Virus record (IMG/VR): IMGVR_UViG_3300046691_000144
Location: 1-63,703 of that record
Reading direction: 5' to 3' (one strand)
Length of the DNA stretch: 63,703 nucleotides
DNA from: a virus
This document shows positions 1-63,703 of this stretch, in pieces. The translations under genes and the position numbers were made by a program. The first letter of the stretch is position 1. Every line of letters begins with the position of its first letter. Below the pieces are notes generated by a model. The model saw only the letters and a program-made list of their open reading frames with translations. It had not been told where the DNA came from and ran no database searches.

Positions 1-268
1 TGCGCATGCCGCCAGCACCGGGGACTATGCGCATGCCGCCAGCACCGGGGACTATGCGCATGCCGCCAGCACCGGGGACTATGCGCATGCCGCCAGCACC
101 GGGGACTATGCGCATGCCGCCAGCACCGGGGACTATGCGCATGCCGCCAGCACCGGGGACTATGCGCATGCCGCCAGCACCGGGGACTATGCGCATGCCG
201 CCAGCACCGGGGACTATGCGCATGCCGCCAGCACCGGGGACTATGCGCATGCCGCCAGCACCGGGAAT
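1..268 (+). repeat. 27-bp tandem repeat array, left part
   Basis: About ten head-to-tail copies of a 27-bp unit (GCGCATGCCGCCAGCACCGG followed by GGACTAT). All copies are identical until the last, which diverges. The unit length is a multiple of three, so copy number can change without breaking the frame. The same unit ends the window at 63497-63703. Confidence 0.97.
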
Positions 269-469
269 GGTGCGATATCGGCCGCTCTCGGTGCGAGATC
301 TACGGCGAAGGCCGAGACAGGTGGCGCCATCAGTCTCTCCGCCTACGACGAAACCGTTTTCCCGGCCAAACTAGTCGCGGTGCGATCCTCAATGGTCGGT
401 GACAACGGCATCGAGGCCGGTAAGTCGTACCGCCTGACCATCGCTGGCGAATTCGAAGTCGTCGAGTAA
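2..469 (+). CDS. DUF7666-like repeat protein, C-terminal part (gene continues from the right end of the window)
   Basis: The frame is open from base 2 and stops with TAA at 467-469. It opens with about ten copies of the nonapeptide AHAASTGDY. The last copy degenerates to AHAASTGNG, and a unique tail of about 65 residues follows. The N-terminal half of the same gene is at 63113-63703, ending inside the same repeat, so this is one gene cut by the contig ends. Repeats of short Ala/Ser/Thr/Gly/Asp units at the C terminus of such phage proteins probably form a regular beta-rich fold, but that is inference. Downstream is a 65-residue gene with a good ribosome binding site. The function is unknown. 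Confidence 0.85.
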   Translation, partial: AHAASTGDYAHAASTGDYAHAASTGDYAHAASTGDYAHAASTGDYAHAASTGDYAHAASTGDYAHAASTGDYAHAASTGDYAHAASTGNGAISAALGARSTAKAETGGAISLSAYDETVFPAKLVAVRSSMVGDNGIEAGKSYRLTIAGEFEVVE

Positions 470-525
470 TCAGCTTCGGCGGCCGACGACCAACCGGCCG
501 CCTTCACCATATCGAGGAGACCACC

Positions 526-723
526 ATGAATAATCACGCCGTACCGCTTCTTACGATCGATCGCGCCATTGCTGACGGCATATCGCCCCAGCAGTTGCGA
601 TGGGTCGCGGAGGCGAACAGGAAGTCAGCAGGCGGCAAGAACGCGCGCCTTGAGCGACAGGCGGCCAATATGATGGCGGTTGCCGCTCGCATGGAGTTGT
701 TGGGTTGTGGGAGGGCAGCATGA
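526..723 (+). CDS. small hypothetical protein, 65 aa
   Basis: ATG follows the leader CGAGGAGACCACC, the phage's standard strong ribosome binding site. The product is a basic helical protein rich in Ala, Arg and Asn, with no membrane segment and no cysteine cluster. Its TGA overlaps the ATG of the next gene (ATGA), so the two are translationally coupled in the plus-strand operon that leads to the integrase. I do not recognise the family. Confidence 0.75.
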   Translation: MNNHAVPLLTIDRAIADGISPQQLRWVAEANRKSAGGKNARLERQAANMMAVAARMELLGCGRAA

Positions 724-1409
724 CAGGCAAACAAGAGACAACCGCGAAAAGCGAACGTCACTTCTTTGATGACGCCGAAGATTTCGCGTACAAGACGGGC
801 GCTTATGCCTCCCGGCCGGTGGCCCTGAAGGCGCTGGAGTGGAAAGAAATTGACTTACGAGTAGGTAAGCCGCCTTTGGTCATATGGGAGGCCAGGACTC
901 CCTTTATGAATTATTCAATTGAAAGAATTATGGAAAGACCCTGGTTCTGTTCTTTCCTTTGTATGCATTTTAACGACTTAGAGGTTGCTAAAATGGTGGT
1001 TCAAGCGGACTACGAAAAGCGTATCCGCTCCGCTCTCTCCACCTCCCAAAGCGACCCCACGCCCGCGCCGAAGAACGACCCTGCACCCGAGAAGGGAAGC
1101 GGTATACCGTGCCCCTGCACGACGTTCGAGCAGGATGAAGATTGCTACATTGGCTTTCCATCCCTGCTTTGCAGCGCATGCGATGGAAAGGGCGTGGCCG
1201 ATATTGAAACGGTTACTGCCTTGGCTGCCGAGATGCTGAAGGTTGCCGAACAGGTGGGCGAACTCGAAGACCCGTTTGCGGCTTGGGAGAGCATAGAACT
1301 GCTCAAGAGCCAGAACGATCAACTGCGAAAGGACCTGGCGCCAATCGTAGGCAACGCCGAGGCAATAGTCATCACTAGTCAGCGGATAATTGAGGAGTGC
1401 GACGAATGA
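720..1409 (+). CDS. hypothetical phage protein with zinc-type cysteines, 229 aa
   Basis: The start is the ATG at 720 overlapping the upstream stop. Residues 1-105 form a compact domain (ALEW...W.A.TPF..Y.IE...ADYEKRI) of a type I recall from other rhizobial phage proteins of unknown role. A linker rich in Pro, Lys and Asp follows, then CPC and CSAC at about residues 135-160, a likely metal site, and a helical C terminus. GC content drops near bases 840-990 compared with the surroundings. No enzymatic motif is visible. Confidence 0.75.
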   Translation: MTGKQETTAKSERHFFDDAEDFAYKTGAYASRPVALKALEWKEIDLRVGKPPLVIWEARTPFMNYSIERIMERPWFCSFLCMHFNDLEVAKMVVQADYEKRIRSALSTSQSDPTPAPKNDPAPEKGSGIPCPCTTFEQDEDCYIGFPSLLCSACDGKGVADIETVTALAAEMLKVAEQVGELEDPFAAWESIELLKSQNDQLRKDLAPIVGNAEAIVITSQRIIEECDE

Positions 1410-1828
1410 CCAGCAAACACTCGGAAGAGACCATCCCCGCGCTCGCACCCGAGATAGCCGTACAATGCTGCATGTGCGGCAAGACTGGTCTTTCGACCGT
1501 GGAAGGAGACGGCGGAACTGAATGCCAGCTTTCCGATAAGAGATGGACTTGTAGCGAGGATTGCTATGATCGCGCTACCGAAACACCAATGGATCAAAGT
1601 CTATGGCGCTTCTGGAATGAGAAAGCACGTCAGCAGGCGACCGAGATAGCCGCGCTTAGGGCTGAGAACGAGCGATTGCGGTTGATCGAGGATAGCATCA
1701 TCTCGGCCGAACATGGATATACGGCAGAATACGTCCTCATAAACTACCGGGCTATTCGTCGTGAAATTCAAGATCGGCGCGCCGCCCTCCGTACCACAGA
1801 GGAACTGGAGGGGCGGAACGATGGTTGA
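1406..1828 (+). CDS. zinc-finger and coiled-coil hypothetical protein, 140 aa
   Basis: ATG at 1406 overlaps the previous TGA. The N terminus carries CCMCGKTG and, about 30 residues later, C-SEDC, which fits a four-cysteine zinc site. The second half has a heptad-like coiled coil (ATEIAALRAENERLRLIED). This layout is common in small phage proteins that may bind nucleic acid, but no function can be assigned. It is coupled to the following 56-residue gene by an 8-base overlap. Confidence 0.7.
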   Translation: MTSKHSEETIPALAPEIAVQCCMCGKTGLSTVEGDGGTECQLSDKRWTCSEDCYDRATETPMDQSLWRFWNEKARQQATEIAALRAENERLRLIEDSIISAEHGYTAEYVLINYRAIRREIQDRRAALRTTEELEGRNDG

Positions 1829-1991
1829 TGAAAACTATAAGATCGATATTCGACCACTGAACTACACGCCACCAAAAACTTCGGTAGCGCATCTTGTGCA
1901 GCAGCCTTCATATTTGATTGACGGTTATTCGCTGGCCGATGCCTACATGCGAGATGCCCGAGCAGCCAGGAAGAAGGAGACCAACACATGA
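1821..1991 (+). CDS. small hypothetical protein, 56 aa
   Basis: ATG at 1821 lies inside the end of the preceding gene, after GGAGGGGCGGAACG, a good ribosome binding site. The stop overlaps the ATG of the macro-domain gene. The protein is soluble, with many Tyr, Asp and Arg and no recognisable motif. Position and coupling argue that it is a real operon member. Confidence 0.65.
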   Translation: MVDENYKIDIRPLNYTPPKTSVAHLVQQPSYLIDGYSLADAYMRDARAARKKETNT

Positions 1992-2341
1992 CAGACATCT
2001 TCGTCTTCGGCAGCAACCTTGCCGGCATCCATGGTGCCGGCGCAGCTCGCTTCGCTGTCCTTCACTGCGGAGCAATCTACGGACAAGGCATAGGACTGCA
2101 GGGCTATAGCTATGGCATACCAACGAAGGATGAGCGCATCAAGACCTTGCCTCTTGCCGTCATCGCTCGGCACGTAGAGACGTTTCTGAACTTCGCTCGA
2201 TCTAGGCCTGACTTGACCTTCTACATCACGCCGATCGGTTGCGGTCTCGCCGGCTATAAGCGTCCGCAGATCCGGCCGATGTTCGACGGCATTCCGTCGA
2301 ATTGCAGATTTGCCGAAACGTGGGAGGATGATGACTTATGA
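1988..2341 (+). CDS. macro-domain-like protein (phage A1S_2505-type), 117 aa
   Basis: The sequence begins FVFGSNLAGIHGAGAA and continues with G-x-G-x-G-L-Q-G-x-SYGIPTKD and a later TPIGCGLAGY. These are the signature loops of a small phage macro-domain-like family. Macro domains bind ADP-ribose or related nucleotides and some remove ADP-ribose from protein or DNA; whether this one is catalytic cannot be read from the sequence. It sits in the plus-strand operon directly before the excisionase-like gene, with a 4-base overlap on both sides. In a phage it could counter ADP-ribosylation-based host defence, which is inference. Confidence 0.75.
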   Translation: MTDIFVFGSNLAGIHGAGAARFAVLHCGAIYGQGIGLQGYSYGIPTKDERIKTLPLAVIARHVETFLNFARSRPDLTFYITPIGCGLAGYKRPQIRPMFDGIPSNCRFAETWEDDDL

Positions 2342-2652
2342 GCAGACACTACGACAATGATAACCAAGAACAGTCGTCAGCACTGAGTGCTCTGCCTCTA
2401 TTCGCGACAGACCAACAGCTTGCCGTCGCAATCGTCGGCAAGCCGAGAGCGTCAATGTGGGTGAAAACCGTAATTCCGCAGCTTGAGCGGAAGGGCTTCC
2501 CGCGCATTGATCCGCTCCACGACGGTCGACCCGTTCCGCTGGTCAGGAAATTCTATGACGGGTATTTTGGCATAACGGCTGGATTTGCGGCCACCGCGCC
2601 TGATGGCGGAGAGGACCTAAGCGTATGGAAGAGATCGAAGCGCAAGGCTTGA
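2338..2652 (+). CDS. excisionase-like small DNA-binding protein, 104 aa
   Basis: This 104-residue basic protein lies immediately upstream of the integrase and overlaps it by 28 bases. The core (FATDQQLAVAIVGKPRASMW... PQLERKGFPRID... GRPVPLVRKFYD) looks like a winged-helix of the excisionase/AlpA kind: a helix-turn-helix followed by a basic wing. Its N terminus contains YDNDN, a variant of the NDN peptide found in many proteins here. The likely role is directing excisive recombination together with the integrase. The family call rests on pattern and context only. Confidence 0.6.
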   Translation: MSRHYDNDNQEQSSALSALPLFATDQQLAVAIVGKPRASMWVKTVIPQLERKGFPRIDPLHDGRPVPLVRKFYDGYFGITAGFAATAPDGGEDLSVWKRSKRKA

Positions 2653-3818
2653 AGTGGATTCAGCGCAGGGCCAGTCGTACGCCGATATGGGTGGCTTCCG
2701 CAAAGGACTATATACCGCGGACGGTCAATCTATCGCATCTTCGCGATGAGCCGGAACAGCTGGCCGCGAAGTGCTCGCTACTGCAGGCTGAAATGAATGC
2801 GTGGAAAGCTGGCTTGCGCGATGGAGGCGTCGAGTTTAATGGCACGCTTGGTTCGCTGTTGAAGAAATATCAATCCGAGCCCGATAGCCCTTACTTCGGC
2901 TTACGTCCGCACTCTCGTAAGCCCTACGATCACTACCTCCCTAAACTCATAGCGGGCCACGGCGACCGGCATCTTGACAAGATTACCGGTGTCGACCTAA
3001 AGCGGTGGCACGAAGCATGGTCAGACGGGGGCAAGCACCTAGCCGCGTCTAAGTTAATGCGCGCCGTTATAGATGCCGCTGTGTCCTACGGTATCATGTG
3101 CCGTCTTGAGGCTTGCATTGAGTTGAAGGAAGTTCTGAAAGCTGCGAGTCGGAAACTCCCAAACCCACGCCGTCGCGAAATCGTAATTACGGCAGATCAG
3201 GTCATTGCCTTGCGTGCGGCTGCGCACGCCGCTGGACGTCCGTCTAGCGCAATGGCTTACGCCCTCGTATACGAAACAACGTTGCGCCTTTGGGATGTTA
3301 TTGGCCAGTGGGTTCCTGTTGACTCGCCAGGTATAAGCGACGTGGTGAACCAGCGAACAGGCAACAAGTGGTTCGGCCTACGGTGGGAGGACATCGACGA
3401 GTACATGGTGCTTCGTTACGTCCCGTCGAAGACGTCAATGAAGACCGGGCTTGCCGTAGCTTATCCGCTTAGTAAGGCGCAGATGGTTGTCGAGGAGCTG
3501 GAGCACTGGCCAGCAGAGATGCGGGTCGGTCCCGTTATCCGTTACGAGAAGAACGGCCGGCCGTACCTTTCTGAGGTCTTCTCCAGCATGTGGTCGGCGG
3601 ATCGCAAGGCTGCCAACTTGCCAAAGGAGATTTGGGCTAGAGATCTTCGCGCCAGCGGAATTACAGAAGCCCGCGCCGGTGGCATCAGCACCGACGACGC
3701 ATCAAAGGTTGCTGGCCACGCCTCAACCAAGACGACGTCAGCCGTCTACGACAGGGCGGCGCTCGAGGCCGCGGAGCGGTTCGCAACGGCGCGAACAAAG
3801 AGGAGGAACGGTGAATGA
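2625..3818 (+). CDS. int: tyrosine-type site-specific integrase, 397 aa
   Basis: The product is a tyrosine recombinase with an N-terminal arm/core-binding region (residues 1-170) and a C-terminal catalytic domain. Visible catalytic elements are an Arg in ETTLRLWD near residue 220, ARDLRASGITEA near 341 (the usual His of the HxxR box is Ala here), GHAS near 365, and the nucleophile in SAVYDRAAL near 375. It would integrate and excise the phage chromosome at attP. It overlaps the excisionase-like gene upstream and couples by ATGA to the GIY-YIG gene downstream, with the candidate attP a little further on. Confidence 0.93.
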   Translation: MEEIEAQGLKWIQRRASRTPIWVASAKDYIPRTVNLSHLRDEPEQLAAKCSLLQAEMNAWKAGLRDGGVEFNGTLGSLLKKYQSEPDSPYFGLRPHSRKPYDHYLPKLIAGHGDRHLDKITGVDLKRWHEAWSDGGKHLAASKLMRAVIDAAVSYGIMCRLEACIELKEVLKAASRKLPNPRRREIVITADQVIALRAAAHAAGRPSSAMAYALVYETTLRLWDVIGQWVPVDSPGISDVVNQRTGNKWFGLRWEDIDEYMVLRYVPSKTSMKTGLAVAYPLSKAQMVVEELEHWPAEMRVGPVIRYEKNGRPYLSEVFSSMWSADRKAANLPKEIWARDLRASGITEARAGGISTDDASKVAGHASTKTTSAVYDRAALEAAERFATARTKRRNGE

Positions 3819-4582
3819 CCATAGGTCGCATTATCGGCATCAGGGAGGTCATCTCAAATTTGCTTCGCATCATGCGAGGAGGAGGATACGCCGATAGGCT
3901 TCTAAATGACATTGAGAGCATCGCCGAATTCACTGTCGCCACAAAAGGTGACTTCGGTTTACGCAGCCGAGCTTTGGACGACATGGTGGCCAGCCTGCAA
4001 AAATGGATTCCAGATGAAACTGAACATCCTGACGTTTCTGATTTTGAATACGGAGTCTGCGATGCCGCCCTTCGCATCGTAGCAGCCAGGCTGGACGGAA
4101 ACGCAACGCAACGCTCAAAAGCGCACAGCGATCTTTGGCGTCATATCCACGCCCAGCAAGAACGTCAGGCAGACGGCATTCGCGCCGACAGGGAGCGTCA
4201 AGTGGATAGGCTCGTGGCTGAGGCGCAACTTAGGCATCGGCATCAGGCGTCCGCTGCAAAGGCGAACGGAAAGGTTATGAAGGCTGCAAACGACAACGCG
4301 ACAAGTTATGTGTATTTCATCACAGACGGTGAGGCCATCAAGATAGGCAAGGCGGACAAACCAAAGTCACGCTTATCCGGACTTCAGACGTCCCACCACA
4401 AGCCATTGCGCTTTCTCGCGACGATGCCTGGCGGCGCAGAATTGGAACGGGAGCTCCACGGCGTCTTCGCCCAATTCAGAATACGCGGCGAATGGTTCAA
4501 GGACTGCCGTGAAATACGAGATTTCATCAACAGGCACGGCGACCATGGGAAGCAAAAGACTGAGCCAATGAAGGCCGCATAA
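3815..4582 (+). CDS. GIY-YIG superfamily protein (T5orf172/MUG113-like), 255 aa
   Basis: The C-terminal third begins YVYFITDGEAIKIGKAD and runs through R-L-x-x-L-Q and E-R-E-L-H to GEWFKD, the fold signature of T5orf172/MUG113-type GIY-YIG domains. The N-terminal 160 residues are helical and charged, and an AANDN peptide sits just before the domain. Such proteins may be nucleases or DNA-binding remnants of mobile endonucleases. It couples by ATGA to the integrase and is the last gene before the attP region. Confidence 0.75.
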   Translation: MTIGRIIGIREVISNLLRIMRGGGYADRLLNDIESIAEFTVATKGDFGLRSRALDDMVASLQKWIPDETEHPDVSDFEYGVCDAALRIVAARLDGNATQRSKAHSDLWRHIHAQQERQADGIRADRERQVDRLVAEAQLRHRHQASAAKANGKVMKAANDNATSYVYFITDGEAIKIGKADKPKSRLSGLQTSHHKPLRFLATMPGGAELERELHGVFAQFRIRGEWFKDCREIRDFINRHGDHGKQKTEPMKAA

Positions 4583-4712
4583 CGCGCCTTGTAACGCTAC
4601 ATAACGCGCCTAAGCAATATCAATAACTTAGGCGCGTTAATACTTAACCGATTGTTAAATGTAAGCCTTTGAAATGTTTAAACAGCGTTATTATTTTTTG
4701 ATTGGAGCGTTA
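4580..4712. repeat. TAACGC repeat cluster and long inverted repeat, possible integrase arm sites
   Basis: Three direct elements TAACGC start at 4580, 4592 and 4602, about 11 bp apart, the first and third extended to TAACGCGCC. Three inverted elements follow at 4631, 4684 and 4706. TAACGCGCCTAAG at 4602-4614 pairs perfectly with 4627-4639, giving a 13-bp stem. It directly follows the integrase/GIY-YIG operon. Either this is a factor-independent stop lacking a T-run, or phased arm-type binding sites for the integrase. The helical spacing favours the latter. Confidence 0.55.
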
Positions 4713-4894
4713 CCGAGTTTATTCTAGCTTTGTTCTCATTCACTTTTACCCATCGATGCAATCAGCATACATTTGTCACTTCTTAACAACACCCACCTAA
4801 TACCGGTATCCTGAGTTGATATCCGTATTGCCCAACCAAAAGTTTAGGTTATTAATACCGTTGGGCTTAGACACCCTGATCACGAATAGAAGTC

Positions 4895-4935
4895 GCGCGC
4901 ATGCACGATTCGAACCCGTGCGCAGCCTAGCGGCT
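4895..4935 (-). other. attP: candidate attP core with tRNA T-arm-like sequence
   Basis: On the minus strand this reads GCACGGGTTCGAATCGTGC, a T-arm-like hairpin with the GGTTCGAATC box of a tRNA 3' end. No complete tRNA can be folded here. A lone tRNA 3' segment beside an integrase gene is the usual form of an attP core for phages that insert into tRNA genes. The bases between 4712 and 4895 show no gene, and 4935-5060 contain several short hairpins of unknown meaning. Confidence 0.5.
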
Positions 4936-5075
4936 GGCGCATACGCCAAGGCTTTACGGCCGGGGGCGGTGCGTCATGTCCAGGCTTCGGCTAAAAGCGT
5001 CCGGCTTATCTTTGTGATAGGTGTCTAACCCCCGGCTCGGCGCCGTTCAGCCGAATTAGTTGGGGAACTAAGAAA

Positions 5076-5297
5076 ATGCTACTGGAAGTACAGGGGGCGT
5101 CGTGCAGCAGACGAAGACGAGTCTATTATGCCGAATGGACGTTCGGGGTGGGAACGTCAGTAAGATATAGCGATATGGGCGCAATCGTGCTGTCGCGCCA
5201 CAGGACAATGACTGGGAAAGAATTCTACAATATCTGGATCGCAGACGAGCGCGCCAACATTCCATATCGATGGGTGTTCGGCTGTTCGCTTAAATAG
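5076..5297 (+). CDS. small hypothetical protein, 73 aa
   Basis: The frame ends with WTFGVGTSVRYS...GIVLSRH-type sequence and IPYRWVFGCSL, a pattern I recall from short phage proteins of unknown function. The first 20 residues are basic and irregular, so the true start may be further in than the ATG at 5076. It is isolated between attP and a terminator and is convergent with the left early operon. Confidence 0.5.
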   Translation: MLLEVQGASCSRRRRVYYAEWTFGVGTSVRYSDMGAIVLSRHRTMTGKEFYNIWIADERANIPYRWVFGCSLK

Positions 5298-5326
5298 AAA
5301 AAGCCCGCGCCAGGGGTGGGCGGGCT
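5297..5326 (-). terminator. intrinsic terminator ending the left early operon
   Basis: AGCCCGC at 5302-5308 pairs with GCGGGCT at 5320-5326. Read on the minus strand the hairpin is followed by TTTTTC, a standard rho-independent terminator. It lies just beyond the last minus-strand early gene (stop at 5356) and can also stop the plus-strand gene that ends at 5297. Confidence 0.85.
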
Positions 5327-5355
5327 AATTAGTGCGGATCTGTGATGCGGGAAGG

Positions 5356-5589
5356 TTACGAGGCAGTGAGGATCTCGCGCCTGATATATGCAGACGCCAG
5401 CCTGGTTTCGCCGTTTTGCAAATCGTCGTCGGCCCACTTACCCGCCATCATGGCACAGCGCTGGCGCTCTGCCATGATGGCGCGAGCGATGACAGCAACA
5501 GAGCTACCGCCTACGTTATCAAGCTCAATAATGGCATGCACAAACGCAGCGTCCGCCGATCTCATGATGTCTTTCGGAATATCACCCAT
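5356..5589 (-). CDS. small hypothetical protein, 77 aa
   Basis: This is the last gene of the left early operon, overlapping the dNMP kinase gene by 8 bases. The protein is helical and soluble (DIMRSADAAFVHAIIELDN...AERQRCAMMAGKWADDDL) without a recognisable motif. Its coupling to an enzyme gene supports translation. Confidence 0.7.
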   Translation of the reverse strand: MGDIPKDIMRSADAAFVHAIIELDNVGGSSVAVIARAIMAERQRCAMMAGKWADDDLQNGETRLASAYIRREILTAS

Positions 5590-6265
5590 ATCGTCGCAAC
5601 GCCTCTTCGATCTTGCCGTGCAGCTCGTTGATCGCTCCGTCGTTCAAGATCACGAGATCCTCATCGCCGCAGCCGCGTTCCGATTCGTGGTTGCCAGCAA
5701 TGCCGCCCCTGCCCACGAGCTTTAATATGTCTCCGCCGTTTTTGCGGACAACTGCAGCCTCGTTTGGAAACCGGCAGTCGTCAGTGACGACACGACCGCC
5801 GTCGGCCAAAACTTCACGAACTCGATGCTGCCAAAGACCGATCCAAAATTCGGGATGAATGCAGTTTCTGCCCCATTCCGTTCCGAGTGTCTGCATGGCG
5901 TGACGCGGCGTCTTGCCAAACAGGAAGATGTTCGAAGTCTCCTTCAGACTGCCTTCGATCTCTTCCTCGCCGAAGCCAATCGCGCGCATCATATCCTTCA
6001 GTGGGCCGGCGAATTTGACTAGCTTGTAACCGAGTTGCTCGACAAGATAGCGAGTGGCTGTCGACTTACCGCTACCCGCCACTCCGGTGAAGGCAACTAC
6101 GTCAGGCAGGTTGTCGTTGGTTGACACCTTCCCAATAGCCACACCAAGAGCGCGCAGCTCGTACGGAACATTGTCGTTGGCAGGCTTTGCCGGTGTCGTA
6201 CACGGCACGCCGATCAGATCACCTTCGACGGTCCATGGTGACCAGTTGTCAGAGTTTGCCATCAT
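5582..6265 (-). CDS. deoxynucleoside monophosphate kinase, 227 aa
   Basis: A P-loop GVAGSGKST lies near residue 65, followed by KLVKFAGPLKDMMRAIG and TDDCRFPNEA, the arrangement of phage dNMP kinases of the T4 gp1 type that phosphorylate deoxynucleotides for phage DNA synthesis. Two NDN peptides (PANDNVP and STNDNLP) occur in the N-terminal region before the P-loop. It sits with an HD phosphohydrolase and two phosphatases in one operon, which suggests a nucleotide-pool module. Confidence 0.88.
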   Translation of the reverse strand: MMANSDNWSPWTVEGDLIGVPCTTPAKPANDNVPYELRALGVAIGKVSTNDNLPDVVAFTGVAGSGKSTATRYLVEQLGYKLVKFAGPLKDMMRAIGFGEEEIEGSLKETSNIFLFGKTPRHAMQTLGTEWGRNCIHPEFWIGLWQHRVREVLADGGRVVTDDCRFPNEAAVVRKNGGDILKLVGRGGIAGNHESERGCGDEDLVILNDGAINELHGKIEEALRRYG

Positions 6266-6453
6266 TGTGTTTTGTCCTCTGCGTATTGTTTCGCTTCCTC
6301 AACCGAGGCGAACGGCCTTCCTTCGAAGGTGACTGACTTACCCATGGCGGATGACAGGCCGTATCCACGCCTGTCGACAATCGCATGAGGAATGCCGTCT
6401 GCTGTGTAGATGTGTGAAAATCCGCGCTTCTTCTTTACCCACTCCACGCTCAC
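6262..6453 (-). CDS. small hypothetical protein, 63 aa
   Basis: This short basic protein carries a C-terminal motif FEGRPFASVEEAKQYAED and is coupled by ATGA overlaps at both ends. It is a likely small alpha/beta protein. I do not recognise a function, and its place before dNMP kinase gives no further clue. Confidence 0.7.
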   Translation of the reverse strand: MSVEWVKKKRGFSHIYTADGIPHAIVDRRGYGLSSAMGKSVTFEGRPFASVEEAKQYAEDKTQ

Positions 6454-6875
6454 ATCTTCTCCTCTAGGATTGCGGTGATCATCGCGCTAAAGATGCGCGG
6501 AATGTCTTCTTCGTAGGTGCCAGCTTCACATTGCTGCCCGGCAGCCGCCATAGCCAACGTCGGTTCACGCGCCGATTCGAATGCAGCCCTAGCCAACTCG
6601 ACAAAGTGCGCCTTCACCTGTTCGGTGGCCTTATCCCACGGCGGCCTTCCTGAAGCTGCCGCAGCGTTGCGGGCGTACATCGCCTTGGCTGCGGTCTCTA
6701 GTATGGTAATCATGGAGATTCCTTCCGAGTCGACGGTCTCTACGAGTTTTGTCCGTTCATAGTCGAAAACGGGACCAAGATTTAGCGCCCGCAAGCTTTT
6801 CGCTAGATCGTCTGCCCATGCCGCCGCATTCCTCATGTCGGCGCTTGTCTTCGCGTGCAGGTCCATATCCATCAT
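6450..6875 (-). CDS. hypothetical protein, 141 aa
   Basis: This is a helical, Ala-rich soluble protein. Its middle part (AAKAMYARNAAAASGRPPWDKATEQVKAHFVELARAAF, residues about 60-100) resembles small phage proteins that share a W-D-x-A-x-E-x-x-K-x-x-F pattern. The starting ATG overlaps the upstream TGA. No catalytic motif is visible. Confidence 0.7.
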   Translation of the reverse strand: MMDMDLHAKTSADMRNAAAWADDLAKSLRALNLGPVFDYERTKLVETVDSEGISMITILETAAKAMYARNAAAASGRPPWDKATEQVKAHFVELARAAFESAREPTLAMAAAGQQCEAGTYEEDIPRIFSAMITAILEEKM

Positions 6876-7225
6876 ACCTTCTCCTCTTCCTTCACAGGAG
6901 CCCTACGGCGCGGTTCCTCTGGTGCAGGCGCCAACGGCTGGTCTGGTACGAGCAACGCCCTCAGCGAGCCAAGGCGGTCGGCGACGAGCGGACGGAATCG
7001 CGTGGCACGGAATGGCATTTCATCCGCACCGTAGCCGCCAGGATCATCGCCGCGCGTTACCTCGGCCAACCGCACACCGATGAACTCGCCATCGACATAG
7101 TGAACGTACGGCCCGACCCATGACAAAGTGTAAATCTCGCCTTCGCTGATTCCTTGGTCGATGCTGACATGCTGGAACTTGGCATCAATGCAGACGACTT
7201 TTTGTCCAACGTAGAATTGGTTCAC
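6872..7225 (-). CDS. hypothetical protein, 117 aa, GTG start
   Basis: The start is GTG at 7225, which overlaps the TGA of the HD phosphohydrolase gene (GTGA). The N-terminal half (FYVGQKVVCIDAKF...ISEGEIYTLSWVGPYV) has the look of a small SH3-like barrel found in many phage hypothetical proteins. The C terminus is charged and probably disordered. Confidence 0.72.
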   Translation of the reverse strand: MNQFYVGQKVVCIDAKFQHVSIDQGISEGEIYTLSWVGPYVHYVDGEFIGVRLAEVTRGDDPGGYGADEMPFRATRFRPLVADRLGSLRALLVPDQPLAPAPEEPRRRAPVKEEEKV

Positions 7226-7974
7226 GCCGCCATCCTCACGCTGTACGTATCTCTCGACAGAGCTTCGAACGTCCAAAGAAACTCCCGCTCTGCAATTGCC
7301 GGCGACCAGCAACCAATTTTAACGCCCAATGGTTTATCGTGGCGAGCATGCCAATCCATCGGCTGCATATTCACGAGTTCGTCGCCAATGACGCGCGTAT
7401 CTGCCTCGTGCACGGCATCAGGCATAGCAGACGGCAAGCCGAAACGTTCGGCAATCACCAGCCAGTTGCGCTGCTCGATGGCCTTGTAGTTCGTCAACGA
7501 CGGCTTGAGCGGTCGCGGAACGTCGACGCAGAACGCCTCCGTGGCGTCGTGCAGCAAGCCGTAGAGCGCGGTAAGTGGGCCGTATTCGCGAAGCAGCCAG
7601 CGAGCAATGTGCACACTGTGTTCTGCTACCGAATAGAAGTTGAGGCAGTGGCCGGCATAGCGGCACTGCAGACTCAATGAATGAGCGATGTCCTCAATAA
7701 AGACTTCGTCGGCGCGTGGATCGCACGGCCAGTACTTTCTGGCTGTGTAGGTCTGCATGAACTGGCCAGTTCGCGGCAGGTTTTCGTTCCAGTCGCGCTT
7801 ATCCTCCGTCCCGCGACGCAGCCCGATATACATGCCGCGTTCGCCACCAACACCAAAGCCAGCCGATGCACCGCTCTCGTCGAGAGGCACGTTATCGTTG
7901 GCCGCCAAATACTTTTCGAGCGGGCCATCGCCATCCGGGTTATACTGCTTTTGAGAAAAGGTCATAACTGACAT
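7222..7974 (-). CDS. HD-domain phosphohydrolase (YfbR-like), 250 aa
   Basis: The central region has SVAEHSVHIARWL, LLHDATEAFCVDVPRPLK and HEADTRVIGDEL, the metal-binding His and HD signatures of YfbR-type 5'-deoxynucleotidases. These dephosphorylate deoxynucleoside monophosphates. The N-terminal 60 residues are an extension carrying AANDNVP. ATG at 7974 overlaps the upstream TGA (TGATG). With the dNMP kinase it would tune nucleotide pools; the exact substrate is inference. Confidence 0.85.
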   Translation of the reverse strand: MSVMTFSQKQYNPDGDGPLEKYLAANDNVPLDESGASAGFGVGGERGMYIGLRRGTEDKRDWNENLPRTGQFMQTYTARKYWPCDPRADEVFIEDIAHSLSLQCRYAGHCLNFYSVAEHSVHIARWLLREYGPLTALYGLLHDATEAFCVDVPRPLKPSLTNYKAIEQRNWLVIAERFGLPSAMPDAVHEADTRVIGDELVNMQPMDWHARHDKPLGVKIGCWSPAIAEREFLWTFEALSRDTYSVRMAA

Positions 7975-8687
7975 CACGCAGCCTCCTTCATCTCGTGGGC
8001 AGAAGGCCCATTAATCTCGATCGTCCCCACAGGACCACCAGACACGTCATCATCGAAGACGCCGACAACCAACCGGCCAGTGTACCAAGCCAGCGTATCG
8101 AAGTTGCTGCGACCCCTGAATAGGATCGGGCCATCCTCGTGCTGGTGGTGGCCATGGACGACATGCAGGTCGCTGCCGCCGAAGACGTAGCCGTCCTCAG
8201 CGCCGTCAGGGTAAAGCATCCATGTATTTTGGTGCTCGTCTTGTTCATCAAGAGACCGGTAAGACTGCACGCCTGCGTGCACGAACAGACGCTTGCCGTC
8301 GGTATGGATGACAGGCAACGAATGCATCCAGCGCAGGTGTTCTTGAGGCACGAGCGCAAGAGCATCTTTCGCAGCGTCACCATGTTTGGCACCGTACGAC
8401 ACCAGCGTCGCACCGCCACCGTTCGGCAGCCACCAAGACATAGCGCCCATGCAACCGGCAATCATAATCTCTTCGTGGTTGCCACGAAGGCAGACCCATG
8501 TCCAGCCAAGCGCTTGCGGGCCTGCCATAAGCGTTTCGATGATTTGCCTTGAGGCAGGGCCGCGGTCGACATAATCGCCGGTAAAGACGACCGTGCCACC
8601 ACCAGACTGGTGTTCAATGTGCGATATTGCGGCCTTCAGCAGGTCGTGGCGGCCATGAAGGTCCGCGATGACGTAGGTTTTGGTCAT
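7974..8687 (-). CDS. serine/threonine-type metallophosphatase (lambda PP-like), 237 aa
   Basis: The sequence begins TYVIADLHGRHDLL and continues with FTGDYVDRGPASRQII, LRGNHEEIM and later HGHHQHEDG, the full metal-binding set (D-x-H, GDxxDRG, GNHE, H) of PPP-family phosphatases such as lambda phosphatase. The start is the ATG after GAAGAGGAGACTTC, preceded by CACCACCAC, the common phage leader. It is the second metallophosphoesterase of this operon. The target, protein or diadenosine polyphosphate, is unknown. Confidence 0.9.
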   Translation of the reverse strand: MTKTYVIADLHGRHDLLKAAISHIEHQSGGGTVVFTGDYVDRGPASRQIIETLMAGPQALGWTWVCLRGNHEEIMIAGCMGAMSWWLPNGGGATLVSYGAKHGDAAKDALALVPQEHLRWMHSLPVIHTDGKRLFVHAGVQSYRSLDEQDEHQNTWMLYPDGAEDGYVFGGSDLHVVHGHHQHEDGPILFRGRSNFDTLAWYTGRLVVGVFDDDVSGGPVGTIEINGPSAHEMKEAA

Positions 8688-8710
8688 GAAGTCTCCTCTT
8701 CGTGGTGGTG

Positions 8711-8733
8711 CCTGCCGATTGGTGGTCGGCAGG
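8711..8733 (-). other. intercistronic hairpin
   Basis: CCTGCCGA at 8711-8718 pairs with TCGGCAGG at 8726-8733, an 8-bp perfect stem just after the stop of the 43-residue gene and before the phosphatase leader. There is no T-run, so it is more likely an RNA processing or stability element than a terminator. Confidence 0.5.
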
Positions 8734-8739
8734 TGGTGG

Positions 8740-8871
8740 TTATTTCTTGCTCCAGTCACACAGATCATCGTGATGGATGTGGCACCTGCGGCAAATCTGC
8801 GGCTGCATATCCCAACCGAATTCGAAGGCGTGGCCATCAAATCCTTTGCAAGGTCGCGGAACGTGCAGCAT
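8740..8871 (-). CDS. small zinc-binding protein, 43 aa
   Basis: ATG at 8871 opens a 43-codon frame ending in TAA at 8740. The sequence contains C-R-R-C-H-I-H-H-D-D-L-C, a compact Cys/His cluster that fits a single metal site. It fills the space between two metallophosphoesterase genes. A weak AGGTGG precedes the start. Confidence 0.6.
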   Translation of the reverse strand: MLHVPRPCKGFDGHAFEFGWDMQPQICRRCHIHHDDLCDWSKK

Positions 8872-8888
8872 CGATAGAATCCACCTGA

Positions 8889-10157
8889 TCAAGCCGCTAC
8901 CCTCACTGGTTCATTGTCGTTACCTGCCTCATATTTTGAAGCGCCCATGACGCGAGCTGCCGACAGGATGACGCGACCGTCCTCGCCGAATTGTTTGTGG
9001 TACGTGATTACCTTGGCGGATCGACCAGATAGCCAGTTCGAGCCGTAGGCATCCGGCGCGGCCAGAGTCTCGTGCTGCTCGACCTTCATGAGGTCCGTGG
9101 TCTTCAGCTCGTCGGAATGCTTATGGCCAGTGTGAGCATAGCTGAGGCTCGTGCGCCCGTAGACCTTGCGGAACTTCCCGACGAGGATGGAGTCGACATT
9201 CTTGACTCCTCGCCTGTGACCGTGATGATAAAACAGGGAAACAACACCGTGCTCAATCACGGAGTAGGTGCCTGGATTTGTATCAACGGTAACCCGTGGC
9301 TCGTTGTCGTAGAAAGCCGCAAGCATCTCACGTAGCCACACCTCGCCGGCAGGATCGTGGTTGGCGTCGCACATGATCACGTCCAGCTGCTCATGTTTTT
9401 CGAGCAGCATGCGGATGACGGTACGCACAATTCTGATGGCCGATCTAACCATTTTCGGATAACGCGAGTCGCTGTCCAGCAGATGCCCATGCTCCGGCGT
9501 CACGCTCTTAAACGAGTCATAATGTAGAAAATCACCGAGCTGCGCAAACACGGCCCGCTTAGCGGCCGGCGACTGCGCAATGGCCGCAGCGAACCAGTCG
9601 ATAACCAGCTGCTCACCGATCCGCAGATCATAGTCGCCACCACCGGTCTCCTCGTTCCACGCCAGCGCGCCGAGATGATGGTCGGTGATCGTGTATTGGT
9701 TAAGCAGATCGTCGAGAGTGTGCGTTGGTGCGGCTACCGGCTCAGCGCGCGGCAATTCGTCCTTGAGCGCATCCACGGCAGCACGCAACGCGGCAAGCTG
9801 CTGTTCCTTATCCTTCTCGACGATATCCCATCGCGCGATCGTGCGACCTTGGCCATCGGACAGGTTCGAAATGCGCTTGTGCGCGAAGCCTTCCGGCATC
9901 TCGAACACTTCGCCCGGTGCTTTGGTTTGCTTCACCCACGCGCCATCTTCTGTCTTGCTGGCAATCGACTTGATAGCGAATCCCGGCAACACCGGTTTCG
10001 TGCCAAGCATGCCGCGCTCTGCGGCGCGCTTCAGCCTTGTGCAGAATGTCTGTCTCGGTAGACTAAGCAGCAAGGCTGCGGCAGTCTTTTCGCCTAGCGC
10101 GATGAACGCGTCTGCGGCTTCTTTTGCGAGTTCGTCGCTAAGTGGTGGTGTCGGCAT
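8889..10157 (-). CDS. winged-helix plus metallophosphoesterase-like protein, 422 aa
   Basis: The N-terminal 55 residues look like a helix-turn-helix (AADAFIALGEKTAAALLLSL then TFCTRLKRAAERG). The second half carries ITDHHLGALAW, QLGDFLHYD, MCDANHDP, YHHGHRRG and GHKHSDE, which match the metal-binding blocks of calcineurin-like phosphoesterases in order. Proteins of this architecture occur in many phages of GC-rich hosts and are thought to act on nucleic acids, but that is inference. ATG at 10157 overlaps the TAA of the previous gene. An AGNDNEP peptide sits near the C terminus. Confidence 0.82.
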   Translation of the reverse strand: MPTPPLSDELAKEAADAFIALGEKTAAALLLSLPRQTFCTRLKRAAERGMLGTKPVLPGFAIKSIASKTEDGAWVKQTKAPGEVFEMPEGFAHKRISNLSDGQGRTIARWDIVEKDKEQQLAALRAAVDALKDELPRAEPVAAPTHTLDDLLNQYTITDHHLGALAWNEETGGGDYDLRIGEQLVIDWFAAAIAQSPAAKRAVFAQLGDFLHYDSFKSVTPEHGHLLDSDSRYPKMVRSAIRIVRTVIRMLLEKHEQLDVIMCDANHDPAGEVWLREMLAAFYDNEPRVTVDTNPGTYSVIEHGVVSLFYHHGHRRGVKNVDSILVGKFRKVYGRTSLSYAHTGHKHSDELKTTDLMKVEQHETLAAPDAYGSNWLSGRSAKVITYHKQFGEDGRVILSAARVMGASKYEAGNDNEPVRVAA

Positions 10158-10357
10158 TATACAGCCTCGATCCAGTGAGTGTTGTCGCCATAGGTCTTGC
10201 ACATCTCATTAGCTATCCATTGCGCTGTGCGGCGCTTGTGCGGCCCGCGACCATATTGGACATCGTTGCCCGACAGAACGCAGCCGCTTGTTGCCTTGAA
10301 ATTCCAAGCAACTGCATACCGTTTGACGCCAAGTGCGTCCCTCAACCATTGAAGCAT
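10157..10357 (-). CDS. small basic hypothetical protein, 66 aa
   Basis: The start lies two bases after the TGA of the 39-residue membrane gene and the stop overlaps the next ATG. The product (LGVKRYAVAWNFKATSGCVL... GPHKRRTAQWIANEM) is basic and probably alpha/beta. No family is recognised. Confidence 0.7.
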   Translation of the reverse strand: MLQWLRDALGVKRYAVAWNFKATSGCVLSGNDVQYGRGPHKRRTAQWIANEMCKTYGDNTHWIEAV

Positions 10358-10358
10358 T

Positions 10359-10478
10359 TCAGGATTCCTTTATCTTAGATGTCGGCTCTTCCGGTTCCGG
10401 CCCAAGCCGTTTAAGGCCATACCAGCAGCCGACAGCAACTCCAGCAAGCAGTCCAATAAACGCGTAAACGACACTCAT
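10359..10478 (-). CDS. very small membrane protein, 39 aa
   Basis: ATG at 10478 overlaps the previous stop (ATGA). The peptide has one strong transmembrane segment (VVYAFIGLLAGVAVGCWYGL, residues 3-22) followed by a positive and then acidic Pro-rich tail. It is the last membrane member of the cassette that starts with the serine protease at 13019. Its small size fits an accessory subunit. Confidence 0.7.
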   Translation of the reverse strand: MSVVYAFIGLLAGVAVGCWYGLKRLGPEPEEPTSKIKES

Positions 10479-10912
10479 TGCGTCACCAGTGCGGGCGGTT
10501 CTGGCTGCTTAGGCGTATCGCCGCCGCGCTGGCCTTCTTCGGCGAAGCCTGGCGACGAATCGCCACCCATGGTCATGCCGACACCAGTGCCATTAGCCTC
10601 CGCTGCATCCTGTGCGGCCTGCAGTTGGTTGGCTGTCTGCGCCGTATACGGCAGGCGGTAATAGCGCGGCTCGCCGTTGCCTGCGTCGAGGAGCACGTAG
10701 ATTGCCTTGTCGACATCGATGCGCGCACCAAGCACCTTGTATTGGCCATTGGTGGGTTGCCAGGGTGCGGCGTGGCCGAGAGTGATGAATGCGGTAGGTG
10801 CGGTGAGGATGGCGACCAGAAGGAAGGCTATGGCTTGGCGTTTGCTGCCGAACCATGTGATGGCGCCGATCGATAAGACGAATCCTAACCAGAGGGTAAT
10901 CGCTTGGGTCAT
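10475..10912 (-). CDS. membrane protein with two N-terminal transmembrane segments, 145 aa
   Basis: Two hydrophobic segments (residues about 5-22 and 27-47) are followed by a soluble domain (GQYKVLGARIDVDKAIYVLLD ... EPRYYRLPYTAQTANQLQ) and a Gly/Pro-rich tail. The start overlaps the upstream stop (ATGA). The soluble part does not match a family I know. It belongs to the coupled cassette with the ExbB/ExbD-like genes, so a role in the envelope is likely. Confidence 0.78.
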   Translation of the reverse strand: MTQAITLWLGFVLSIGAITWFGSKRQAIAFLLVAILTAPTAFITLGHAAPWQPTNGQYKVLGARIDVDKAIYVLLDAGNGEPRYYRLPYTAQTANQLQAAQDAAEANGTGVGMTMGGDSSPGFAEEGQRGGDTPKQPEPPALVTQ

Positions 10913-11178
10913 GTGATCGACCCCTCTTTGAGCTTTAGGTATGCATCAATGAGTTCTTCACGTCGCTTGAATCCAGTTTGGCGCTCGATGAGTCCATCTT
11001 CCATATTAGGAGTGTGGTCATCGCCTCCGAAGATTGCAACTTCAGCAAATTGCTCAACGCCAACCAGATTAAATCGGAAAATGTGCTTAACTGAGATCAC
11101 ACCTTCACCGCTAGGAATGTGCACGCTCATTTCGCCTGGCATATCGGCTAGGCTCTCACGCAGTTCGCTAACAAGCAT
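10909..11178 (-). CDS. small soluble hypothetical protein, 89 aa
   Basis: ATG at 11178 overlaps the TGA of the ExbD-like gene (TGATG). The protein is acidic with alternating strands (MSVHIPSGEGVISVKHIFRFNLVGVEQFAEVAIFG) and a helical C terminus, and has no signal peptide. It is the only cytoplasmic-looking product in the membrane cassette. Confidence 0.72.
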   Translation of the reverse strand: MLVSELRESLADMPGEMSVHIPSGEGVISVKHIFRFNLVGVEQFAEVAIFGGDDHTPNMEDGLIERQTGFKRREELIDAYLKLKEGSIT

Positions 11179-11717
11179 CACCCTCTCCTCTTCATCTGTT
11201 TGAAAACTTGGTTTGCCGAGTCAGCAACAACCTGACCGCCAGCCACACGAAACCGGATAGCAGTTCGCTCCTGACCATTCTTCATGATATCCAACTCGCC
11301 GTGCCACACGGTCGCGCCGTCGGCTAGACGCACATCTACGGATACCGGCATGGGTAGCGTCGTGCATGTGTAGCAGCGGACATTAATGGCATACTCGCCG
11401 TCCGGAAGGCCGCGTGTGAAGGCGGCCTCCATGTTAAGAGGAGTTGTGTCATTGGTGTTGCCGAGATCATCACGCAAAAGGCTCCACACTTTTCCGGACT
11501 TGTTGCTGTAGCCTACGGCGAAGTCGTCGGCGTAGGACACCCACAAATCAACGTCATCGTTGCCTGCTGGCCAGTTGATTGTGGCTATGAGGTTGCCGGG
11601 TTGGCTGATGGGGTCGGCTTGGGCTGTGGGGTTGACCTGTGCTAGCACCAAGACGACGAGGGCGACAAGGCCCAAGAGCATATTCATGAGAAGGTCACGT
11701 ATGAGGATTTGGGTCAT
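11178..11717 (-). CDS. ExbD/MotB-like membrane-anchored periplasmic protein, 179 aa
   Basis: A short N terminus leads into one transmembrane helix beginning I-R-D-L-L-M-N-M-L-L-G-L-V-A-L-V. The Asp at position 8 with the D-[LM]-[LM]-x-x-[LM]-L pattern is the proton-carrying signature of ExbD, TolR and MotB stators. The rest (residues 32-179) is a periplasmic beta-rich domain with DVDLWVSYADD ... GYSNKSGKVWSLLRDD ... LPDGEYAINVRCYTC, reminiscent of DUF2135/YfaP-type folds rather than the normal ExbD periplasmic domain. ATG at 11717 overlaps the stop of a 47-residue membrane gene. Together with the ExbB-like partner it should form a proton-driven stator. The assignment rests on motif and context. 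Confidence 0.68.
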   Translation of the reverse strand: MTQILIRDLLMNMLLGLVALVVLVLAQVNPTAQADPISQPGNLIATINWPAGNDDVDLWVSYADDFAVGYSNKSGKVWSLLRDDLGNTNDTTPLNMEAAFTRGLPDGEYAINVRCYTCTTLPMPVSVDVRLADGATVWHGELDIMKNGQERTAIRFRVAGGQVVADSANQVFKQMKRRG

Positions 11718-11857
11718 GACGATACCGCCATAAATACCCAAAACGCAGACAGCATCGCCGCCAGAAAAAATAAACCCCACTGTCTTTTGATGGCAAACGC
11801 TACCGACACCAACGCGTTAAATGTTGCAGATGCAAAGTATAGTGCCACCACACCCAT
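11714..11857 (-). CDS. very small double-transmembrane protein, 47 aa
   Basis: ATG at 11857 follows TCGGAGGAGGTGTG, one of the best ribosome binding sites in the window, and overlaps the stop of the ExbB-like gene (TGATG). The peptide has two hydrophobic stretches (residues 2-22 and 27-46) around a short K-R-Q turn. Its TGA overlaps the ATG of the ExbD-like gene. The tight coupling between the two stator-like genes suggests a small third subunit. Confidence 0.8.
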   Translation of the reverse strand: MGVVALYFASATFNALVSVAFAIKRQWGLFFLAAMLSAFWVFMAVSS

Positions 11858-12330
11858 CACACCTCCTCCGACTTAGCACCAACAACCCACGCGACCATCG
11901 ACACCCACAGCGCCGCAATGGCGCCCACCAGCGTCGAGCAGAACGCGACGCCCATGCCGGCAAGTAAACTTGCCGCAACGCGCTGTACGCCTTCCGCTGA
12001 GCCAAGGGAGCCTGTGTCGATGTGCTGAAGGGCAATAATGAATCCGACGACATTGCCGATCAGGCCAAGCGTCACGAGCCAGACTTCCAATCGTGCCAGA
12101 TGCTCAGTTCGTCCGAAGAAGACGGCGACAAGCCCAACCGCAGCAATGGCGGAAATACCGTAACTGATATGGCTCACATCATGTGTGAAAACGAAACTGA
12201 CGTATCCCATGACGGCGGCCCAGACGATGAGCGCAAGCCAGCAGGTGTTGAGGACGATTAGGCGGGCGGTCACCGTCGAAAAGCGTGGAAATTTGGCGTT
12301 ATGGCTAGCGGCCATCGCTGCGTTATCCAT
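11857..12330 (-). CDS. MotA/TolQ/ExbB-type proton channel protein, 157 aa
   Basis: Four hydrophobic segments are visible. The third (WLVTLGLIGNVVGFIIAL) and fourth (SLLAGMGVAFCSTLVGAIAALW) reproduce the two conserved helices of the MotA/TolQ/ExbB family, with the LGLLGTV-G and the small-residue, Thr-containing GMGVAF...TLVG patterns. ATG at 12330 overlaps the protease stop (TGATG) and follows GGGGAGGGTGAAG. At 157 residues it is shorter than cellular ExbB (over 230), lacking the large cytoplasmic loop. It is probably the proton-conducting subunit working with the ExbD-like protein. Confidence 0.8.
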   Translation of the reverse strand: MDNAAMAASHNAKFPRFSTVTARLIVLNTCWLALIVWAAVMGYVSFVFTHDVSHISYGISAIAAVGLVAVFFGRTEHLARLEVWLVTLGLIGNVVGFIIALQHIDTGSLGSAEGVQRVAASLLAGMGVAFCSTLVGAIAALWVSMVAWVVGAKSEEV

Positions 12331-13019
12331 CACTTCACCCTCCCCAATAGAGAGCAAACAACCGACGACGGCACGACCATGCTCAAGCCGATATAAGACT
12401 TGCTGTCATTCGCGCCGGGGACGCCAAGCACGCCGACGGCGATTCCGACGAGTTGGCCTTGCTCATCAAAAACAGGCCCCCCCGAATTGCCCATGATCAC
12501 GGTAATGTCGGTGACGAATGCTGACTTCCATGCGGGGAGCATTTCTCTGGGTTCTCCGGCGATCTTGCCGAATGTGGAGATGAATTCCAAACCAAGGGGA
12601 TTGCCGACGGCGGTAATGGTGTCACCGACATGAGCGGTGCGGCAAGAGAGAGTCGCGGCTGGAATGTAGGCAGCGGATCGCAGCAAGGCGATATCGTAGG
12701 TCTTGCTGGCCCACAGAACGTCTGCCGTGGTTTCCTTGCCGTCTCTCTCTTTGATCTTCACGCCAGTGGCGTCGCCGACGACGTGGGCGGCAGTGACGAT
12801 GAAGCCATTACCGATCGACACGCCGGAGCCTAGGCCGTTCTCGACAAGCACCTTGACTGTTGCCGCATCGGTGATGGGCGGCGTCTTGACGTAAGCGGCG
12901 CGCTCTGGTGTGACGGTGGATGTGATTGGTCGTGGCGTTCCCGCCAGAGAGTAGACGCCGCCAAATAGAACGGTGGCCAATGCTACAACTGCAATGCCTG
13001 CATATCTGTAATATCTCAT
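12330..13019 (-). CDS. membrane-anchored trypsin-like serine protease, 229 aa
   Basis: An N-terminal transmembrane or signal-anchor segment (residues 7-26) precedes a chymotrypsin-fold protease with TAAHVV (His79), TYDIALLR (Asp109) and MGNSGGPVF (Ser179), the complete catalytic triad of the S1C/DegP-like class without a PDZ domain. It should act in the periplasm. It is the first gene of the left early operon, directly behind an operator-controlled promoter and the leader CCACCACAGAAGAGGAGACCGCC. It is translationally coupled to the ExbB-like gene, pointing to a joint function in the envelope. Confidence 0.9.
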   Translation of the reverse strand: MRYYRYAGIAVVALATVLFGGVYSLAGTPRPITSTVTPERAAYVKTPPITDAATVKVLVENGLGSGVSIGNGFIVTAAHVVGDATGVKIKERDGKETTADVLWASKTYDIALLRSAAYIPAATLSCRTAHVGDTITAVGNPLGLEFISTFGKIAGEPREMLPAWKSAFVTDITVIMGNSGGPVFDEQGQLVGIAVGVLGVPGANDSKSYIGLSMVVPSSVVCSLLGRVK

Positions 13020-13058
13020 GGCGGTCTCCTCTTCTGTGGTGGTTTGGTGGTAATTGCT

Positions 13059-13087
13059 ACACTATTTCAATTTGACAAATTTGTCAA
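13059..13087 (-). promoter_or_regulatory. operator-controlled promoter of the left early operon
   Basis: On the minus strand, TTGACA (13087-13082), a 17-bp spacer and TAGTGT (13064-13059). The -35 hexamer is one half of the perfect palindrome TTGACAAATTTGTCAA at 13072-13087, a predicted repressor site. The promoter drives the serine protease gene and probably the whole operon to 5297. Confidence 0.85.
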
Positions 13088-13118
13088 GATGGACGACTGC
13101 AAACGGTGTAAACACAAA

Positions 13119-13158
13119 CGAAAAAAGCCCCGCCACCGGTTAGGGTGACGGGGCTTGA
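13119..13158 (-). terminator. intrinsic terminator ending the late operon
   Basis: AAGCCCCGCCACC at 13125-13137 pairs, with one mismatch, with GGTGACGGGGCTT at 13144-13156. On the minus strand it is followed by TTTTTTCG. It lies directly after the lysis genes and just before the left early promoter, separating the two operons. Confidence 0.9.
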
Positions 13159-13476
13159 TTAGCGCGTCGTCGTGCGGCGCGGTGGATTTTCATAGAGACG
13201 ATCTAGACGATCGCTGAGGCCAGCTAGCCCGCTATCGAGGCGGCTGCCGACGGTTTCAATCGCTCGCATAATCTGGTTGGTCTGCTCATGCATGCCAGCC
13301 TTGGTGGCGAAGTTTTCAGCGGCGTGAACCTTATGCTCGGAAAGGTCTTTGTCGACCCCGTCTAGCTTTTCGCGCAACGATACGAACTTGCCGTCAAGGA
13401 ACTTGAACACACCAAAAATCGTGCCGAATACGGTGATGCCGAACAGCACCACGCCCATCAGTTCGGCGCCGGTCAT
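13159..13476 (-). CDS. membrane-anchored coiled-coil protein of the lysis cassette, 105 aa
   Basis: One N-terminal transmembrane helix (residues 5-25) is followed by a long charged coiled coil (FVSLREKLDGVDKDLSEHKVHAAEN ... IETVGSRLDSGLAGL). Such single-pass proteins at the end of lysis cassettes are common in phages and may be holin-related or tail-associated; the sequence does not decide. It overlaps the o-spanin gene by 4 bases. Confidence 0.7.
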   Translation of the reverse strand: MTGAELMGVVLFGITVFGTIFGVFKFLDGKFVSLREKLDGVDKDLSEHKVHAAENFATKAGMHEQTNQIMRAIETVGSRLDSGLAGLSDRLDRLYENPPRRTTTR

Positions 13477-13775
13477 TTATTGCCGCCTAACCTGGAGTCG
13501 CGGTCGGCGTAGAAATCACGCAAAGCGCTCTTGCCGCGCCCACATTCGATCAGCGACTTGCGATCTTGCCGCCAGAACTTTTCAGTCTTGTTCTGGGTAA
13601 GTGGCGCCATGCCGATATCTACTGGCTGGTCGCAATCCTTCGTCAGCGCGCTGTCGGGAGCGGAAAGCTTCGGCGGTTGCGGCGGCACTACCAGTCTATC
13701 GGATCTGGTTAATGCGCCGCACGCTGTCAGCGCCAAGAGCAGGCTTGTCAGCATCAGGGTCTTGATCAGCTTCAC
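13473..13775 (-). CDS. Rz1-like outer-membrane lipoprotein spanin, 100 aa
   Basis: The signal peptide ends in LALTAC-G, a lipobox that makes Cys19 the lipidated residue. Pro-rich sequence follows (VVPPQPPKLSAP) and the C terminus has an amphipathic helix. The gene begins inside the i-spanin gene in another frame (80 bp overlap), the classical Rz/Rz1 arrangement. It would join the outer membrane to the i-spanin to fuse the membranes in the last lysis step. Confidence 0.85.
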   Translation of the reverse strand: MKLIKTLMLTSLLLALTACGALTRSDRLVVPPQPPKLSAPDSALTKDCDQPVDIGMAPLTQNKTEKFWRQDRKSLIECGRGKSALRDFYADRDSRLGGNK

Positions 13776-14082
13776 GCTGCAGCTCCTCGATTTGGGTTTG
13801 AAGGGATTGGTTGGCGGCCTGCATCTCGGCTATGTGCCTGGCTTCTGCGGCTTTGGCGGCGTCGTTCACGGCGCTCTGGCGCTCGATCTCGTCGGCACGG
13901 GCCGTGGCTGCTGCTGCCTTCATGGAAGCGATCTGTGCCGTATATTTCAACTCGGCACGACCGTAGCCACGGTGGTCGCCATAGGCATATGTGCCGCCGA
14001 ATGCACCAACGGACAGCAGAGCAATCACAGCCCATGCCGCCAGATCACTGCCACCAAGCAGTTTCGCAATAATGGAGATCAT
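13696..14082 (-). CDS. Rz-like inner-membrane spanin, 128 aa
   Basis: One N-terminal transmembrane segment (residues 13-34) is followed by a long helical periplasmic region (AQIASMKAAAATARADEIERQ ... SLQTQIEELQ). Size, topology and the overlapping lipoprotein gene identify an i-spanin. It overlaps the endolysin gene by 4 bases, so the cassette reads holin, endolysin, Rz, Rz1. Confidence 0.85.
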   Translation of the reverse strand: MISIIAKLLGGSDLAAWAVIALLSVGAFGGTYAYGDHRGYGRAELKYTAQIASMKAAAATARADEIERQSAVNDAAKAAEARHIAEMQAANQSLQTQIEELQREADQDPDADKPALGADSVRRINQIR

Positions 14083-14699
14083 GCCGGCAGCCCCGAAACG
14101 CAGATTTCGGCCTCGCCAACTCGTTGGGCGTCACCCATTTCGCGACGTTTCACGATGCCATCAACAATGATGCCACCCGCCTTATTAAAGGCGGTCTGGG
14201 CTTCGCAGCCTTTGCGATATTGACCAGCCATATGAAGGCGGGTTGCAGTCGAGCCTGCCATTCCCTTCTTGGATGCGACGGAACCGACGCCGAAATTATA
14301 CGCTCCGGAAATCATGGCAGCCTGAACGCCGATCGGGAATGTCGTGAAGCCTGGAACGCCCCCGACCAGCGGCAGGTAATAGTCGTTATAGATCTGCTCT
14401 CGAGTCATAGCTTCACATTCGGTCTTGGTGAATCGCATGCCGGGTTTGACCGGCTTGCCGTCGATCTGTGTGATGCCGGCGCAGATATCGTAGATCTTGG
14501 CGAAGCGATCCCAATGCGACTGAAGTACCATGCCCTCCCACGGCAATATCAGCTTGTCGGTCGCAAGGATTACTGCTGGCGGGAGAACACTAGGCGATGT
14601 ATCGCGCTGCGACTGCCATCCACCAGCAACGGCAGCAATGATAGCAGCCGCAATGGCAGCCTTGCCGCGCTTCGTAGCGATGATCTTATTTATCGGCAT
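14079..14699 (-). CDS. GH24 endolysin with N-terminal membrane anchor (SAR-like), 206 aa
   Basis: A basic N terminus and a weakly hydrophobic Ala/Gly/Ile segment (residues 13-27) resemble a signal-arrest-release domain. The muramidase domain follows with LPWEG (Glu55), YDICAGIT (Asp71, Thr77) and NFGVGS, the E-D-T catalytic set of T4-lysozyme-type GH24 enzymes. The ATG at 14699 lies in the end of the holin gene. It cleaves host peptidoglycan. Confidence 0.9.
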   Translation of the reverse strand: MPINKIIATKRGKAAIAAAIIAAVAGGWQSQRDTSPSVLPPAVILATDKLILPWEGMVLQSHWDRFAKIYDICAGITQIDGKPVKPGMRFTKTECEAMTREQIYNDYYLPLVGGVPGFTTFPIGVQAAMISGAYNFGVGSVASKKGMAGSTATRLHMAGQYRKGCEAQTAFNKAGGIIVDGIVKRREMGDAQRVGEAEICVSGLPA

Positions 14700-14916
14700 C
14701 AATGCCTCCTTGGTCGATGATGCGCCCGATTGGCGACAGGCAGAGAATTGCGATTGACAGCCAATGCGGTATGCGGCCATCAAAATACGGGACGATGTCC
14801 GGAGCTAGCGCCAGCAGACCGCTGGCATAGACCGGCCACATGGAGTAGGCGCGCCAAAGCGCCCGCCCCGGTCTGGGTACGAGTTTCAGTTTTGGGGCTT
14901 TGAGAGCCACGGCCAT
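14686..14916 (-). CDS. putative holin, 76 aa
   Basis: This 76-residue protein has a basic N terminus and two hydrophobic stretches (residues about 25-43 and 50-66). It lies immediately upstream of the endolysin and overlaps it by 14 bases. ATG at 14916 follows ACGGAGCA. Size, topology and position fit a class II holin. Sequence alone does not prove it. Confidence 0.68.
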   Translation of the reverse strand: MAVALKAPKLKLVPRPGRALWRAYSMWPVYASGLLALAPDIVPYFDGRIPHWLSIAILCLSPIGRIIDQGGIDADK

Positions 14917-15069
14917 TGCTCCGTATGGAAGATGTCGGGATAATCGGTGGAGATGCTACAGCCCGCAAAGCACAGGGCACGCAGATATGTTAAATTATAT
15001 TGCCGGCACTCAACCAAGAGCGTATGGCTGCCTCAGCGCAATACACGTACATTAAAAGTTGGGGCTACC

Positions 15070-16125
15070 GTGAAAAAGCTTGCATTGTTCGTTCCGCAGA
15101 TCCGGCATCTTTGGGAGGATCGCATTAAGCTCATTGAGCAGCGCGACAGCCTGCACTCAGACAATGAACTGCTCAACGCAGAAGTCGGTGCGCTAAAGGA
15201 AACTCTTCAACAATACCAAAATACGCATTCACAATTGACCGAGAAAATCACTGAGCTTGGAACAAGCACACCAGAGGTGACGAAGCCTAAGGAAATGTTC
15301 TATCTCCCAAGCAGCGTCTTTTCTGGCGCCGGGAGCGATGCGTATATGACACATTCATATCCAGTCGCCTCAGATTTTTTTCATCCGTCATTCAAGGCCT
15401 TTCTGGCCTCGATCAACCATCGCTTCCAAATGCACAGGAAGTTGTGGGAATTTGCCTTCATCGAGCACAAGCTTAAGGCAGCCGGGATGCTCGCTGAGGA
15501 CAAGAGCGGTCTGTGCTTCGGCGCAGGCCAAGAACCATTACCAGCGCTCTTCGCCGCCAAGGGCTGCACTATTCACGCAACTGATGCGCCAGCGGAAATC
15601 ATCGGCGAAAAATGGACGGCGACCAAGGAATTTTCACGCGGCATCGAGGACATGAGTTACCGCGGCATGATCGACGAAGAGACGTTCTTCAAGCGCGTTT
15701 CTTATTCGACTGCTGACATGAACCACATCCCATCAGATCTGACCGACTTCGATTTCTGCTGGTCCGCCTGCTGTCTGGAACACCTCGGCAGCATCGATCT
15801 TGGACTAGAATTCATCGCCAACAGCCTGAAGACGCTTAAGATTGGCGGCATCTCGGTACAGACTACCGAGCTAAACCTTTCTTCAAGCGACGAGACCGTG
15901 GAAACGGGTGAGACCGTCCTCTATCGCCGCCGTGACCTTGAGGCATTTATCGAGCGCATGCGAGATGAAGGTCATGAGGTGGAGGCGCTGACAGTGTCGC
16001 CGCCAGCCACCCCAATAGATCACCATGTTGATGTGCCGCCATACAGCCAAAACCCGCATCTCAAATTGCTGCTCGGCCAATATGTGACGACATCTGTCGG
16101 GATCGTTATTCGCAGAGGGCGCTAG
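15070..16125 (+). CDS. SAM-dependent methyltransferase, probable lysogenic-conversion gene, 351 aa
   Basis: This is the only plus-strand gene inside the late region. The GTG at 15070 (VKKLALFV) after TTGGGGCTACC is the likely start. The frame also extends to an ATG at 14947, but those 41 residues look non-coding. A coiled coil (residues 20-65) precedes a class I methyltransferase-like core: GLCFGAGQEPLPALFAAKG (motif I), ATDAP, and DFDFCWSACCLEHLGSIDLG. Comparable enzymes occur in O-antigen/glycan gene sets of rhizobia. Its place beside the tailspike suggests modification of the phage receptor in the lysogen. Confidence 0.8.
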   Translation: MKKLALFVPQIRHLWEDRIKLIEQRDSLHSDNELLNAEVGALKETLQQYQNTHSQLTEKITELGTSTPEVTKPKEMFYLPSSVFSGAGSDAYMTHSYPVASDFFHPSFKAFLASINHRFQMHRKLWEFAFIEHKLKAAGMLAEDKSGLCFGAGQEPLPALFAAKGCTIHATDAPAEIIGEKWTATKEFSRGIEDMSYRGMIDEETFFKRVSYSTADMNHIPSDLTDFDFCWSACCLEHLGSIDLGLEFIANSLKTLKIGGISVQTTELNLSSSDETVETGETVLYRRRDLEAFIERMRDEGHEVEALTVSPPATPIDHHVDVPPYSQNPHLKLLLGQYVTTSVGIVIRRGR

Positions 16126-16131
16126 CGCCCT

Positions 16132-17946
16132 CTATTCCAGACCTGGCGTTCTAGCTTCCCACGAAAACGAAAGCGCCGAGGTGGCGACGACTTGCGATGT
16201 GCGAATGATGAATTGCGTCGAGGTGATATCCGCCGCAGCCGCCCACCAACCGGTAACGCCGGAAACGCCCGGAGACGTTATGGGCTTGATGTTGATATCC
16301 TGAATGTTTGGCGTGACCGGCAGCCCGTGGGTAATGGCAATAGCTGCATTACCAACAGTTACGGAAGCGGTCCCACTGGTTCTGCTCTGATATCCAAGGT
16401 TGTTCTTGATGACCTTGGAAGTGAGCGTCATGCCATCGATCATCGCGCCTGTAACATTGCCAGTCAGGTTATTTTCGGCAATGCAAATATTAGCGGTAGT
16501 ACCAGAGGCGAGCAGATTGATGCCATAGCGCTGATTGTTCGTGCCACCGACTGCATAATCCAAGCCGCCAGAGCCGATGAAGTTACCATCCAAAGTAACG
16601 TCAGTGACGCCAGAGCCGATGTTCACGCCATCGTAAGCGGCGCTCGTGACTCGGCTATTATTGAAAATTTGAGCTTTCGAGAAAGTGACCTTTCCAGCCG
16701 CCGCAAGGGCAACGCCATGTTGGACGTTGTTGCGGATGATGCCGCCTTTCCACGACATGCCATAGACCGCAGCAGAAATAAGAACCCCAGATCCTGCATT
16801 CGCTGCAGACCAGCAATCGGTACAGCTGATATTTGCGATGATGCCTGACGAGTTGAAATGCCATCCAGCGGCACCACCGGAATCGGCGAGCACGTTATTG
16901 AAAAGGCCAAAGATAACCCTCTGACCGACCGCAGGGGCGAAAAGAATGCCTTGATTCGTGCTGCCAACTGCATCCACGTCGTGGATATATAGCCCGGATA
17001 CACTCGCGAATTTCATACCAATATTACAATTGGAAAGAATGCCATGCGACAGGAAAACATCGTTCGGCATGCCTGTACCACCACCGCAAAGAATGCCAAC
17101 GTTGGTGCAATCGCGGATATAGAAATTTGAAAGCTGCTGGTCGATGCTTTGGTTTGTATTATTGGCCTCAAAGGCGATGCCGTTGTAGCCACCATAAACG
17201 TAGATGTCATCGAGAACGATAATATTCGCGATCTCGATCAAGCGGATTGCAGCGCCAGAGGTTTGCGTGACGGTCGGCTTGATCGTCATCCCGCGAATGG
17301 CAACGCTATCAATGCCGGCGACAGAGCCGATAGTAAAGCAATCACCAGACGCAAAAGCCGGTGCAATCGTAGTTACATTTTTACCGGCGCCTTGGATGGT
17401 ATAGCCAGTAGCCGCAATCACAATTGGAGAAGTAGTCTTGTACGTGCCGGCGGGGAAATAGATGTGCTTCGCCATTACAATGGCGGCATTGATTGCCGCC
17501 GTGTCATTGGCTGACCCATCGCCAACAGCACCAAACCACTTGACGCTCACTTGACCAACGAACACGCGCACCCAGCAGCCGGCAGTAGCGGCTATCGCCG
17601 TATCCTTGACATAGATGCCCTGCTGCGTGTCTGCGGTAACTTGGGCTGAATAATTACCAGTCAGCCAAAGAAATGTGCCTTCACGGCCACTTTCCTTAAG
17701 GTAGGCCGCCATAATTTTCGTCGTATCGATGGCAGCGAGAGCGGTGCGGGACGCGACAATAGCGACAACGGATGTTGCTTTCAGAAATTGGAGGCCACCA
17801 GCGGTCGATCCATCGTGGAGCGAAACAATTCCGCGCTGATGGTCGACGGTCACTTCACGAGTAGGGCCGATATAAGCGTCAAACGCTGCGGTATTAGCAA
17901 GGTCAGCGGCTCCAATGCCGGCAAGTCTACGGGGTACACGCGTCAT
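16132..17946 (-). CDS. tailspike with pectate-lyase-type beta-helix, 604 aa
   Basis: An N-terminal attachment part (residues 1-130) is followed by VKWFGAVGDGSANDTAAINAAI, the usual entry into a right-handed beta-helix of the pectate-lyase superfamily. Parallel-strand repeats run to about residue 500. The C-terminal domain (AAIAITHGLPVTPNIQDINI ... TSQFIIRTS) is a trimerisation/beta-sandwich type common in tailspikes. It probably binds and cuts a surface polysaccharide of the host. It is coupled to the upstream tail gene by a one-base overlap and converges with the methyltransferase gene. Confidence 0.87.
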   Translation of the reverse strand: MTRVPRRLAGIGAADLANTAAFDAYIGPTREVTVDHQRGIVSLHDGSTAGGLQFLKATSVVAIVASRTALAAIDTTKIMAAYLKESGREGTFLWLTGNYSAQVTADTQQGIYVKDTAIAATAGCWVRVFVGQVSVKWFGAVGDGSANDTAAINAAIVMAKHIYFPAGTYKTTSPIVIAATGYTIQGAGKNVTTIAPAFASGDCFTIGSVAGIDSVAIRGMTIKPTVTQTSGAAIRLIEIANIIVLDDIYVYGGYNGIAFEANNTNQSIDQQLSNFYIRDCTNVGILCGGGTGMPNDVFLSHGILSNCNIGMKFASVSGLYIHDVDAVGSTNQGILFAPAVGQRVIFGLFNNVLADSGGAAGWHFNSSGIIANISCTDCWSAANAGSGVLISAAVYGMSWKGGIIRNNVQHGVALAAAGKVTFSKAQIFNNSRVTSAAYDGVNIGSGVTDVTLDGNFIGSGGLDYAVGGTNNQRYGINLLASGTTANICIAENNLTGNVTGAMIDGMTLTSKVIKNNLGYQSRTSGTASVTVGNAAIAITHGLPVTPNIQDINIKPITSPGVSGVTGWWAAAADITSTQFIIRTSQVVATSALSFSWEARTPGLE

Positions 17947-18710
17947 CAGGAATTCCAGTCATATCCGGGGTCGGAAGGATCGCTGTCAAAATTGAAGTCG
18001 TAGACAGCGGAATTGAGCATGTCGGCGTACATCGCGGCCTCTGTGGCCGACGCCTGTGCGGCGTTTGCTTGAGTGGTTGCTCGGTCTGCCTCGGTTTCGG
18101 CGTCGTCCCTAATGGCTTCAAGGGCGGACAGCAGTGCGGAGGCCATGTTGTCGGTGAGAAGACGGAAGTCGCCGCCACTTTTAAAGCCAGCGAGCGTCAT
18201 GTCTGCGCGAAGCGCCCCCACATCCGGATCGAACCCTGTATTGGTTCGTATCCTGAGGCTAGCGCCCCCATTAAAGCTGACGTAGATTGGGGTAGCAGTC
18301 GTCGTCAGATTCAGGGTAAACACTGCGAGGATCAAATCCGAGATCGGAATGAGTGTCGTGACGGCAATATTGTTTGCCGTACCACCGACAATGTCAGCCT
18401 TGAGGAAGGAATATGGCAGTTCGCCAACCCTTACCCATGCGCCGGAGCCCGAGTCTCCGATCTTTTTATAGATGCCATTATTCCCGGTCGCCGGATCTGC
18501 GATCACCCACGCCATCGCATAAGAAGAGTGTGCGAGATCAAAATTCATCTCGGCGCGTGTGGAATAGATCAGCCCCCCCGCCGTCGTGAAGGCACTCATG
18601 ACATCTTCGTAGGATGTCAGAAGTGCCCTGATCTGGGACTTATCCGGTTGGTACGGATTGGACGCAGGTCCATCCGCATACACCGTCGCGGCGTTTGGTG
18701 AGAACGTCAT
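17946..18710 (-). CDS. tail fibre or tailspike-adaptor protein, 254 aa
   Basis: The N-terminal half has a mixed beta pattern with GNNGIYKKIGDSGSGAWVRVGELPYSF, a motif frequent in phage tail-fibre N-terminal domains. The C-terminal 70 residues are an Ala/Glu/Thr coiled coil (EAIRDDAETEADRATTQANAAQASATEAA). It lies between the tip protein and the tailspike, after an intrinsic terminator, so it may anchor the spike to the tail tip. Confidence 0.75.
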   Translation of the reverse strand: MTFSPNAATVYADGPASNPYQPDKSQIRALLTSYEDVMSAFTTAGGLIYSTRAEMNFDLAHSSYAMAWVIADPATGNNGIYKKIGDSGSGAWVRVGELPYSFLKADIVGGTANNIAVTTLIPISDLILAVFTLNLTTTATPIYVSFNGGASLRIRTNTGFDPDVGALRADMTLAGFKSGGDFRLLTDNMASALLSALEAIRDDAETEADRATTQANAAQASATEAAMYADMLNSAVYDFNFDSDPSDPGYDWNS

Positions 18711-18723
18711 GTAATTTTCCTAA

Positions 18724-18748
18724 GAAAAAGCCCGCGCAAGGCGGGCAT
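18724..18748 (-). terminator. intercistronic terminator between tail tip and fibre genes
   Basis: GCCCGC at 18730-18735 pairs with GCGGGC at 18741-18746. On the minus strand the hairpin is followed by TTTTTCTT. It can lower readthrough from the tip gene into the fibre, spike and lysis genes. Confidence 0.82.
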
Positions 18749-20964
18749 CAGGTGACCGTAAAGGCGCCAGTTGCAACTTCCGTTGCTGCTACTCCAGATC
18801 GATTGAGTGCAACAATCCATCCATACCTAACTCCGGCAGTCAGCGTAATCGTGCGGCTATCGAAGCTGCCAGGCGCGCCGTATTCAGGAGGGCTTATTGC
18901 CGTTGCTGTCGAGAACGTGTTGACCGTGTTCCAGTAAAGGCGAGAGCCGACATAGTTTGCGCTGTTTGGCGCCGTCCAATTGAACGTCGCATTACCGGTT
19001 CCTGGCGAAACCGAAACGCCCGTCACAACGCCTGTCGGCGTCGGATCTGCCGTCGAATGGATTTCCTCAGTTGTTGAGCGAGGCCCGTACGACCCATTCG
19101 AGCCGATATAGCCAGCCTGAACGTCCAAATCGACATCAACCGGCACGGCGCCGGTATTCAGTTCTACGAATCCACCAGAGGCTGCCCAGTCAGGAAACTG
19201 TTGTTCAACCCACGCTCCGGGGCCGCCAGAGCCAGCATCCGTCAGCCTGTAAAACACGACGGGCGTCCAGTAAGACCATTCCGGGTCGACAAGGACGACA
19301 CGAAGATAGACAGAACCGCCGTTCGCCTTCGCCTGCACAGTATTGATGACAGCTTGCGCTATCTCCGAAGAGCCGAGCTGATTTGGAACAGGCGGCTGCG
19401 CCCCCTCGTCCGTGGCTGGCGTCCAGTCGTCGATATTGTCAGGGTGCTGAATGATGTCCATCGTAAAGCCGCCCTGTGTAATGGCGAGCGTGGCCTTGCG
19501 ATTTTCAATCACCTTCCCATCAAGACGCGGCAAGCGGATAGGCGACGAAAGCCGTACCCATCGGCTATAAATGGCGTTCAAGCCCGAAAGCCGAACATCG
19601 ATCGAACCCTTGACCTTTTGCTGCACACGCAGCCAGTCGCGCTTTCCAAGGCGTCTCGCCTGGCGCCATTGCTGGCAGAACTTGTAATCGCCTTCCTGCG
19701 ACAACACACGGCCAGCTGTTAGCTGCGCAGCCGTGTCTTCGAAATAGTCAGTATCGCAGGTGGAATAGCCAGTATCTGGATAGGTGAATTTCGGCACAAG
19801 CCGATTGCACTCATCCTCAAACAGGACGTCATATTGTATCTGGTGGCCGATGAGATCGGCGTCAGACAGTGTTTCGACACGGCTCTCGCGGAACTTGCCA
19901 ACGGTAAGCAATAGCGCGCCGTCGCCACGTTCGCACATCCATCCATCACAAGAGGCAAGGATTGCGTTCGTACCGACCTTCGGGCCGTTCTCCGTCGTAT
20001 CCCAGCCGCTGCACTCATAGCGCTTCTCGGTGCCGCCAGCCGCAAGGGGGATATCCTCGTCGCAGATGTCAGCTTCCTCGATCCACATATCGAGCTCTGG
20101 CAGGATGGCCTTGGTGTAGTCGCGGCGATTGCCGAATTCATTGAAGCATTCGTGCCAGCACAGGCAAAGAGCGCTGTTGCGCGTCCATGTCCATGTAGAT
20201 GGATCGGTCGGGCTTTGAGCAGGATCGCGAAAATCCCAGCACAACGCACCATCGATCTCGACGGAGACCTGTGGAGCGCTATAAGGAAAGCGCTTCTGTT
20301 GATTCTTTGCAGCCGTGGACTGGGCAATCATGGCGATCGAGGACTGCCCGTCGCCACGGTGATTGCTGGTCCAGACGCCGGAAGACGTAAGTTTGTCGAC
20401 CAACGGCGTATATGCCGTCTCGGTCGATGCTCCTAAGCGCGTCAGAAGCCGGACATTGTTGCCGTACCGCCCATTATCATCGTTGGTCGTAACGCCATCG
20501 ACATCGAGGAATACTTCATCATCATGAAGCCAATAGCGGTTGATCGACTTGACCTTGTGGCCGACAAGCGCCTGAACGGCATATAGAAAGTCGCCGCTCG
20601 CCTCCCAAAGCATGTATGCGCCAGCTATGCGATTACGGCCCACGGCCCAGATGCGATATGGTGTGCTCTGCGTCTTTGGGACGCGGCCGCTCTCCGGGTC
20701 CGGTGGCTTAGGAGCCATCAACGCCGAGATGCCGACCGTCAGTGCAGTTGTGGCGACCGCCGCAAGAACCGACGCGTATGAAATTGTGGCCGCGCCGATC
20801 GTGAAACTACCCGTCACTCCCAAGGAGACGAAAATCGGCGTAAAAATGGGATCGTATGCTGGCGGGATCGGCATAAGCGACGTGCTGCTATAAAGGTAAA
20901 GTTCGCAGCCGCGCCGATAGACTTCCTCGGAAGTCATGTTTTCGTAATGGGTCTTGAGGCTCAT
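18748..20964 (-). CDS. J-like tail tip/host-specificity protein, 738 aa
   Basis: The ATG at 20964 overlaps the stop of the peptidase-like gene (ATGA). The N terminus contains a hydrophobic Gly/Ala helix (residues 45-85) and the AVGRNRIAGAYMLWE-type strand seen in lambda J-like and GTA tail-tip proteins. A C-terminal fibronectin-type module (residues about 645-735, NATFNWTAPNSANYVGSRLYW) ends it. It should form the central tip that contacts the host and holds fibres. Confidence 0.85.
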   Translation of the reverse strand: MSLKTHYENMTSEEVYRRGCELYLYSSTSLMPIPPAYDPIFTPIFVSLGVTGSFTIGAATISYASVLAAVATTALTVGISALMAPKPPDPESGRVPKTQSTPYRIWAVGRNRIAGAYMLWEASGDFLYAVQALVGHKVKSINRYWLHDDEVFLDVDGVTTNDDNGRYGNNVRLLTRLGASTETAYTPLVDKLTSSGVWTSNHRGDGQSSIAMIAQSTAAKNQQKRFPYSAPQVSVEIDGALCWDFRDPAQSPTDPSTWTWTRNSALCLCWHECFNEFGNRRDYTKAILPELDMWIEEADICDEDIPLAAGGTEKRYECSGWDTTENGPKVGTNAILASCDGWMCERGDGALLLTVGKFRESRVETLSDADLIGHQIQYDVLFEDECNRLVPKFTYPDTGYSTCDTDYFEDTAAQLTAGRVLSQEGDYKFCQQWRQARRLGKRDWLRVQQKVKGSIDVRLSGLNAIYSRWVRLSSPIRLPRLDGKVIENRKATLAITQGGFTMDIIQHPDNIDDWTPATDEGAQPPVPNQLGSSEIAQAVINTVQAKANGGSVYLRVVLVDPEWSYWTPVVFYRLTDAGSGGPGAWVEQQFPDWAASGGFVELNTGAVPVDVDLDVQAGYIGSNGSYGPRSTTEEIHSTADPTPTGVVTGVSVSPGTGNATFNWTAPNSANYVGSRLYWNTVNTFSTATAISPPEYGAPGSFDSRTITLTAGVRYGWIVALNRSGVAATEVATGAFTVT

Positions 20965-21371
20965 ACGGCAAGGCTCCACGCAGCAACGAAATCAGCCTTC
21001 ACCGCGCGGACACCAGCGGGGCCGAGCGTTGCCCAAAGCGGGCCAAACCTGATCGCGCCTATCTCTTTTGTGTCGCCGTCAAGCCCGACTGGCGCACGTA
21101 TGACGCCGACGTCACCGTCGGATAGGTGATCAACGCTGACGTAGCCCAACGGCCCTAGGCGGGCCGCTATGAAGGCAACGATGCCGCCAGCAGCATTAAG
21201 GATGGCGTGGGCTCCTTCAGCATCTCGGTATGTGCCGCGAAGATCCTCTGCCGGGTCGACTCCAGTGACTTCGTCAACCCAACTCGCGCAAAATGTCGTG
21301 CAGTCGTCGCCGCCCTGCCCGCCCCACCGAAACCGGTGCGACGGCTTCTCAAGCCACTCTCGCAATGTCAT
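20961..21371 (-). CDS. tail-tip cysteine peptidase-like protein (NlpC/P60 or DUF6950 type), 136 aa
   Basis: It starts MTLREWLEKPSHRFRWGGQGGDDCTTFCASWV. The Asp-Asp-Cys-Thr-x-Phe block resembles the catalytic Cys segment of the small NlpC/P60-like proteins that precede the tip protein in lambda-like and GTA tails (lambda K position). A His that could complete the site (SVDHLSDGD) follows. It probably trims peptidoglycan or assists tip assembly. Confidence 0.75.
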   Translation of the reverse strand: MTLREWLEKPSHRFRWGGQGGDDCTTFCASWVDEVTGVDPAEDLRGTYRDAEGAHAILNAAGGIVAFIAARLGPLGYVSVDHLSDGDVGVIRAPVGLDGDTKEIGAIRFGPLWATLGPAGVRAVKADFVAAWSLAV

Positions 21372-21394
21372 TGAATTTCCTTGCCGCTATGCGG

Positions 21395-21994
21395 TCAGTA
21401 GTTCGGCCAGACCGGAGCTATGCCGCGCGAAAGGCGCTGAACCTGCTTGCAGAAGTCATCAGTCGATGAGAGCGCCTTTTGCTGCGCATCCGACCACAAT
21501 GTCTTCGCCGGGCGTGAACGCGATATGCTGCCTGAAACGGCGGAAAGGCTTAGCGTCAGGGATGGAGAACTATCGCCTGCTGCTGCTTCGCTGGTCTCAC
21601 TTACGTGGGAGGCAGTGCCGCGCCAGATCGGGATTACCGACCCCATTGGCTGATAATAGTCATCCAGCGTCATGATGCCGATTTGAATTGCCGCGCCGCG
21701 TACAGGCGGTAGGCTGTCGATCGCCTTAGCCGCTGTCGCGGGATCAATGCCGCTCAAGGAAAAGTCGACACTATCGGCCGTGCCGTTTATCAGGCTTTCC
21801 AACGTGGGGATGCCAAGCAGACGCCCGCCGCCCATATAAACGGTTCCGTCTGGATCGATGCTGTCAAAGCGTGCTGGTATATCGTTGATGCCGAACCAGA
21901 TGTGCAGGGCAGGATCTGTGTCGACACGCAAAAAAATGCCAAGCTGATAGCTGCCTCGCGTTGCCGCGATTACATTGTCCGGTATCCAGCCCAT
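21395..21994 (-). CDS. tail assembly protein, 199 aa
   Basis: This soluble beta-rich protein lies between the tape-measure-proximal tail gene and the peptidase-like gene, the place of distal tail or hub proteins. Sequence such as LHIWFGINDIPARFD ... VYMGGGRLLGIPTLESLINGTADSVDFSLSG suggests a Dit- or hub-like barrel. The family is not certain. Confidence 0.68.
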   Translation of the reverse strand: MGWIPDNVIAATRGSYQLGIFLRVDTDPALHIWFGINDIPARFDSIDPDGTVYMGGGRLLGIPTLESLINGTADSVDFSLSGIDPATAAKAIDSLPPVRGAAIQIGIMTLDDYYQPMGSVIPIWRGTASHVSETSEAAAGDSSPSLTLSLSAVSGSISRSRPAKTLWSDAQQKALSSTDDFCKQVQRLSRGIAPVWPNY

Positions 21995-22070
21995 GCGGAC
22001 TCCAGAAATAGTAAAGGCCCGCGTGAGCGAGCCTGATATGGAAGGGAAATTTGCAGACGATCAGCGGTAG

Positions 22071-22823
22071 CTAGAAAGCTTCAGAAAACTGGATTGTCTG
22101 TTCCGTGACGAAAAACGCCTCGATGACGGATGGCAGAGTGAAATCCGCCTTGAATTTCGCAACGAACCGTGGACGCGCAAACTCTACGCGAGTGCCTGCC
22201 GTTACAGCCTGCCGTAGAGGCGGCTGGATAGACAGGCTATAATCGCTGTAGGCAAGCGTTGCGCCACTTACTGCCGTGGTTCCGCTACCGGTTTTTGAGC
22301 CATCCCAATCACGATAGGCGCGCCAGCCCTTCACAGCATGCTCAACCGCAAACCAATCGCCATCGATGTCGCGAGATGCGCCATAGACCCTGATTGATAC
22401 CTGGCCAGCATTCAGCGCAGCATTAGCCAGAAACTCGCCCCAAACGGTAGCCTGGCTGTATCCCGATACATCCGAAAATAACGAGCCGTCGGAATGAGGA
22501 ATCCCCGTGACTATCGGGGTTGGTAGGCCGCCAATCGTTGGAAACGGTCCATGCCAGTCCGTTGGGATAGGCACAACAATGTTGCGAAACCCGCCGTTCA
22601 TCCGCGCGCCGAGTTTGTTGATATAGCGCAACTGCTCTTTGCTGACGATCTTGCAGTCTTCGAGGGAGGCGGTCACTAGGCCGCCTCCACTCAATTCAAT
22701 CGTCTGGCTTTCGCCAATGCTGTTGCGGCCGCCATCAATACCACCGCCAACCACATCATAGCTGGCCTTTGGGCACGCCAAGAAATCCAGCGCCAAGAGG
22801 GGCTGGTTGATCAGACTTCCCAT
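22071..22823 (-). CDS. tail protein, probable distal tail component, 250 aa
   Basis: The stop lies 76 bases before the next gene, and the start lies just after the tape measure gene. It is beta-rich with a W-H-G-P-F-P-T core. Position directly after the tape measure fits a distal tail protein. The start is the ATG at 22823, three bases after the upstream stop. Confidence 0.68.
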   Translation of the reverse strand: MGSLINQPLLALDFLACPKASYDVVGGGIDGGRNSIGESQTIELSGGGLVTASLEDCKIVSKEQLRYINKLGARMNGGFRNIVVPIPTDWHGPFPTIGGLPTPIVTGIPHSDGSLFSDVSGYSQATVWGEFLANAALNAGQVSIRVYGASRDIDGDWFAVEHAVKGWRAYRDWDGSKTGSGTTAVSGATLAYSDYSLSIQPPLRQAVTAGTRVEFARPRFVAKFKADFTLPSVIEAFFVTEQTIQFSEAF

Positions 22824-22826
22824 GTG

Positions 22827-25800
22827 TTAGGCCTTCTGGTTGGCGTACCGGCTCTGTAGCGTGCCGAAGCCGCCGCGGCGCTGTTGCGTGTTGTATTGGT
22901 TCAGACCCTCGCCCACGCCCTGCTTTACGAGCGAGCGGACGTGATCGTCGCCATTGGCGCCACTGATATGGACTTGCAGGCTGCCAGGCTGGTTATTGCC
23001 GCCATTGACTGCCGCTCGAGCTCGCAACGCTGGCGCCGATGGAGCGGAAACCAGCGCAGGTGTCACAAGTCCGCCGTCCGCATAGCCCTTCATCATCGTG
23101 CTCAGAGCGGGAACGCCGATCTTGTCGACGATGTTCTTTGGAACGACATACTCGCCGGCATGCACAATACCAGCAGGCGTGTGCTTGCCTCCGGGGCCGG
23201 TGTAGCCGCCGTCGTAGAATAGACCAGGCAGAAGCTTGCCTGCCGACGCAGCGTTCCACTGAGAGCTCTTGGAGTTTCCGCCAAACAGGCCACCAAGCCA
23301 ACTAAAGATGCCACCACCACCTCCACCGCTTGTGGCTGGTGCGGATGGGAACATGTTGGAGCTGAGCGACTGGCCCAGGCTGCCAAGGCCATTGCCGAAA
23401 GTGCCTACGCTGGCAGCGGCAGTTTTGCTGTTTTCAGCTAGCTTGCTAACCGCATCTGCGGCACTGTTCATGCTGGTGCTTTGGCCGATTCCCTGCCAAT
23501 TGCTGATGCCAGTGTTCTTCGCGCCGTACCAAGACCCCCAACCATTTTTGGAAGCGTGGTCAAGGGCGAAATCAACACCGGCCGGACCGTTCTGTGCAAG
23601 CGCGGGGTCTAGTCCGGTCTTCTTTTGAAAGACGTTGCCAAGTCCACCGCCCTTATAGAGCTGGAAAGGCCCAAAGCTGGGCTCTTGAACGCCGTTCTTC
23701 ATGAAGGTTGATTGCTTGTTCCACGAAGACAGGCCGCCCTCTGATTTCGCAACAGCAAGCGCTGTCGCCGGATCAATGCCGCGCTTGAGCGCCGCCTGAG
23801 TGACGTATGAGGCAATGTCGGTCTTCGGCACAGCCTGCGCCGCAATTGACGTCGGCGATACCAACCGCCCAACTGCCTGTGTGCCAAGGCCCGCCACTTG
23901 CGCGCCGACTCCGGTAACCGCAGTAGACTTATTGCCGCCCGTAAGCAGGCTAGCAAGGCCGTTGGCGATCTGCGAAAACAGATTATCCAAAGCCTTGTTC
24001 ATGGCATTCATCGCGGCATTCTTGACTGCATCGCCAAGGGCTTCACCAAGGCTTTTGCCCTTGGTAGTCAGCCCACCTTCGATGTCGGTAAAGAACGTCT
24101 TGATGCCGTCGCGCAAGTTCTGGCGATCAACATCCTGACCAATCTGCTTGCCTGTGTCGCTGTTGGGATCGCCAACCATGCCATATTGGCGTTGGGTCTG
24201 GATAATCTGCTGGTCGCGTGTCGACATGCCAGCAAGTTTGTTCTTGTCGGCCAGATCGTAATTCAGTTGCGCCTTGGCTCGCGCATCTACCAACTGACCG
24301 TAGCCAGCCGTAGCGCGCTTGATCAGGTCTATCTGATTACCGAACGTCTTCTGAAACTCGGCTTCGTCAGTAATGCCCTGCTTCACGGCCTCGGCGCGCA
24401 ATTGAGCCATCAACTGATATTGCTGCGTGGCTGCGGCAGCTTCGCCACCGGTCTTGCCAATCATCGCAATATCTTGCTGCTGATCCTCAATTAGTTTTTT
24501 GAGGCTCTGCGAACGTTCACGCTCTGCGTCCGTAAGTTCTTTCGTGATCTGCACGCGCGCCAGGACAACAGCATTGCTGATGCGTTGCGCACGCTCCGGA
24601 TCGGTCTCGCCCTGATTATGCTGCGCTTCAGCGGCAGCTCGAGCGGCTGCAATGCGTTGCGCAGGCGAACGGGCGTTGATGCCATTGACCTGAGCGTCTG
24701 CGCCTTGCTGTGCAAAACGCATCCGTTCGCCAGCAAGAGCGCGGTTCGTGTCAGCGATATCTTTTGCCGACTTGGACGCAAGATCGATCGGAAGGCCGGC
24801 TGATTTTAGTTGTTCAGCAATATTGCGCTGTTCAGGCGACCTTCCCAACTGATCGCGCTGGAACGACAAATCACTACCGAGCTGCGCTCTGGCCCGCGCT
24901 TCCGCAAGCCTGCCATACTCGTCTGCGTTCTGTTTGATCAGCGATATCTGGTCGGCGTAGACCTTGAGAAATTCCTTCTCGTCGGTAATGCCGCGCTTTG
25001 CTGCTTCCGACCGAAGATCCGCGGTAAGCTGATATTCGCGCCGAAGAGATTCGGCTGCAGAACCCGTCTTGCCGACAAGACCTATGTCCTGTTGCTGGCT
25101 GACGATTGCGGCGTCGAGCGTCAACTTGCGTTCGCGTGCAGCCTCGGTAAGCTCACGGTTTGCCGCAACATAAGCTGCGATTCCGGCTTGGTCGATACGC
25201 TGTTTGCGAGACTGTGGGCTTTCGTCCTGATATTGCGACGACGCTTCGCCTCTGGCGGACGCAACGCGTTCTGCCGTTGTTCTGGCCGCTTCACTAGCGA
25301 GCCGAGCGTAGAATGCCTGCGTTGATCGCCTTGCGGACACAGCCTGTTGCGACTGATAAAGGGCGTAGTTGCCCATATCCTTGGTGTTCGTCGTTCCTTG
25401 CGACAGCAGGCGCCCGTTGGCGCCCTGGTCATTGAACAACGCGTCTCGTACGCGCTTGTATTCCTTCAGGACTTCAGTTGCTTGCTTGAGCTTATCGCTC
25501 TCGGCAATGACATCGTTGCCTGCTTTGGTAAGGCTTGGGTTTGCCTCAACCTTGCGCGCAATAGCGTCGTAGAAGGCATCGAAGTCGGCCTTGCCTGCCT
25601 TGACATCGGCACGCAGCTTGGCAAGTGGTTCCTGAAACTCGGTATTGGTAGCCTGGAAACCCCTAAAGCGACCACCGATAGCGGTTCTGCCGACCTTTGA
25701 GTTTCCAAAGTAGTCCTTTGACTCGGAAGCTACAGCCACCGAAAGAGCGGCAGCGTTACGCGCGGCAACCGCATCGACAAGCCTACGGCTTTCTCTGCTG

Positions 25801-26624
25801 GCTTTTGCGGCTTCCTCGGCCACGCCGCCATAAGCTTCGGCAACGCGCTTCAGCGAAGCCTCGTGGTCCTTCATGGCGTCGTCGAGAGACTTTACCTCTG
25901 GCAAAGCCTTCATGACAGCCTGAATGGCGACGGCGCCGACGGCGACGAAACCAATGGTCACAAGGCTGGTAAGGCTCAACAAAGAACCGAAACCAGCAAT
26001 GAGCCCGCCAATCGCCTGCTTGCCGCCGCCCATCTGCGCAAGCACAGACGAAAGCTGCGTGCCCTGTTGAAGGGCAATCTGCATCGGGCTCATGCCCATC
26101 GCCGACGTTACGGCTACGTCCTGAAACTGCGCTGCGATATTGGAGGTCTGGTAGTTTAGTGCACCATGGTTCGCTTGCTGCTGTGCGGTGTTGCGGCTCT
26201 TAAGGGCGGCAATACTGGCTAGCGTAGCCTGACGTTCGCGAGAGAGCGACGCCGTATATTCATCAACGCCTATTGCGTTGCTACGATACAGCGTGCGGAT
26301 CTCTGAGATATTCTTCTTGTAATTATTTACGGTCGCCAGCAGCGGATTGTATTTCGCCCGAAGTCTATCGAGCTCCCTACCTTGATCAGCAAGCGCGCCG
26401 GTCCACTCATTGGCCGACTTCGTGCCAATACCAACCATGGAATTAATGCGCTGCTGCAACGCACTCGACATAGACTTATCGATCGAGCGACCGACGGCCT
26501 CGAACTTCTTTGAAACCTGATCGCTTGCCGTCCCGACATCGCCAATGAACTTGTTCAGGCCGCGCTGTGCGGCGCTCATGTCGGAGCTGACGGTAAAGAC
26601 TAGATTATTGTCATTGTCAGCCAT
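22827..26624 (-). CDS. tape measure protein with internal lysozyme-like domain, 1265 aa
   Basis: The N terminus has the lambda-H-like segment NIAAQFQDVAVTSAMGMSPM and a hydrophobic helix pair near residues 210-240. Two homologous blocks of about 205 residues begin near residues 513 and 718 (QQDIGLVGKTG and QQDIAMIGKTG), so part of the length arose by duplication. Near residues 938-1045 a transglycosylase-like domain appears (ALKRGIDPATALAVAKSEGG ... FGPFQLYKGG). The Gly-rich C terminus follows. It sets tail length and probably opens the cell wall at DNA entry. The start is MADNDN, another NDN peptide. Confidence 0.93.
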   Translation of the reverse strand: MADNDNNLVFTVSSDMSAAQRGLNKFIGDVGTASDQVSKKFEAVGRSIDKSMSSALQQRINSMVGIGTKSANEWTGALADQGRELDRLRAKYNPLLATVNNYKKNISEIRTLYRSNAIGVDEYTASLSRERQATLASIAALKSRNTAQQQANHGALNYQTSNIAAQFQDVAVTSAMGMSPMQIALQQGTQLSSVLAQMGGGKQAIGGLIAGFGSLLSLTSLVTIGFVAVGAVAIQAVMKALPEVKSLDDAMKDHEASLKRVAEAYGGVAEEAAKASRESRRLVDAVAARNAAALSVAVASESKDYFGNSKVGRTAIGGRFRGFQATNTEFQEPLAKLRADVKAGKADFDAFYDAIARKVEANPSLTKAGNDVIAESDKLKQATEVLKEYKRVRDALFNDQGANGRLLSQGTTNTKDMGNYALYQSQQAVSARRSTQAFYARLASEAARTTAERVASARGEASSQYQDESPQSRKQRIDQAGIAAYVAANRELTEAARERKLTLDAAIVSQQQDIGLVGKTGSAAESLRREYQLTADLRSEAAKRGITDEKEFLKVYADQISLIKQNADEYGRLAEARARAQLGSDLSFQRDQLGRSPEQRNIAEQLKSAGLPIDLASKSAKDIADTNRALAGERMRFAQQGADAQVNGINARSPAQRIAAARAAAEAQHNQGETDPERAQRISNAVVLARVQITKELTDAERERSQSLKKLIEDQQQDIAMIGKTGGEAAAATQQYQLMAQLRAEAVKQGITDEAEFQKTFGNQIDLIKRATAGYGQLVDARAKAQLNYDLADKNKLAGMSTRDQQIIQTQRQYGMVGDPNSDTGKQIGQDVDRQNLRDGIKTFFTDIEGGLTTKGKSLGEALGDAVKNAAMNAMNKALDNLFSQIANGLASLLTGGNKSTAVTGVGAQVAGLGTQAVGRLVSPTSIAAQAVPKTDIASYVTQAALKRGIDPATALAVAKSEGGLSSWNKQSTFMKNGVQEPSFGPFQLYKGGGLGNVFQKKTGLDPALAQNGPAGVDFALDHASKNGWGSWYGAKNTGISNWQGIGQSTSMNSAADAVSKLAENSKTAAASVGTFGNGLGSLGQSLSSNMFPSAPATSGGGGGGIFSWLGGLFGGNSKSSQWNAASAGKLLPGLFYDGGYTGPGGKHTPAGIVHAGEYVVPKNIVDKIGVPALSTMMKGYADGGLVTPALVSAPSAPALRARAAVNGGNNQPGSLQVHISGANGDDHVRSLVKQGVGEGLNQYNTQQRRGGFGTLQSRYANQKA

Positions 26625-26639
26625 ATGGCGCGCATCCTA

Positions 26640-26669
26640 GAAATGAAAATGCCCGCACAACGGCGGGCC
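26640..26669 (-). terminator. weak terminator upstream of the tape measure gene
   Basis: GCCCGC at 26651-26656 pairs with GCGGGC at 26663-26668. On the minus strand ATTTTCATTT follows. It lies between the chaperone pair and the tape measure gene and may reduce expression of the latter. Confidence 0.6.
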
Positions 26670-26691
26670 AATTATCAGCGGCATTCACTGG

Positions 26692-27278
26692 CTAACCATA
26701 CTTTTCCAGCAGGCCTGCCATTTCGTTTTTCGTCGGTGCCGTTGGCTCCGCGTCCCCACCCTGGGATTCATTGTGGCCATTGATGGCCTCAAAGAACTCC
26801 GTGATCGTAGCCCGCCAAAAATCCTCCGGTCGCCACCCGAGGCCGCCAATGCCGATTCTCATCCATTGGCGCCAAGGGAACGGTTCGGTGTCTTCTATGC
26901 CGCCTCGTCGACGGCTTCCTCGTTTCCCTCTTCACCAACGAAATGGTGCGCCAGGATAGCCGTGAATGCGATGCCGCATGCCGTGAAGTGCTTGAGGCCA
27001 AGCTTCTCCAACGCGGCGGTAACGTCACCCTTGATTGTCAGAAGTTCGATGGCGACCCATACAGCGCCAACTTCGACGCCGGACATTCGTTGGTAAAGTT
27101 CGCTCAGCGACTTGCACTGTAGTCGGCTCGAAACGGCCGCCAAACCTTGCAAAGTAGCGGCAAGCACCAGCTCGACGCCATCGATCACGAGGCGCGCTTC
27201 TCCGCGCGCCTCGTTAACCGCCAGTTTGTAGTTTGGTGCCTTCGCTGCAACCACGGTCTTCTTCTCCTCTTTAGCCAT
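26692..27278 (-). CDS. tail assembly chaperone, -1 frameshift fusion (gpGT-like), about 195 aa
   Basis: The -1 frame is open from the slippery site to TAG at 26692. It encodes EDTEPFPWRQWMRIGIGGLGW then RPEDFWRATITEFFEAIN, the pattern of the small TAC_6/DUF2376-type chaperone that is a separate gene in gene transfer agents. The segment upstream of its only internal ATG (PFPWRQW) belongs to the conserved domain, so translation must enter from the zero frame. The fusion keeps the N-terminal chaperone and adds this domain, as in lambda G-GT. Confidence 0.82.
26895..27278 (-). CDS. tail assembly chaperone, unshifted product, 127 aa
   Basis: This is a helical protein in the position of lambda gpG: after the major tail protein and before the tape measure. 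The zero-frame product stops at TAG 26895-26897 after EEAVDEAA. A slippery heptamer 10 codons before the stop allows a second, longer product. Confidence 0.88.
   Translation of the reverse strand: MAKEEKKTVVAAKAPNYKLAVNEARGEARLVIDGVELVLAATLQGLAAVSSRLQCKSLSELYQRMSGVEVGAVWVAIELLTIKGDVTAALEKLGLKHFTACGIAFTAILAHHFVGEEGNEEAVDEAA
26922..26928 (-). promoter_or_regulatory. programmed -1 ribosomal frameshift site GGGAAAC
   Basis: On the minus strand the zero-frame reading is GAG GGA AAC, giving the heptamer G-GGA-AAC, a canonical X-XXY-YYZ site close to the GGGAAAG of lambda G-GT. Slipping back one base leads into the conserved second chaperone frame. Confidence 0.85.
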
Positions 27279-27281
27279 GGA

Positions 27282-27713
27282 TTATGCCTCCGCCGTAAAT
27301 TCGAGGACGTCACCGGCCGTGAAGGTGGCGCTAAATTCCATGTTCGGCTCGACATCGCCACTGAACGAAAAGTCAGTCACGAACCACTCGCCCTCATATG
27401 TACCGTCGCCTGGAACGATGACCTGCGCATTGAAAGACGAGCTGGCACGAACGTGGTTCATGAAGCCATCCATGGCAGTGCTGGACACGAAGTTGCCAGA
27501 GCCAGTGAACGTGCGGCTCGAAATGCCAGGACGGCTCGTCTTCTGAACCGGGCCGCCGGGGTTCGTGCACGACGGAATAGTCGTGTCGACTTCTGTGGCC
27601 GACATATTGAAACTGCGCGTCTTAAGACCGCAGAGGTTGGAAAAAGTCTCTGGGTCATCTCCTGCTCCGATTTTGATCAGAAGCAGTCTACCAATCTGTT
27701 GACCGTCGGCCAT
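27282..27713 (-). CDS. major tail protein, 143 aa
   Basis: Beta-rich protein with FVTDFSFSGDVEPNMEFSATF near the C terminus, typical of the major tail tube proteins of TP901-1/GTA-like tails, which act as the sheathless tube subunit. Placement just before the chaperone pair agrees. It has its own leader CCACCACATTATTGGAGACATGAT, a sign of strong expression. Confidence 0.85.
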   Translation of the reverse strand: MADGQQIGRLLLIKIGAGDDPETFSNLCGLKTRSFNMSATEVDTTIPSCTNPGGPVQKTSRPGISSRTFTGSGNFVSSTAMDGFMNHVRASSSFNAQVIVPGDGTYEGEWFVTDFSFSGDVEPNMEFSATFTAGDVLEFTAEA

Positions 27714-27756
27714 ATCATGTCTCCAATAATGTGGTGGTTAGTTTTGGTGGCCGGCG

Positions 27757-28167
27757 CTAAGCGAGCGGCTTTTCGGTATTCGCCACGAATTCGATAACCG
27801 CGTGGCTGGTCAGCCCGTCAGAATCGCGAAATGTCCGCGTCTGCCGGTGCATGATTGAAACAAGTCTGTTGGTGGGCAATGTCAGCGGCGCCAGATGCAG
27901 GCTTTCGACGACTGCGTCTGCTACCCGCTTTACTTCGGGGAATCCGACCGTCTGAGACCATGCGTGCATGGTCAGAAAGACTTGGCTGCCATAGATGCAT
28001 GTCGCATCGTCGCGAAGCGTCTGCGCTTCACCGATCGTGAAATACGGATAGATCACTGGCGTCGGTGGCTGATCATAGATGCGTGCCAATACCAGTGAAG
28101 TCAGCACAGCATCCGCCTTCAGGCGCGAAACGATCGCGCCTTGCAATTCCAATTCAGCGCTGGCCAT
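27757..28167 (-). CDS. tail completion protein, DUF3168-like, 136 aa
   Basis: Starts ELQGAIVSRLKADAVLTSLV then RIYDQPP, PYFTIGEAQ and HAWSQTVGFPEVKRVADAVVESL, the usual layout of DUF3168 proteins (gp17/HK97 gp10-neighbour type). They cap the tail end near the neck. The place between the gp10-like gene and the major tail protein agrees. Confidence 0.85.
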   Translation of the reverse strand: MASAELELQGAIVSRLKADAVLTSLVLARIYDQPPTPVIYPYFTIGEAQTLRDDATCIYGSQVFLTMHAWSQTVGFPEVKRVADAVVESLHLAPLTLPTNRLVSIMHRQTRTFRDSDGLTSHAVIEFVANTEKPLA

Positions 28168-28174
28168 TGATCAC

Positions 28175-28663
28175 CTATTTGAAGGCTTCGCGGAATGCCT
28201 TATTGATGGCGTTCCGCTTGATGCGGTTGGCCGTAGCCTTGAATGCGCGCCATGTAGAGAAGACGTGTGGTTGAGCCGGGGTGCCGGGGTGCTGCATGCC
28301 ACCGCCCTGCAAATGGGTGGATCGGCCCTTAACTGTGCCGCCACCTTTTGCAGTGTTGTGCGGCGCAGTACCAAATTCCAAGAAGCGCCAAATAAAGGGA
28401 GCAAACAGGCCGGCAGCGTCTTTATCCTTGGTTGGATTGTCGCTGAAGCTCTTGGCGTCTGGCTTGTTCTTCAGGAAGTCGCCTTCGATGCTTTCCGCAT
28501 ATTCCAGTGTTGCTCCTCGAGGTGCCACATCCCTGATTTTCTCTGCTACCTCGTCGACAATCCGGAGATTGGCCTCGGCGGCATACTTCAAGGCATTTGG
28601 CACTATAGCTTGTAGATCTCTGGTGAGCTTGGCTCGACCTTGAACCCTCGTCTTCAACGCCAT
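28175..28663 (-). CDS. HK97 gp10-like neck/tail protein, 162 aa
   Basis: ALKYAAEANLRIVDEVAEKIRDVAPRGA ... RFLEFGTAPHN is the hallmark of the HK97 gp10 family, which links head and tail. The start overlaps the stop of the 53-residue gene (TAATG). Confidence 0.85.
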   Translation of the reverse strand: MALKTRVQGRAKLTRDLQAIVPNALKYAAEANLRIVDEVAEKIRDVAPRGATLEYAESIEGDFLKNKPDAKSFSDNPTKDKDAAGLFAPFIWRFLEFGTAPHNTAKGGGTVKGRSTHLQGGGMQHPGTPAQPHVFSTWRAFKATANRIKRNAINKAFREAFK

Positions 28664-28824
28664 TACCGCACCCAGACGCCGCGCTTGGCGACGACCGCAG
28701 CAAACCAGTCAGCAAAAGCATTCCGCCACGACTGCAACGGAATGGAATAGTAGACTAGCCACCCGAGAAAGAAGACCGCCGACACCCACCAGCGCACACC
28801 GAACGTCACCGTTATCTGACTCAT
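28663..28824 (-). CDS. small membrane protein inside the neck genes, 53 aa
   Basis: ATG at 28824 overlaps the stop of the head-closure gene (ATGA) and the TAA overlaps the next ATG. One strong hydrophobic segment (WWVSAVFFLGWLVYYSIPL) is flanked by a short N terminus and a basic tail. A membrane protein is not expected among head-tail joining genes; it may be an exclusion or lysis accessory. Confidence 0.72.
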   Translation of the reverse strand: MSQITVTFGVRWWVSAVFFLGWLVYYSIPLQSWRNAFADWFAAVVAKRGVWVR

Positions 28825-29177
28825 GTCGCCACTCCCTGCGTTGCCATGATTTCGATCCAGGCGTTCTTGTTGCTCGGATCGACGGCCGCTGTGATATTGA
28901 AGATCCGCGTCGGGTTTCGCGCATCGACAACGCGCCAGGCCGTATCGACCTCACGCGCCGCAAAGCAGCTTCGAATGCGCAGAATAAAAGGCTGCGTCCC
29001 GGTCAGGCGCGCGGCCGTCACGGTTTCCCCGCCCTTCAACGGAATGAGCTCGGCGGCGGCGCTAAACATGGTGGCGAAGTCGCCTGACTGCTCATTCCCA
29101 AAGCCGTCATCGTAACTGGGACGACGCTGGAACAACATCTTATCGCGCTGTCTACCAGCTCCTGGCTTCGTTGCCAT
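28821..29177 (-). CDS. head closure protein (SPP1 gp16-like), 118 aa
   Basis: The protein has the short beta-barrel pattern of head closure/head-tail joining proteins: DKMLFQRRPSYDDGFGN ... LKGGETVTAARLTGTQPFILRIRS and WRVVDARNPTRIFNI. It sits between the connector genes and gp10, where the second neck ring is encoded. Confidence 0.82.
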   Translation of the reverse strand: MATKPGAGRQRDKMLFQRRPSYDDGFGNEQSGDFATMFSAAAELIPLKGGETVTAARLTGTQPFILRIRSCFAAREVDTAWRVVDARNPTRIFNITAAVDPSNKNAWIEIMATQGVAT

Positions 29178-29184
29178 AACAACC

Positions 29185-29913
29185 TCAAATCAGATGGGTT
29201 CTGGTGTGCCACTTTTCCCTGTTCTCTTTCGACCATAGTGGCCGCAGGTTCGTTATGGCCCAACATGCTTTAAAATCTAGGCATTCTGAACTGAAAAAAG
29301 AAAAAGATGCGACTGGAACTATGTGATCAATTTGCCATAGGTGACGATTGTCCCAATTCATGCCAGGCATGAATTGCCGCTCAAGATGAGACATCAACCG
29401 TTCAGCTGTAAAGCCGACTAAATCCTGCCAACTGCGACCGTTCTTTTCGCCCCTAAGGACGTTAGAAACCATCGCCCTCATTCGGCTGTTAATGACAAAT
29501 TGCGGATCTTTCTCCCGCCTCTCTGCCTCATACCTCCGAATGTATTCGCGGTGCGATTGCGTTGCGTTCCTCTTCTTGGAACGCAACCTTGCTTTAGCCT
29601 TTTGTTCTGGTATTTTACGACGTTCCACCTGCAGCGCTGCATCACGTGATCGTTTTGCTTCTACAAAGCAGGTAGCGCAAAATTTCTTTCTTCCAGCGGT
29701 TTTTATGATCTGTTTGCCACAACCTGAACATTGGATAGTGGTGCCGATAATCGGTACAGGCGTGTAGACACGTTCTGCTGATTTCTCAAGCTTTGATTGC
29801 TTAGAGCATTCTTTGCAGTACTTCTGACGGGATCCGCCGCGTGGGGTTAACTGACCACATCGCATGCAAATCATATCAGGAAAGACGGACGCCTTCCGTT
29901 TAGGCTTCTGCAT
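29185..29913 (-). CDS. HNH endonuclease with two zinc ribbons, 242 aa
   Basis: Two four-cysteine ribbons (ICMRCGQ ... YCKECSK and CSGCGKQ ... FCATC) precede an Arg-rich helix region and an HNH core (LWQIDHIVPVASF ... AITNLRPLWSKENREKW). The layout is that of a phage free-standing homing endonuclease. The start at 29913 follows GTGAAGGAAACGCATTTA, and the gene has its own operator-controlled promoter although it lies inside the late operon. Confidence 0.88.
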   Translation of the reverse strand: MQKPKRKASVFPDMICMRCGQLTPRGGSRQKYCKECSKQSKLEKSAERVYTPVPIIGTTIQCSGCGKQIIKTAGRKKFCATCFVEAKRSRDAALQVERRKIPEQKAKARLRSKKRNATQSHREYIRRYEAERREKDPQFVINSRMRAMVSNVLRGEKNGRSWQDLVGFTAERLMSHLERQFMPGMNWDNRHLWQIDHIVPVASFSFFSSECLDFKACWAITNLRPLWSKENREKWHTRTHLI

Positions 29914-29947
29914 TAAATGCGTTTCCTTCACACCAATTACAGGTCGA

Positions 29948-29979
29948 AAGATAGTCCATCTTGACAAATTTGTCAAGAT
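29948..29979 (-). promoter_or_regulatory. operator-controlled promoter of the HNH gene
   Basis: Minus strand: TTGACA (29976-29971), 17 bp, TATCTT (29953-29948). The palindrome TTGACAAATTTGTCAA lies at 29961-29976 and is extended here to 22 bp (ATCTTGACAAATTTGTCAAGAT spans 29958-29979). It is the only such site within the head genes. Confidence 0.85.
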
Positions 29980-30171
29980 TTACTTGCCATCGTCGATCTC
30001 CTGCGCTTCTCTTGCGCGCACACAGCGCTCAGCAGCGTCGCCAGCAGCTGCGGCACACGCGCGCGTCACCTGATAGCGGCCATCTTTGAGCGGGCCGCCG
30101 TCAGGCTTAAAAACGATGGTGACGGCCGGCGTCACATGCCAGGAGAAGCGCTCTTTGAAGCGCACCCACAT
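29980..30171 (-). CDS. small basic hypothetical protein, 63 aa
   Basis: ATG follows the connector-side gene by one base. The beginning WVRFKERFSWHVTPAVTIVFKPDGGP resembles short phage proteins seen between connector and neck genes in other rhizobial phages. The C terminus is Ala/Arg/Glu-rich. The function is unknown. Its last codons overlap the region of the HNH promoter. Confidence 0.65.
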   Translation of the reverse strand: MWVRFKERFSWHVTPAVTIVFKPDGGPLKDGRYQVTRACAAAAGDAAERCVRAREAQEIDDGK

Positions 30172-30172
30172 C

Positions 30173-30577
30173 TTAGAGCGTCACGCCGCTGTCTTGAACA
30201 TCGATCGCAAGAACTGTCGTGCTCTTGGCAAGGCCAATCAGGATTGTGTCCATGCCGGTTGCGAGATCCGCCACAGGGCATATGCCGCCAGCGGTCGCGG
30301 ATAGGTAATAGGCAACCCCAGCGGTCAGGGTGCCGCCGATCGTTACGTCTCCAGCCTTGGCAACGGATACCGGCTGATTCAGCGATGCGCCGTTAAGCGC
30401 GATACCGTGAACCTGACGCGTGCCTGTGCCGTTGTTATCCGACAACTTCCACTTATTCACGGTGGAGTCGAAATAGACGGCCTTGCCGGCTACAATAGCC
30501 TCGCCTGCCGTGCCAATGTCGCGCGTTGCGTTGGTTCCCGCGATGACTAGGCTTGGGGTGATTACGATGTCGGTCAT
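30173..30577 (-). CDS. head-associated or decoration-like protein, 134 aa
   Basis: Gly/Ala/Thr-rich beta pattern (TIGGTLTAGVAYYLSATAGGICPVADLATG) resembling capsid decoration and head-fibre proteins that carry repeated strand-turn units. It overlaps the head-tail connector gene by 4 bases. The role is inferred from composition and location. Confidence 0.65.
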   Translation of the reverse strand: MTDIVITPSLVIAGTNATRDIGTAGEAIVAGKAVYFDSTVNKWKLSDNNGTGTRQVHGIALNGASLNQPVSVAKAGDVTIGGTLTAGVAYYLSATAGGICPVADLATGMDTILIGLAKSTTVLAIDVQDSGVTL

Positions 30578-31179
30578 GGGTGTGTCCTTGCGTGCGGCTG
30601 GACTACCCAGCTTCTATAGGGGAAAAGGAGTGCGTCGACCGCGAGCGGCAAGGTTGCCAAGCCTTTTTGGTCGGTCGTGATAGCTTCACGGTTTTCGAAC
30701 CAGTGACCGATCATCAAAAGAGCGGCATGCTTCACCGATGAAGGAACAGTTTCGTAGCCAGCTGTAAATGCGATGCGTACAGATCCCGGTTCGCCGTTCG
30801 TCCCCGGCCACACAGTGTTGACTGCAGGCAGAACATAGCCGCCGTCGGAAACGCCAACGTCCAGTTCGCGAAAGCTGGTAATTTCCGTCTCAGCGCCGAC
30901 GGATGGCGTATAGAAGACGCCCTCAATGGAAGATAGCGGGGGCTTTGGAAGGTTTATCCTTCCGCGCCCGCAGGGGAAACAATCAAGCGTCAGTTCCCAT
31001 TGCTGCTGAATCACGCCGCGCCCGAGCCAATTATTCTCGCCCGCGAGCCAATCAGAGGCAGCCGCCACTAGGCCGTCAATGTAAGCATCATCATCATCGT
31101 GAAAAATGCGCAGATGAGCTTTCGCCTCGTCTCTCGACACAATGGCGATGTCGCTCGGTGTCACAAGGCGAAGGCTCAT
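30574..31179 (-). CDS. head-tail connector protein (HK97 gp6-like), 201 aa
   Basis: DEAKAHLRIFHDDDDAYIDGLVAAASDWLAGEN ... PSSVKHAALLMIGHWFENREA is the typical gp6/gp15 adaptor signature: an N-terminal helix bundle and a C-terminal helix with H-W-x-E-N-R-E. It forms the ring below the portal. Confidence 0.88.
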   Translation of the reverse strand: MSLRLVTPSDIAIVSRDEAKAHLRIFHDDDDAYIDGLVAAASDWLAGENNWLGRGVIQQQWELTLDCFPCGRGRINLPKPPLSSIEGVFYTPSVGAETEITSFRELDVGVSDGGYVLPAVNTVWPGTNGEPGSVRIAFTAGYETVPSSVKHAALLMIGHWFENREAITTDQKGLATLPLAVDALLFPYRSWVVQPHARTHP

Positions 31180-31182
31180 TGG

Positions 31183-31383
31183 TTATTTTCCTCTGCGCTT
31201 CGCGCCTGTGAAGTCGATAACAGGAGCGTCGGCGTCAACCTTTGCTTCCGTTGCCTCAATCAAGCCAATGGCGACCAGTCCGTCAGCCATGCTCCCGAAG
31301 TCACGCTCATCCCCGACATTCAGGTCAACAAGCGTGAAGCCATTCCACGAAAACGGGAACGGCTTCACAACTCGATGGAGCAT
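31183..31383 (-). CDS. small hypothetical head-region protein, 66 aa
   Basis: Start overlaps the stop of the 129-residue gene (TAATG). The sequence (FPFSWNGFTLVDLNVGDERDFGSMADGLVAIGLIEAT) is of a small acidic protein often seen before the connector gene in HK97-like phages. No specific function is known. Confidence 0.72.
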   Translation of the reverse strand: MLHRVVKPFPFSWNGFTLVDLNVGDERDFGSMADGLVAIGLIEATEAKVDADAPVIDFTGAKRRGK

Positions 31384-31772
31384 TAAGCTACCGGCTTGCT
31401 GCGCGCATGCGACTTGATAACAACGGCGCTGGCCGCAATCGACGTGCCGCTGTTCAGCGTGAGGACGGTCTTGATAAACGCTTTGGCGCCCTTGTAGCCG
31501 ACCTTATAGGCCGTATCGGCAACAAGAACCGCAGGGAACGATCCGAGCAGGTCTTTTGCGGCTACGTCAGTGAAGCCGGAGCCGGAAACGTCAGATTCCT
31601 GCAGCTTCGGGGTGAAGTTGCCGGCACCGGCGATAGCGCCAGCGGTGATAACAACGGTTGCGCCTTCGAAACCAGCAAGGTCGATCGCGGCGGAAGTGTT
31701 GGTAGCCGTCAGAACGGCCGGCGACACAGCAAGCGTGACGCCGATATTGTCTACTAGATCTTTGGATGCCAT
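31383..31772 (-). CDS. hypothetical head protein, 129 aa
   Basis: Beta-rich, Ala/Thr/Val-rich protein (FEGATVVITAGAIAGAGNFTPKLQESDVSGSGFTDV) similar in style to minor head or decoration proteins. It is preceded by an intrinsic terminator, so its expression after the capsid gene is reduced or separately controlled. Confidence 0.72.
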   Translation of the reverse strand: MASKDLVDNIGVTLAVSPAVLTATNTSAAIDLAGFEGATVVITAGAIAGAGNFTPKLQESDVSGSGFTDVAAKDLLGSFPAVLVADTAYKVGYKGAKAFIKTVLTLNSGTSIAASAVVIKSHARSKPVA

Positions 31773-31789
31773 AGTTTGGCCCTTTCAAG

Positions 31790-31814
31790 AAAAAGGCCGC
31801 ACGGTGGCGGCCAC
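31790..31814 (-). terminator. intrinsic terminator behind the HNH gene downstream of the capsid gene
   Basis: GGCCGC at 31795-31800 pairs with GCGGCC at 31807-31812. On the minus strand TTTTTCTTG follows. It separates capsid and HNH genes from the connector genes. Confidence 0.8.
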
Positions 31815-31839
31815 GAATGTTTGCTGTTTTGTACCCAGC

Positions 31840-32586
31840 CTAAAAGGCTAGGCTTGGCTGGAATGGTTTGTTCAGCTTGGCGTTTTTCTTTAGGTTGTCT
31901 GCGGCCCATAAAGGCTGCATGTTCGATAGTGCCCAAGCTCGCTTGAAGTCTATGTGGTCAACCGAATCAAAATTGTGCGCGGCCAGAGGGATGATGTGGT
32001 CGACATGCCACTTTCCGTAGTTCTCCCAAGACATCCCATCAGTAAAGCGGCTTTCAAGGTGATCTCGCAATTCATCTGGGGTATAGCCCAGGATATCGAA
32101 TGTCTTCTTGCCGCGCTTCCCGCCTTTTGCTAGGCATGCATACACGCTTGCCTTTATTGCATTCTGAAGTCGACCTATCGGCGTTGATAGCCGCTTGATC
32201 GTGGCGCGGCGACTCAGCTCTTTTTGCCGATCTGGGTTGGCATCCCGCCATGCCTTTGACTGATTTTTTTTCAGCCCAGGGTTTTCAAGTGCCTTCTTCG
32301 CGCGCTTCTTGGTAATGATGTCTCGATTTGTTCGATAATAATCGGCAGACGTGGACAAGATATGGTCTCTTTTATTGTCGTAATAGATTTCGGCTTTTAA
32401 CCTAATCTTCTCGACAGAAGAATCGCGCCATACTTTGTCGACAGACCTTCGACACTCCTTGCAATCTGGACGGAAACCGTCGGGACTTGCGGAATTCTTC
32501 GTGAATTCTATCAAATCCTTCACCGAGCCGCATTTTGTGCACGTCTTGACCTTGCTTACGCACGGCTCATATATAACCTCAGCCAT
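31840..32586 (-). CDS. HNH endonuclease with zinc ribbon, 248 aa
   Basis: N-terminal CTKCGSVKDLIEF ... DCKECRR is a zinc ribbon. The C-terminal domain has KWHVDHIIPLAAHNFDSVDH ... ALSNMQPLWAADN, the HNH nuclease core. The two domains match those of the enzyme at 29185 in order but the sequences differ. It is inserted between the major capsid gene and the following head genes and is probably a mobile homing endonuclease. Confidence 0.88.
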   Translation of the reverse strand: MAEVIYEPCVSKVKTCTKCGSVKDLIEFTKNSASPDGFRPDCKECRRSVDKVWRDSSVEKIRLKAEIYYDNKRDHILSTSADYYRTNRDIITKKRAKKALENPGLKKNQSKAWRDANPDRQKELSRRATIKRLSTPIGRLQNAIKASVYACLAKGGKRGKKTFDILGYTPDELRDHLESRFTDGMSWENYGKWHVDHIIPLAAHNFDSVDHIDFKRAWALSNMQPLWAADNLKKNAKLNKPFQPSLAF

Positions 32587-32615
32587 TGGTGCTCCTCTAA
32601 AGCATCATTCGGTTA

Positions 32616-32649
32616 GAGGCCGCAAAGTGTTCCACCACAATGCGGCCTC
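32616..32649 (-). other. hairpin after the major capsid gene
   Basis: GAGGCCGCA at 32616-32624 pairs perfectly with TGCGGCCTC at 32641-32649 around a 16-base loop. No T-run follows on either strand. It lies directly behind the major capsid stop and could stabilise the capsid mRNA. Confidence 0.55.
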
Positions 32650-32683
32650 GCCATATATAATGCCTTAGGTTGCGCAAATCAAC

Positions 32684-33961
32684 TTAGGCCGAGCAGGTGA
32701 GCTTCTTGATCGCTTCCGGCAGAACAACCTGACCGCCAGTGCGGCGGCGGAAGATGAACCGAACGTTGCCGCCGGTAGCCTGCGTATAGGGGTCTCGCAG
32801 GAGCTCCATGGCAATGCGGTCAACCAGCGTGTAAGCGCGGCTGAAATCGCCGTAAGCGACAGGCGTGGTGCCGGCTGCTTCGTTCGGCATATCCGGAACC
32901 TCGACGTAGGGGTCGCCGTCGATCGTGTTCGGGCGGCCGAGCGCAATGCCGGGCATCCAGATGTAGTTTTTCTGACCATCCTTCAAGCGGCGAACAGAGC
33001 CGAGCGTGGTGCGGTTCAGCGCCCACGAAGCGTTGCGCGTGTAGGCGGTCTTCAGGCTGTACTTCAGCGACAGCAGGCCATTAGCCTGGCCGTCGACGTC
33101 AGCGATGGTTGCGGCAGAACCGGAGTTGGTGCTCGCGACGCCAGCGGCAACGAGGAAGCCTTCCGGCTTGCCGACGCCATTGCCAGAAACGAAGGCTGCG
33201 CCTTCAGCAACTGCGAACTGCTCGGTAGCTTCGAAGCTGATTTCCGATTCCAGATTGAAGGCGGAGTCTTCAAGGTTCTGGTTCGAGATGTCGATCAGCG
33301 CGAACAGCTCATGGGTCGGGATTTCCCACATGCCGTAGCGCAGGCCGTCGGTCTCAGCCTTGGTGCCCTGTTCGGCAACCCACTGAGCCGCAAACTGGCC
33401 GGTGCGCTTCGGAAGCTGAATGGACTTCGAAGCGGTCTGTCGAACGCGAGCAAGAGCGCGTGCCGGAGAGATTTCCGTGACGGTCTTGATGATTTCGCGG
33501 ACGTATTCAACCGGCGCAAGATAGCCGCCGGTCGTGTCGTTGCCGACAGCCAGAGCCTTGTATTCGGCCAGCACATCAGCCAGAGCCTTCTGCTGGTCAG
33601 CAGGCAGGTTCGGAATGCCGATGGTGTGGGCGCCGACGACTGCGCGAGCCCAGGTGTTCACCTTGGACTTCAGGTCGACCTTGCGCTGTTCCGGATCGGA
33701 AGAGCCGGCGATCGAGAGGCGGTTAAGCTTCTGCTCGAGTTCGTCGACGTGTTCCTTTTCCTTCTTGGATTCAAGCGCAGCAGCGGTGAGCTTCTGGTTG
33801 ATGTCTTCCAGCTTGGCCAGGTCGGTTTCGATGCGGCCGAGCTTCTCAGATACGAGCGGATCGGCTGCGCCCTTCTTCTCAATTTCATTGAGGCGGGCGT
33901 CGTTGGTGGACTTGAAGGCTTCAAAAGCCGTCATGACTTGTTCGATGGCGGAATCAGCCAT
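32684..33961 (-). CDS. major capsid protein, HK97 fold, 425 aa
   Basis: The N-terminal 100 residues are a charged coiled coil (the delta domain/scaffold, expected to be removed by the prohead protease). The mature part contains GNDTTGGYLAPVEYVREIIKTVTEISPAR and later GDPYVEVPDMPN and YGDFSRAYTLVDR, all characteristic of HK97-type capsid proteins. Its leader CCACCACATCATAGGAGACGCAA is strong. Four hundred residues is the usual family size. Confidence 0.95.
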   Translation of the reverse strand: MADSAIEQVMTAFEAFKSTNDARLNEIEKKGAADPLVSEKLGRIETDLAKLEDINQKLTAAALESKKEKEHVDELEQKLNRLSIAGSSDPEQRKVDLKSKVNTWARAVVGAHTIGIPNLPADQQKALADVLAEYKALAVGNDTTGGYLAPVEYVREIIKTVTEISPARALARVRQTASKSIQLPKRTGQFAAQWVAEQGTKAETDGLRYGMWEIPTHELFALIDISNQNLEDSAFNLESEISFEATEQFAVAEGAAFVSGNGVGKPEGFLVAAGVASTNSGSAATIADVDGQANGLLSLKYSLKTAYTRNASWALNRTTLGSVRRLKDGQKNYIWMPGIALGRPNTIDGDPYVEVPDMPNEAAGTTPVAYGDFSRAYTLVDRIAMELLRDPYTQATGGNVRFIFRRRTGGQVVLPEAIKKLTCSA

Positions 33962-34005
33962 TTGCGTCTCCTATGATGTGGTGGATGTGGCAACAGACGC
34001 CTTGG

Positions 34006-34746
34006 TCAGGCGGTCAGCGCACGAATTCGCTCGGCGAGCTCGGTTAGCTCTGCCTCACTCTTGATTGCCGCCTCCTCTTCATCACGAAGATCAGCATTCG
34101 GCTCTACTTCATCGCGAAGCAGTAGGCTTTTAAAGACCGCGACAGCTTTCACGCTGTCGGCCCGCGACAGGCCGGCTTCACGCAGGCTGTCTTCGATTTC
34201 TCGCGGGTTAAATTCTGATTTTACGCTGGTGACGCGTGATTTTGGGTTGGCCGGGAACGTCACAAGCGATACCTCAATGAGGTCTACCGCCTTCAGCGTC
34301 CTTCGCGGCTCATCCGGAGCTGACCGCATAGACCAATCCACAGCACGAAAGCCGATGGAAAGGCCACCAATTGCCGGTCTTGGCGTCATTTTGAGTAGTT
34401 GATAGTACTCTTTGCCGCGATCGGTGGGTGCCAACTTGCCTTCAACATAAAGGCCGACGTCATCTTCACGCATCTCGGTCCAGACACCAACTGGCGTCAT
34501 TTCCGTGCCAAAACTGCCGTGTTGAGACAACATTGCAGGCCAAACGCCTGATTTTCTGGCTTTTGCGAGAGTGTCGGCGAATGCCCCTTTCAATATGACG
34601 TCGTCATAAGAGTCGGCATTACCGAAAACAGCGCCGTAACCAGAGAAAGTCATGTCGCCGTCGGAAACGTTGGCGGAATCAAGCTTGATCTCACCAAGGG
34701 CAAAACTGAAGTGCTCGATCGCACCAGAACCAGTCTTTTTTGTCAT
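34006..34746 (-). CDS. prohead protease (S78/HK97 type), 246 aa
   Basis: GYGAVFGNADSYDDVILKGAF, the catalytic His in MLSQHGS, and Ser in GGLSIGF followed by LIEVSLVTFPAN form the full S78 protease signature. It matures the capsid by removing the scaffold domain. The C-terminal 70 residues are a helical acidic extension. It overlaps the portal gene by 4 bases. Confidence 0.93.
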   Translation of the reverse strand: MTKKTGSGAIEHFSFALGEIKLDSANVSDGDMTFSGYGAVFGNADSYDDVILKGAFADTLAKARKSGVWPAMLSQHGSFGTEMTPVGVWTEMREDDVGLYVEGKLAPTDRGKEYYQLLKMTPRPAIGGLSIGFRAVDWSMRSAPDEPRRTLKAVDLIEVSLVTFPANPKSRVTSVKSEFNPREIEDSLREAGLSRADSVKAVAVFKSLLLRDEVEPNADLRDEEEAAIKSEAELTELAERIRALTA

Positions 34747-35990
34747 GTATTTTGATCCTGCTGGCCGGTATTCGGCTTGGCCGGCAACTTGGAGCCAGCA
34801 ACATTCGTCGGTTTCGGCAACTTGCTAGCCTCTCCGCCCATCGCATTCAGGTCTTCCGCTGCGCGAACCTCGTCTTGGCTCATCCAGGCGGGGCTTCCCC
34901 CACTCCCAAGCGCCTTGGAATAGAAGGTTGCTCGATCGGCGGCAGCGCCACGCATCAGCGAATTCATGTTGAATTTCGCGAAAAAGCCCTCATCTTCCGT
35001 GCCGTCGAGCAAATCGTTGTCGATCGACTGCTCAATGCGTACGACCCACGGCATAAGAGTGTGGATCACATGCGCCAGAAAGATCTGTTCCGCACTGGCA
35101 AACGTCATGGACTGGCCGGAATGTCCCACCATTGGTGGCAACACACGGAATGAACGACAGATTTCCTCAATCTGAAACTTGCGCGTCTCAAGATGCTCAG
35201 CGTCGACGCCAGTCATCGTCTGCGGGGTCCAATTGAACCCGGAGTCGATGACGAATGGCTTATGTCTGTTGGCTCCGCCGATCTGAGCAGCAATCCATGC
35301 CTGGATCTGCTTGTACTTGTCTGGGTCGATCTTCGCTTCGGTCGAATACACCCCCGATGTCTGCAAACCGTTGGCGTGCATCTCCGCTTGGGTATTTTCG
35401 GTAGCGATGGTGAGGCCGATAGCCTCTCGAGCCTGCCTTACGGCATCCAAACCGCGCCATGTGTCCCATGACGGGCCGCGTATGTGCCAGATAAGTGACT
35501 GCGGGAAGTCCATCGACCGCCCATCAATTCCGCTAACGGTATAGGTTAGTGAGTAATCCGTGTTGCGCGTAATAGTAACGCAACCGGGATCGATCGGAAT
35601 AAGTTCCTTGACCTGATTGCGGACGATATTCTTGTAGAAAAAGGCGTTGCCGGTCAGCGCAAGATGAAAAATCATCGTCTCGCGTAGCGCAAAAGACGAC
35701 TGCCACTTGTTTGGCTTGCGGTTCAAAACCTTGTAAAGAGGGTGGTCAACTGCAGGCAGGCTACCCTTGCCGTTTGGCAGTTCTTGCATGACGCGCAATG
35801 GAACCTGCGCAACACCTTCCGCAATTACGCGGATGCAGGCGAAAACCGTAGAAACATCTAGAGCCCTCTCCCAGCTCACATCAACGCCAGACTTTGAAAC
35901 TCTAGAACCAAACCAATTCAGCCAAACGGGGTCAAACGACACCGATTTTTCCTCGGCCTTGCGGCCGAGTAGCCTATCAATGATACCCAT
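34743..35990 (-). CDS. portal protein, HK97 family, 415 aa
   Basis: Sequence such as DVSTVFACIRVIAEGVAQVPLRVM, HPLYKVLNRKPN and WHIRGPSWDTWRGLDAVRQAREAIGL is diagnostic for HK97-type portals. Two in-frame ATGs exist (35996 and 35990). The second lies at proper distance from AAGGA and is preferred. It forms the dodecameric DNA channel. Confidence 0.94.
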   Translation of the reverse strand: MGIIDRLLGRKAEEKSVSFDPVWLNWFGSRVSKSGVDVSWERALDVSTVFACIRVIAEGVAQVPLRVMQELPNGKGSLPAVDHPLYKVLNRKPNKWQSSFALRETMIFHLALTGNAFFYKNIVRNQVKELIPIDPGCVTITRNTDYSLTYTVSGIDGRSMDFPQSLIWHIRGPSWDTWRGLDAVRQAREAIGLTIATENTQAEMHANGLQTSGVYSTEAKIDPDKYKQIQAWIAAQIGGANRHKPFVIDSGFNWTPQTMTGVDAEHLETRKFQIEEICRSFRVLPPMVGHSGQSMTFASAEQIFLAHVIHTLMPWVVRIEQSIDNDLLDGTEDEGFFAKFNMNSLMRGAAADRATFYSKALGSGGSPAWMSQDEVRAAEDLNAMGGEASKLPKPTNVAGSKLPAKPNTGQQDQNT

Positions 35991-36024
35991 GGGCATTCCT
36001 TATTTTTATGAAATGCCCGATGGG

Positions 36025-38025
36025 CTATGCTGGCGGCGTCGCGTAATCCTCATTCGGATTAAGCACCTCCCAGAAGGACTGACCTTGCGACGCGGGCGCA
36101 CCATCAACTGCCGCGCCAACTGCCATTGCGGCAGCGACAGCCGGGTCGATACGAATTGTCGACTTCTTCTTGGAAAACCACTGGTTGCCCATAAGCGGGT
36201 CCGTCTCGATCGCCACACCCATCAACGCACCAAGCAGCACCGGTGACCGGCGAAGCCTAATACGCTCTTCAAGGATCAGCGTTTCTAGCGCTGCGACAGA
36301 ACCAGGCATCCACAACCCCAAAGGCGCAGGCAGGCCAGCAGCCTTGGCTGCCTCAACCTTCTCTTCGCTGGGTTTGGCGCGGCGCTTGCCGCCCTGCGGA
36401 TGACTTACAGAGGGGATATCCACGCCATAGGAGTCCAACTCCTCTTCGAACTTGTCGAAGGCGTATTTATCGTAAGCCAGGACGCCAATACCGTGCTCCG
36501 TATTGATGCGAGAGAACAGCGCGGCGACATGGTCATAGCGAACTCTCTTGCCTTCAGGAGCATTGATGTATGGTTGCTTTGTCAGGTTACCGTCGGCATC
36601 CTTATGGAATGTCTCATTCCACAGACGATACGGCACATGGTCGACCTTGGACCGCTCATCCATTGTGTCGCGCGGCGTGAACGCCTCAAGCCACAAATCG
36701 TAAGTCGGCAGATCGGCTTCTGAACCGTCGGCACGCGTAACGCGCTTCGTCCCGGTCTCAACCGCGAACACGGCAGCTGTCAAATCCTTCGAGCCTGACA
36801 AGTCCAGCCCGGACGATGTGATCTTCTTGCCTTTGTGCTCGACGTACGGGTCGAAGTCGAACATTACCTTTTCGAGGATTGGTCGCGGTATCCACGCTGT
36901 GTCGGACTCGGTCCAGACGCAGAAATGTAGCCGCAAGATTCCGTTGCGCTTCGAAGGAATGTCCTTCGCCTGAGCCACAACGCCCTCGAGATATTCGTAT
37001 TTCAGGATGACACCAAGGAGAGGGTTCGCCTTGACCCAGCATGTCGGGTCAGTCAGCGGATCGTCGTCCTTGTCGAGCGCGCACACGTAAGAGAACGTGT
37101 CGTCACTACCTTCCCACGTCTCACCGACATAGGTAAAATCATCGTCTGGCGTCTGAGTGCCTGCCGCAACTTTGATTGCGTGCTGGTGCTCTGCCCAGCA
37201 TATTGAGTTGCGATCGCTCCCGCTGTTGGTAATCATCAGCAAGAGCGGCGAGCGACGGAACTTAAAGCCGCGCTCGAGCATCTCGATAACGTCGCCGTTC
37301 GGATGCTCGTGGAGCTCGTCACAGAGCGCAATGTACGGACGCGGGCCGCTAGATGCGCCTTCGCGCGAAATTGGCCGAAAGAACGAGCCAGACTTAAGGT
37401 CGGCTAGATTCCAGACGGGATTGCCGCCAGATTTGGTAATTCTCCTGGCAAGAGCCGGAGACTGATCGACCATGGCGACAGCGTCACGGAACAGGACCAT
37501 GGCTTGAGCCTTGTCCTTACCAGCCGCGTAAATCTCAGCGCGCTCCTCACTGTCATACATCATGCCGATAAGGCCGATGCCACCAGCGAATGGAGACTTG
37601 CCGTTGCCTTTGCCCTCCTCGCCGTAATAACGGCGGAACCGGCGAAGCCAATCTCCTTCTGGTGTCTGCCTCTCCCACCCGAACAGCGAACCGACTTTAA
37701 ACTTCTGCGAGATATGCAGAATGAATGGGCGCCCCTCGAACTGGCCGCCGTTCAGCTTCAATACGTCCTCAAAGAACCCGATCTTGTCGAGTGCGGCACT
37801 AAGATTGAAGCGCAGTCCTCGCTTACCGCCGTGCTTGCGGTCATCTCTATGACGACGGCAAGCATTGCGTACATGCGGGCCAGCGACGATCGCGCCGCTA
37901 ATGACAGCTTCTGCGTACTCATCGACAGGGCCGGTAGGGTATTTCGGGTTAATGATGTCGCCAGCAACCGGCGCTCGGCTACCTGCCGCGGAAATACTTT
38001 TCGGCTGGATCTTCTGTGTCGCCAT
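36025..38025 (-). CDS. terL: terminase large subunit, 666 aa
   Basis: ATPase part: Walker A GKGNGKS near residue 140 and Walker B IALCDELHE near 236. Nuclease part: GLDLSGSKDLTA near 405 and later VLAYDKYAFDKFEEEL. This is the Terminase_1 family that pairs with P27-like small subunits. It cuts and pumps DNA into proheads. It overlaps the small subunit gene by 47 bases. Confidence 0.96.
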   Translation of the reverse strand: MATQKIQPKSISAAGSRAPVAGDIINPKYPTGPVDEYAEAVISGAIVAGPHVRNACRRHRDDRKHGGKRGLRFNLSAALDKIGFFEDVLKLNGGQFEGRPFILHISQKFKVGSLFGWERQTPEGDWLRRFRRYYGEEGKGNGKSPFAGGIGLIGMMYDSEERAEIYAAGKDKAQAMVLFRDAVAMVDQSPALARRITKSGGNPVWNLADLKSGSFFRPISREGASSGPRPYIALCDELHEHPNGDVIEMLERGFKFRRSPLLLMITNSGSDRNSICWAEHQHAIKVAAGTQTPDDDFTYVGETWEGSDDTFSYVCALDKDDDPLTDPTCWVKANPLLGVILKYEYLEGVVAQAKDIPSKRNGILRLHFCVWTESDTAWIPRPILEKVMFDFDPYVEHKGKKITSSGLDLSGSKDLTAAVFAVETGTKRVTRADGSEADLPTYDLWLEAFTPRDTMDERSKVDHVPYRLWNETFHKDADGNLTKQPYINAPEGKRVRYDHVAALFSRINTEHGIGVLAYDKYAFDKFEEELDSYGVDIPSVSHPQGGKRRAKPSEEKVEAAKAAGLPAPLGLWMPGSVAALETLILEERIRLRRSPVLLGALMGVAIETDPLMGNQWFSKKKSTIRIDPAVAAAMAVGAAVDGAPASQGQSFWEVLNPNEDYATPPA

Positions 38026-38368
38026 CTGGCTGCGCTCCGGCCTTCGACGCGTCGGCCGGCGTAGCGCCCATCTGGCCGTAGCATTGGCGAAGCAGATTCA
38101 AGGCCTGGACTCCGCAGTCTTCGCCAGCCATCATTCGCCCGCGGATCTGAGCCGCAATAGCAAGGTGGCCTCTATGTGAATGGTTGAGCCACGGAATTTC
38201 CGTAGCGATCTCGCGCCAAGCAAGCTGCGCGTGTTCTTTAAGCCAGGCGTGCGGCTCGCCGACGCCTTCGGCAACGACTGGTTCGTTGCGGGTTTCGAAT
38301 CTGCCCTTGTTCTTCTTGTCGGCGCCAGTAGCGGCTGCCTTTGCCTTTGGCGTCCTTGGGTTCGCCAT
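37979..38368 (-). CDS. terS: terminase small subunit (P27-like), 129 aa
   Basis: Basic disordered N terminus followed by PHAWLKEHAQLAWREIATEIPWLNHSHRGHLAIAAQIRGRM and a short acidic tail, a pattern of P27-family small terminases. First gene of the late operon, 112 bases behind a strong promoter. Confidence 0.9.
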   Translation of the reverse strand: MANPRTPKAKAAATGADKKNKGRFETRNEPVVAEGVGEPHAWLKEHAQLAWREIATEIPWLNHSHRGHLAIAAQIRGRMMAGEDCGVQALNLLRQCYGQMGATPADASKAGAQPDGDTEDPAEKYFRGR

Positions 38369-38479
38369 GGAATTTACCTCAACATCTCAACTGTGGCGTT
38401 GCGTGCGTTTGCCCACCACCGGTTCCCAAGGCGTGCAGTCGTAGAGATCAGACCCACCCCTACCCAGGTCAAACCCTTC

Positions 38480-38508
38480 ATCATACCACTATTCCTGGAT
38501 GGTGTCAA
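38480..38508 (-). promoter_or_regulatory. strong sigma70-like late promoter upstream of the terminase genes
   Basis: Minus strand: TTGACA (38508-38503), 17-bp spacer, TATGAT (38485-38480). It is the best consensus promoter in the window and has no copy of the 16-bp palindrome. It should drive packaging, head, tail and lysis genes. How it is kept silent in the lysogen is not evident from the sequence. Confidence 0.82.
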
Positions 38509-38564
38509 CAACTAAATGCAATAAAATCACCGATTTATCGAATTATTTTCATCTAATTTATGAA

Positions 38565-38855
38565 CTACAGAGGCCATCCGTCTGGCCCATAGCGCACGAC
38601 TGACTTTCCAAGCTCTTCGTTCTGCTTGTGCTTCGAATGACACGAGGCGCAAAGGCTTTGTAGTTCGCCATGCCAGAACAGGTCATAGTCACCACGATGT
38701 GGGGTGACGTGGTCGGCGGTGTCTGCGATGGTGATCTCTTCCGACATCAAGCACATCTCGCATAGAGGCCGCTTGGAGAACTGTACTTGCCGCCTACGCT
38801 CCCACCTAGCTAGCCCATACCAGCCGTGCCATGGGCGCTTATCGGTCTTGGCCAT
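38565..38855 (-). CDS. HNH endonuclease next to the terminase, 96 aa
   Basis: WERRRQVQFSKRPLCEMCLMSEEITIADTADHVTPHRGDYDLFWHGELQSLCASCHSKHK is the complete small HNH domain of the terminase-associated class, which in HK97-type phages assists specific cleavage by terminase. It lies upstream of the late promoter. Confidence 0.9.
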   Translation of the reverse strand: MAKTDKRPWHGWYGLARWERRRQVQFSKRPLCEMCLMSEEITIADTADHVTPHRGDYDLFWHGELQSLCASCHSKHKQNEELGKSVVRYGPDGWPL

Positions 38856-38871
38856 GAGTGCGCACCAGTGT

Positions 38872-38947
38872 TGGAGCTAGCAGCAGGAGTCGAACCAGCA
38901 ACCCACCGCCTACAATGCGGTAGCTCTACCTGTTGAGCTATGCTAGC
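38872..38947 (-). tRNA. tRNA-Thr (anticodon UGU), 76 nt
   Basis: Minus strand folds into a full cloverleaf: acceptor GCTAGCA with TGCTAGC (7 bp), D stem GCTC/GAGC, anticodon stem ACCGC/GCGGT with loop ATTGTAG (anticodon TGT), variable loop GGGTT, T arm GCTGG-TTCGACT-CCTGC with one mismatch, discriminator T and encoded CCA. It decodes ACA, a rare codon in GC-rich hosts. It lies between two HNH genes. Confidence 0.93.
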
Positions 38948-38950
38948 GCG

Positions 38951-39343
38951 TTAGTAAGATAGGCCATCATGGTATCTAGCCACGCGAGAATGACGACCGT
39001 TGCCCTTGTTCCTGGCCTTGTAGGTGGGCAGTAGTGCATCACAGTTGTTGCAGATAAGTCTTAAGTTGCTGCGAGCATTGTTCTCATGGTTACCATCTAT
39101 ATGATCCATGACCACTGGCACTGGCTGACCTTGCCATTCCTCAATGCCGCAAGCCTCGCAGCGAATGCCGACTTCCTCTATCATCCTCTTGCGAGCCGTT
39201 GTCTGCGATGTCGGGGCATCCTGCCCAATCTGGGCTTTCCTTGTCTCACGGAAACATTCTATTGAGCAATAAACCGATTGCGGTCTTTTGGTCTCATTAC
39301 CACAATGGAGACACGGCGCTCTGTTCTTTTTCGGATTTGGCAA
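38951..39343 (-). CDS. HNH endonuclease, zinc-finger type, 130 aa, TTG start
   Basis: The likely start is TTG at 39343 after TTGGAGATTTCA. Upstream extension of the frame looks non-coding. CLHCGNETKRPQSVYCSIEC is a zinc ribbon. RCEACGI ... VVMDHIDGNHENNARSNLRLICNNC is the HNH core of a phage homing-type endonuclease. It lies just upstream of the tRNA gene. Confidence 0.82.
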   Translation of the reverse strand: MPNPKKNRAPCLHCGNETKRPQSVYCSIECFRETRKAQIGQDAPTSQTTARKRMIEEVGIRCEACGIEEWQGQPVPVVMDHIDGNHENNARSNLRLICNNCDALLPTYKARNKGNGRHSRVARYHDGLSY

Positions 39344-39376
39344 TGAAATCTCCAAGAGCGGCGCTACATACAGGAA

Positions 39377-39434
39377 GAAAGCAAAAGCAGCCAGGGAGGC
39401 ACCCGCTTTATCTTTGCGGACCTCGACCTGGCTG
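39377..39434 (-). terminator. long imperfect hairpin with U-rich tail
   Basis: CAGCCAGG at 39388-39395 pairs with CCTGGCTG at 39427-39434, with a second inner stem (CCGC/GCGG) between them. On the minus strand CTTTTGCTTTC follows. It probably ends transcripts from the promoter at 40962-40990. Confidence 0.55.
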
Positions 39435-39465
39435 CAGGATCCCAACAGCAGCGAGAGGAGGCGCG

Positions 39466-39717
39466 CTATGGGGATGGGTATGCCCAACGGAATGCCGCGT
39501 CCAAGCCGCAAGCATCTAGCCGTGAGTGGGCAATGTGATAACGAAGATGGGGATAGCGGATTGGAACGCGTCCCAGGCATGCTGCTAGCAGAGCCTCCAA
39601 ATCCATGGATGCTAGCAAGACGGACACCATCACTGGGCCGCAGTCATCTTCGTGTAGGGCTGCATCCAGCCACCACTCGTCAGTGGCGCCCTCCTGTTGC
39701 TTCAGGATGTTAGGCAT
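39466..39717 (-). CDS. doubtful small protein, 83 aa
   Basis: ATG at 39717 opens a frame whose product (EGATDEWWLDAALHEDDCGPVMVSVLLASMDLEALLAACLG) has balanced composition and an amphipathic helix, but the ribosome binding site is weak and no family is recognised. The rest of 39718-39989 holds no gene I can support. Confidence 0.35.
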   Translation of the reverse strand: MPNILKQQEGATDEWWLDAALHEDDCGPVMVSVLLASMDLEALLAACLGRVPIRYPHLRYHIAHSRLDACGLDAAFRWAYPSP

Positions 39718-39989
39718 AAGCTCACGGCAGCCACGGTACGAAACCCGGTGCAGCAACAAGCCCAGAGGACTAGGATGCTCATATGAAAGCAAGGAACGGC
39801 CACGGACAATCGCCGCATGCCTTTACAGGGTGTACAAAGTCCTGCCTTGCCAATAGTTACCCTCAAGTTCAGCGGCGTCGCCTTGCCTTGCGGCCGTACC
39901 GACGCATAACTGAGGGGCGGTCGCAACCGCAACTCTTTGGGGATGTTTCCATCCCTCTCATAAGAGTACGCAGCAACGACGCACGAAAA

Positions 39990-40922
39990 TTACGCCGCCA
40001 TCGGTTTTTTTCTATTTCGGATGGACGACAGTATTTCAGCTATATCAATCAACGCTTCCTTGCCTGCCGCTATCGCCGATCCTTCATCGTGGCCTAGACG
40101 TAGCCCGATCGATTTAAGTGTGCCTCGTGCCGCCACCTCTTCGATAACCGTGGTGGCACTACTCGTAGGTGCGTCAGGATATTCCCACATGAGAGCGCCG
40201 CTTGACGAGTTGCCGGACGGGTTTGACAACCCACCTAGAAAGCCAGCTCCCTCAGCTATGGCTTGCGGGCAGAACGTCACGCCAACAGGCAGTTGACTGG
40301 CCTTAACGTCGCCACCAACGCCAAACATCTCTAGAATTGCCCTTGCAGCCTCGACGCCTGGGAGTGGATCATACATCGGTGCCAAGGCTGGCTCGCCTGA
40401 TAGCGGTCTATGATAGTGCTCTGCCGCCATAGGGGATGGCGTCGTGGCCTTCGTTGACAGATAGAAGAGTGGCGAACGGGTTTTGTTCTCTTTGCTTTCC
40501 GTGCTGCGTGGGCGGTCTGTCGGCTTCAGCTTCTTGCCCTTCTTGGTTGCTCCCCACTCGACAAGGCGACCATTCAGGAATCTTAGTGCGCCAATCGACA
40601 CGCGGCGTTCCGTTTCATATGTGGGTTCGATTGGGTTGCCGTCTTCGTCGTGCGACGCGTTCATCAGCTCGCCGATTGTAGGGCGTATCTCCTGACGTGT
40701 CGGCTCGACATCGACGAACCAGTTCGCAGACGGTCGTGGCAGTGCGTCTGCAAACGCCTGCGCAAGATCTGGCCTGTTGTCCCATAGCCACCTAAGGGCT
40801 GGAAGCGTGCCACGGTAATGCGGCTCCCTAGGCTTGCGCTGCGGATTGTTATCGTTTGCAGCCTTGGGTGCGGCATTGCCAAAATCGACAAGTTGCTCTG
40901 CCAGTGATCCGTGCCGTGCCAT
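39990..40922 (-). CDS. hypothetical early protein, 310 aa
   Basis: It begins after the leader CACCACATGATGAGGGGATGAT and has its own operator-controlled promoter. The first 35 residues contain KAANDNNPQRKP. A middle domain (LPALRWLWDNRPDLAQAFADALPRPSANWF) precedes a Ser/Thr/Pro-rich region and a helical C terminus. I do not recognise the family. Dedicated control suggests an early or accessory role. Confidence 0.75.
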   Translation of the reverse strand: MARHGSLAEQLVDFGNAAPKAANDNNPQRKPREPHYRGTLPALRWLWDNRPDLAQAFADALPRPSANWFVDVEPTRQEIRPTIGELMNASHDEDGNPIEPTYETERRVSIGALRFLNGRLVEWGATKKGKKLKPTDRPRSTESKENKTRSPLFYLSTKATTPSPMAAEHYHRPLSGEPALAPMYDPLPGVEAARAILEMFGVGGDVKASQLPVGVTFCPQAIAEGAGFLGGLSNPSGNSSSGALMWEYPDAPTSSATTVIEEVAARGTLKSIGLRLGHDEGSAIAAGKEALIDIAEILSSIRNRKKPMAA

Positions 40923-40961
40923 ATCATCCCCTCATCATGTGGTGCTATTGCGGTGATGCTG

Positions 40962-40990
40962 AATGTATGTTAATTTGACAAATTTGTCAA
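40962..40990 (-). promoter_or_regulatory. operator-controlled promoter
   Basis: Minus strand: TTGACA (40990-40985), 17 bp, TACATT (40967-40962), with TTGACAAATTTGTCAA at 40975-40990. It drives the 310-residue gene. Confidence 0.85.
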
Positions 40991-41000
40991 GATTGACACA

Positions 41001-41029
41001 ACGAGAAAAGGCCGCGCGATGGCGGCCTT
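41001..41029 (-). terminator. intrinsic terminator
   Basis: AAGGCCGC at 41008-41015 pairs with GCGGCCTT at 41022-41029. On the minus strand TTTTCTCG follows. It ends the small-gene operon 41057-41666. Confidence 0.82.
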
Positions 41030-41056
41030 GGTGTGTGGGGCGTTGGTCACTTCATC

Positions 41057-41188
41057 TTACCAGCCGTCGAAGCCGGATCGATTTACAATCTTGCCGCAGT
41101 GCTTGCATTCTTCCTGCCAAGATACATGCTTTTCGCTGCCATTTATGTATCTCCAGACGTGGCGGCCTAGCTTGCAAAGAATTCTCAT
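41057..41188 (-). CDS. small zinc-binding protein, 43 aa
   Basis: ATG at 41188 follows AAGGAGACGCAAAC, an ideal ribosome binding site. The 43-residue product has C-K-H-C-G-K near residue 28 and a Cys and His earlier (ILCKLGRHVW), enough for one metal site. Last gene before the terminator. Confidence 0.75.
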   Translation of the reverse strand: MRILCKLGRHVWRYINGSEKHVSWQEECKHCGKIVNRSGFDGW

Positions 41189-41218
41189 GTTTGCGTCTCC
41201 TTGGTTATGGCGGTGGCG

Positions 41219-41446
41219 TCAGTCGTAAGCGGACTTGTTGGCGGCAACCTTATCCAAAGCTCCCATGTCGATGAACATTTCCAGTGTGTTTATGGCGACA
41301 GTCCAGCAATCGTTGCCGCAATCGTCGCCGTTTTCGGCGCAAGTCATTTCAACGTAGCAGCGCTGGCTATCGGTGTAGCCTCGCCCATCGCATTCTTTAC
41401 GAACGCGGGCATAGAACTCTGCTTCTGTATATCTTCTCTCCGTCAT
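41219..41446 (-). CDS. small hypothetical protein, 75 aa
   Basis: The start at 41446 lies 10 bases behind the upstream stop, after TGAGGAGACGAAG. MTERRYTEAEFYARVRKECDGRGY ... CAENGDDCGNDCWTVAINTLE is an acidic, Cys-containing protein. Its function is not known. Confidence 0.75.
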   Translation of the reverse strand: MTERRYTEAEFYARVRKECDGRGYTDSQRCYVEMTCAENGDDCGNDCWTVAINTLEMFIDMGALDKVAANKSAYD

Positions 41447-41456
41447 CTTCGTCTCC

Positions 41457-41666
41457 TCAGATTGACGGGCGAAACTTGCTGACTGCTTTGAATTCAGCCT
41501 CAAGCTCGATCACTTCGGCGCGAAGTTGGGCAGAACGAAGTTCGATCGTAGCAAGATCAAACAAACCAGCGCGATAACCGGGGATAAGGTTGTTCTGTTC
41601 TTTACGGTTCGCGATCAGGCGGGCTTGAATTCTTTTGTGTGCTTCGATTGCTTCGGCGCGGTTCAT
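41457..41666 (-). CDS. small coiled-coil protein, 69 aa
   Basis: Leader CACCACTGAGGAGACGGAC precedes ATG. Nearly the entire protein is a charged helix (AIEAHKRIQARLIANRKEQNN ... LRAEVIELEAEFKAV). First gene of a three-gene operon behind an operator-controlled promoter. Confidence 0.78.
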   Translation of the reverse strand: MNRAEAIEAHKRIQARLIANRKEQNNLIPGYRAGLFDLATIELRSAQLRAEVIELEAEFKAVSKFRPSI

Positions 41667-41702
41667 GTCCGTCTCCTCAGTGGTGTTCAGTTGGTAAAAT
41701 CA

Positions 41703-41731
41703 AACTACGCCGACTCGTCAAATTTGTCAAC
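41703..41731 (-). promoter_or_regulatory. operator-controlled promoter, variant site
   Basis: Minus strand: TTGACA (41731-41726), 17 bp, TAGTTT (41708-41703). The operator is the imperfect form TTGACAAATTTGACGA at 41716-41731, identical to the variant at 61230-61245. Confidence 0.78.
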
Positions 41732-41800
41732 ATGGACACCCGCACTATTTTAAGCCTCACCAGCACTCGCCACCACCCAGGCTAGGCAACGACACCAAGC

Positions 41801-42325
41801 CTACCCACAAACCGCGCTGGCGGGCAACGTCGTGGCGTTGTCGTTGTCGTTGGCAGCTTCCAGAAGCCAGCCACGCACCAGCGCCACGGCCTTGGTGGCC
41901 GCTTCTTCTGTGGTGGAGAACCGTACGACCTCGATTTCAAAGCCTAGCCGAGCCAGGGCTGCATGGCGGGCAACCTGCGCTGGCGACAGCCGACCGTTGC
42001 CAACCTTGTTCTCGATCATCCGTAGTCGGCCACCATGGAGATAAATCCGCACGTCTGCCTCACCTGGCGTCATGCCCGCCGCTATCGCCTCGATCTGGGC
42101 GCGTGGACCGCGCTTGGCGCTGTTCTGGTCTCCGGCCAGCAGGAACAGCTTGCCGTACTCTGGCATGGTTCGCAGGGCGCGCACTTGGGCGGCTTGTCCT
42201 TCCCATTCCTTCGGGGAGGCTTCGGTGACCTTGACCTTCGTGCCAGCAGCCAATGTCGTTGTGACGATGCGTACTCGCTTGCCGTTCAACTTTGTCGTCT
42301 GTGTGGTTTGCTTGCTGCGGGCCAT
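41801..42325 (-). CDS. VRR-NUC domain nuclease, 174 aa
   Basis: EADVRIYLHGG-R-LRMIENKVGNGRLSPAQVARHAALARLGFEIEVV carries the D ... E-x-K core and the LSPxQ helix of the VRR-NUC branch of PD-(D/E)XK nucleases, here with an N-terminal basic extension. These enzymes process branched DNA. ATG at 42325 follows CCACCACAGGAGACACC. It lies next to the octamer array and the primase-helicase gene. The C terminus has AANDNDN. Confidence 0.8.
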   Translation of the reverse strand: MARSKQTTQTTKLNGKRVRIVTTTLAAGTKVKVTEASPKEWEGQAAQVRALRTMPEYGKLFLLAGDQNSAKRGPRAQIEAIAAGMTPGEADVRIYLHGGRLRMIENKVGNGRLSPAQVARHAALARLGFEIEVVRFSTTEEAATKAVALVRGWLLEAANDNDNATTLPASAVCG

Positions 42326-42378
42326 GGTGTCTCCTGTGGTGGGTTCTAGTTCTTGGTTATTTCTCTTCAACGCAAATC

Positions 42379-42721
42379 CGGGACAAAGCACCGGGACAAC
42401 ACCCACCCCTAAAGGGGTGTGGGGTTTTTGTCCCGCTGGATGCTCGTGGGACAAAGTAAAAAAAATCTTGTCCCGCTCTTGTCCCGCAACACTGTTTTCA
42501 TTGAGTTATTTTTGTCCCGCACTTTGTCCCGCTTGTCCCGTTGCCTATTTTTTGAGCGGGACAAAGTGCGGGACAAGACGATATTTTTTGTCCCGTTTGT
42601 CCCGCTGGGTTGTAGCACTTTCTAGTTGTGTGTTTTTGTCCCGCTAATTTTGTCCCGTTTGTCCCGTTTGGCACTTAAGACATTGATTTATAACCGGGAC
42701 AAAAGCGGGACAACGGGACAA
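42379..42721. repeat. array of 18 TTGTCCCG octamers, candidate replication origin (iterons)
   Basis: Eighteen perfect copies of TTGTCCCG or its complement plus one variant lie in 343 bp. Direct copies start at 42428, 42468, 42479, 42512, 42524, 42533, 42588, 42597, 42636, 42650 and 42659. Inverted copies start at 42379, 42392, 42557, 42569, 42695, 42706 and 42714. Neighbours are mostly 8-14 bp apart. A G/C hairpin (CACCCC-TAAA-GGGGTG) lies at 42406-42421. The tracts between copies are A/T-rich. No coding frame explains it. It lies between the primase-helicase and VRR-NUC genes. Confidence 0.85.
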
Positions 42722-42764
42722 AACGCAAATAAGGCAAATTACCGCCTTATTTTATCAGGTTGTA

Positions 42765-44894
42765 CTAGGAGGGCCAAAACCAGAGGCCAATATTGTTCAC
42801 ATGGCCATCCTCGACGAGTGATTTTGGCGCGCGCTGGAACTGCTTGCGTGCCGTCTCCGCAGCACCTATCGTCGATGTGTCTCGCGTGGCGTAGAACTCT
42901 GTTCGCCATGTATGCTCATCAACAACCACGATGTCATCCGGGAATGCGTCGCCTTCAGGCTCTATGCCATTCTTCTTGATAGCCTCATGCAGCGCGGCGA
43001 GCACGTCTCCCTTGAAGCCCTTCAGCGTGCCGCTGGTGGGTGGCTTCTCCGCCTCCGATGCGACCACTACCGGAGCTGTCGTGGGCACGCCATCCTCGTC
43101 AACACCTATCTGTACGGACTTCATGGTAAAGGCTAGCACGTCGCCCTCCTCGCCGTCGTTTGTGCCATCGCATACCAGTCTGTGCTTGTTGCCTTCCTTC
43201 TTGACCATGAAGCTGGCGTCGACCGCGCCGTCCAGATCGATAGCGCCCTTGCCTCTCTCCCCCGACCATGCGCTGTGATGGATGGCTGTTACGTGCGCCT
43301 TTGTCTCCGTGAGGATGTGGTCGCACGACTGCACAAACCTGCTCATGTCCTTGCTGGCATTCTGGTCACCGGCCCCGAAGACGCGCGTCAGGGTGTCTAT
43401 AATAACCCAGACGCACTTCATGCCTGCGATGGTCTCGGCTTGCCGGATGGCGGCAATCAGATCGTTGGCATCCTTAAGATCGCGGGTGAAATCCAGGCGA
43501 CCGCCGACAACAAGCAGCGGCACGTTGTGCACGTCATGATGCTTGCGGAATGCCATCATGCGGCGCTCCGTAAGCTTCTTGCGCTCGGCAGCCACATAGA
43601 TGACGAGTCCCGGTTTAACCTTGATGCCGTGCCAGTCCATGCCTGCCGCGATATGGCAAGCAAGGTCGGTCGTTACGACGCTCTTGCCTGTGCCTGGCAG
43701 GCCAGAGATCGTCGTGAATTCACCCTCGCCCAACCAACCCTTGAGGATAGTCTCTTTCGGTTTACCCTCTTCGATCTCGTCGAACCATGTCTGTTCGAAG
43801 CGTTCGCGCTTTTTTGGAGGTTGGTCGGTGGTGGTTGTCTCTGGCTGTTGTTCGGCTGGCGCGTCCTTGGCTGCCTGCTTAGCCTTGGCGCGCTGGACCA
43901 TACCAATCAATGCATCGGGATCAGATCCGTTGTCGTTGTCTGCGGTGTATGACGGCGCCGGCACATCGCGCGGCTGCGACATGCCGTCTTTTATGCCTCT
44001 GGATATGGTGCCCTTTGACTTTTGGAAGTTCGGCCACTGTTGGGTTATCGCCTCAAGGCTTGATCGAGCATCAGACTCAGATATGTGGCCGCCACCGACA
44101 AGACGACCGATCTTGAATGATGCGTCATTGAGTGCTGCGTTGCGTCCGCCCTGCGGTGTGCTAGCCAAGTTCTGAAGCTCAGAGTTTACCGCTCTGTCGA
44201 CATAGACTGGATTGCTGCCAGTCGCCTGGCTGGCGCCAGTGTATGTCGTGGTGGATGCTGGTTGGTGCTTGGTGATAAACATGTCGACCAACCAGGCCGG
44301 AGCATCGGCGAACTCTGGCAGACGATCGCCGTCATGGTCAATCCATGCGTATCGTCTGCCATCAGCCATGACGCTGCCTGGTCCGATAATGTAGCCACCT
44401 TCGGCCCTGCAATCCACGCCTGGAGCAATTGCTGCTCTGTTTCTGATTCCTTCTATGTGTTTGAACATGATGTGCGTGCCACCGTTGGCCGTGCTGGCGC
44501 GCGCCGTGTCGGGTAGTTGACCGTGAATAGCCTCTTGAGCGGCAAGCCACTCGTGGCCGTCTCGAAGCGTGCCGTCTTCATTAATGTGTCTATCAAGGTC
44601 CAATACCCACGCTCCCAAGGATGAGCCTGTAGGCAGGCCAATCAATGCGTTGGGGTGGCGCTCGTTAAACCATATATCGATGATCCGGCCTGAGCGTGTG
44701 GCATCCTTTAGGCCAAAACTGGTGTATGGTGCCTTTTCGGCGAAATCAATTATCTCGCCAGTGGCATGGTCGACACCTTCGCTGGCCATTTCTCGGCAGG
44801 GAAAAACAGCGACCCCAGCAGCAATGAAGGCGCGGGCGACATCGAGTGGTGCTTTGGTGCCGCCAGCTACAGGTGGTTTGAATGGTTGTACCAT
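42765..44894 (-). CDS. primase-polymerase/helicase fusion, 709 aa
   Basis: The N-terminal Prim-Pol domain shows LGAWVLDLDRH (metal-binding D-x-D), NGGTHIMFK and RAEGGYIIGPGSV. The C-terminal RepA/RecA-like helicase has Walker A ISGLPGTGKSVVT near residue 400 and Walker B CVWVIIDTLTRV near 495, then AIHHSAWSGERGKGAIDLDGAVD. Such fusions start phage DNA replication. The adjoining octamer array supports an origin here. TADNDNGSD lies in the linker. Confidence 0.9.
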   Translation of the reverse strand: MVQPFKPPVAGGTKAPLDVARAFIAAGVAVFPCREMASEGVDHATGEIIDFAEKAPYTSFGLKDATRSGRIIDIWFNERHPNALIGLPTGSSLGAWVLDLDRHINEDGTLRDGHEWLAAQEAIHGQLPDTARASTANGGTHIMFKHIEGIRNRAAIAPGVDCRAEGGYIIGPGSVMADGRRYAWIDHDGDRLPEFADAPAWLVDMFITKHQPASTTTYTGASQATGSNPVYVDRAVNSELQNLASTPQGGRNAALNDASFKIGRLVGGGHISESDARSSLEAITQQWPNFQKSKGTISRGIKDGMSQPRDVPAPSYTADNDNGSDPDALIGMVQRAKAKQAAKDAPAEQQPETTTTDQPPKKRERFEQTWFDEIEEGKPKETILKGWLGEGEFTTISGLPGTGKSVVTTDLACHIAAGMDWHGIKVKPGLVIYVAAERKKLTERRMMAFRKHHDVHNVPLLVVGGRLDFTRDLKDANDLIAAIRQAETIAGMKCVWVIIDTLTRVFGAGDQNASKDMSRFVQSCDHILTETKAHVTAIHHSAWSGERGKGAIDLDGAVDASFMVKKEGNKHRLVCDGTNDGEEGDVLAFTMKSVQIGVDEDGVPTTAPVVVASEAEKPPTSGTLKGFKGDVLAALHEAIKKNGIEPEGDAFPDDIVVVDEHTWRTEFYATRDTSTIGAAETARKQFQRAPKSLVEDGHVNNIGLWFWPS

Positions 44895-44915
44895 CAGTTC
44901 CTCCGAAAATTCTTA

Positions 44916-44944
44916 TTGACAGACCGGACATAATGTCCTACCTT
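44916..44944 (+). promoter_or_regulatory. rightward promoter with a second palindrome
   Basis: TTGACA (44916-44921), 17-bp spacer, TACCTT (44939-44944). The spacer holds the 13-bp palindrome GGACATAATGTCC (44926-44938), unlike the TTGACAAATTTGTCAA class. It lies between the divergent primase gene and a small HTH operon. The following leader is AAGGAGACCACCACA. Confidence 0.72.
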
Positions 44945-44972
44945 GTATTCACCAAACAAGGAGACCACCACA

Positions 44973-45194
44973 ATGACCACCCCCGCAATTGTTGCCGCAA
45001 TGCTTGCCCGTCCCTTGACCCACAAGGTTGTGACGACATGGTCCGACGGTTCGATGAACGAACTTGATGTCCGCTCCATTGCTCAAGCTGAAAACCACAA
45101 AATCACGATGTCCCGCATGGCGGGTCGTGATCTGATTAGCCGCAAAACTGGCGAAATGGTTCGCGTTACGTCCATTGAGATAGTTGCGTTGTGA
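44973..45194 (+). CDS. small hypothetical protein, 73 aa
   Basis: ATG at 44973 follows CAAGGAGACCACCACA. A small alpha/beta protein (LTHKVVTTWSDGSMNELDVRS ... NHKITMSRMAGRDLISRKTGE). It is coupled to the HTH gene by GTGA overlap. It may be an early regulator or a partner of the HTH protein. Confidence 0.72.
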   Translation: MTTPAIVAAMLARPLTHKVVTTWSDGSMNELDVRSIAQAENHKITMSRMAGRDLISRKTGEMVRVTSIEIVAL

Positions 45195-45388
45195 CGCCTT
45201 CCGAACTTGAAATCCGATGTTCCGCCTTATTTGGCGCGAATTGGCAAACTGAACTCGCGCGCCAATGTGGAGTTGACGCGCGAACGGTTCGTCGGTGGAA
45301 GGCTGGCGCGACTGATGTGCCGCCTTGGGTGAACGCGCTGCTTCACGCATGGGAGAAGTTGCGTGCGATGGGCGTGGATTGGGCTTGA
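45191..45388 (+). CDS. small helix-turn-helix protein, 65 aa, GTG start
   Basis: NWQTELARQCGVDARTVRRWKAGATDVPPWV is a clear HTH. The size fits a Cro-like or Rep-regulating protein. The 3' end overlaps the convergent cytosine methyltransferase gene by 46 bases. It may bind the palindrome in its own promoter, which is inference. Confidence 0.78.
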   Translation: MTPSELEIRCSALFGANWQTELARQCGVDARTVRRWKAGATDVPPWVNALLHAWEKLRAMGVDWA

Positions 45389-46620
45389 TGGTTGTCGTTA
45401 GCTACCGACGCCAATGCCCGCTCGACCCTCATGATTGCTCGCCCGATGGCTTCTGGGATTTGCGGGAGGACGGCGTCGCCGAACGCTTCGACGATGAGGC
45501 TAGCTGCAACTGTCCCGCGAGGACCGCCGACTGCAATGCGCGACTGAGCCACCCAACCGGATAGCCCATCATCCACCCGTAGGTGATGGGCAAGGCCGCC
45601 GTTCCAGTCAGACCATGGCTCTGCAGGAGATTGGCCAGCGCTCTCGCTCCCGCCCATTTGTCCGAAGCTCTCCCCGTCATCGCTCCATCCATCACCGCAT
45701 CCATCGTCGGGCTCTTGCGTCGATCGTATGCGGGGCTCCATCCGTCCATCCGCTTGTCCCGCTTCGTTGGAGTTGGCAGGGTTTCCAAAGCGTAGCGAAG
45801 CAGGTTCGGCGTATCGATCTGCGCCTTCTGGCCGTTTGCCCTCTTGCCAGTCTCTATCGCCTCCTTCGACAGCGTCCGTCCGCCGTTCGGCTTCACCGGG
45901 GTTGGCATCATCCACGCATGTTTCGACGGATAGCCCCTCAGTTGAGACAGAACATCCCTGCGCCCGCCCCTGTCCGCATCCGTCTTCCGTGGCGTGGCCA
46001 GCATCGCCCTCCATGGATCGCACGATTCCCACTTCTGCATGCTTGGCGCTGCGAAATTTGCCTGCGTCGTCGGTGTGTGAAAGATTGAACCCGATGAGCC
46101 AGGACCGCTTACGCTCGTGGTTGGCGCCGATGTCTCCAGCACTAACCACGAATGGCCAGCAGGTGTAGCCGATTGCCGCCAATGCATCGATGACCCGGTC
46201 TGCGCCTCGAGTTCGGAGATTAGCGCTATTCTCAAGAGCGAACCAACGAGGGCGGCATTCGTCGATAAGTCGGATGGCCTCGAAGTAGAGACCGCTTCGC
46301 TCTCCGTCGACGCCTTTGCCTTTTGTGTTGGCGCTGCTGATATCCTGGCACGGCGGGCTTCCGACGACGATATCTGGAAGTCCAATACCGTCCCGAATAA
46401 GTCTGTCTGCGGTAAGAGTTGTGACGTCGTCATAAACTGGCACTCCCGGATTATTTTCTGAATAAAGGGCGCGGCGCCAATCGATGACTTCGCATGCGGC
46501 TATCGTGCGATAGCCGGCGCGATGCATCCCAAGGGACCACCCACCGGCCGCTGCGCTGAATAGGTCGAGGACGCGGACGCGCTGGTCTTCTGGAAAGATG
46601 TGATTGATGATATCCATCAA
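45343..46620 (-). CDS. DNA cytosine-5 methyltransferase, 425 aa
   Basis: Motif I VLDLFSAAAGGWSLG, motif IV VGSPPCQDIS with catalytic Cys, motif VI ALENSAN, and NHERKRSWLIGF (motif VIII) are present. The C-terminal FGDAVLPQIPEAIGRAI matches the family's GNAVVPQ motif X region. The long linker rich in Asp, Gly and Glu is typical of phage enzymes of the VADA-repeat class. It probably protects phage DNA from restriction. A second frame is open over 1005 bases on the same strand. Confidence 0.93.
   Translation of the reverse strand: MMDIINHIFPEDQRVRVLDLFSAAAGGWSLGMHRAGYRTIAACEVIDWRRALYSENNPGVPVYDDVTTLTADRLIRDGIGLPDIVVGSPPCQDISSANTKGKGVDGERSGLYFEAIRLIDECRPRWFALENSANLRTRGADRVIDALAAIGYTCWPFVVSAGDIGANHERKRSWLIGFNLSHTDDAGKFRSAKHAEVGIVRSMEGDAGHATEDGCGQGRAQGCSVSTEGLSVETCVDDANPGEAERRTDAVEGGDRDWQEGKRPEGADRYAEPASLRFGNPANSNEAGQADGRMEPRIRSTQEPDDGCGDGWSDDGESFGQMGGSESAGQSPAEPWSDWNGGLAHHLRVDDGLSGWVAQSRIAVGGPRGTVAASLIVEAFGDAVLPQIPEAIGRAIMRVERALASVANDNHQAQSTPIARNFSHA
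45429..46433 (-). CDS. overprinted second reading frame inside the cytosine methyltransferase gene, 334 aa
   Basis: A same-strand frame open for 334 codons within the methyltransferase gene. It starts ATG nine bases after GGAG and contains recurring T-P-T motifs (FHTPTTQ, LATPRKTDAD, MMPTPVKPNGG, TLPTPTKRDKR) and MMGYPVGW near the C terminus. These features are those of a phage protein family often found beside such methyltransferases. Whether it is translated here is uncertain. Confidence 0.4.
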   Translation of the reverse strand: MTTSQLLPQTDLFGTVLDFQISSSEARRARISAAPTQKAKASTESEAVSTSRPSDLSTNAALVGSLLRIALISELEAQTGSSMHWRQSATPAGHSWLVLETSAPTTSVSGPGSSGSIFHTPTTQANFAAPSMQKWESCDPWRAMLATPRKTDADRGGRRDVLSQLRGYPSKHAWMMPTPVKPNGGRTLSKEAIETGKRANGQKAQIDTPNLLRYALETLPTPTKRDKRMDGWSPAYDRRKSPTMDAVMDGAMTGRASDKWAGARALANLLQSHGLTGTAALPITYGWMMGYPVGWLSRALQSAVLAGQLQLASSSKRSATPSSRKSQKPSGEQS

Positions 46621-47012
46621 AACGGCGCCGCTCCCTCTCTCAACAATTTCCGTAGCCGATCGGCGAAGCCCATCACGGCAGCCTTGGCCAGCAAGCGCTG
46701 GTCTAGCTCGTCATAATGCGCCAGGTCCGTAAGATTGCCCTTGGACTCGATGTAATCGCCCATGGCATCAACTGCGCCATCCAAGGCGGCGAGTTCGTAT
46801 AAGTCCATGCGCCGCACCTTGCGAAGCTCCTCGACGAGCAGGATGCATTCGCCACACAGATAGCCTGGGTCGCCCTTCGGAGTGATGCCAATGCCGATCG
46901 CGCGGCGACCGCAGCAGTGGCAAATAGTGGGTTGGCCCCGCTCATCCACCGTCGGCGTGAACGGGATGATGGGTTTGGCGAGTTGTTGTTCTCGGGTTGA
47001 GAGTTTGGTCAT
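46617..47012 (-). CDS. zinc-finger hypothetical protein, 131 aa
   Basis: ICHCCGRRAIGIGITPKGDPGYLCGEC forms a four-cysteine site near residues 30-55. The rest is helical (LYELAALDGAVDAMGDYIESKG). Small proteins of this layout often lie between phage methyltransferase genes. Coupled by a 4-base overlap to the downstream methyltransferase gene. Confidence 0.75.
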   Translation of the reverse strand: MTKLSTREQQLAKPIIPFTPTVDERGQPTICHCCGRRAIGIGITPKGDPGYLCGECILLVEELRKVRRMDLYELAALDGAVDAMGDYIESKGNLTDLAHYDELDQRLLAKAAVMGFADRLRKLLREGAAPF

Positions 47013-47016
47013 GCTG

Positions 47017-48312
47017 CTACCCCCTTACCGCTTGAGACCGACCGGCCCGATAGTCCGGTTGCTGATCCGCGAACTTCCCGTATATCTGCCTGCCCCCCCC
47101 GCTGGCTTCGTTGTCATTGTCACCGAATAACGGGCCCGCCGTGGCCACCTGCTTGATTGCGCGAGCTTTGCGGGCGACGGGGCCAGCGTCGGCTAAACGC
47201 AGCCGTTCGGCAATGTCGGCTTGATATTCCTCTTCACGCTCGACGAGGATGCATTGCATGCCCTCGCGCCATGCCGCCTCGCCTGTGCTACCGCTGCCGG
47301 CGAACGGGTCGAGAACGACGCCACCCTTGGGTGTGATGAGACGGACCAGCCACTGCATCAGGTCAACGGGCTTTACGGTCGGGTGCTTGCTACCGATGCG
47401 GTCGATCTTGTCGGCCTTGGCTGAGTAGAAGAAGCGGGCCGAGCCATCGGGAAAGGCTCCGGTGACTTCAGGCGAGTCGTCGTGGATGATGTTGGCGGGC
47501 CAGCGGCCGAGTTCGTTGTGTTTGCTCGCGGTCAGGTTCGTTCCCTTGCCGCCGCCAAGAATAGCGTTCGGTGTGCGCGGTGGGCGCGACCTGTCGTCGC
47601 CATCGTTCGCGCCAACCCGACATCCATCCACATTGATCGCACCGGTGCCGTGCTCAAGCACATTCTCAGCAACCGTACCGCCAAGGGGCTTGCGGGCGAG
47701 CGCTATAGGCTCCCATGCTGGCTTAAGAGCCGTGCCCCAGCCATCCCACTCCTTGGCGTCGTCGGTGATCGGCTTGCCCTTTTCGCCACGAACGTATTCT
47801 GTCCCCTTGGCCGCCTGTCCGACTGTTTCCTCTTTGACAGCGCCGGCTTTTGGCGCGCAAAAGCCGGCGCTTTTGTCTATAGCTTTCGCGACATCATGGC
47901 TTTTCGGGAATCCAGATCCATAAATCCACGCCAACTGGTCGCGGATCTCAAATCCAGCGTCCTCGATCGCTACTGTCATGCGGTGATATGTGCGCGTTCC
48001 AGAGAATGCGGCGACGTGACCGCCCGGCTTTAGGACGCGCCAGACCTCAGCCCAGAACTCTTCACTGAATGCAACCTCGCCGGTATCCCAATTTGCCCCC
48101 ATGAATCCCGCAGAAGCGCGCTTATAGGCATCGTTGCCAGAGGCGGGCGCACTGCCAGGCTTGCCGAAGCGCTTCTGGATAGAAACTAGTGCATAGGGAG
48201 GATCTGTGACGATCGCATGAATACTGTTGTCGGGTAGTTGTTTGAGTACATCGCGGTTGTCGCCGCCATATAAGGTAACCTTCCCGTCAAGAAAAACCTT
48301 TGGCTCAATCAT
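47017..48312 (-). CDS. DNA adenine/cytosine-N4 methyltransferase, 431 aa
   Basis: Catalytic TDPPYAL near residue 35 precedes motif I LDPFAGSGSTGEAA near residue 360, the order of beta-class amino-methyltransferases. GSGFPKSHDVAKAIDK is typical of the phage branch. ATG at 48312 follows CACCACAATGAGGAGAGCAGC. GDNDNEASGG is near the C terminus. Together with the cytosine enzyme it would give the phage a double modification pattern. Confidence 0.93.
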   Translation of the reverse strand: MIEPKVFLDGKVTLYGGDNRDVLKQLPDNSIHAIVTDPPYALVSIQKRFGKPGSAPASGNDAYKRASAGFMGANWDTGEVAFSEEFWAEVWRVLKPGGHVAAFSGTRTYHRMTVAIEDAGFEIRDQLAWIYGSGFPKSHDVAKAIDKSAGFCAPKAGAVKEETVGQAAKGTEYVRGEKGKPITDDAKEWDGWGTALKPAWEPIALARKPLGGTVAENVLEHGTGAINVDGCRVGANDGDDRSRPPRTPNAILGGGKGTNLTASKHNELGRWPANIIHDDSPEVTGAFPDGSARFFYSAKADKIDRIGSKHPTVKPVDLMQWLVRLITPKGGVVLDPFAGSGSTGEAAWREGMQCILVEREEEYQADIAERLRLADAGPVARKARAIKQVATAGPLFGDNDNEASGGGRQIYGKFADQQPDYRAGRSQAVRG

Positions 48313-48917
48313 GCTGCTCTCCTCATTGTGGTGTCGTTGGCGCGCCTGGTAAGCGCCCAAGTTTCAGGTGACATGGAGACGACTACATCTCCGATTTTTA
48401 TCCACTTGCGCGATGCATCTTCTTTGCGATGGCACGGCGCGCAAAGAGTCACCAAATTGCTCTCGTCGTTCGCAACCCCGTCATCGTCAAACATGCGAAA
48501 AGGCGTCTTGTGGTGGACGTGTAAGTTTTCATTCGCGCCGCATTGCTGGCAGGTGTAATCGTCCCTCTTTAAGATACGGCGACGGATGGACTGCCAGTTG
48601 CTGCCGCGCTTGTAGACGCCGCCTCCATCCTGCCAGTTCGGAGTTATCTCGCCTTTCCAATGCGTGTCGCGGCACTCACGAGTACAGAACTTGCCGCCGC
48701 CAGCCCTGTCTATGACGCTTTCTAGCTTCTCAAATTCGCGACCGCAGCCGACACACTCCAGCGCCAGCCTCGGCATTTTCAGTTTCCTATTAGCTTCGTT
48801 CTGACAGGCTTTTGAGCAGTGAACGCCACGACCATGCGCCAAGCGTGACGGCGGGACACGGAACGATGACCCGCAAACGGGGCATGTCCGCTCTATTGTA
48901 GAGCGCGGCATTCTCAT
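48309..48917 (-). CDS. HNH endonuclease with zinc ribbons, 202 aa
   Basis: Two ribbons (CPVCGSSFRVPPSR ... HCSKAC and CVGCGREF ... FCTREC) precede SIRRRILKRDDYTCQQCGANENLHVHHKTPF ... LVTLCAPCHRKE, an HNH core. It overlaps the methyltransferase gene by ATGA. Leader ACCACATGAGGAGATGAGA. Confidence 0.9.
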   Translation of the reverse strand: MRMPRSTIERTCPVCGSSFRVPPSRLAHGRGVHCSKACQNEANRKLKMPRLALECVGCGREFEKLESVIDRAGGGKFCTRECRDTHWKGEITPNWQDGGGVYKRGSNWQSIRRRILKRDDYTCQQCGANENLHVHHKTPFRMFDDDGVANDESNLVTLCAPCHRKEDASRKWIKIGDVVVSMSPETWALTRRANDTTMRRAA

Positions 48918-49012
48918 CTCCTCATGTGGTTCCCGTGCGTCGGTGGCGCGCGGGTGATATATAATGGTGACTAAGCGGCTGGCGTTGATACGCTATTGGG
49001 TATCGCCAACTG

Positions 49013-49300
49013 TTAAGGCGCGATAGCCGCCCGCAACAAGCCTGTAGCCGCAAGCCTCAACCCCGCCGCACTAGCGCGATGATGGACCGCGTTCGCCGCA
49101 GCCCTCTGGCGTATTTCCGCACCAAGGCGCGGTTCGTCCTTGGCCATCTCATCACAACCGACGGCCTGCTTGTCGTGCCATTCTGCCGCAAGATAGTAGG
49201 CGTCGGCTTTGGTGCGTTTGTCGGCGGCTACCGCCGCAATGATATGGCTGGTGGACGTTATAACCTCGCCGTCTTTCATAAGTTGGTGCAACTCCATCAC
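49013..49300 (-). CDS. small hypothetical protein, 95 aa
   Basis: A helical Ala-rich soluble protein (HIIAAVAADKRTKADAYYLAAEWHDKQAVGCDEMAK). Start overlaps the upstream stop (ATGA). No family recognised. Confidence 0.68.
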   Translation of the reverse strand: MMELHQLMKDGEVITSTSHIIAAVAADKRTKADAYYLAAEWHDKQAVGCDEMAKDEPRLGAEIRQRAAANAVHHRASAAGLRLAATGLLRAAIAP

Positions 49301-49632
49301 TTCGCCTCCCTAGCCATCATCTTAGCAATAGGATTGCCAGCCGGCAGCAAACCGCCGTAAGGATCAAGATAAGAGCCATCCTCTTGAAGGCCGCCTCCGA
49401 ACTGCAAGTCGTACTCCTCAGATTCAGACCATCCGCAGCATGGGCAGCCATATGGGCCGTAGATGATGCCGACGCCAACGTCTGCGCTATCACGCCACAA
49501 CCCGACCTCTTCACATCGTGGGCATGGCGTCTCGTCCGTTATCAGAGGCCAAGGCCCATGGTCCTCGCCCGTAAGCGCGGCCAGCTTCTCGCCGTCGGCA
49601 ATGAGGGCGGCTTGCATCTCTTTGTCGAACAT
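49297..49632 (-). CDS. zinc-finger hypothetical protein, 112 aa aligned from ATG 49632
   Basis: CPRCEEVGLW ... GPYGCPCCGWSESEEYD has two Cys pairs about 25 residues apart, a probable zinc ribbon. ATG 49632 follows AAGGGTGACATCATA and sits at the end of the upstream gene. Confidence 0.72.
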   Translation of the reverse strand: MFDKEMQAALIADGEKLAALTGEDHGPWPLITDETPCPRCEEVGLWRDSADVGVGIIYGPYGCPCCGWSESEEYDLQFGGGLQEDGSYLDPYGGLLPAGNPIAKMMAREAK

Positions 49633-49853
49633 TATGATGTCACCCTTGGAAATTCGTGAGGCACCTTGCAAAGCCAGTGCGTTGGCTCGCCATAGAACTT
49701 ACGGCGCGTCTGCATAAAGAACGAAATGAAGGGCGACTTGTCGCACATGGTGGCAAGTTCGTCGTAGATAGCGAAGCGCGCCGCAATGACTTCGATGCCC
49801 AGCTCCTTCGGCGCGCTATCCATTGTTTTCCAGACCAAGTCGGGTTCCATCAT
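49632..49853 (-). CDS. DUF551-like small protein, 73 aa
   Basis: VWKTMDSAPKELGIEVIAAR followed by THWLCKVPHEF is the W-x-x-M-x-x-A-P and T-H-W arrangement of the DUF551-type phage proteins. No function is known. Overlaps both neighbours. Confidence 0.75.
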   Translation of the reverse strand: MMEPDLVWKTMDSAPKELGIEVIAARFAIYDELATMCDKSPFISFFMQTRRKFYGEPTHWLCKVPHEFPRVTS

Positions 49854-50017
49854 TCCTCGTCCTCCGATGGCCCGTTCACGATTTCATCCATAACGACACC
49901 CGCATCGACCATCTGGCCCATAAACTCGCGCTTGTGCATGAGGCAGACAGAGATGGCGACATTGATGGCGGAGTTAATCTGCTGCCATTGCGCGTCTGTT
50001 ATTGTGTAGGTTTCCAT
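49850..50017 (-). CDS. small hypothetical protein, 55 aa
   Basis: ATG at 50017 overlaps the upstream TGA (TGATG) and the stop overlaps the next ATG (ATGA). ITDAQWQQINSAINVAISVCLMHKREFMGQMVDAG is an amphipathic helix protein. Coupling on both sides supports it. Confidence 0.72.
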   Translation of the reverse strand: METYTITDAQWQQINSAINVAISVCLMHKREFMGQMVDAGVVMDEIVNGPSEDEE

Positions 50018-50772
50018 CACGCCCTCCCCGCACTTGCAACTTTCTCCTCCACGACCCTAAACCCCGGCACAGCCCTAGCACCGGCCCGCACAGCGGCGTC
50101 GGCGTTCTGCTGCGCCACGGCTAGCACTTCCGCCTTGGCGCGCGCCCAGCACCACTCCATGGCCGCCTCTTCGTCTTCTAGGACGGCAACCCACACCGTG
50201 CGCAACCCCGTCCCCGTCGTCGCGCTTTTCCAAGTGCGGTTCGCTGTCTTCTCCAGCTTCTTCGCCTCGGCCAGCTGCTCCTCGGCCTCCTCGCGCGCAG
50301 CAAGATTGCCAGAAGAAGCGCGGATGGCTTCGTCGGCCTTCCGTTTGGCTTCTGCGGCTTCGGCTGCAATGCGGTCGGCTTCTACCTTTGCTGCCTCAGC
50401 TTTAGCGGCACGGTATGCGGCCAGCAGATCGCCGAGCGCTGACTTGCCAAGATCGACCTTACCTTTCTTGGGCTGGATGTAGGGATTGAACAGCGATTGC
50501 ACCGCCGCCACGGCGTCATCAAGCGGCTTCTTCTTCTCGACGCGAAGCTCGTCCGCCTGCTTGCCGAGCGCATGCAGGCCGTCATAGAGCTTGGTGATGG
50601 CATCGTGCATAGCTTCCGACGCGATAGGCTCGCCGTCGGCGAAGTTGCGGGCCTCTTCGTAGAGGTCGTCGATCTGCTGGAAGATTGCTTGTTCGGGTGG
50701 GAGGTTGTGGGTCTTGGGGAGTTCTGCGAGGGCTTCGACGCCGGCGATGTTGAGGGGGTTGAAGCTTGTCAC
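50017..50772 (-). CDS. coiled-coil hypothetical protein near the recombination genes, 251 aa
   Basis: Long helical, Ala/Glu/Lys-rich stretch (KAEAAKVEADRIAAEAAEAKRKADEA) with a conserved-looking C-terminal domain (TWKSATTGTGLRTVWVAVLEDEEAAM). Such proteins accompany recombination genes in many phages (DUF1351-like style). Exact role is unknown. Confidence 0.75.
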   Translation of the reverse strand: MTSFNPLNIAGVEALAELPKTHNLPPEQAIFQQIDDLYEEARNFADGEPIASEAMHDAITKLYDGLHALGKQADELRVEKKKPLDDAVAAVQSLFNPYIQPKKGKVDLGKSALGDLLAAYRAAKAEAAKVEADRIAAEAAEAKRKADEAIRASSGNLAAREEAEEQLAEAKKLEKTANRTWKSATTGTGLRTVWVAVLEDEEAAMEWCWARAKAEVLAVAQQNADAAVRAGARAVPGFRVVEEKVASAGRA

Positions 50773-51233
50773 AGGCCAGCCTCCACGCCGCTAATAAGGT
50801 TGCCGCCAACCAGCACAGCAGACGGCGCAAATCCGCCGTTAGCGATGCGCAGCCACGCCTCATAACTTGCCGTCTGTCCTGCAAATGAAGATGCGCCAGT
50901 ATCGGCCAGCCAGCGAGCGAGATCTTCCGGCGTCTCAAACGCTGGAGAGATCGGCGTTCCTTCTGACGTGTCCTCGTACATCATGAAATGTGTGCGCTGC
51001 TCGTCTGGCCATGATGGCATGTAGCCATCGCGCTTTGGTGGCTCACCGTAGTAGTCGACGGCAGCCTCCAGCCCTTCGGCATTCGCCTTTTCCATGAATT
51101 CTGCGGCAGCGTCATCATAGCTACCGCCCAACATTGGAATATGGCGCCCTACCGCGCGTGAGAATGGTGCGTTATCTGCTGTATATCGTGGATGGTCCCA
51201 ATCAGCAGGAACCATTCTTACTTCACGTCCCAT
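50769..51233 (-). CDS. hypothetical phage protein, 154 aa
   Basis: Starts MGREVRMVPADWDHPRY, and PEDLARWLADTGASSFAGQTASYEAWLRIANGGFAPSAV follows, a widespread phage family of unknown function. First gene behind the 51271-51299 promoter, leader CCACTATAGGGGAGATGATT. Confidence 0.83.
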   Translation of the reverse strand: MGREVRMVPADWDHPRYTADNAPFSRAVGRHIPMLGGSYDDAAAEFMEKANAEGLEAAVDYYGEPPKRDGYMPSWPDEQRTHFMMYEDTSEGTPISPAFETPEDLARWLADTGASSFAGQTASYEAWLRIANGGFAPSAVLVGGNLISGVEAGL

Positions 51234-51270
51234 AATCATCTCCCCTATAGTGGTGGCATTCGGTACAGTC

Positions 51271-51299
51271 ACAATAGTCAATTTTGACAAATTTGTCAA
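51271..51299 (-). promoter_or_regulatory. operator-controlled promoter of the right accessory operon
   Basis: Minus strand: TTGACA (51299-51294), 17 bp, TATTGT (51276-51271). TTGACAAATTTGTCAA lies at 51284-51299, just downstream of the helicase gene. It drives genes down to the cytosine methyltransferase. Confidence 0.87.
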
Positions 51300-51311
51300 G
51301 CTATAGAGCAA

Positions 51312-53078
51312 CTAAAAGGGTATGGAATCGTCCATGTCCCGTCGCCAACTGGCGTTGTCGTTGGCTGGCTGTGGTGTGTTGTCGTTGGCGGCAGCCCGCT
51401 CGCCGACGTGGTAGTCGACGACATTCCAATACTTACCACTTGGGACGACGGATATTTCGGTGGTAGTTGATAGCTCACCCTGTCGCTCGATCCACTCCAT
51501 GGCAGTCTTTGGATACGGAGTAGAGCCGCCGTGGTCCTTCCAAAAGCGGTCGGCATTGGCCTTGAATTGCCCACCCTTGAATTCCGGGCATAGCCAACTG
51601 TTGATGGATGTAAATCCAACCACGTAACTTATCTTTACGGTCGGTACTTTATCGCCCTTGACATGGTGGAAGAATTTTCGATCCGTAACCGTGCGCCAAT
51701 CATCCTCTGCCACCGTCGCCAAAATCGCAACATCGGTCGGTCTAGCCGTAAACTTCGGCTTTTCATCGAATGTGAACTCGTATTTGCAGTTTGGACAAAT
51801 ACGAGCACTGGCTGCGCAGATTTCTTCGCATCCAAATTTACCGCTAGGATCGGCTTCATCCTTGGGGCAGAGCTTGATTGGAGCCTCCCCTTGACCGGAG
51901 CCAGGCTTCTTGGGCGTCACGCAATCCACAGGTCCATGTCTCTCGATGTTCCCTGCAAAATTCATATAGCGGCAGTTTGGCTTTGGCCCACGCGCAATTG
52001 CTGCCTTTCGTTCTTCTGCTGTAACCGCATCTGGGTTAAATCCAGGCGGCCAAATGACACGAGTGCCACGAACGGCACGCTGCACATATCTGTTTGTGGA
52101 TTCGGTCGGCGCCATATCCGCCACCAGATCGATGCATGGTATGTTCGTGCCCGTAGACAAGACGTTGTCATTTGTGCAGCCCCACAAACGGCCAGCTTTC
52201 AGGTCAGCAATGATCTGTCGGCGCTCACCTTTCGGTGTCTTGCCGCTCAACACTGCGCACGTCTTTCCGTACTTGCGCACTTCGTCTCGAACATGGGTGG
52301 CGTGCTCTATGCCGTTGCAAAAGATGACTGCGGTTCGTCTGTTTTCTTCTTGTGCATACCGCATGATTTCGGCAACGGCGGCTATCGTCAGTTCTTCCTT
52401 GTCTGTCGCCTTTGCAAGGTCTGATTTCTTGAAGTCACCTCCGAGGCGATGCACTCCGGCCATATCGTAGCTGGTCTCGACTGGCTTACTGGTAAGACGA
52501 GACAGATAGCCGTCTTCAATGCCCTGTGCCAAACTGTACGTATAAACTACAACGTCAAACAGGCGGTCATCGCCTTCGTCCAGCCGCCCTGAATCAAGGC
52601 GATATGGAGTCGCCGTAAAGCCAACCAACTTCATGTCTGGATTGATGGCAAGAAGTGCAGCAATGAGTTTGCGATACATCGTGTTGCCGTCATTCGGCAC
52701 GAGGTGCACCTCGTCGATGATCATGACATCGATGTGGCCGATCTCCGCAGCCTTATCATGCACGGTCTGCAATTGACCGAAGATTACCTGTGATTGACGA
52801 TCACGACGTCCAAGGCTGGCGGCATAAATACCAGCATTGGCGAATGGGCACATTCCAATGAATTCTTTGAAATTGTCGCCGACCAACTCCTCGACGTGCA
52901 CGCACGACAGGACGCGCAAATCCCATCCTTCGATAAGGCGCTTGATAAGCATTGCCATCGTTCCGCTCTTACCGGACCCGCCGGCCATGTCGACAAGCGG
53001 GTGGCCTGGCTGCTCCGACCAGTAGTCGAAGATGGATTCGACGGCCTCGATTTGATAATAACGAGGGGTGAAGATCAT
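51312..53078 (-). CDS. SF2 DEAD/DEAH-type helicase, 588 aa
   Basis: Walker A MAGGSGKSGTM near residue 35, DEVH in MIIDEVHLVPND, motif III TATPYRLDSG, and motif VI QRAVRGTR near residue 340. A cysteine-rich insert (CEEICAASARICPNCKYEF) sits near residue 430. Such helicases help replication or recombination. The C terminus has AANDN and PANDN, then DDSIPF, an SSB-tail-like acidic end. Confidence 0.92.
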   Translation of the reverse strand: MIFTPRYYQIEAVESIFDYWSEQPGHPLVDMAGGSGKSGTMAMLIKRLIEGWDLRVLSCVHVEELVGDNFKEFIGMCPFANAGIYAASLGRRDRQSQVIFGQLQTVHDKAAEIGHIDVMIIDEVHLVPNDGNTMYRKLIAALLAINPDMKLVGFTATPYRLDSGRLDEGDDRLFDVVVYTYSLAQGIEDGYLSRLTSKPVETSYDMAGVHRLGGDFKKSDLAKATDKEELTIAAVAEIMRYAQEENRRTAVIFCNGIEHATHVRDEVRKYGKTCAVLSGKTPKGERRQIIADLKAGRLWGCTNDNVLSTGTNIPCIDLVADMAPTESTNRYVQRAVRGTRVIWPPGFNPDAVTAEERKAAIARGPKPNCRYMNFAGNIERHGPVDCVTPKKPGSGQGEAPIKLCPKDEADPSGKFGCEEICAASARICPNCKYEFTFDEKPKFTARPTDVAILATVAEDDWRTVTDRKFFHHVKGDKVPTVKISYVVGFTSINSWLCPEFKGGQFKANADRFWKDHGGSTPYPKTAMEWIERQGELSTTTEISVVPSGKYWNVVDYHVGERAAANDNTPQPANDNASWRRDMDDSIPF

Positions 53079-53470
53079 CGGCTGACCTCCTCAAACGGAA
53101 TGCCAGCCTTAGCGAGCCGAGACCGCATATCCGCCGTACCCGTCCCACCTGGGAACACGAGACCGAAGTCAGGCTTGCCGTCGTCAATCATCTGCTGATT
53201 ACGGCGGGTGCCAGCGGTAACGTCATATGGCTTGCCGTTCCGTGTGTAGCGAACTACGGCGTCAGGATGGCTGGTGTCATCCCAATCAGACGGGAACGGC
53301 TCAACATCGATGCCACGTTGTCTAGCCCACGCCTTCGCGCGGATATCCAGACCGCTCGCCTCGCCCTCGATAAGGAAGGACACAGGACGCCGGGCGTGAA
53401 GTTCGTCGAGCGCCGCAAATATACGCGTCGTGTCGCTGTAGTCTCTGCCTCCGGTTACTACTAGTCGCAT
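53075..53470 (-). CDS. DUF2493/SLOG-like nucleotide-binding protein, 131 aa
   Basis: MRLVVTGGRDYSDTTRIFAALDELHARRP ... GEASGLDIRAKAWARQRG is the DUF2493 SLOG-type Rossmann signature (YspA-like). It may bind nucleotide-derived ligands. The start at 53470 overlaps the upstream stop. Confidence 0.85.
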   Translation of the reverse strand: MRLVVTGGRDYSDTTRIFAALDELHARRPVSFLIEGEASGLDIRAKAWARQRGIDVEPFPSDWDDTSHPDAVVRYTRNGKPYDVTAGTRRNQQMIDDGKPDFGLVFPGGTGTADMRSRLAKAGIPFEEVSR

Positions 53471-53634
53471 CACGCCGCCCTCGCCATATCGCGCTCTTCT
53501 TCCCGCGCCATAGCCTGCGCCAGCCTGATTGCATCTTCACGCACCACGATCCAACCTGCGGAGCGCAGGGCTGTAAGGATGCTAGTGGCCCACAAGCCGC
53601 CGTATGCTTTCTCCAGCGTCTCTTTGGGGCTCAT
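53470..53634 (-). CDS. small hypothetical protein, 54 aa
   Basis: ATG 53634 overlaps the sigma-like gene stop (ATGA) and its TGA overlaps the next ATG (TGATG). Helical, with WIVVREDAIRLAQAMAREEERD at the C terminus. No known family. Confidence 0.72.
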   Translation of the reverse strand: MSPKETLEKAYGGLWATSILTALRSAGWIVVREDAIRLAQAMAREEERDMARAA

Positions 53635-54128
53635 GCCGCAGCCCTCAGCCGCAAGCGCTCACGTTCGGTGATCTGTCGCGCCCTCTCGCGGCCAACGCCC
53701 AATTGCGCACCCACCTCGTCAAGCGTATGACCCATGGCGCGATGCAACAATGCGCCGCCACCGCGTCCGCCCATATCGGCCAAGATCGACGATAGCTCCA
53801 TCGATTCCAGTTGCGACGGTTGTACAGCGCAATTTAGCAGCGCCCTCTCGTCTGACACGATTGACATGTGGCGAGATCTAACTTGCTGCTTGCGCCGGCC
53901 GTTCTGTGCGACGTGCCGCATGCATAGCGTGATCCAGTTATAAAAGCCGCCAGTGGGCCGGAACGACGTCCAGTGCGAAAGGATGTAGACGATGCTTTCG
54001 TTGAGGATGTCTTCTTGCTCTGTCTTGTTGTTTGTCAGCTTGAATGCCAGTCGCTTGAGGTGCGGGTAGTAGCTCATTAGGCGTGCGTCGAAAGTGGTGG
54101 GGCGGTTGTCGTTGGCTGGTGTGGTCAT
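53631..54128 (-). CDS. sigma-70-like transcription factor, 165 aa
   Basis: LMSYYPHLKRLAFKLTNNKTEQEDILNESIVYIL ... FYNWITLCMRHVAQNGRRK has region-2 character, and GHTLDEVGAQLGVGRERARQITERERLRLR is a clear region-4 HTH with the RERARQI box. It is short (like ECF factors). Leader CACCACAAGAGGAGACCAC. It probably redirects host RNA polymerase to a subset of phage promoters, perhaps the late one. An ANDN peptide is at its N terminus. Confidence 0.8.
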   Translation of the reverse strand: MTTPANDNRPTTFDARLMSYYPHLKRLAFKLTNNKTEQEDILNESIVYILSHWTSFRPTGGFYNWITLCMRHVAQNGRRKQQVRSRHMSIVSDERALLNCAVQPSQLESMELSSILADMGGRGGGALLHRAMGHTLDEVGAQLGVGRERARQITERERLRLRAAA

Positions 54129-54218
54129 GTGGTCTCCTCTTGTGGTGTGTCGTTTCCTTGGCTTTGGTTGCCCGTGTTCGAGGTTTTGTATCAATTTGGC
54201 TGGTGAGGCCGGATGCGG

Positions 54219-55145
54219 TCAGTGGGTGGCGCCGTCTATCCAAATTTCTCCCGACGCCAGCAAATAGCTTATGGTCTCCGCCTCTTCATCCACCTCCTGC
54301 AAAACACCTGGAACCATCGCTGGAATCGTGATGTGGGCGGGACACCCAATTTTTTGCTCATCGAAAGAAATCGGCTTCGACCACCTGGCACACGACCAGT
54401 GCCCGTCTCCGCCAATTTCAGGGGATGCATGGATGCAGGAACGGCACGTTGACCTAGGCCATTCGCCGTGGTGGCATACCTCTTTCTTGCGGCAGAACAT
54501 GCAGCCGAAAAAGTCTGGCTTCTCCGATATCCTCGATGGCGGTTCTGGCGAGTTGATGACGCGCTCAAGCCTTGCCAGCAAGCGCAGGCAGAACTCGACG
54601 TCATATTCGATGCGCTCGGCGTACAGATCGTCGCTATCTTTGCAGCTTACAAGGTAAAGGCATCTCGTCAGACCAAATGCATGCATGCCAAGCTGGCACT
54701 GCCCATAATGAAGTGGCTTGCTTTCCTTGCATCCCTTCTTCTGGATATCTGCGAAGTTCTTCTTGTTTGCGCTCTTAAATTCTAGGAGGTGCTCGGTTCT
54801 GGGCGCCTCTGGAATGCCCATCGCCTTGCCGTCGCACTTGCCGCGGACATGCGATCCGACAAGGCGGATTCTGTCTTGCTGGCCGTAGACATCAACGCCG
54901 ATTCGTTCGAGGTCGGCGACAAGACGGTCCTCTTCCAAGTTGCCAGTCTGAAAAAGACGCAACTGCTTGCCGGTATGCTTTTCGACAGGGAGAGCCCATC
55001 GAAAAGCATACCAAACGCTTCGGTCGCAAGCGTCGTTGGCTTCACCGACGCTGATGCCAAGGCTATCCCACGATTCCGCAGCGGCTTCGTAGGCGGCATA
55101 GATGGCGCTTACGGTTGATGGTTGGATGCGTGGGATGGGCGCCAT
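54219..55145 (-). CDS. Cas4/RecB-like PD-(D/E)XK exonuclease, 308 aa
   Basis: DRSVWYAFRWA (N-terminal part), KCDGKAMGI (Asp), LLEFKSANKKNF (E-x-K) and HYGQCQLGMHAFG (Q motif) form the nuclease core. C-terminal cysteines (CMFCRKKEVCHHGEW ... CRSCIH) could hold a metal or Fe-S cluster. It would resect DNA ends for the Sak4-like recombinase. It is directly downstream of the sliding clamp gene, overlapping by one base. Confidence 0.88.
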   Translation of the reverse strand: MAPIPRIQPSTVSAIYAAYEAAAESWDSLGISVGEANDACDRSVWYAFRWALPVEKHTGKQLRLFQTGNLEEDRLVADLERIGVDVYGQQDRIRLVGSHVRGKCDGKAMGIPEAPRTEHLLEFKSANKKNFADIQKKGCKESKPLHYGQCQLGMHAFGLTRCLYLVSCKDSDDLYAERIEYDVEFCLRLLARLERVINSPEPPSRISEKPDFFGCMFCRKKEVCHHGEWPRSTCRSCIHASPEIGGDGHWSCARWSKPISFDEQKIGCPAHITIPAMVPGVLQEVDEEAETISYLLASGEIWIDGATH

Positions 55146-56203
55146 TAGATGCGAACCGGCATCAATACGGCCAGCAACTCCGGCACCTTCTCAGAAGTAA
55201 ATACGGCAGGACTCCCAGAGTCGCCGAGCGCCAACTGAATGTTGCCAGCAGGGAAGATGCCAACCAGTTCCGTTAGGTAAGCGGCGTTGAACCCGATATC
55301 GACGGGCTGACCATCGTAGGCGACAACGATTTCGTCGGACGCGCTGCCTTGATCTGGGTTGTTGACCGTGAGCGCAGCAGTGCCTTCGGCAAAAGACAGC
55401 TTGACGGCACGGCCACGCTCGGAAGAGACGACAGATACACGACCGGCAGCCTGGCGCATGTCGTCGCTGCCGAAAACGATATTCTTGTCGTTGCCTGTGG
55501 GAATAACGCGCTGATAATCAGGGAACGTGCCGTCGATCAGTTTGGAGACCAGCACAAAGTCGCCGGACTCAATGCGGATCTTCTGGCTGGAAATCGAGAC
55601 GGCAACCGTGCCTTTCGGGAGTAGCGATACAATTTTGCGAGGAACAATGACGCCATCGAATTCCGGGACAGACGGCCCGACGTGCCGAGATAGACGATGG
55701 CCGTCCGTTGCTACGGCGCGCAAATTGCCATCTTGAACGTGCATGAAAATGCCGTTGAGATAATATCGCGTTTCCTCTGTCGAGATCGCAAACGCCACAG
55801 GCGCAAACAGCGCCGCAAGATCGATATCGAACGTGGCGTCAAACTTGCCGCCATCAAGCGACGGGAAGTCATCGGCCGGTAAAGTTGGCAGCGTGAACTG
55901 GCTACGGCCAGACTTCACCGTGAGGCGTCCTTTGTCCTCGGACAAGGAGATGTCGCCTGTGGATTTCTTTGCGATATCCGACAAGAGCTTGGCGTCGACA
56001 CAGACGGCTCCTGGCGCGCTAACGGTCGCGGCGGCTGCGTCGGTAGCAACGATATCGAGATCAGTGCCGGTGACCGTCAGGCGGCCGTCTGTGGCGGTAA
56101 GTTTGATGGCTGACAGGATCGGGATGGTCGTACGAGCCTCCACAACGCGTCCGACGTTTGTCAGGACGCGCGCTAGGTCGGATTTGGGGATTGTTAGCTT
56201 CAC
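55145..56203 (-). CDS. dnaN-like: DNA polymerase III beta (sliding clamp)-like protein, 352 aa, GTG start
   Basis: The GTG at 56203 follows AAGAGGAGACCACC. Three related clamp domains are seen: VKLTIPKSDLARVLTNVGRVVEARTTIPILSAI (domain 1), FAISTEETRYYLNGIFMHVQDGNLRAVATDGHRL (domain 2) and FNAAYLTELVGIFPAGNIQLALGDSGSPAVF with a C-terminal LAVLMPVRI (domain 3), all of the DnaN type. A phage without a visible DNA polymerase gene that carries its own clamp probably recruits the host Pol III. Confidence 0.93.
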   Translation of the reverse strand: MKLTIPKSDLARVLTNVGRVVEARTTIPILSAIKLTATDGRLTVTGTDLDIVATDAAAATVSAPGAVCVDAKLLSDIAKKSTGDISLSEDKGRLTVKSGRSQFTLPTLPADDFPSLDGGKFDATFDIDLAALFAPVAFAISTEETRYYLNGIFMHVQDGNLRAVATDGHRLSRHVGPSVPEFDGVIVPRKIVSLLPKGTVAVSISSQKIRIESGDFVLVSKLIDGTFPDYQRVIPTGNDKNIVFGSDDMRQAAGRVSVVSSERGRAVKLSFAEGTAALTVNNPDQGSASDEIVVAYDGQPVDIGFNAAYLTELVGIFPAGNIQLALGDSGSPAVFTSEKVPELLAVLMPVRI

Positions 56204-56258
56204 GGTGGTCTCCTCTTGTAGTGGTGAGGCGGGCCGCTGGTGAGGCCCGCCGTTGTTG

Positions 56259-56870
56259 TTACTTGGAGCCCCAAGGCTTACGACCACCGGCCGCTGCCGC
56301 AGCAGGTTTCGTAGCCGCCACCGCCGGCTTGTTGTCATTGGCTGGTACTGGCCGGTCCTCGTTGCGCTTCTTGCCCTGCGTACCGTCACCGATAACACCT
56401 AGTTCCGGAACCGGCTCCTTGGCCGCGTCGTCGGTATAGAAGAAGCGATCGATCTGGTTCTTGTCCTTGAAGAAACCACCAGCAGGGTTTGCGTTACCGA
56501 TTTGAATGCCTACTTCGGCCACGAACGACTTGAACAGCAGGTCGTCAGTGTCGGTATCTGCGGTGATTTCCACGCCGACGGAACGGCCAAATCTGTCGAA
56601 CATGGGCTTGCCGTACTTGTATGCGGGAAGCTGGTAGCCGTCGGGATGGACGATGGTCCAATAGGCCCAGAACTTGCGGCCCTTGAACTCTTCCGGCTCG
56701 ATCACTTCGAATGTGATTTCCGCCTGATAGCCCTTGTCGTCCTTGGTCTTCGGAAGGTTGATAGCTTCCGCCTGGAGGCGAGCATACATGTGCGGCAGGA
56801 TGCCGCCACTGCCGCCCTGCTTCTCTGTATTGTCGAACTCCGCTTCGTAGTCATTTCCGATTCTAGCCAA
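56259..56870 (-). CDS. DUF669-like ssDNA-binding protein, 203 aa, TTG start
   Basis: ITFEVIEPEEFKGRKFWAYWTIVHPDG ... PMFDRFGRSVGVEI is the OB-fold-like DUF669 pattern associated with Sak4-type recombinases. The C terminus (PVPANDNKPAVAATKPAAAAAGGRKPWGSK) is a disordered tail with a W. The start TTG at 56870 follows CACACGAAGGAGAATATT. Confidence 0.82.
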   Translation of the reverse strand: MARIGNDYEAEFDNTEKQGGSGGILPHMYARLQAEAINLPKTKDDKGYQAEITFEVIEPEEFKGRKFWAYWTIVHPDGYQLPAYKYGKPMFDRFGRSVGVEITADTDTDDLLFKSFVAEVGIQIGNANPAGGFFKDKNQIDRFFYTDDAAKEPVPELGVIGDGTQGKKRNEDRPVPANDNKPAVAATKPAAAAAGGRKPWGSK

Positions 56871-56897
56871 AATATTCTCCTTCGTGTGGTGGTTAGG

Positions 56898-57092
56898 TTA
56901 GTTTCTTGGTGCGGAAAGCTCTTTTGCCTTCAGCACTGCCAGTCGCTTGTCGGTGAACAAGAGCGGCTGGTTATCGTTTACGACATGCGCCCAAAGGCCT
57001 CGCTCTATTTTGGCCTCCAGGCCGTACTGGCCGTTAGTTGCTATGTAGACGCGGTGCTTACGGCCAGCTACGGGATTACAGAAGGCGATCAT
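56898..57092 (-). CDS. small hypothetical protein, 64 aa
   Basis: ATG overlaps the stop of the Sak4-like gene. AFCNPVAGRKHRVYIATNGQYGLEAKIERGLW and a VNDNQP motif are seen. A basic alpha/beta protein without a recognised family. Confidence 0.68.
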   Translation of the reverse strand: MIAFCNPVAGRKHRVYIATNGQYGLEAKIERGLWAHVVNDNQPLLFTDKRLAVLKAKELSAPRN

Positions 57093-57901
57093 GCCTCTTC
57101 CTCCTCTTCCTGCTCGACAACGGCCGTCACGACGTCAGGCTGCGGCGGGAAGTAAGTATTGAGTGCTGCGAACCCATGGCCCTGCTTGAGTTCAATGATT
57201 GGCTTCGGAAAATCGTATCGGGAGCCGGCGATAAATCCGGGACGCTCTTCAACGGCGATGTTGATTTCCCCGCTACCCTGACCGCGCTTTGCAGTCTTCT
57301 TGAAGCCTAGATCTTCCTTTTGGATCGATACGCGCTGGTGTAGGAAGCCGATGAGGTCGGATGCTGCGCAAATCGCTTCAGCCGCCGTCTCACGGACGTT
57401 CGGCATGTAACGCGGGTAGCTGTCCGTCGTCACACCCGGCACGGTCTTGGCCTTGACGTGTGAGATAAGCACGACATAGAAACCGGCCTTCTTGAGTGCC
57501 AGCATCTTCTTGATGAACTCTAGCCAGATGCTATGCGCAGCGGTATAGCCGTCCCCATATCCAGGCTGCGTGATATCAGCCCAGCCGTTACGGGCGCAGG
57601 CTTCGGCATTGATGAACACCTCGAGACCGTCTAGCGCGTCCACAACAAACGTGCGGCGGTCATGTTCAGCCTCAAGCATGAAGTTCGCCTGATCCATCAC
57701 GTCTTCGAACGACTCCGATACACCAAAAGACTTCATCGGCGCTCCAGCAGACTGACGTTCGCCCTCGCCTGTGCGGCAGTAGTACGGCGCAGGAAACTCA
57801 GATGCCAACGTGGTCTTGCCTAGCTTGGCGCCACCATAAATCGTGGTTATCGGCGGATCGGTATCGGACGTATCTTTCAGTTCGTCCCATGAAATTGCCA
57901 T
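57089..57901 (-). CDS. Sak4-like RecA-fold ATPase, 270 aa
   Basis: Walker A YGGAKLGKTTLA near residue 25 and Walker B VVDALDGLEVF near residue 95, with VVLISHVKAKTVPG and RYMPNVRETAAEAI, match the AAA_24/Sak4 phage recombinases. The acidic C terminus (QEEEEEA) is typical. It cooperates with the DUF669-like protein and the exonuclease in homologous recombination. Confidence 0.88.
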   Translation of the reverse strand: MAISWDELKDTSDTDPPITTIYGGAKLGKTTLASEFPAPYYCRTGEGERQSAGAPMKSFGVSESFEDVMDQANFMLEAEHDRRTFVVDALDGLEVFINAEACARNGWADITQPGYGDGYTAAHSIWLEFIKKMLALKKAGFYVVLISHVKAKTVPGVTTDSYPRYMPNVRETAAEAICAASDLIGFLHQRVSIQKEDLGFKKTAKRGQGSGEINIAVEERPGFIAGSRYDFPKPIIELKQGHGFAALNTYFPPQPDVVTAVVEQEEEEEA

Positions 57902-57911
57902 GCCTTACCTC

Positions 57912-58268
57912 CTAATGAAAATAAATGACGGCTGCGATGAAGACCAAAGCCAGGATCGCAGGAACCCAGCTAAACGGGTCCGGCCACCAGCTTGCCGGTG
58001 TCGATGTGGCGTGTGCTTCTCGCTCGTTGAGCCAGTCGCCAAACTTGTTGCCAGCCCAGACGAAGCCGTACATCACAGCAAGGGCGATTGCGCCGACGCC
58101 GATGGACGGAAAGAAGAGTGCAGCGACAAATGCGGCCGCCGTGATGGCGGCAACCAAGGAGCGCCGGATGATGGGTGCGGTGAAGTTGGTTGGCTTCTTC
58201 TTGAGGTTTGGCGCATCAACGGGCACGTAGTCCAACGGTGTGCCGGTGAGTGGCGGGAGCATGGTCAT
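57912..58268 (-). CDS. membrane protein, 118 aa
   Basis: Three hydrophobic segments (residues about 37-53, 56-75 and 100-117) with a cytoplasmic Pro/Lys-rich N terminus. No family recognised. It lies between the recombination genes and small upstream genes and is translated by an ATGA overlap. Confidence 0.72.
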   Translation of the reverse strand: MTMLPPLTGTPLDYVPVDAPNLKKKPTNFTAPIIRRSLVAAITAAAFVAALFFPSIGVGAIALAVMYGFVWAGNKFGDWLNEREAHATSTPASWWPDPFSWVPAILALVFIAAVIYFH

Positions 58269-58663
58269 GCTGCCACCCGCTGATCAGTGATTATGTTTTC
58301 GGAAAGACGGCGCATCGTGTCGACGAGCGGGTTGACGTGATCGACATCGATACCGTTCTGCCTGCCGAGCTCGATCACATCGGACAGGGCGGTCATGAAT
58401 TCCTTCATGCGGGTTTCGTCTTGCGATGGCAGCGCGGCGATGAAGGCGTCTAGCTTGTCAAGGAATTCTGCGGGCATCTTGGCTTTGGCGTAATGGTAGG
58501 CGCTGCCATATGCTGTTTTTTTATCATCCCATTTAAGGTAGGCGGTAAGTTCTGAATTCGCCCTGATGGAGAATGCTGCGTCTGGGTTACGCAAACCCTT
58601 AGCGTTCATGGCTGCCGGCATGGTGTTGATGCGCTGCTGCACGTCTTCGATAGTCATGTTCAT
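58265..58663 (-). CDS. hypothetical protein, 132 aa
   Basis: ADDKKTAY-like central region (SELTAYLKWDDKKTAYGSAYHYAKA) and a helical C terminus. Leader CTAAGAGGAGACTTGTC. Members of this size occur near phage recombination genes. The function is not known. Confidence 0.7.
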   Translation of the reverse strand: MNMTIEDVQQRINTMPAAMNAKGLRNPDAAFSIRANSELTAYLKWDDKKTAYGSAYHYAKAKMPAEFLDKLDAFIAALPSQDETRMKEFMTALSDVIELGRQNGIDVDHVNPLVDTMRRLSENIITDQRVAA

Positions 58664-58733
58664 GACAAGTCTCCTCTTAGCCGTGCGCTCGGTGGGCGCA
58701 CGGCGTTTCTGTGGTGGCTGGTTTGGTGGTGTT

Positions 58734-58844
58734 CTAAAGCACGATAAATGCCAGGAAAATCAGCCATCCCCAACCGTCATGGCCAGAATAGGCCACGATG
58801 GCGGCTCCGACTGCGCAAACCGACGCAAAGCCGTACTTGGTCAT
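58734..58844 (-). CDS. very small membrane protein, 36 aa
   Basis: ATG 58844 overlaps the preceding stop (ATGA). One or two hydrophobic stretches (YGFASVCAVGAAIVAYSGHD and WLIFLAFIVL). Coupled to the upstream gene. Its small size means translation is likely but unproven. Confidence 0.65.
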   Translation of the reverse strand: MTKYGFASVCAVGAAIVAYSGHDGWGWLIFLAFIVL

Positions 58845-59971
58845 GCTGCTATCTTGTCGACGAAAGCCTCGACGGCCCTCTTGGCAGAATAAAGATCAAT
58901 GCTGGCTTGCTCGCGAAGAGCCTTGATCGACGATATCTTCTCGCCCTTGGCGGCAAGCGTCTGCCACTCATGCTCGTATGTTGGGGCGGCTTCCTGGCTG
59001 GTGGTCGTCAGGACGTAGACGCCGAACTGCTGGCCCTTGTGCTTGCGTGCCAGTCGAGTTGCTTCGGTCGCAGCGGCGGATTCGGTCGGGTGAACGAACG
59101 GACGTTCTGAGGGCTTCGGCACGCCGTTCTCGATCAGGGCAACGATGGCTGTGGGGTGCCGCTTTGGCAAGATTGTGGAGAAGAGCACAAGACTATCTGG
59201 TGATTCAGTGCTGACGCCATCGTGTCCGCCAAGATCAACCTGAATTCCCCAAGTGCTAACGTTGATGACTACAGCTTTCTTGCCGCGCGCTGACGAGCTG
59301 TAGTCATCGCGGAATTTTACAATATCCCCAACCTTGAACTTCGGCTTGGCCGTAGCAACCGCAGGCTCGTCGATCCATTCGGCGATGAGCGCGTCATCTT
59401 CTTCGCCATTTCGTTGCATGTAGACGGCGCCACTTTCTATATATTTCTGAGGTGACATTGTCTTTGTTCCGCCGGTGCTTGTAATGACGGCACCTTTTCC
59501 GCTGAACACTCCGTCAGAAATTTTAAGCATCGGCCCGACCTTGCGGCCGTCGTGGGTCTTATAGAACTTGCCGGCTTCGACGGTGAGGGCTGCTGGCTTG
59601 ATGAATTTGAACTCAATCATCGGGCCACCGCCACCTGGACGATTGCTGTAGTAGGTATAGTTATCGGTAATCTTGGTGACGACGAACTCGTTGTTGATCA
59701 GCTCACCCTCTCTGCGGCGCCAGTAGGAATTCCAGTGTTCAACAAGATCACTGGCACATCCTGCCGTCTTGTCCTCAATGACCCGATCTCCGACCTTTGG
59801 CACCCACTTGGGAGTGACGAGTTCGAATCCGGTGGCGCGGCTACGCCGGTCTCCTTCACTGTCGAAGAATACGGCGCGCTCGCCATCTTCAGTAAGGGTG
59901 AAGACTTCACCGAGATCGAGCCCAACTCGTCTTTCCGTCATTCTGATCTGTTGACCTTTCTTGTAACCCAT
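58841..59971 (-). CDS. hypothetical multi-domain protein with SH3-like barrels, 376 aa
   Basis: Starts MGYKKGQQIRMTERRVGLDLGEVFTLTEDG (small beta domain). WVPKVGDRVIEDKTAG and KFKVGDIVKFRDDYSSSARGKKAVVINV resemble repeated KOW/SH3-like barrels. The C terminus is helical. No enzyme motif. The start ATG at 59971 overlaps the previous stop. Confidence 0.75.
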   Translation of the reverse strand: MGYKKGQQIRMTERRVGLDLGEVFTLTEDGERAVFFDSEGDRRSRATGFELVTPKWVPKVGDRVIEDKTAGCASDLVEHWNSYWRRREGELINNEFVVTKITDNYTYYSNRPGGGGPMIEFKFIKPAALTVEAGKFYKTHDGRKVGPMLKISDGVFSGKGAVITSTGGTKTMSPQKYIESGAVYMQRNGEEDDALIAEWIDEPAVATAKPKFKVGDIVKFRDDYSSSARGKKAVVINVSTWGIQVDLGGHDGVSTESPDSLVLFSTILPKRHPTAIVALIENGVPKPSERPFVHPTESAAATEATRLARKHKGQQFGVYVLTTTSQEAAPTYEHEWQTLAAKGEKISSIKALREQASIDLYSAKRAVEAFVDKIAA

Positions 59972-60255
59972 CACGCCGCTCCTTCCGTTTCTGTGTCCGG
60001 CGCCAAAGCGCGCCCTTTGGTGAAATCGACTTGCACGACGTTGGTGGTGTCTTCGGCCTCGATAGGGACGCCGTCGTCGCTGTCGTCGCTGATGTCGAGT
60101 TCCCATTCGTGAAACTGCAAGACCTCAAGGGAGGGGCTGACTCGGATCAGAACGAGGCTACCCATGAACCCGATGACGATGCCGAAAACGTTGGCGTTCA
60201 TCTTGTGCTCGACGACGTCGCCAAGTTCGATGCAATTGCAATCTGGGCAACTCAT
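59971..60255 (-). CDS. small hypothetical protein with N-terminal c-x-x-c, 94 aa
   Basis: MSCPDCNCIELGDVVEHKMNANVFGIVIGFMGSLVLIRVSPSLEVLQFHEWELDISDD combines a small Cys cluster with a beta-barrel pattern, similar to the upstream KOW-like barrels. Coupled by ATGA at both ends. Confidence 0.7.
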   Translation of the reverse strand: MSCPDCNCIELGDVVEHKMNANVFGIVIGFMGSLVLIRVSPSLEVLQFHEWELDISDDSDDGVPIEAEDTTNVVQVDFTKGRALAPDTETEGAA

Positions 60256-60539
60256 GCTGATACCTGCAGACTGTGCAGACGCACCACGCTCACAGGCATC
60301 ACACCTGACGTCGTCGAGCATCCGCCGTTGTGCGGCATCATCTTCGTGATAACGTCGGGATTGTTGTCATTGGCGACCGCTGGTGTGCCGCGCGGAATAC
60401 CAGAGCCGTAGGCTCTGTTCAGGCGTTGATAAATCGCCATCGGTTTCATGTTCCAATGTCTGGCAATTTGGGCGATAGTCGCCCCTTCTGCCTTCATGGC
60501 ATACATATCGGCTGTGGCTGCATCACTTCTGAGCTGCAT
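60252..60539 (-). CDS. small HTH-like protein, first gene of the right early operon, 95 aa
   Basis: ATIAQIARHWNMKPMAIYQRLNRAYG is a helix-turn-helix, followed by GTPAVANDNNPDVITKM and a disordered tail. Leader CCACTACAGAAGAGGAGAGATT. It is the first gene behind the 60600-60628 promoter, so it may be an early regulator. Confidence 0.78.
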   Translation of the reverse strand: MQLRSDAATADMYAMKAEGATIAQIARHWNMKPMAIYQRLNRAYGSGIPRGTPAVANDNNPDVITKMMPHNGGCSTTSGVMPVSVVRLHSLQVSA

Positions 60540-60599
60540 AATCTCTCCTCTTCTGTAGTGGCGGTATCAACGGTTGGTCGCCGTTGACATTGGATTTGA

Positions 60600-60628
60600 A
60601 CACTAGTACAATTTGACAAATTTGTCAA
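60600..60628 (-). promoter_or_regulatory. operator-controlled promoter of the right early operon
   Basis: Minus strand: TTGACA (60628-60623), 17 bp, TAGTGT (60605-60600), with TTGACAAATTTGTCAA at 60613-60628. The site lies between the divergent early operon and the 192-residue HTH gene, so one operator can control both. Confidence 0.88.
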
Positions 60629-60649
60629 GATTTCAACTGGTGTTATTAG

Positions 60650-61228
60650 ATGTCACGATTCTCCGATACGCTTACTGCAGAGATAAAACGCCGCGAAATC
60701 AGCGATACCATGGCAGCCGAAGAGTTCGGCTGGACAAAGCAAGCATTCAGTACATGGAAGCGCGGCGTACTGCCGCGACAACAATGGTACGGGCCGTTGT
60801 CGCGGTTTCTTGGTATTGATGTCCATGAGGTCGAAGCGCTCATCGACGAAGCACGCACAGCCACCAACCCACCAGAACCAACGGCTGGCCGCGTTACTGA
60901 TCGCAAGGACGGCCGCTTTCATTTCGACAGCATCCCTGCCGGCCGCTACGCATTCTCCGTTGACACGCGCGTTATGGAGCCTGCCCTCGTGCTTGGCGGC
61001 AAGGCTTGGGCGCAGCCCGGTATCTGGCCTCAGCCTGGAAACGACGTTATCGTGCACGCTAAAGGTGGGTCGGCATGGATCGGCCAACTTTCCGCATTGG
61101 GCGTCGGAGAGGCTACGCTCAAACGGCAGGCCGCCGATGAACTGACCGTGCGCGATGTTCTGGCCGTGCATGTCATTGTCCTTTCTGAGCGCGTTGCTGG
61201 CGGTAGCGGTGGCGGAAACAAAAAATAA
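60650..61228 (+). CDS. HTH/S24-like repressor lacking the catalytic serine, 192 aa
   Basis: An HTH (residues about 15-40, AAEEFGWTKQAFSTWKRG) is followed by an S24/LexA-like domain (residues 95-165): YAFSVDTRVMEP ... GNDVIVHAKGG ... ATLKRQ. The position of the catalytic Ser (normally D-S-M-E-P) is Val108, while the Lys is kept (Lys158). It should not cleave itself. The ATG at 60650 lies 21 bases from the operator in a nearly leaderless arrangement. It is the best candidate for the protein binding TTGACAAATTTGTCAA. Confidence 0.82.
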   Translation: MSRFSDTLTAEIKRREISDTMAAEEFGWTKQAFSTWKRGVLPRQQWYGPLSRFLGIDVHEVEALIDEARTATNPPEPTAGRVTDRKDGRFHFDSIPAGRYAFSVDTRVMEPALVLGGKAWAQPGIWPQPGNDVIVHAKGGSAWIGQLSALGVGEATLKRQAADELTVRDVLAVHVIVLSERVAGGSGGGNKK

Positions 61229-61229
61229 C

Positions 61230-61259
61230 TTGACAAATTTGACGAACCAGTGGTAATGT
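61230..61259 (+). promoter_or_regulatory. rightward operator-controlled promoter of a small RNA region
   Basis: TTGACA (61230-61235), 18-bp spacer, TAATGT (61254-61259), with the variant palindrome TTGACAAATTTGACGA at 61230-61245, the same 16-mer as at 41716-41731. It begins just after the 192-residue repressor gene and reads into a region without a convincing gene. Confidence 0.72.
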
Positions 61260-61265
61260 TTCGCC

Positions 61266-61450
61266 GTCGCTGTGGTGGCGATATCGAAAGCTCGCGTCTA
61301 GTCATTCCCGCAATGGGTGTCTCCTCCGCGAAGCTAGTAGGAAAAATTTCACCGAGTCGCTAAGCGAGTGGTGTCGGCCTTCGGGTCGACTCGGTGAATT
61401 TTGAACAACACAAAAAGCGCCTGCAGACTTATTTGTCTGCGGCGCTTTTG
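61266..61450 (+). ncRNA. candidate structured small RNA
   Basis: From the promoter at 61230-61259 a transcript of about 185 nt would end at the 61412-61455 terminator. It contains TTCACCGAGTCG (61351-61362) pairing perfectly with CGACTCGGTGAA (61387-61398), an internal CCTTCGGG loop and a single-stranded stretch GGTGTCTCCTCC (61315-61326) complementary to the GAGGAGAC leader of many phage genes. No open frame with a ribosome binding site is present on the plus strand. Confidence 0.45.
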
Positions 61451-61455
61451 TTTGT
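61412..61455. terminator. strong bidirectional terminator overlapping a tiny reading frame
   Basis: AAAAAGCGCCTGCAGAC (61412-61428) pairs with GTCTGCGGCGCTTTT (61435-61449), with one bulge. T-runs follow on both strands. On the minus strand the stop codon of a 17-codon frame lies in the loop. Confidence 0.85.
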
Positions 61456-61482
61456 CTGCATGATGTTGATTTGATTTCTCAT
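61429..61482 (-). CDS. tiny leader-like reading frame, 17 aa
   Basis: ATG at 61482 follows AAAGGAGGGACCG, a near-perfect ribosome binding site. The peptide MRNQINIMQTNKSAADK ends at TAA in the loop of the terminator that it overlaps, so its second half is the terminator's 5' arm. The arrangement resembles a transcription attenuator: translation would block the hairpin. Confidence 0.45.
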   Translation of the reverse strand: MRNQINIMQTNKSAADK

Positions 61483-61518
61483 CGGTCCCTCCTTTAATTT
61501 TTACTGCTTCTAAAAATA

Positions 61519-61546
61519 GGAAAAGCCGCCCAAATGGCGGCCTTCT
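61519..61546 (-). terminator. intrinsic terminator upstream of the tiny leader frame
   Basis: AAGCCGCC (61523-61530) pairs with GGCGGCCTT (61536-61544), with TTTTCC on the minus strand. It stops transcripts from the leftward promoter at 61691-61719. The leader AAGGAGACAATGTT and an ATG (61618) precede it. Confidence 0.72.
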
Positions 61547-61690
61547 TCTTCTGGGAGGATCGCGACCTTTCGCTATAACCGCTCTTCTGACGGGGATTTC
61601 CTTTTCATATTGCCGCATAACATTGTCTCCTTATCATTGTGTCTTTGGGTCTAGCGCCCTGTCGGCTTCTTTTTGTCCGTTCACAATCAC

Positions 61691-61757
61691 CTTTTACCGC
61701 TTTACCGATTCTATGTCAACACTAAACCGGTTTTATTTTTCCACAATTTCGGTATAT
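61691..61757. promoter_or_regulatory. repressor control region, three TACCGA-type operators and a leftward promoter
   Basis: Leftward promoter: TTGACA (61719-61714), 17 bp, TAAAAG (61696-61691). Repressor binding elements: TTTACCGATTCTAT (61701-61714), ACTAAACCGGTTTTA (61721-61735) and CAATTTCGGTATA (61744-61756). They share the ACCGA/TCGGT core with those behind the repressor gene. The repressor promoter itself (TATATG at 61754) overlaps the last site. Confidence 0.65.
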
Positions 61758-61766
61758 GCAACCGGC

Positions 61767-62483
61767 ATGCAAAAGTTAGGCGAAGTAATCAGGAAGGCCC
61801 GCAGGGACCTAAAGATGACACAAACGGATTTGGCGACAGCGGTTGGCCAGAGCCAAAAGACTGTGTCTGATTGGGAAAACGACAACGTCTCTCAAATAAG
61901 GGGATGGGAAAAGGTCGCCGACGTTCTTGGTATCGATCGTGATCTTTTCATGAAGCTGATGAGCGAAGCTGTATCGATGAATCCGACCATGAAGCGTATT
62001 GCCCCGGCCGTGCGCGACTTCATGGAAAGCTCACAGACAATGCGTGTCACACCCAATATTATTGCCGATCAAATGTCTTCTTTTGGTGCTCGAGATGTTC
62101 CTGTCTATGGGCGCGCAAAAGGCGGAGAGGACGGCCTGTATCAGTTCAACGGCGAGGTGCTTGGTTGGGAAATGAGGCCGCCGATTCTTGCTGGCGTCAA
62201 AGAAGCGTATGCAATTTATGTCGACGGCGAGAGTATGTTCCCTCGCTACAAGCCAGGTGAGACGGTTTGGATTAACCCGAACATTCCGCCATCGCGGGGC
62301 GCCGACGTCATCGTGCAACTGCACCCATCCGACGAAGACGATCCGCCTCACGGATTTATCAAGGAATTCGTTGGGTGGAGCCCGAATCATCTGCGTCTTC
62401 ACCAGTGGAACCCGGTCGGTGAAATCACCTACCCTCGAGATAGGGTGAAGTCAGTTCACCCTATCGTATACTCGCAACGGTAA
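61767..62483 (+). CDS. S24-type (LexA/CI-like) repressor, 238 aa
   Basis: ATG at 61767 is used. The longer frame starting upstream overlaps the operators. HTH at residues 19-36 (QTDLATAVGQSQKTVSDWEN). The S24 peptidase domain has Ser156 in YVDGESMFPRY and Lys199 in GFIKEF, the complete dyad. A cleavage region lies before VPVYGRAKGG. It should keep the prophage silent and be inactivated by RecA-type stress. It sits between its own upstream and downstream TACCGA operators. Confidence 0.9.
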   Translation: MQKLGEVIRKARRDLKMTQTDLATAVGQSQKTVSDWENDNVSQIRGWEKVADVLGIDRDLFMKLMSEAVSMNPTMKRIAPAVRDFMESSQTMRVTPNIIADQMSSFGARDVPVYGRAKGGEDGLYQFNGEVLGWEMRPPILAGVKEAYAIYVDGESMFPRYKPGETVWINPNIPPSRGADVIVQLHPSDEDDPPHGFIKEFVGWSPNHLRLHQWNPVGEITYPRDRVKSVHPIVYSQR

Positions 62484-62528
62484 AATACCGATTTAGTAGT
62501 TGACACTATTTCGGTAATTCGATATCTA
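62483..62528 (+). promoter_or_regulatory. repressor-flanked promoter of the integrase operon
   Basis: TTGACA (62500-62505), 17-bp spacer, TATCTA (62523-62528). AAATACCGATTTAGT (62483-62497) and its inverse ACTATTTCGGTAATT (62505-62519) flank the -35. They match at 13 of 15 positions. This promoter drives the genes toward the repeat protein and integrase. Confidence 0.8.
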
Positions 62529-62577
62529 TCTCCTCACCGCCACACCTAACCAGGCGGCCACCACTGAGGAGACGGCA

Positions 62578-62772
62578 ATGAGACCGAACCAGATTATCGA
62601 TGAGGACCACGTTCCGCTGGCATGCTGTGCAGGCAGCGCCGAGCCGATGCGCCGCGCAGATTACAGAGCCAAGAAACATCCACGCCCGCGCAACGTAGAT
62701 TGCCGCGGGCGTTTTGCGTTGCGTGCGCAAAAGCCGGGTCGTGTGCTGGCCGAGATGGGCGGTGCGGAATGA
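62578..62772 (+). CDS. small hypothetical protein with internal hairpin, 64 aa
   Basis: Leader CCACCACTGAGGAGACGGCA precedes ATG. The peptide is Arg- and Cys-rich (PLACCAGSAEPMRRADYRAKKHPRPRNVDCRGRFALR). CGCCCGCG (62683-62690) pairs with CGCGGGCG (62704-62711), followed by TTTT, a terminator-like hairpin inside the gene. It might attenuate the integrase operon. The stop overlaps the next ATG. Confidence 0.6.
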   Translation: MRPNQIIDEDHVPLACCAGSAEPMRRADYRAKKHPRPRNVDCRGRFALRAQKPGRVLAEMGGAE

Positions 62773-62982
62773 GCGCGTCCCTAAAAGTACCGGCACTCAA
62801 CGAGCCGCTTTTATCCGACAGCGACACGATCTACGCCGATTACAACTACGTCGCCGACGGTAAGCCAGTTACCAGCGGACTGGCACGGCATCACCGTTCG
62901 CGAATTCAAAATGCGCCTCGGCGCCAAGGAAATTCGCCGTTGCGACCTTATTGGCCGGTCGATGCTGGTGGAGTTCGTTTGA
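62769..62982 (+). pseudogene. frameshifted small gene
   Basis: ATG at 62769 (MSASLKVPALNEPLLSDSDT ... YVADGKPVTS) is continued in another frame (DWHGITVREFKMRLGAKEIRRCDLIGR) that ends with TGA at 62980-62982. Loss of one G near 62872-62880 would join the two frames into one protein of about 70 residues. It is either a recent mutation or a sequencing error. Confidence 0.6.
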
Positions 62983-63080
62983 TGACCCTCCGTTACCTAC
63001 TTCAAGACCTATGCGCCGCGTTGTCCGCTGGCGCATTCGTCACCGCCGTCGCCATTTGGGCGTCGTACCTGACGCACTGA
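62982..63080 (+). CDS. very small membrane protein, 32 aa
   Basis: ATG at 62982 overlaps the stop of the previous frame (TGATG). One hydrophobic segment (CAALSAGAFVTAVAIWASYL). Upstream of the repeat protein gene, coupled. Confidence 0.6.
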   Translation: MTLRYLLQDLCAALSAGAFVTAVAIWASYLTH

Positions 63081-63112
63081 CCACCACCACACCACGAAGA
63101 GGAGACTGAAAC

Positions 63113-63703
63113 ATGGCAAAGAGAGCCGACACGACTGCAGCACTGATCACCTACAAGGGCTTCGGCAATGACTGGAAGTGCAACCCCGGCGGCGTGTCAT
63201 TTCAATATGAGATCGGCGCCACATACAAGATCGACAAACCGGTAGTGCGTTGCGGCGCAGGCGCTTTCCATTCGGTTATGATGCCCATGGATGCATGGAG
63301 CTACTACGGCCCGGCAACGAGCAAATTCGCCCTTACGACGGCCAGCGGCAGTATCGTTGACGATCCAGACGGCGACAGCAAAATTGCGTCTGCCCAAATC
63401 ACGATCAATGCTGAACTGCGCCTGCCTGAATTCATTCGAGCTGCGGTCAAATGGATCGTCGATGCGGCGAAGGAGAGCGTTACTTCCGGCTACCGTGCGC
63501 ATGCCGCCAGCACCGGGGACTATGCGCATGCCGCCAGCACCGGGGACTATGCGCATGCCGCCAGCACCGGGGACTATGCGCATGCCGCCAGCACCGGGGA
63601 CTATGCGCATGCCGCCAGCACCGGGGACTATGCGCATGCCGCCAGCACCGGGGACTATGCGCATGCCGCCAGCACCGGGGACTATGCGCATGCCGCCAGC
63701 ACC
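63113..63703 (+). CDS. DUF7666-like repeat protein, N-terminal part (continues at the left end of the window)
   Basis: ATG at 63113 follows CCACCACGAAGAGGAGACTGAAAC... the phage's strong leader. Residues 1-128 form the conserved domain (LITYKGFGNDWKCNPGGVSFQYEIGATY ... RCGAGAFHSVMMP ... EFIRAAVKWIVDA). From residue 129 the AHAASTGDY repeats begin and continue to the window end. The gene is completed by bases 2-469. Confidence 0.88.
   Translation, partial: MAKRADTTAALITYKGFGNDWKCNPGGVSFQYEIGATYKIDKPVVRCGAGAFHSVMMPMDAWSYYGPATSKFALTTASGSIVDDPDGDSKIASAQITINAELRLPEFIRAAVKWIVDAAKESVTSGYRAHAASTGDYAHAASTGDYAHAASTGDYAHAASTGDYAHAASTGDYAHAASTGDYAHAASTGDYAHAAST
63497..63703 (+). repeat. 27-bp tandem repeat array, right part
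   Basis: Seven complete copies and two thirds of an eighth of the 27-bp unit, all identical. The same unit begins the window. Bringing the two ends together in frame needs 8 extra bases (or 8 plus a multiple of 27). Confidence 0.97.

Follow-up and report, generated by a model that had tools for sequence, protein, structure and literature searches.

A conserved three-gene phage unit with likeness to proton-driven envelope motors, and its putative early role in a 16-3-like Rhizobium phage

Bacteria are known to run proton-driven motors in their envelope, with Ton, Tol, flagella and Zorya as examples. Why, then, should a phage carry genes that look like parts of one? The DNA analysed here (63,703 nucleotides, IMG/VR record IMGVR_UViG_3300046691_000144, hereafter the window) comes from a temperate Rhizobium phage 16-3-like virus whose host is a soil bacterium. 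Its minus strand holds a cassette in which a sequence-only reading had recognised an ExbB/ExbD-like stator coupled to a periplasmic protease. In the papers searched, no description of such a phage-borne ExbB-type unit was found, and the AP-16-3 paper mentions neither ExbB nor trypsin. The seven translationally coupled genes that had been claimed are all present as ORFs on the minus strand, from 13019 down to 10359, and neighbours share either a single base (TGATG) or 4 bases (ATGA/GTGA). They are, in order of transcription:

12330..13019, minus strand: trypsin-like serine protease, 229 aa, membrane-anchored or secreted, DegS/HtrA-type without PDZ (profile matches, alignment)
11857..12330, minus strand: predicted ExbB/MotA-like proton-channel subunit, 157 aa, nearly without cytoplasmic loop; core gene 1 (profile match, alignment)
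11714..11857, minus strand: 47-aa membrane ORF, non-conserved (ORF call, comparison)
11178..11717, minus strand: ExbD-like subunit, 179 aa, with transmembrane helix 2-28 carrying invariant Asp8 and a predicted periplasmic beta-sandwich of TerD-like fold at 43-159; core gene 2 (alignment, structure model)
10909..11181, minus strand: 90-aa ORF with GTG start, non-conserved (ORF call, comparison)
10475..10912, minus strand: 145-aa protein with two transmembrane helices and a small periplasmic beta domain; core gene 3 (alignment, model)
10359..10478, minus strand: 39-aa ORF with one helix (ORF call, comparison)

Since the main genes stand in identical order in five named 16-3-like phages, the cassette is not a chance arrangement. 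Its architecture is well supported; the function proposed below is more tentative. A 66-aa ORF (10357-10157) and then a 422/437-aa gene follow nearly without gaps, so the cassette transcript probably continues past the 39-aa ORF into these downstream genes.

The search for the same gene order in other phages redefined the unit. The ExbB-like, ExbD-like and 145-aa genes were found in constant order at 80 of 80 viral loci examined, and they occur in rhizobial phages of three distinct types. Even without iteration, models built from 5 rows picked up 88 ExbB-like and 72 third-gene matches at E<1e-3. For a quick tree of the loci, 18 near-duplicate loci, the repeat copies L106-L110, and L123 and L124 were dropped. 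Judged from these comparisons, the triad recurs across many unrelated phages, for which its role can only be inferred, and the conserved unit is the ExbB-like, ExbD-like and 145-aa proteins, a set that differs from the one first proposed. That reading had not singled out the 145-aa protein, whose gene is on this comparison the third member of the conserved set and the last one in the cassette, and had counted the 47-aa protein as a member of the complex. The latter is ruled out as a partner by its occurrence in 0 of 35 temperate relatives. The 90-aa ORF is likewise found in none of the 35, and by this comparison both are variable filler; the 39-aa ORF occurs in 4 of 35.

By sequence, the 157-aa protein is a member of the MotA/TolQ/ExbB family, as had been claimed from its helices. 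It matches MotA_ExbB (PF01618) with an E-value of 6.2e-6 and 26.4 bits, above the curated cut-off of 22.9. Three distant phage relatives score 26.2, 22.6 and 26.8 bits, whereby two exceed the cut-off and the second lies just under it, and a chromosomal relative exceeds it as well. The ExbB-like protein of phage 16-3 itself, p038, reaches only 12.4 bits; in the 16-3 record, two of the three triad genes bear p-numbers only, without a function. Among 90 aligned rows, position 133 is Thr in 85 and Ser in 4; at position 93, 61 rows have Thr and 26 have Asn. We take these two positions to be the ExbB/MotA threonine pair of the last two helices that faces the partner aspartate. On the partner side, Asp8 of the ExbD-like protein is kept in 90/90 rows, and since these loci were collected by patterns within the beta domain alone, Asp8 was not a selection criterion. 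The expected proton-path Asp-Thr residues are thus both conserved (Asp8 90/90, Thr133 85/90).

The structure model of the 179-aa protein shows a single N-terminal membrane helix carrying Asp8, followed by a beta-rich domain. The membrane Asp and the beta domain of the proposed ExbD/MotB-like protein therefore stand, while the ExbD likeness of its periplasmic domain finds no support in sequence: PF02472 (ExbD/TolR) gave no match to the protein at E<=1 and none to its distant phage relatives at E<=0.5. Of the profile comparisons that had been suggested for the three key proteins, those of the protease (Trypsin_2) and the 157-aa protein (MotA_ExbB) were positive, and only this one failed. The periplasmic part is modelled as a beta sandwich, with no ExbD/TolR structure among the matches listed. 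Instead, the domain model superposes on three TerD-type structures, 3ibz (Z 11.6, 135 residues aligned, 3.8 Å), 2qng (Z 11.0, 129 aligned, 3.3 Å) and 2qz7 (Z 10.4, 128 aligned, 3.5 Å), after which the next matches fall to Z 8.8 and 6.4. Foldseek with the same model returned nothing at E<=0.001, the TerD profile PF02342 did not match the protein at E<=1, and a profile search of solved structures gave nothing below E 0.1. Because the hhalign score against TerD proteins (17.9) stays within the shuffled range (up to 21.0), TerD homology is not supported by sequence and the resemblance is one of fold only. The label ExbD-like thus applies to the membrane helix, and the periplasmic domain, as modelled, resembles TerD by fold.

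The third protein varies considerably among relatives (mean column identity 18%). For its model, the only matches were small barrels of OB-like type (best Z 7.4, best Foldseek E 0.095), a result that is not interpretable, and TonB- or TolA-like structures were absent among the weak matches listed.

The protease was confirmed as such by Trypsin_2 (E 7.9e-26). Its proposed His79-Asp109-Ser179 triad is borne out in 40 aligned proteases, with His79 and Ser179 invariant and position 109 occupied by Asp (32 proteins) or Glu (8 proteins). No PDZ domain was detected in the 229-aa protein at E<=1, and the chain terminates with the protease domain. The protease is, however, ruled out as a general stator partner, being present at just 29 of the 80 viral loci.

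The timing of expression may be read from the DNA upstream of the protease, where the following elements were found together with a reference copy elsewhere in the window:

13125..13156, minus strand: intrinsic terminator-like hairpin of 13 pairs followed by TTTT, separating the lysis genes from the cassette (sequence)
13072..13087, minus strand: 16-bp palindrome TTGACAAATTTGTCAA; the minus-strand TTGACA within it is the -35 element (sequence)
13059..13064, minus strand: -10 element TAGTGT, 17 bp downstream of TTGACA (read from sequence)
60613..60628, no strand assigned: operator palindrome, reference copy for the cassette operator, between a cro-like gene and an S24-type regulator (sequence)

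The palindrome TTGACAAATTTGTCAA occurs in 5 exact copies across the window. The copy at 60613 is flanked by the cro-like gene (60539-60252, minus strand) and the S24-type regulator (60650-61228, plus strand), and the cro promoter there has the identical -35, 17 bp and TAGTGT arrangement. The S24 label of this 192-aa regulator rests on a 48% match to the TM3_3_14B annotation, with no Pfam family at E<=0.01. Near the protease start, TTGACAAATTTGT (<=1 mismatch) is found in 25 of 34 protease-bearing relatives, compared with 0.05 for each shuffled window, and is absent in the other 9. The operator-controlled promoter of the sequence-only reading is thereby upheld, and the cassette appears to be transcribed from a separate promoter that duplicates the cro-type operator-promoter of the phage. 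It should therefore be repressed in the lysogen and active at the onset of lytic growth. Such early lytic expression would be consistent with envelope remodelling or superinfection exclusion and would argue against a function in the lysogen. A lysogenic-conversion function is made unlikely by the operator common to the cro/S24 region, whose binding repressor is putative.

The same region bears on the possibility that the cassette belongs to the adjoining lysis system of temperate phages. In the window, the cassette lies directly behind the endolysin and spanin-like genes, and in several 16-3-group phages it comes soon after the lysozyme. The terminator and the separate operator-promoter, both predicted, nevertheless divide the two units, and in Pootjesviridae and N3_13-type phages the triad does not adjoin annotated lysis genes, which makes a lysis accessory unlikely.

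The triad is not confined to viruses. Alphaproteobacterial chromosomes hold a longer version as a separate operon of identical gene order. No clear functional partner was seen in the gene context of 18 chromosomal regions; a DUF3108-like family follows in at least 4 of the 18, a lower bound because greedy gene calling did not work where G+C was high. SbmA/BacA-like, ClpP and ClpS genes lie near some marine loci. This chromosomal triad, which may be a housekeeping envelope system, together with those marine neighbours and the DegS/HtrA-like protease, would fit an envelope maintenance role, in which motor and protease shield or repair a stressed envelope in a Tol/DegS-like manner and avoid premature lysis, other phages being irrelevant. 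The five host genomes searched (Rhizobium, Metarhizobium, Shinella, Ensifer and Mesorhizobium) carry only a single prophage-type copy, so no such host system is supplemented there, and we regard this role as possible but doubtful.

Could the unit instead act against a host defence, as a decoy stator that blocks ZorA/ZorB, or a different envelope-sensing motor, by mixing or competing with it? Among named defence profiles, ZorA comes closest to the 157-aa protein (NCBIfam E 1.3e-4; PADLOC E 2.2e-5, in a scan of 4 window proteins), over the common helices only, and the predicted early expression fits. However, the score of 21 bits is far under the curated cut-off of 500, with profiles spanning 383-729 positions. 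Moreover, the triad supplies its own B subunit, for which no ZorB-type match was obtained at E<=0.1 (PADLOC, NCBIfam), and it is spread over many phages without a demonstrated link to Zorya hosts. Counter-defence is hence the least probable of these explanations, and very unlikely.

The explanation we favour, with somewhat better than even confidence, is that the core is a minimal proton-driven inner-membrane motor and serves as an early envelope device favouring the resident phage. Channel, ExbD-like and two-helix third subunit would form a motor of the ExbB/ExbD (MotA/MotB, ZorA/ZorB) kind, possibly as a 5:2 assembly. By family analogy, protons would pass via Asp8 and Thr133 and thereby move the ExbD-like periplasmic domain. 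Temperate rhizobial phages would have acquired a DegS-like periplasmic protease upstream of the motor. Transcribed from the copied cro-type operator-promoter, off in the lysogen and on as lytic growth starts, the products would alter the envelope of the infected cell, so that a second phage is excluded or the envelope is kept intact up to lysis. An envelope change benefiting the resident phage seems the most likely job, whereas superinfection exclusion as such is a tentative suggestion. Against the favoured explanation, no gene context directly indicates superinfection exclusion. The PF02472 miss, the low conservation of the third protein, the 12.4 bits of p038, the operator missing in 9/34 relatives and the location of the phage 16-3 immunity genes immX and c away from the cassette were also counted against it.

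The presence of a three-gene motor-type unit in very different phages, including the classic model phage 16-3, offers a testable case of a virus powering envelope work from the proton gradient in a genetically tractable phage. The triad also directs attention to an uncharacterised alphaproteobacterial chromosomal system.

Compared with known systems, the periplasmic domain shares a predicted TerD-like fold with the Ter systems of jumbo phages, a likeness limited to fold and without significant sequence match. A passage in PMC7824862 proposes that jumbo-phage Ter genes counter superinfecting phages. With DegS/HtrA proteases, the phage protease shares the trypsin-like His-Asp-Ser domain and an N-terminal membrane segment, but it has no detected PDZ domain, and Asp is replaced by Glu in 8/40 relatives. 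ExbB-ExbD(-TonB) and TolQ-TolR(-TolA) likewise place a MotA/TolQ/ExbB channel beside a one-helix membrane-Asp subunit with a periplasmic domain, as three genes. In contrast, the phage channel subunit is mostly 137-190 aa with a short cytoplasmic loop, its periplasmic partner domain is a predicted TerD-like beta sandwich, and the third subunit has two helices, with no TonB/TolA similarity found. Zorya ZorA-ZorB offers a phage-related MotA/ExbB-type unit, and of the named defence profiles ZorA fits the 157-aa protein best. It is conceivable, though speculative, that an unnamed class of ion-driven envelope motors, built from an ExbB-like channel, an Asp-helix subunit with TerD-like periplasmic domain and a two-helix third subunit, is common to alphaproteobacteria and their phages, and that the phages lost the cytoplasmic part and bar rivals early, as a phage-side mirror of Zorya. 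Unlike Zorya, the 157-aa protein has no long ZorA tail, and the unit is phage-carried and under an operator common to lytic genes.

The repressor C, S24-type regulator, cro-like gene and sigma factor of this 63,703-base IMG/VR virus record matched the temperate phages RHph_TM3_3_14B and 16-3, as did its endolysin, terminase and replication genes. On the minus strand, the cassette comes immediately after the lysis genes and is followed by nuclease and phosphohydrolase genes.

Landmark genes of the window
61623-62483: repressor C, match to RHph_TM3_3_14B / 16-3
14783-14079, minus strand: endolysin, Phage_lysozyme E 5.4e-15

A 27-bp tandem repeat array is found at both record ends (1-200 and 63504-63703), and the two ends of the contig may therefore join within this array. 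Between the lysis and tail genes, a 392-aa ORF (14947-16125, plus strand) runs opposite to its neighbours; it looks methyltransferase-like by eye and is possibly a moron.

All seven cassette genes were present as the sequence-only reading had them, with successive overlaps of 1 or 4 bases. The proposed protease was borne out by a Trypsin_2 match (E 7.9e-26), with DegS/DegP as the nearest solved structures, and the 157-aa protein, read as ExbB/MotA-like, matched MotA_ExbB above the curated cut-off (E 6.2e-6). For the 179-aa protein, described as ExbD/MotB-like, the single membrane helix carrying Asp8 stood, but no family profile exceeded its cut-off. Asp8 is invariant across 90 aligned rows, which form 72 clusters at 90% identity. 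At position 133 of the ExbB-like protein, Thr occurs in 85 of 90 rows and Ser in 4; at position 93, 61 rows have Thr and 26, the window's among them, have Asn. Asp8 together with Thr133 and position 93 presumably corresponds to the Asp/Thr pair known from ExbB/ExbD and MotA/MotB.

Among the best 80 of 254 IMG/VR relatives of the 179-aa protein, all 80 have a co-oriented ExbB-like gene upstream of it and a co-oriented 145-aa-type gene downstream, a count whose models were iterated on those very loci. Across the full set of loci at that stage, the non-iterated first models (5 rows) had already given 88 ExbB-like and 72 third-gene matches at E<1e-3. Many of these relatives carry metagenome names, and their contigs reach 328 kb. 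The protease, which the sequence-only reading had coupled to the stator, was found at 29 of these 80 loci, and the 47-aa protein, proposed as a cassette component, at none of the 35 temperate-type loci, where the 90-aa, 39-aa and 145-aa genes occurred 0, 4 and 34 times, respectively. By these counts, the unit is formed by the ExbB-like, ExbD-like and 145-aa proteins (the triad), and the small ORFs are insertions between the core genes. Homing endonuclease insertions separate core genes in loci L003-L005. For viruses other than the temperate rhizobial phages (42 representatives), any further neighbour family recurred in 10 at most.

Homing-endonuclease-like genes between or after core genes
L003:9788-10546
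L005:8408-9145
L004:8800-9342

Each of three distant 179-aa-family queries retrieved 27 of 50,697 phage records (E<=1e-3), several being GenBank/RefSeq duplicates; the window's own sequence retrieved 15 (E<=1). Every one of the 27 is named as a phage of Rhizobium or Sinorhizobium, and three or more kinds are represented: temperate phages like 16-3, the 68-kb N3_13 type and 150-170-kb phages, some of the latter classed as Pootjesviridae. In the three distant phages read, the ExbD-like gene is preceded by an ExbB-like gene (MotA_ExbB 26.2, 22.6 and 26.8 bits; cut-off 22.9) and followed by a 145-aa-type gene. In phiM9 and KZY1 (L011, L010), the protease is present and the triad absent within the stretch read.

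The triad also has a chromosomal relative. The ExbD-like profile matched 65 of 385 sampled genomes of Rhizobium leguminosarum's class (55 at E<1e-40) and, for its phylum, 24 of 398 (16 at E<1e-30, of which G001, G005 and G366 also occur in other searches). The chromosomal loci read contain three genes in triad order, amid ordinary bacterial genes (transporter, phosphoribosyltransferase, kinase, phosphoesterase) where examined. Their ExbB-like proteins, in regions from large contigs, span ~204-320 aa, and a crude hydropathy scan placed helices 2 and 3 of one ~77 residues apart, compared with ~5 in the window. A quick tree (113 rows) placed 26 of the 30 sampled-genome rows in one group (SH-aLRT 99); the remaining four, from small genomes, branched with phages and could be contigs of phage origin. 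Five host genomes that carry a prophage-type copy gave one match each, namely that copy. Of 18 chromosomal regions, four (L154, L161, L162, L163) have a gene of one family after the triad; one member matched a DUF3108-like profile (E 8.3e-5, under the curated cut-off).

The predicted structure of the 179-aa protein (mean pLDDT 89.9) comprises a helix (2-28) and a beta sandwich (43-159). Foldseek alone found nothing in the PDB at E<=0.001, its viral match being a 'putative tellurium resistant like protein' (E 2.5e-3). A second-look structural alignment ranked TerD family entries first (Z 11.6, 11.0, 10.4), followed by a radial-spoke protein (8.8) and others at <=6.4; sequence comparison gives no support for TerD kinship. 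The 145-aa model (pLDDT 81.3) shows helices 2-21 and 24-43 and a small beta domain, for which structure comparison gave no clear match.

The 16-bp palindrome TTGACAAATTTGTCAA occurs in five exact copies, at 13072, 29961, 40975, 51284 and 60613, each associated on the minus strand with a TTGACA followed, after 17 bp, by TAnnnT; the cassette copy and the copy beside the cro-like gene share TAGTGT. Around the start of the protease ORF (-500/+200), TTGACAAATTTGT (<=1 mismatch) was found in 25 of 34 protease-bearing relatives, some near-copies of one another, and was absent in 9, against a background of 0.05 sites per shuffled window. Given the shared operator-promoter and a terminator between the lysis genes and the cassette, the latter should be repressed in the lysogen, like the lytic genes, and be switched on early. 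Across this five-operator regulon, each identical palindrome doubles as the -35 element. Related sites occur in 16-3 (L002, L105) and TM3_3_14B (L104), some flanking a p070-type regulator.

In 9 of the 42 non-temperate representatives (L048, L051, L054, L059, L066, L074, L081, L087, L091), members of one gene family adjoin the triad or lie close beside it. A single member was scanned, L051:4518-5540, and proved SbmA/BacA-like (E 1.3e-61), which would place a peptide transporter beside a putative proton motor. Some viral contigs, including L048, L051, L054, L058, L066, L072 and L091, also have, close to the triad, families labelled from scanned members as Clp protease (10/42), ClpS adaptor (5/42) and ClpA-like (4/42).

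The predicted early lytic expression, the spread over temperate and probably lytic phages and the lack of the cytoplasmic part usual for such motors suggest that the triad is most likely an envelope-altering device. Searches of an open-access library turned up no description of a phage ExbB/ExbD-type unit. Non-flagellar stator relatives are diverse, with none from phages in the text covered (PMC12505986). Ter genes of jumbo phages have been proposed to act against superinfecting phages (PMC7824862), and ZorA/ZorB, which serves in defence against phages, is described as a 5:2 complex (PMC11890865). Both parallels to the triad are best regarded as analogies.

Follow-up and report, generated by a model that had tools for sequence, protein, structure and literature searches.

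A dense array of short repeats in a temperate phage genome is, at a probability of roughly 80% judged from sequence comparisons, the replication origin of that phage, read by the C-terminal domain (CTD) of the fused Prim-Pol/RepA-like helicase encoded next to it. The array was analysed in a virus record of 63,703 bases (IMG/VR IMGVR_UViG_3300046691_000144; the whole record is referred to as the window), which represents a temperate tailed phage of a soil bacterium with the Rhizobium phages 16-3 and RHph_X2_25 (X2_25) as its closest named relatives. An origin at this site had been put forward in an original prediction from the DNA letters, and the candidate is supported by the near-absence of the repeat elsewhere, its conserved position, re-spelling of the repeat together with the CTD, IHF-type sites, and a conserved hairpin. 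The genes and the array considered here are:

2625-3815, tyrosine integrase
41801..42325, minus strand, VRR-NUC-like nuclease gene beyond the array, a conserved flank that tracks the repeat only weakly
42379..42721 (343 bp), array of 18 exact TTGTCCCG and one TTGTCCCA in opposed doublets and triplets, putative iterons (predicted initiator sites)
42765..44894, minus strand, initiator gene with Prim-Pol primase (residues 20-200), RepA-like AAA_25 helicase (361-544), and CTD
45191-45388, plus strand (opposite to the initiator gene), small HTH protein about 2.5 kb from the array

Terminase, portal, and tape measure genes were also found in the window. In addition, the tail region encodes a pectate-lyase/epimerase-like protein (16135-17946, minus strand), likely a depolymerase tail protein, and a recombination/replication cluster at 54222-57901 (minus strand) comprises a Cas4-domain exonuclease, a processivity factor/RusA-like protein, and a Sak4-like annealing protein.

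Copies of one octamer cluster beside the putative initiator gene

A recount reproduced the predicted 18 perfect octamers and one variant within 343 bp in both orientations, with 11 exact copies on the plus and seven on the minus strand and the variant at 42447-42454 (minus strand). The octamer is, as anticipated, nearly absent elsewhere: a single further exact copy was found across the record, at 45754 (18 of 19 inside the 343 bp). The claim that such clustering exceeds chance likewise held, as 2.15 copies (sd 1.5) are expected in the whole record and the maximum in 100 shuffles was six. The proposed distance of 8-14 bp applies to start-to-start spacing within doublets and triplets, with 19-40 bp between these groups, and the tracts between repeats are indeed A/T-rich (61% A+T in the spacers vs 44% in the record), with no single DUE picked out. 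The mixed orientation, which had been called unusual, turned out to be normal among arrays of this helicase-CTD family.

The array starts 44 bp from the end of the Prim-Pol/AAA_25 gene and thus adjoins the putative initiator. Regarding the two neighbours named in the original prediction, the Prim-Pol/helicase is well matched in Pfam (PF09250, 3e-25; PF13481, 7e-37), while the nuclease matches VRR-NUC (PF08774) only weakly (E=0.031), but has an orthologue in 16-3 that carries this annotation. On the coding strand, the stop codon of the Prim-Pol/helicase is followed by a terminator-like hairpin, three forward repeats, and an IHF-consensus site, then by doublets and triplets in opposed orientation, which are separated by A/T-rich spacers and include a perfect inverted repeat with 22-bp arms, and finally by GAGCATCC, a repeat, a CACCCC-TTTA-GGGGTG hairpin, two reversed repeats, and the VRR-NUC-like gene. 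Elements in and beside the array are:

42404..42419, minus strand, hairpin CACCCC-TTTA-GGGGTG with a longer imperfect outer stem, between two inverted repeats at the gene-distal array end
42438..42445, minus strand, conserved block GAGCATCC, directly preceding repeat and hairpin; pairing is possible with GGTGCTT beyond the hairpin
42512..42576, long inverted repeat found by folding, with 22-bp perfect arms (42512-42533 and 42555-42576), two repeats per arm, and a 21-base loop
42676..42688, minus strand, IHF-consensus site AATCAATGTCTTA (WATCAANNNNTTR) from a consensus scan
42727..42752, minus strand, terminator-like hairpin directly past the initiator gene and outside the array

The GAGCATCC block could be aligned in 16-3, X2_25, and three further relatives (L010, L013, and L023). 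Rfam returned only sub-threshold microRNA models on the inverted repeats of the array, which were regarded as chance matches.

IHF-type sites and a covarying hairpin lie within the arrays

Perfect IHF-consensus sites occurred 15 times in 9.35 kb of arrays vs twice in 186 kb of neighbouring sequence, an enrichment of about 150-fold, and all 15 array sites are on the coding strand and thus in one orientation. In a preceding scan, whose stretches differed slightly, the counts were 13 vs one, where shuffles predict 0.28. Most of the sites belong to the closest group of relatives, with positions of about +25-76 or +155-266 relative to the stop codon, and they are rare in helicase-only and distant relatives; with one mismatch allowed, nearly all close arrays have one. 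The whole window holds just three IHF-consensus sites.

The hairpin, with a TTTA, TTAA, or TATA loop and a C-rich 5' arm, was found in nearly all close arrays and in several distant ones (~30% identity). Among 23 distinct hairpin sequences, which were selected for pairing next to the loop so that the percentage of pairs is biased in that direction, the six inner pairs are intact with the exception of one cell and show 46 double changes. Over the whole helix, 58 double changes were counted, and the covariation score was 0.63 compared to 0.21 after shuffling (reached in 0 of 500 shuffles). The best argument for the hairpin is that the compensatory pairs are so varied. Two other ideas on this element were rejected. 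A role as intrinsic terminator did not fit, since the coding strand lacks a T-run, and the T-run on the plus strand of the window is not found in 16-3, X2_25, or L010. Nor are the repeats flanking the hairpin constrained to pair with each other, since L010 and L014 (right repeat TGTCGGG) do not keep this pairing.

Relatives carry other words in the same slot

All full-length relatives, with loci drawn from IMG/VR and GTDB genomes, have an array in the same slot, and the word changes between them. TGTCACG occupies the slot in 16-3 and X2_25, with 15-16 copies and no TGTCCCG. The array of 16-3 is located at about 56.2-56.6 kb of NC_011103, next to the gene p101. Across the family, the 7-mers TGTCCCG, TGTCACG, TGTCTGG, TGTATGG, TGTCCGG, TGTACCG, TGTGACG, TGTTCCG, and TGTGCCG were observed, i.e., a pattern TGT-NNN-G in which the terminal TGT and G are fixed and the three middle bases vary, with 6-19 copies of its own word per genome. 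A scan of 66 helicase loci, some of them duplicate contigs, showed that one 7-mer is in excess near the 3' end of the gene, to a degree attained in 0 of 40 dinucleotide shuffles; the scan window missed or clipped the arrays of L030 and L033, which sit in the reading frame. The excess extends to relatives with ~30% identity, and several distant relatives lack it. Few more relatives came from a search of ~790 host genomes and none from one scan of viral sequences.

Two loci depart from the usual layout. In L023 (7106-7220), the array is strongly reduced and mixes TGTATGG and TGTCTGG, and is perhaps a word-switch intermediate or a decaying origin. The closely related phage AP-16-3 (L003) shares the nuclease flank at 74% DNA identity but encodes an unrelated initiator (Prim-Pol and DUF3987), and its gap (2363-2640) contains six AATTCCA, the only six within 8.4 kb. 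Between AP-16-3 and the window, the whole putative initiator-origin unit is exchanged.

The arrangement of helicase, CTD, array, and hairpin is kept in L031, but with a borderline Toprim primase match, and in L030, L033, and L057, which have no Prim-Pol domain in the same ORF; the array therefore goes with the helicase-CTD and not with the primase. In L030, L031, L033, and L034, the 3' part of the helicase ORF contains the repeats, which are thus translated (CDDVT repeats in L031). More distant AAA_25 helicases (L063-L095, ~30% identity) are followed by 3' arrays of CGAACACA, TGCGCACA, TTCGGGGT, CGTGCGAA, and TTACACTTT. The comparison suggests that an array 3' of the helicase may be a general arrangement for phage RepA-like helicases.

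These loci also bear on whether the repeats are operators through which a phage regulator, or the initiator itself, controls the downstream nuclease gene. In the close family, the VRR-NUC gene directly follows the array, and its divergence shows a weak correlation with the repeat (r 0.27). However, helicase-only relatives have a different next gene (HNH in L031) with array and hairpin still in place, arrays sit within the helicase reading frame in L030, L031, and L033, and the 18 sites come without a conserved promoter at the array, all of which makes operator function quite improbable.

The repeat word changes together with the CTD of the putative initiator

The predicted reader of the repeats was delimited as follows:

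42768..43055, minus strand, CTD of 96 residues, modelled as a winged helix; inferred repeat reader whose divergence tracks the repeat
42807..42869, minus strand, recognition helix (CTD residues 63-83) with R70, K71, and Q74, the positions covarying with the repeat

The AlphaFold model of the CTD (pLDDT 82.5) is a winged helix with the order H-E-H-H-E-E. The CTD matched no Pfam family, and its sequence matched nothing in the PDB. Foldseek placed CRP-type winged-helix regulators on top without significance (E 0.07 or worse), and the comparison therefore gives only the fold type. For the helicase, the sole PDB relative was RepA of RSF1010 (1g8y, E 0.004).

Upon word change, helicase cores remain 80-93% identical while CTDs drop to 20-60% (24 non-redundant pairs), with identity falling abruptly past the helicase. 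In Mantel tests on these pairs, motif distance correlated with CTD distance (r 0.52, 0 of 20,000 permutations) in contrast to core distance (r 0.12, 2879 of 20,000), and the correlation with the CTD was unchanged given the core (0.52, 0 of 20,000). At the 18 loci with the nuclease gene beyond the array, values were 0.65 for the CTD (0 of 10,000), 0.27 for VRR-NUC (239 of 10,000), and 0.04 for the core, so that the coupling is not accounted for by adjacency alone. Linkage of the neighbouring CTD and array could add part of it; the VRR-NUC gene beyond the array is weakly coupled as well.

At the level of single positions, CTD residue 70 was the top column for association with repeat base 6, residue 74 shared the top place for base 5 with one further column, and residue 71 was among those tied at the top for bases 4 and 5 jointly; some columns outside the recognition helix score too, as expected at ~12 effective sequences. 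Residue 71 is Lys or Arg in 9 of 9 TGTCC lineages compared to 0 of 14 others, which have Gln with TGTCA and otherwise Ala, Thr, Val, Ser, or Met. Contact between a basic residue and the GG that pairs with CC would be ordinary recognition chemistry. Position 71 was chosen on 24 sequences, and nine of the 23 lineages of the rule were outside that choice: all nine fit (five with TGTCC or GTCC, four without), with a chance of 1 in 126, or 1 in 70 with L128 and L129 counted once, where L034 had already been inspected by eye and the words of L059, L077, and L107 are based on few copies. A natural experiment on CTD and word is provided by L017, whose CTD is ~60% identical to those of 16-3 and X2_25, and whose word TGTCCCG differs by one base from TGTCACG: its residues 71/74 are K/Q, compared to Q/N in the TGTCACG phages.

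The original prediction had also named the small HTH protein at 45191 as a possible binder. Stoperator or immunity-repressor sites for this protein might be suspected, as its gene is 2.5 kb off and weakly matches a phage repressor family (phrog_2328, E 0.0008). Only 3 of 20 relatives encode this protein, irrespective of their repeat type, and in L013 it is 77% identical although the repeat there is TGTATGG. Moreover, stoperators are scattered sites, and the repeats of the window form one cluster, leaving this explanation very improbable. Covariation and the structural model rather indicate that the C-terminal winged helix of the initiator, and not the HTH protein, is the likely binder of the repeats.

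The same coupling speaks against a parS-like partition centromere. Clustered repeats of temperate phages can be centromeres; here, however, the repeat tracks the helicase CTD, no ParA or ParB was found beside the array among the neighbours examined, and an integrase is present, so plasmid partition is not needed. A centromere is accordingly a highly doubtful explanation of the array.

A harder case is a locus that binds the initiator CTD for copy control or incompatibility, like P4 crr or inc iterons, with synthesis starting elsewhere. Covariation of CTD and word fits this equally well, and 18-19 sites are many for a start site alone. In addition, the expected GC-skew switch at 42.5 kb was not seen, the skew minimum being near 54-55 kb; skew is a weak test here because the phage is a temperate mosaic with genes mostly on one strand. 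This result and the lack of DnaA boxes in all arrays scanned were counted as points against an origin, as were the concentration of IHF sites in the closest group and the strongly reduced array of L023. On the other hand, the window contains only this one cluster of the repeat, and TGTCACG likewise forms a single cluster in the genomes of 16-3 and X2_25; an origin elsewhere would therefore have no initiator sites, and the IHF sites and the covarying hairpin sit in the same array. We thus regard a pure copy-control locus as unlikely and favour the array as the candidate origin.

Proposed mechanism and possible re-keying of the candidate origin

At the candidate origin, the fused Prim-Pol/RepA-like helicase, encoded directly upstream on the same strand, would act as initiator, its C-terminal winged helix binding the 7-mer TGTCCCG. 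Many bound copies would share one DNA face within clusters, with IHF bending the DNA at the conserved site, and the bound and bent complex may then load and assemble the helicase ring at the A/T-rich spacers. In the weakest step of this model, the unwound strand would expose the TTTA-loop hairpin as a possible start mark for the primase, comparable to the ssi hairpins of RSF1010; a priming role is suggested by the logic of RSF1010 and pRN1.

Across the family, CTD and array change jointly, like a private lock and key, with primase, helicase, and flanking nuclease conserved. We tentatively propose, at slightly less than even odds, that the CTD, together with its array and the hairpin, is a specificity cassette that can be swapped, in which one replication engine is combined with a winged helix repeatedly re-keyed along with all of its 10-19 sites, following a natural recognition code of three helix positions and three bases. 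The pressure for re-keying would probably be incompatibility, or parasites or nucleases that target origins.

For temperate rhizobial phages of the 16-3 group, a full-text literature search turned up no study of the replication origin, and replication, primase, and origin all go unmentioned in the genome paper on AP-16-3. The array is a precise origin candidate, open to testing in 16-3, a classic laboratory phage. As each genome holds a putative reader together with copies of its word, the family provides a data set on specificity change in the recognition helix of winged helices, and on how an initiator and all its sites may change together with function kept. For annotation, our results suggest checking directly 3' of AAA_25 helicase genes for arrays of unknown words.

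Comparison with known systems

In its logic, the candidate origin appears to resemble those of P4 alpha and RSF1010, and on our analysis it is a member of neither. Like the window initiator, P4 alpha combines primase, helicase, and a C-terminal winged helix in one polypeptide, and its winged helix binds type I iterons (at ori and crr), which are many short repeats in both orientations (summarised in PMC4234260). However, the primase of P4 alpha is of the Toprim type and its helicase belongs to SF3, whereas the window initiator has Prim-Pol (PF09250) and AAA_25 (PF13481) domains, P4 alpha was not among the search matches of the window initiator, and arrays of the window type include IHF sites and the TTTA hairpin.

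RSF1010/IncQ replicons share a RepA-related helicase, an AEP-type primase, and iterons together with hairpins (PMC4234260, PMC4538821). RSF1010 uses three proteins (RepA, RepB', and RepC), of which RepC reads the iterons, whereas the window locus has one protein with its own winged helix. No RepC match was found among the neighbouring proteins searched, and the fused CTD would stand in for a separate RepC at this locus. RSF1010 has the two hairpins ssiA and ssiB, the window family one conserved, covarying TTTA hairpin. In ORF904 of pRN1 and in phage BIP-1, Prim-Pol, helicase, and winged helix are likewise joined in one protein, and the origin is directly 3' of the gene with a stem-loop kept in structure but not in sequence (PMC4234260). 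In contrast to the AAA_25 helicase and iterons of the window, pRN1 combines an SF3 helicase with a large stem-loop and lacks iterons.

That an origin-binding domain and its iterons can change in a coupled manner is already known and was experimentally shown for RepA_N of Vibrio cholerae PLE, in which the DNA-binding domain and iterons change together with the rest conserved, replication requires a cognate pair, and swapping of modules aids escape from an origin-directed nuclease (PMC8263062). The PLE initiator differs in having neither primase nor helicase and in its three ~30-bp semi-palindromic iterons, and PLE has two replicon types compared to nine or more words in the window family. What appears to be new here is the family itself, the putative fused Prim-Pol/RepA-helicase/winged-helix reader with a 3' array, the number of words, and the covariation at the level of residues.
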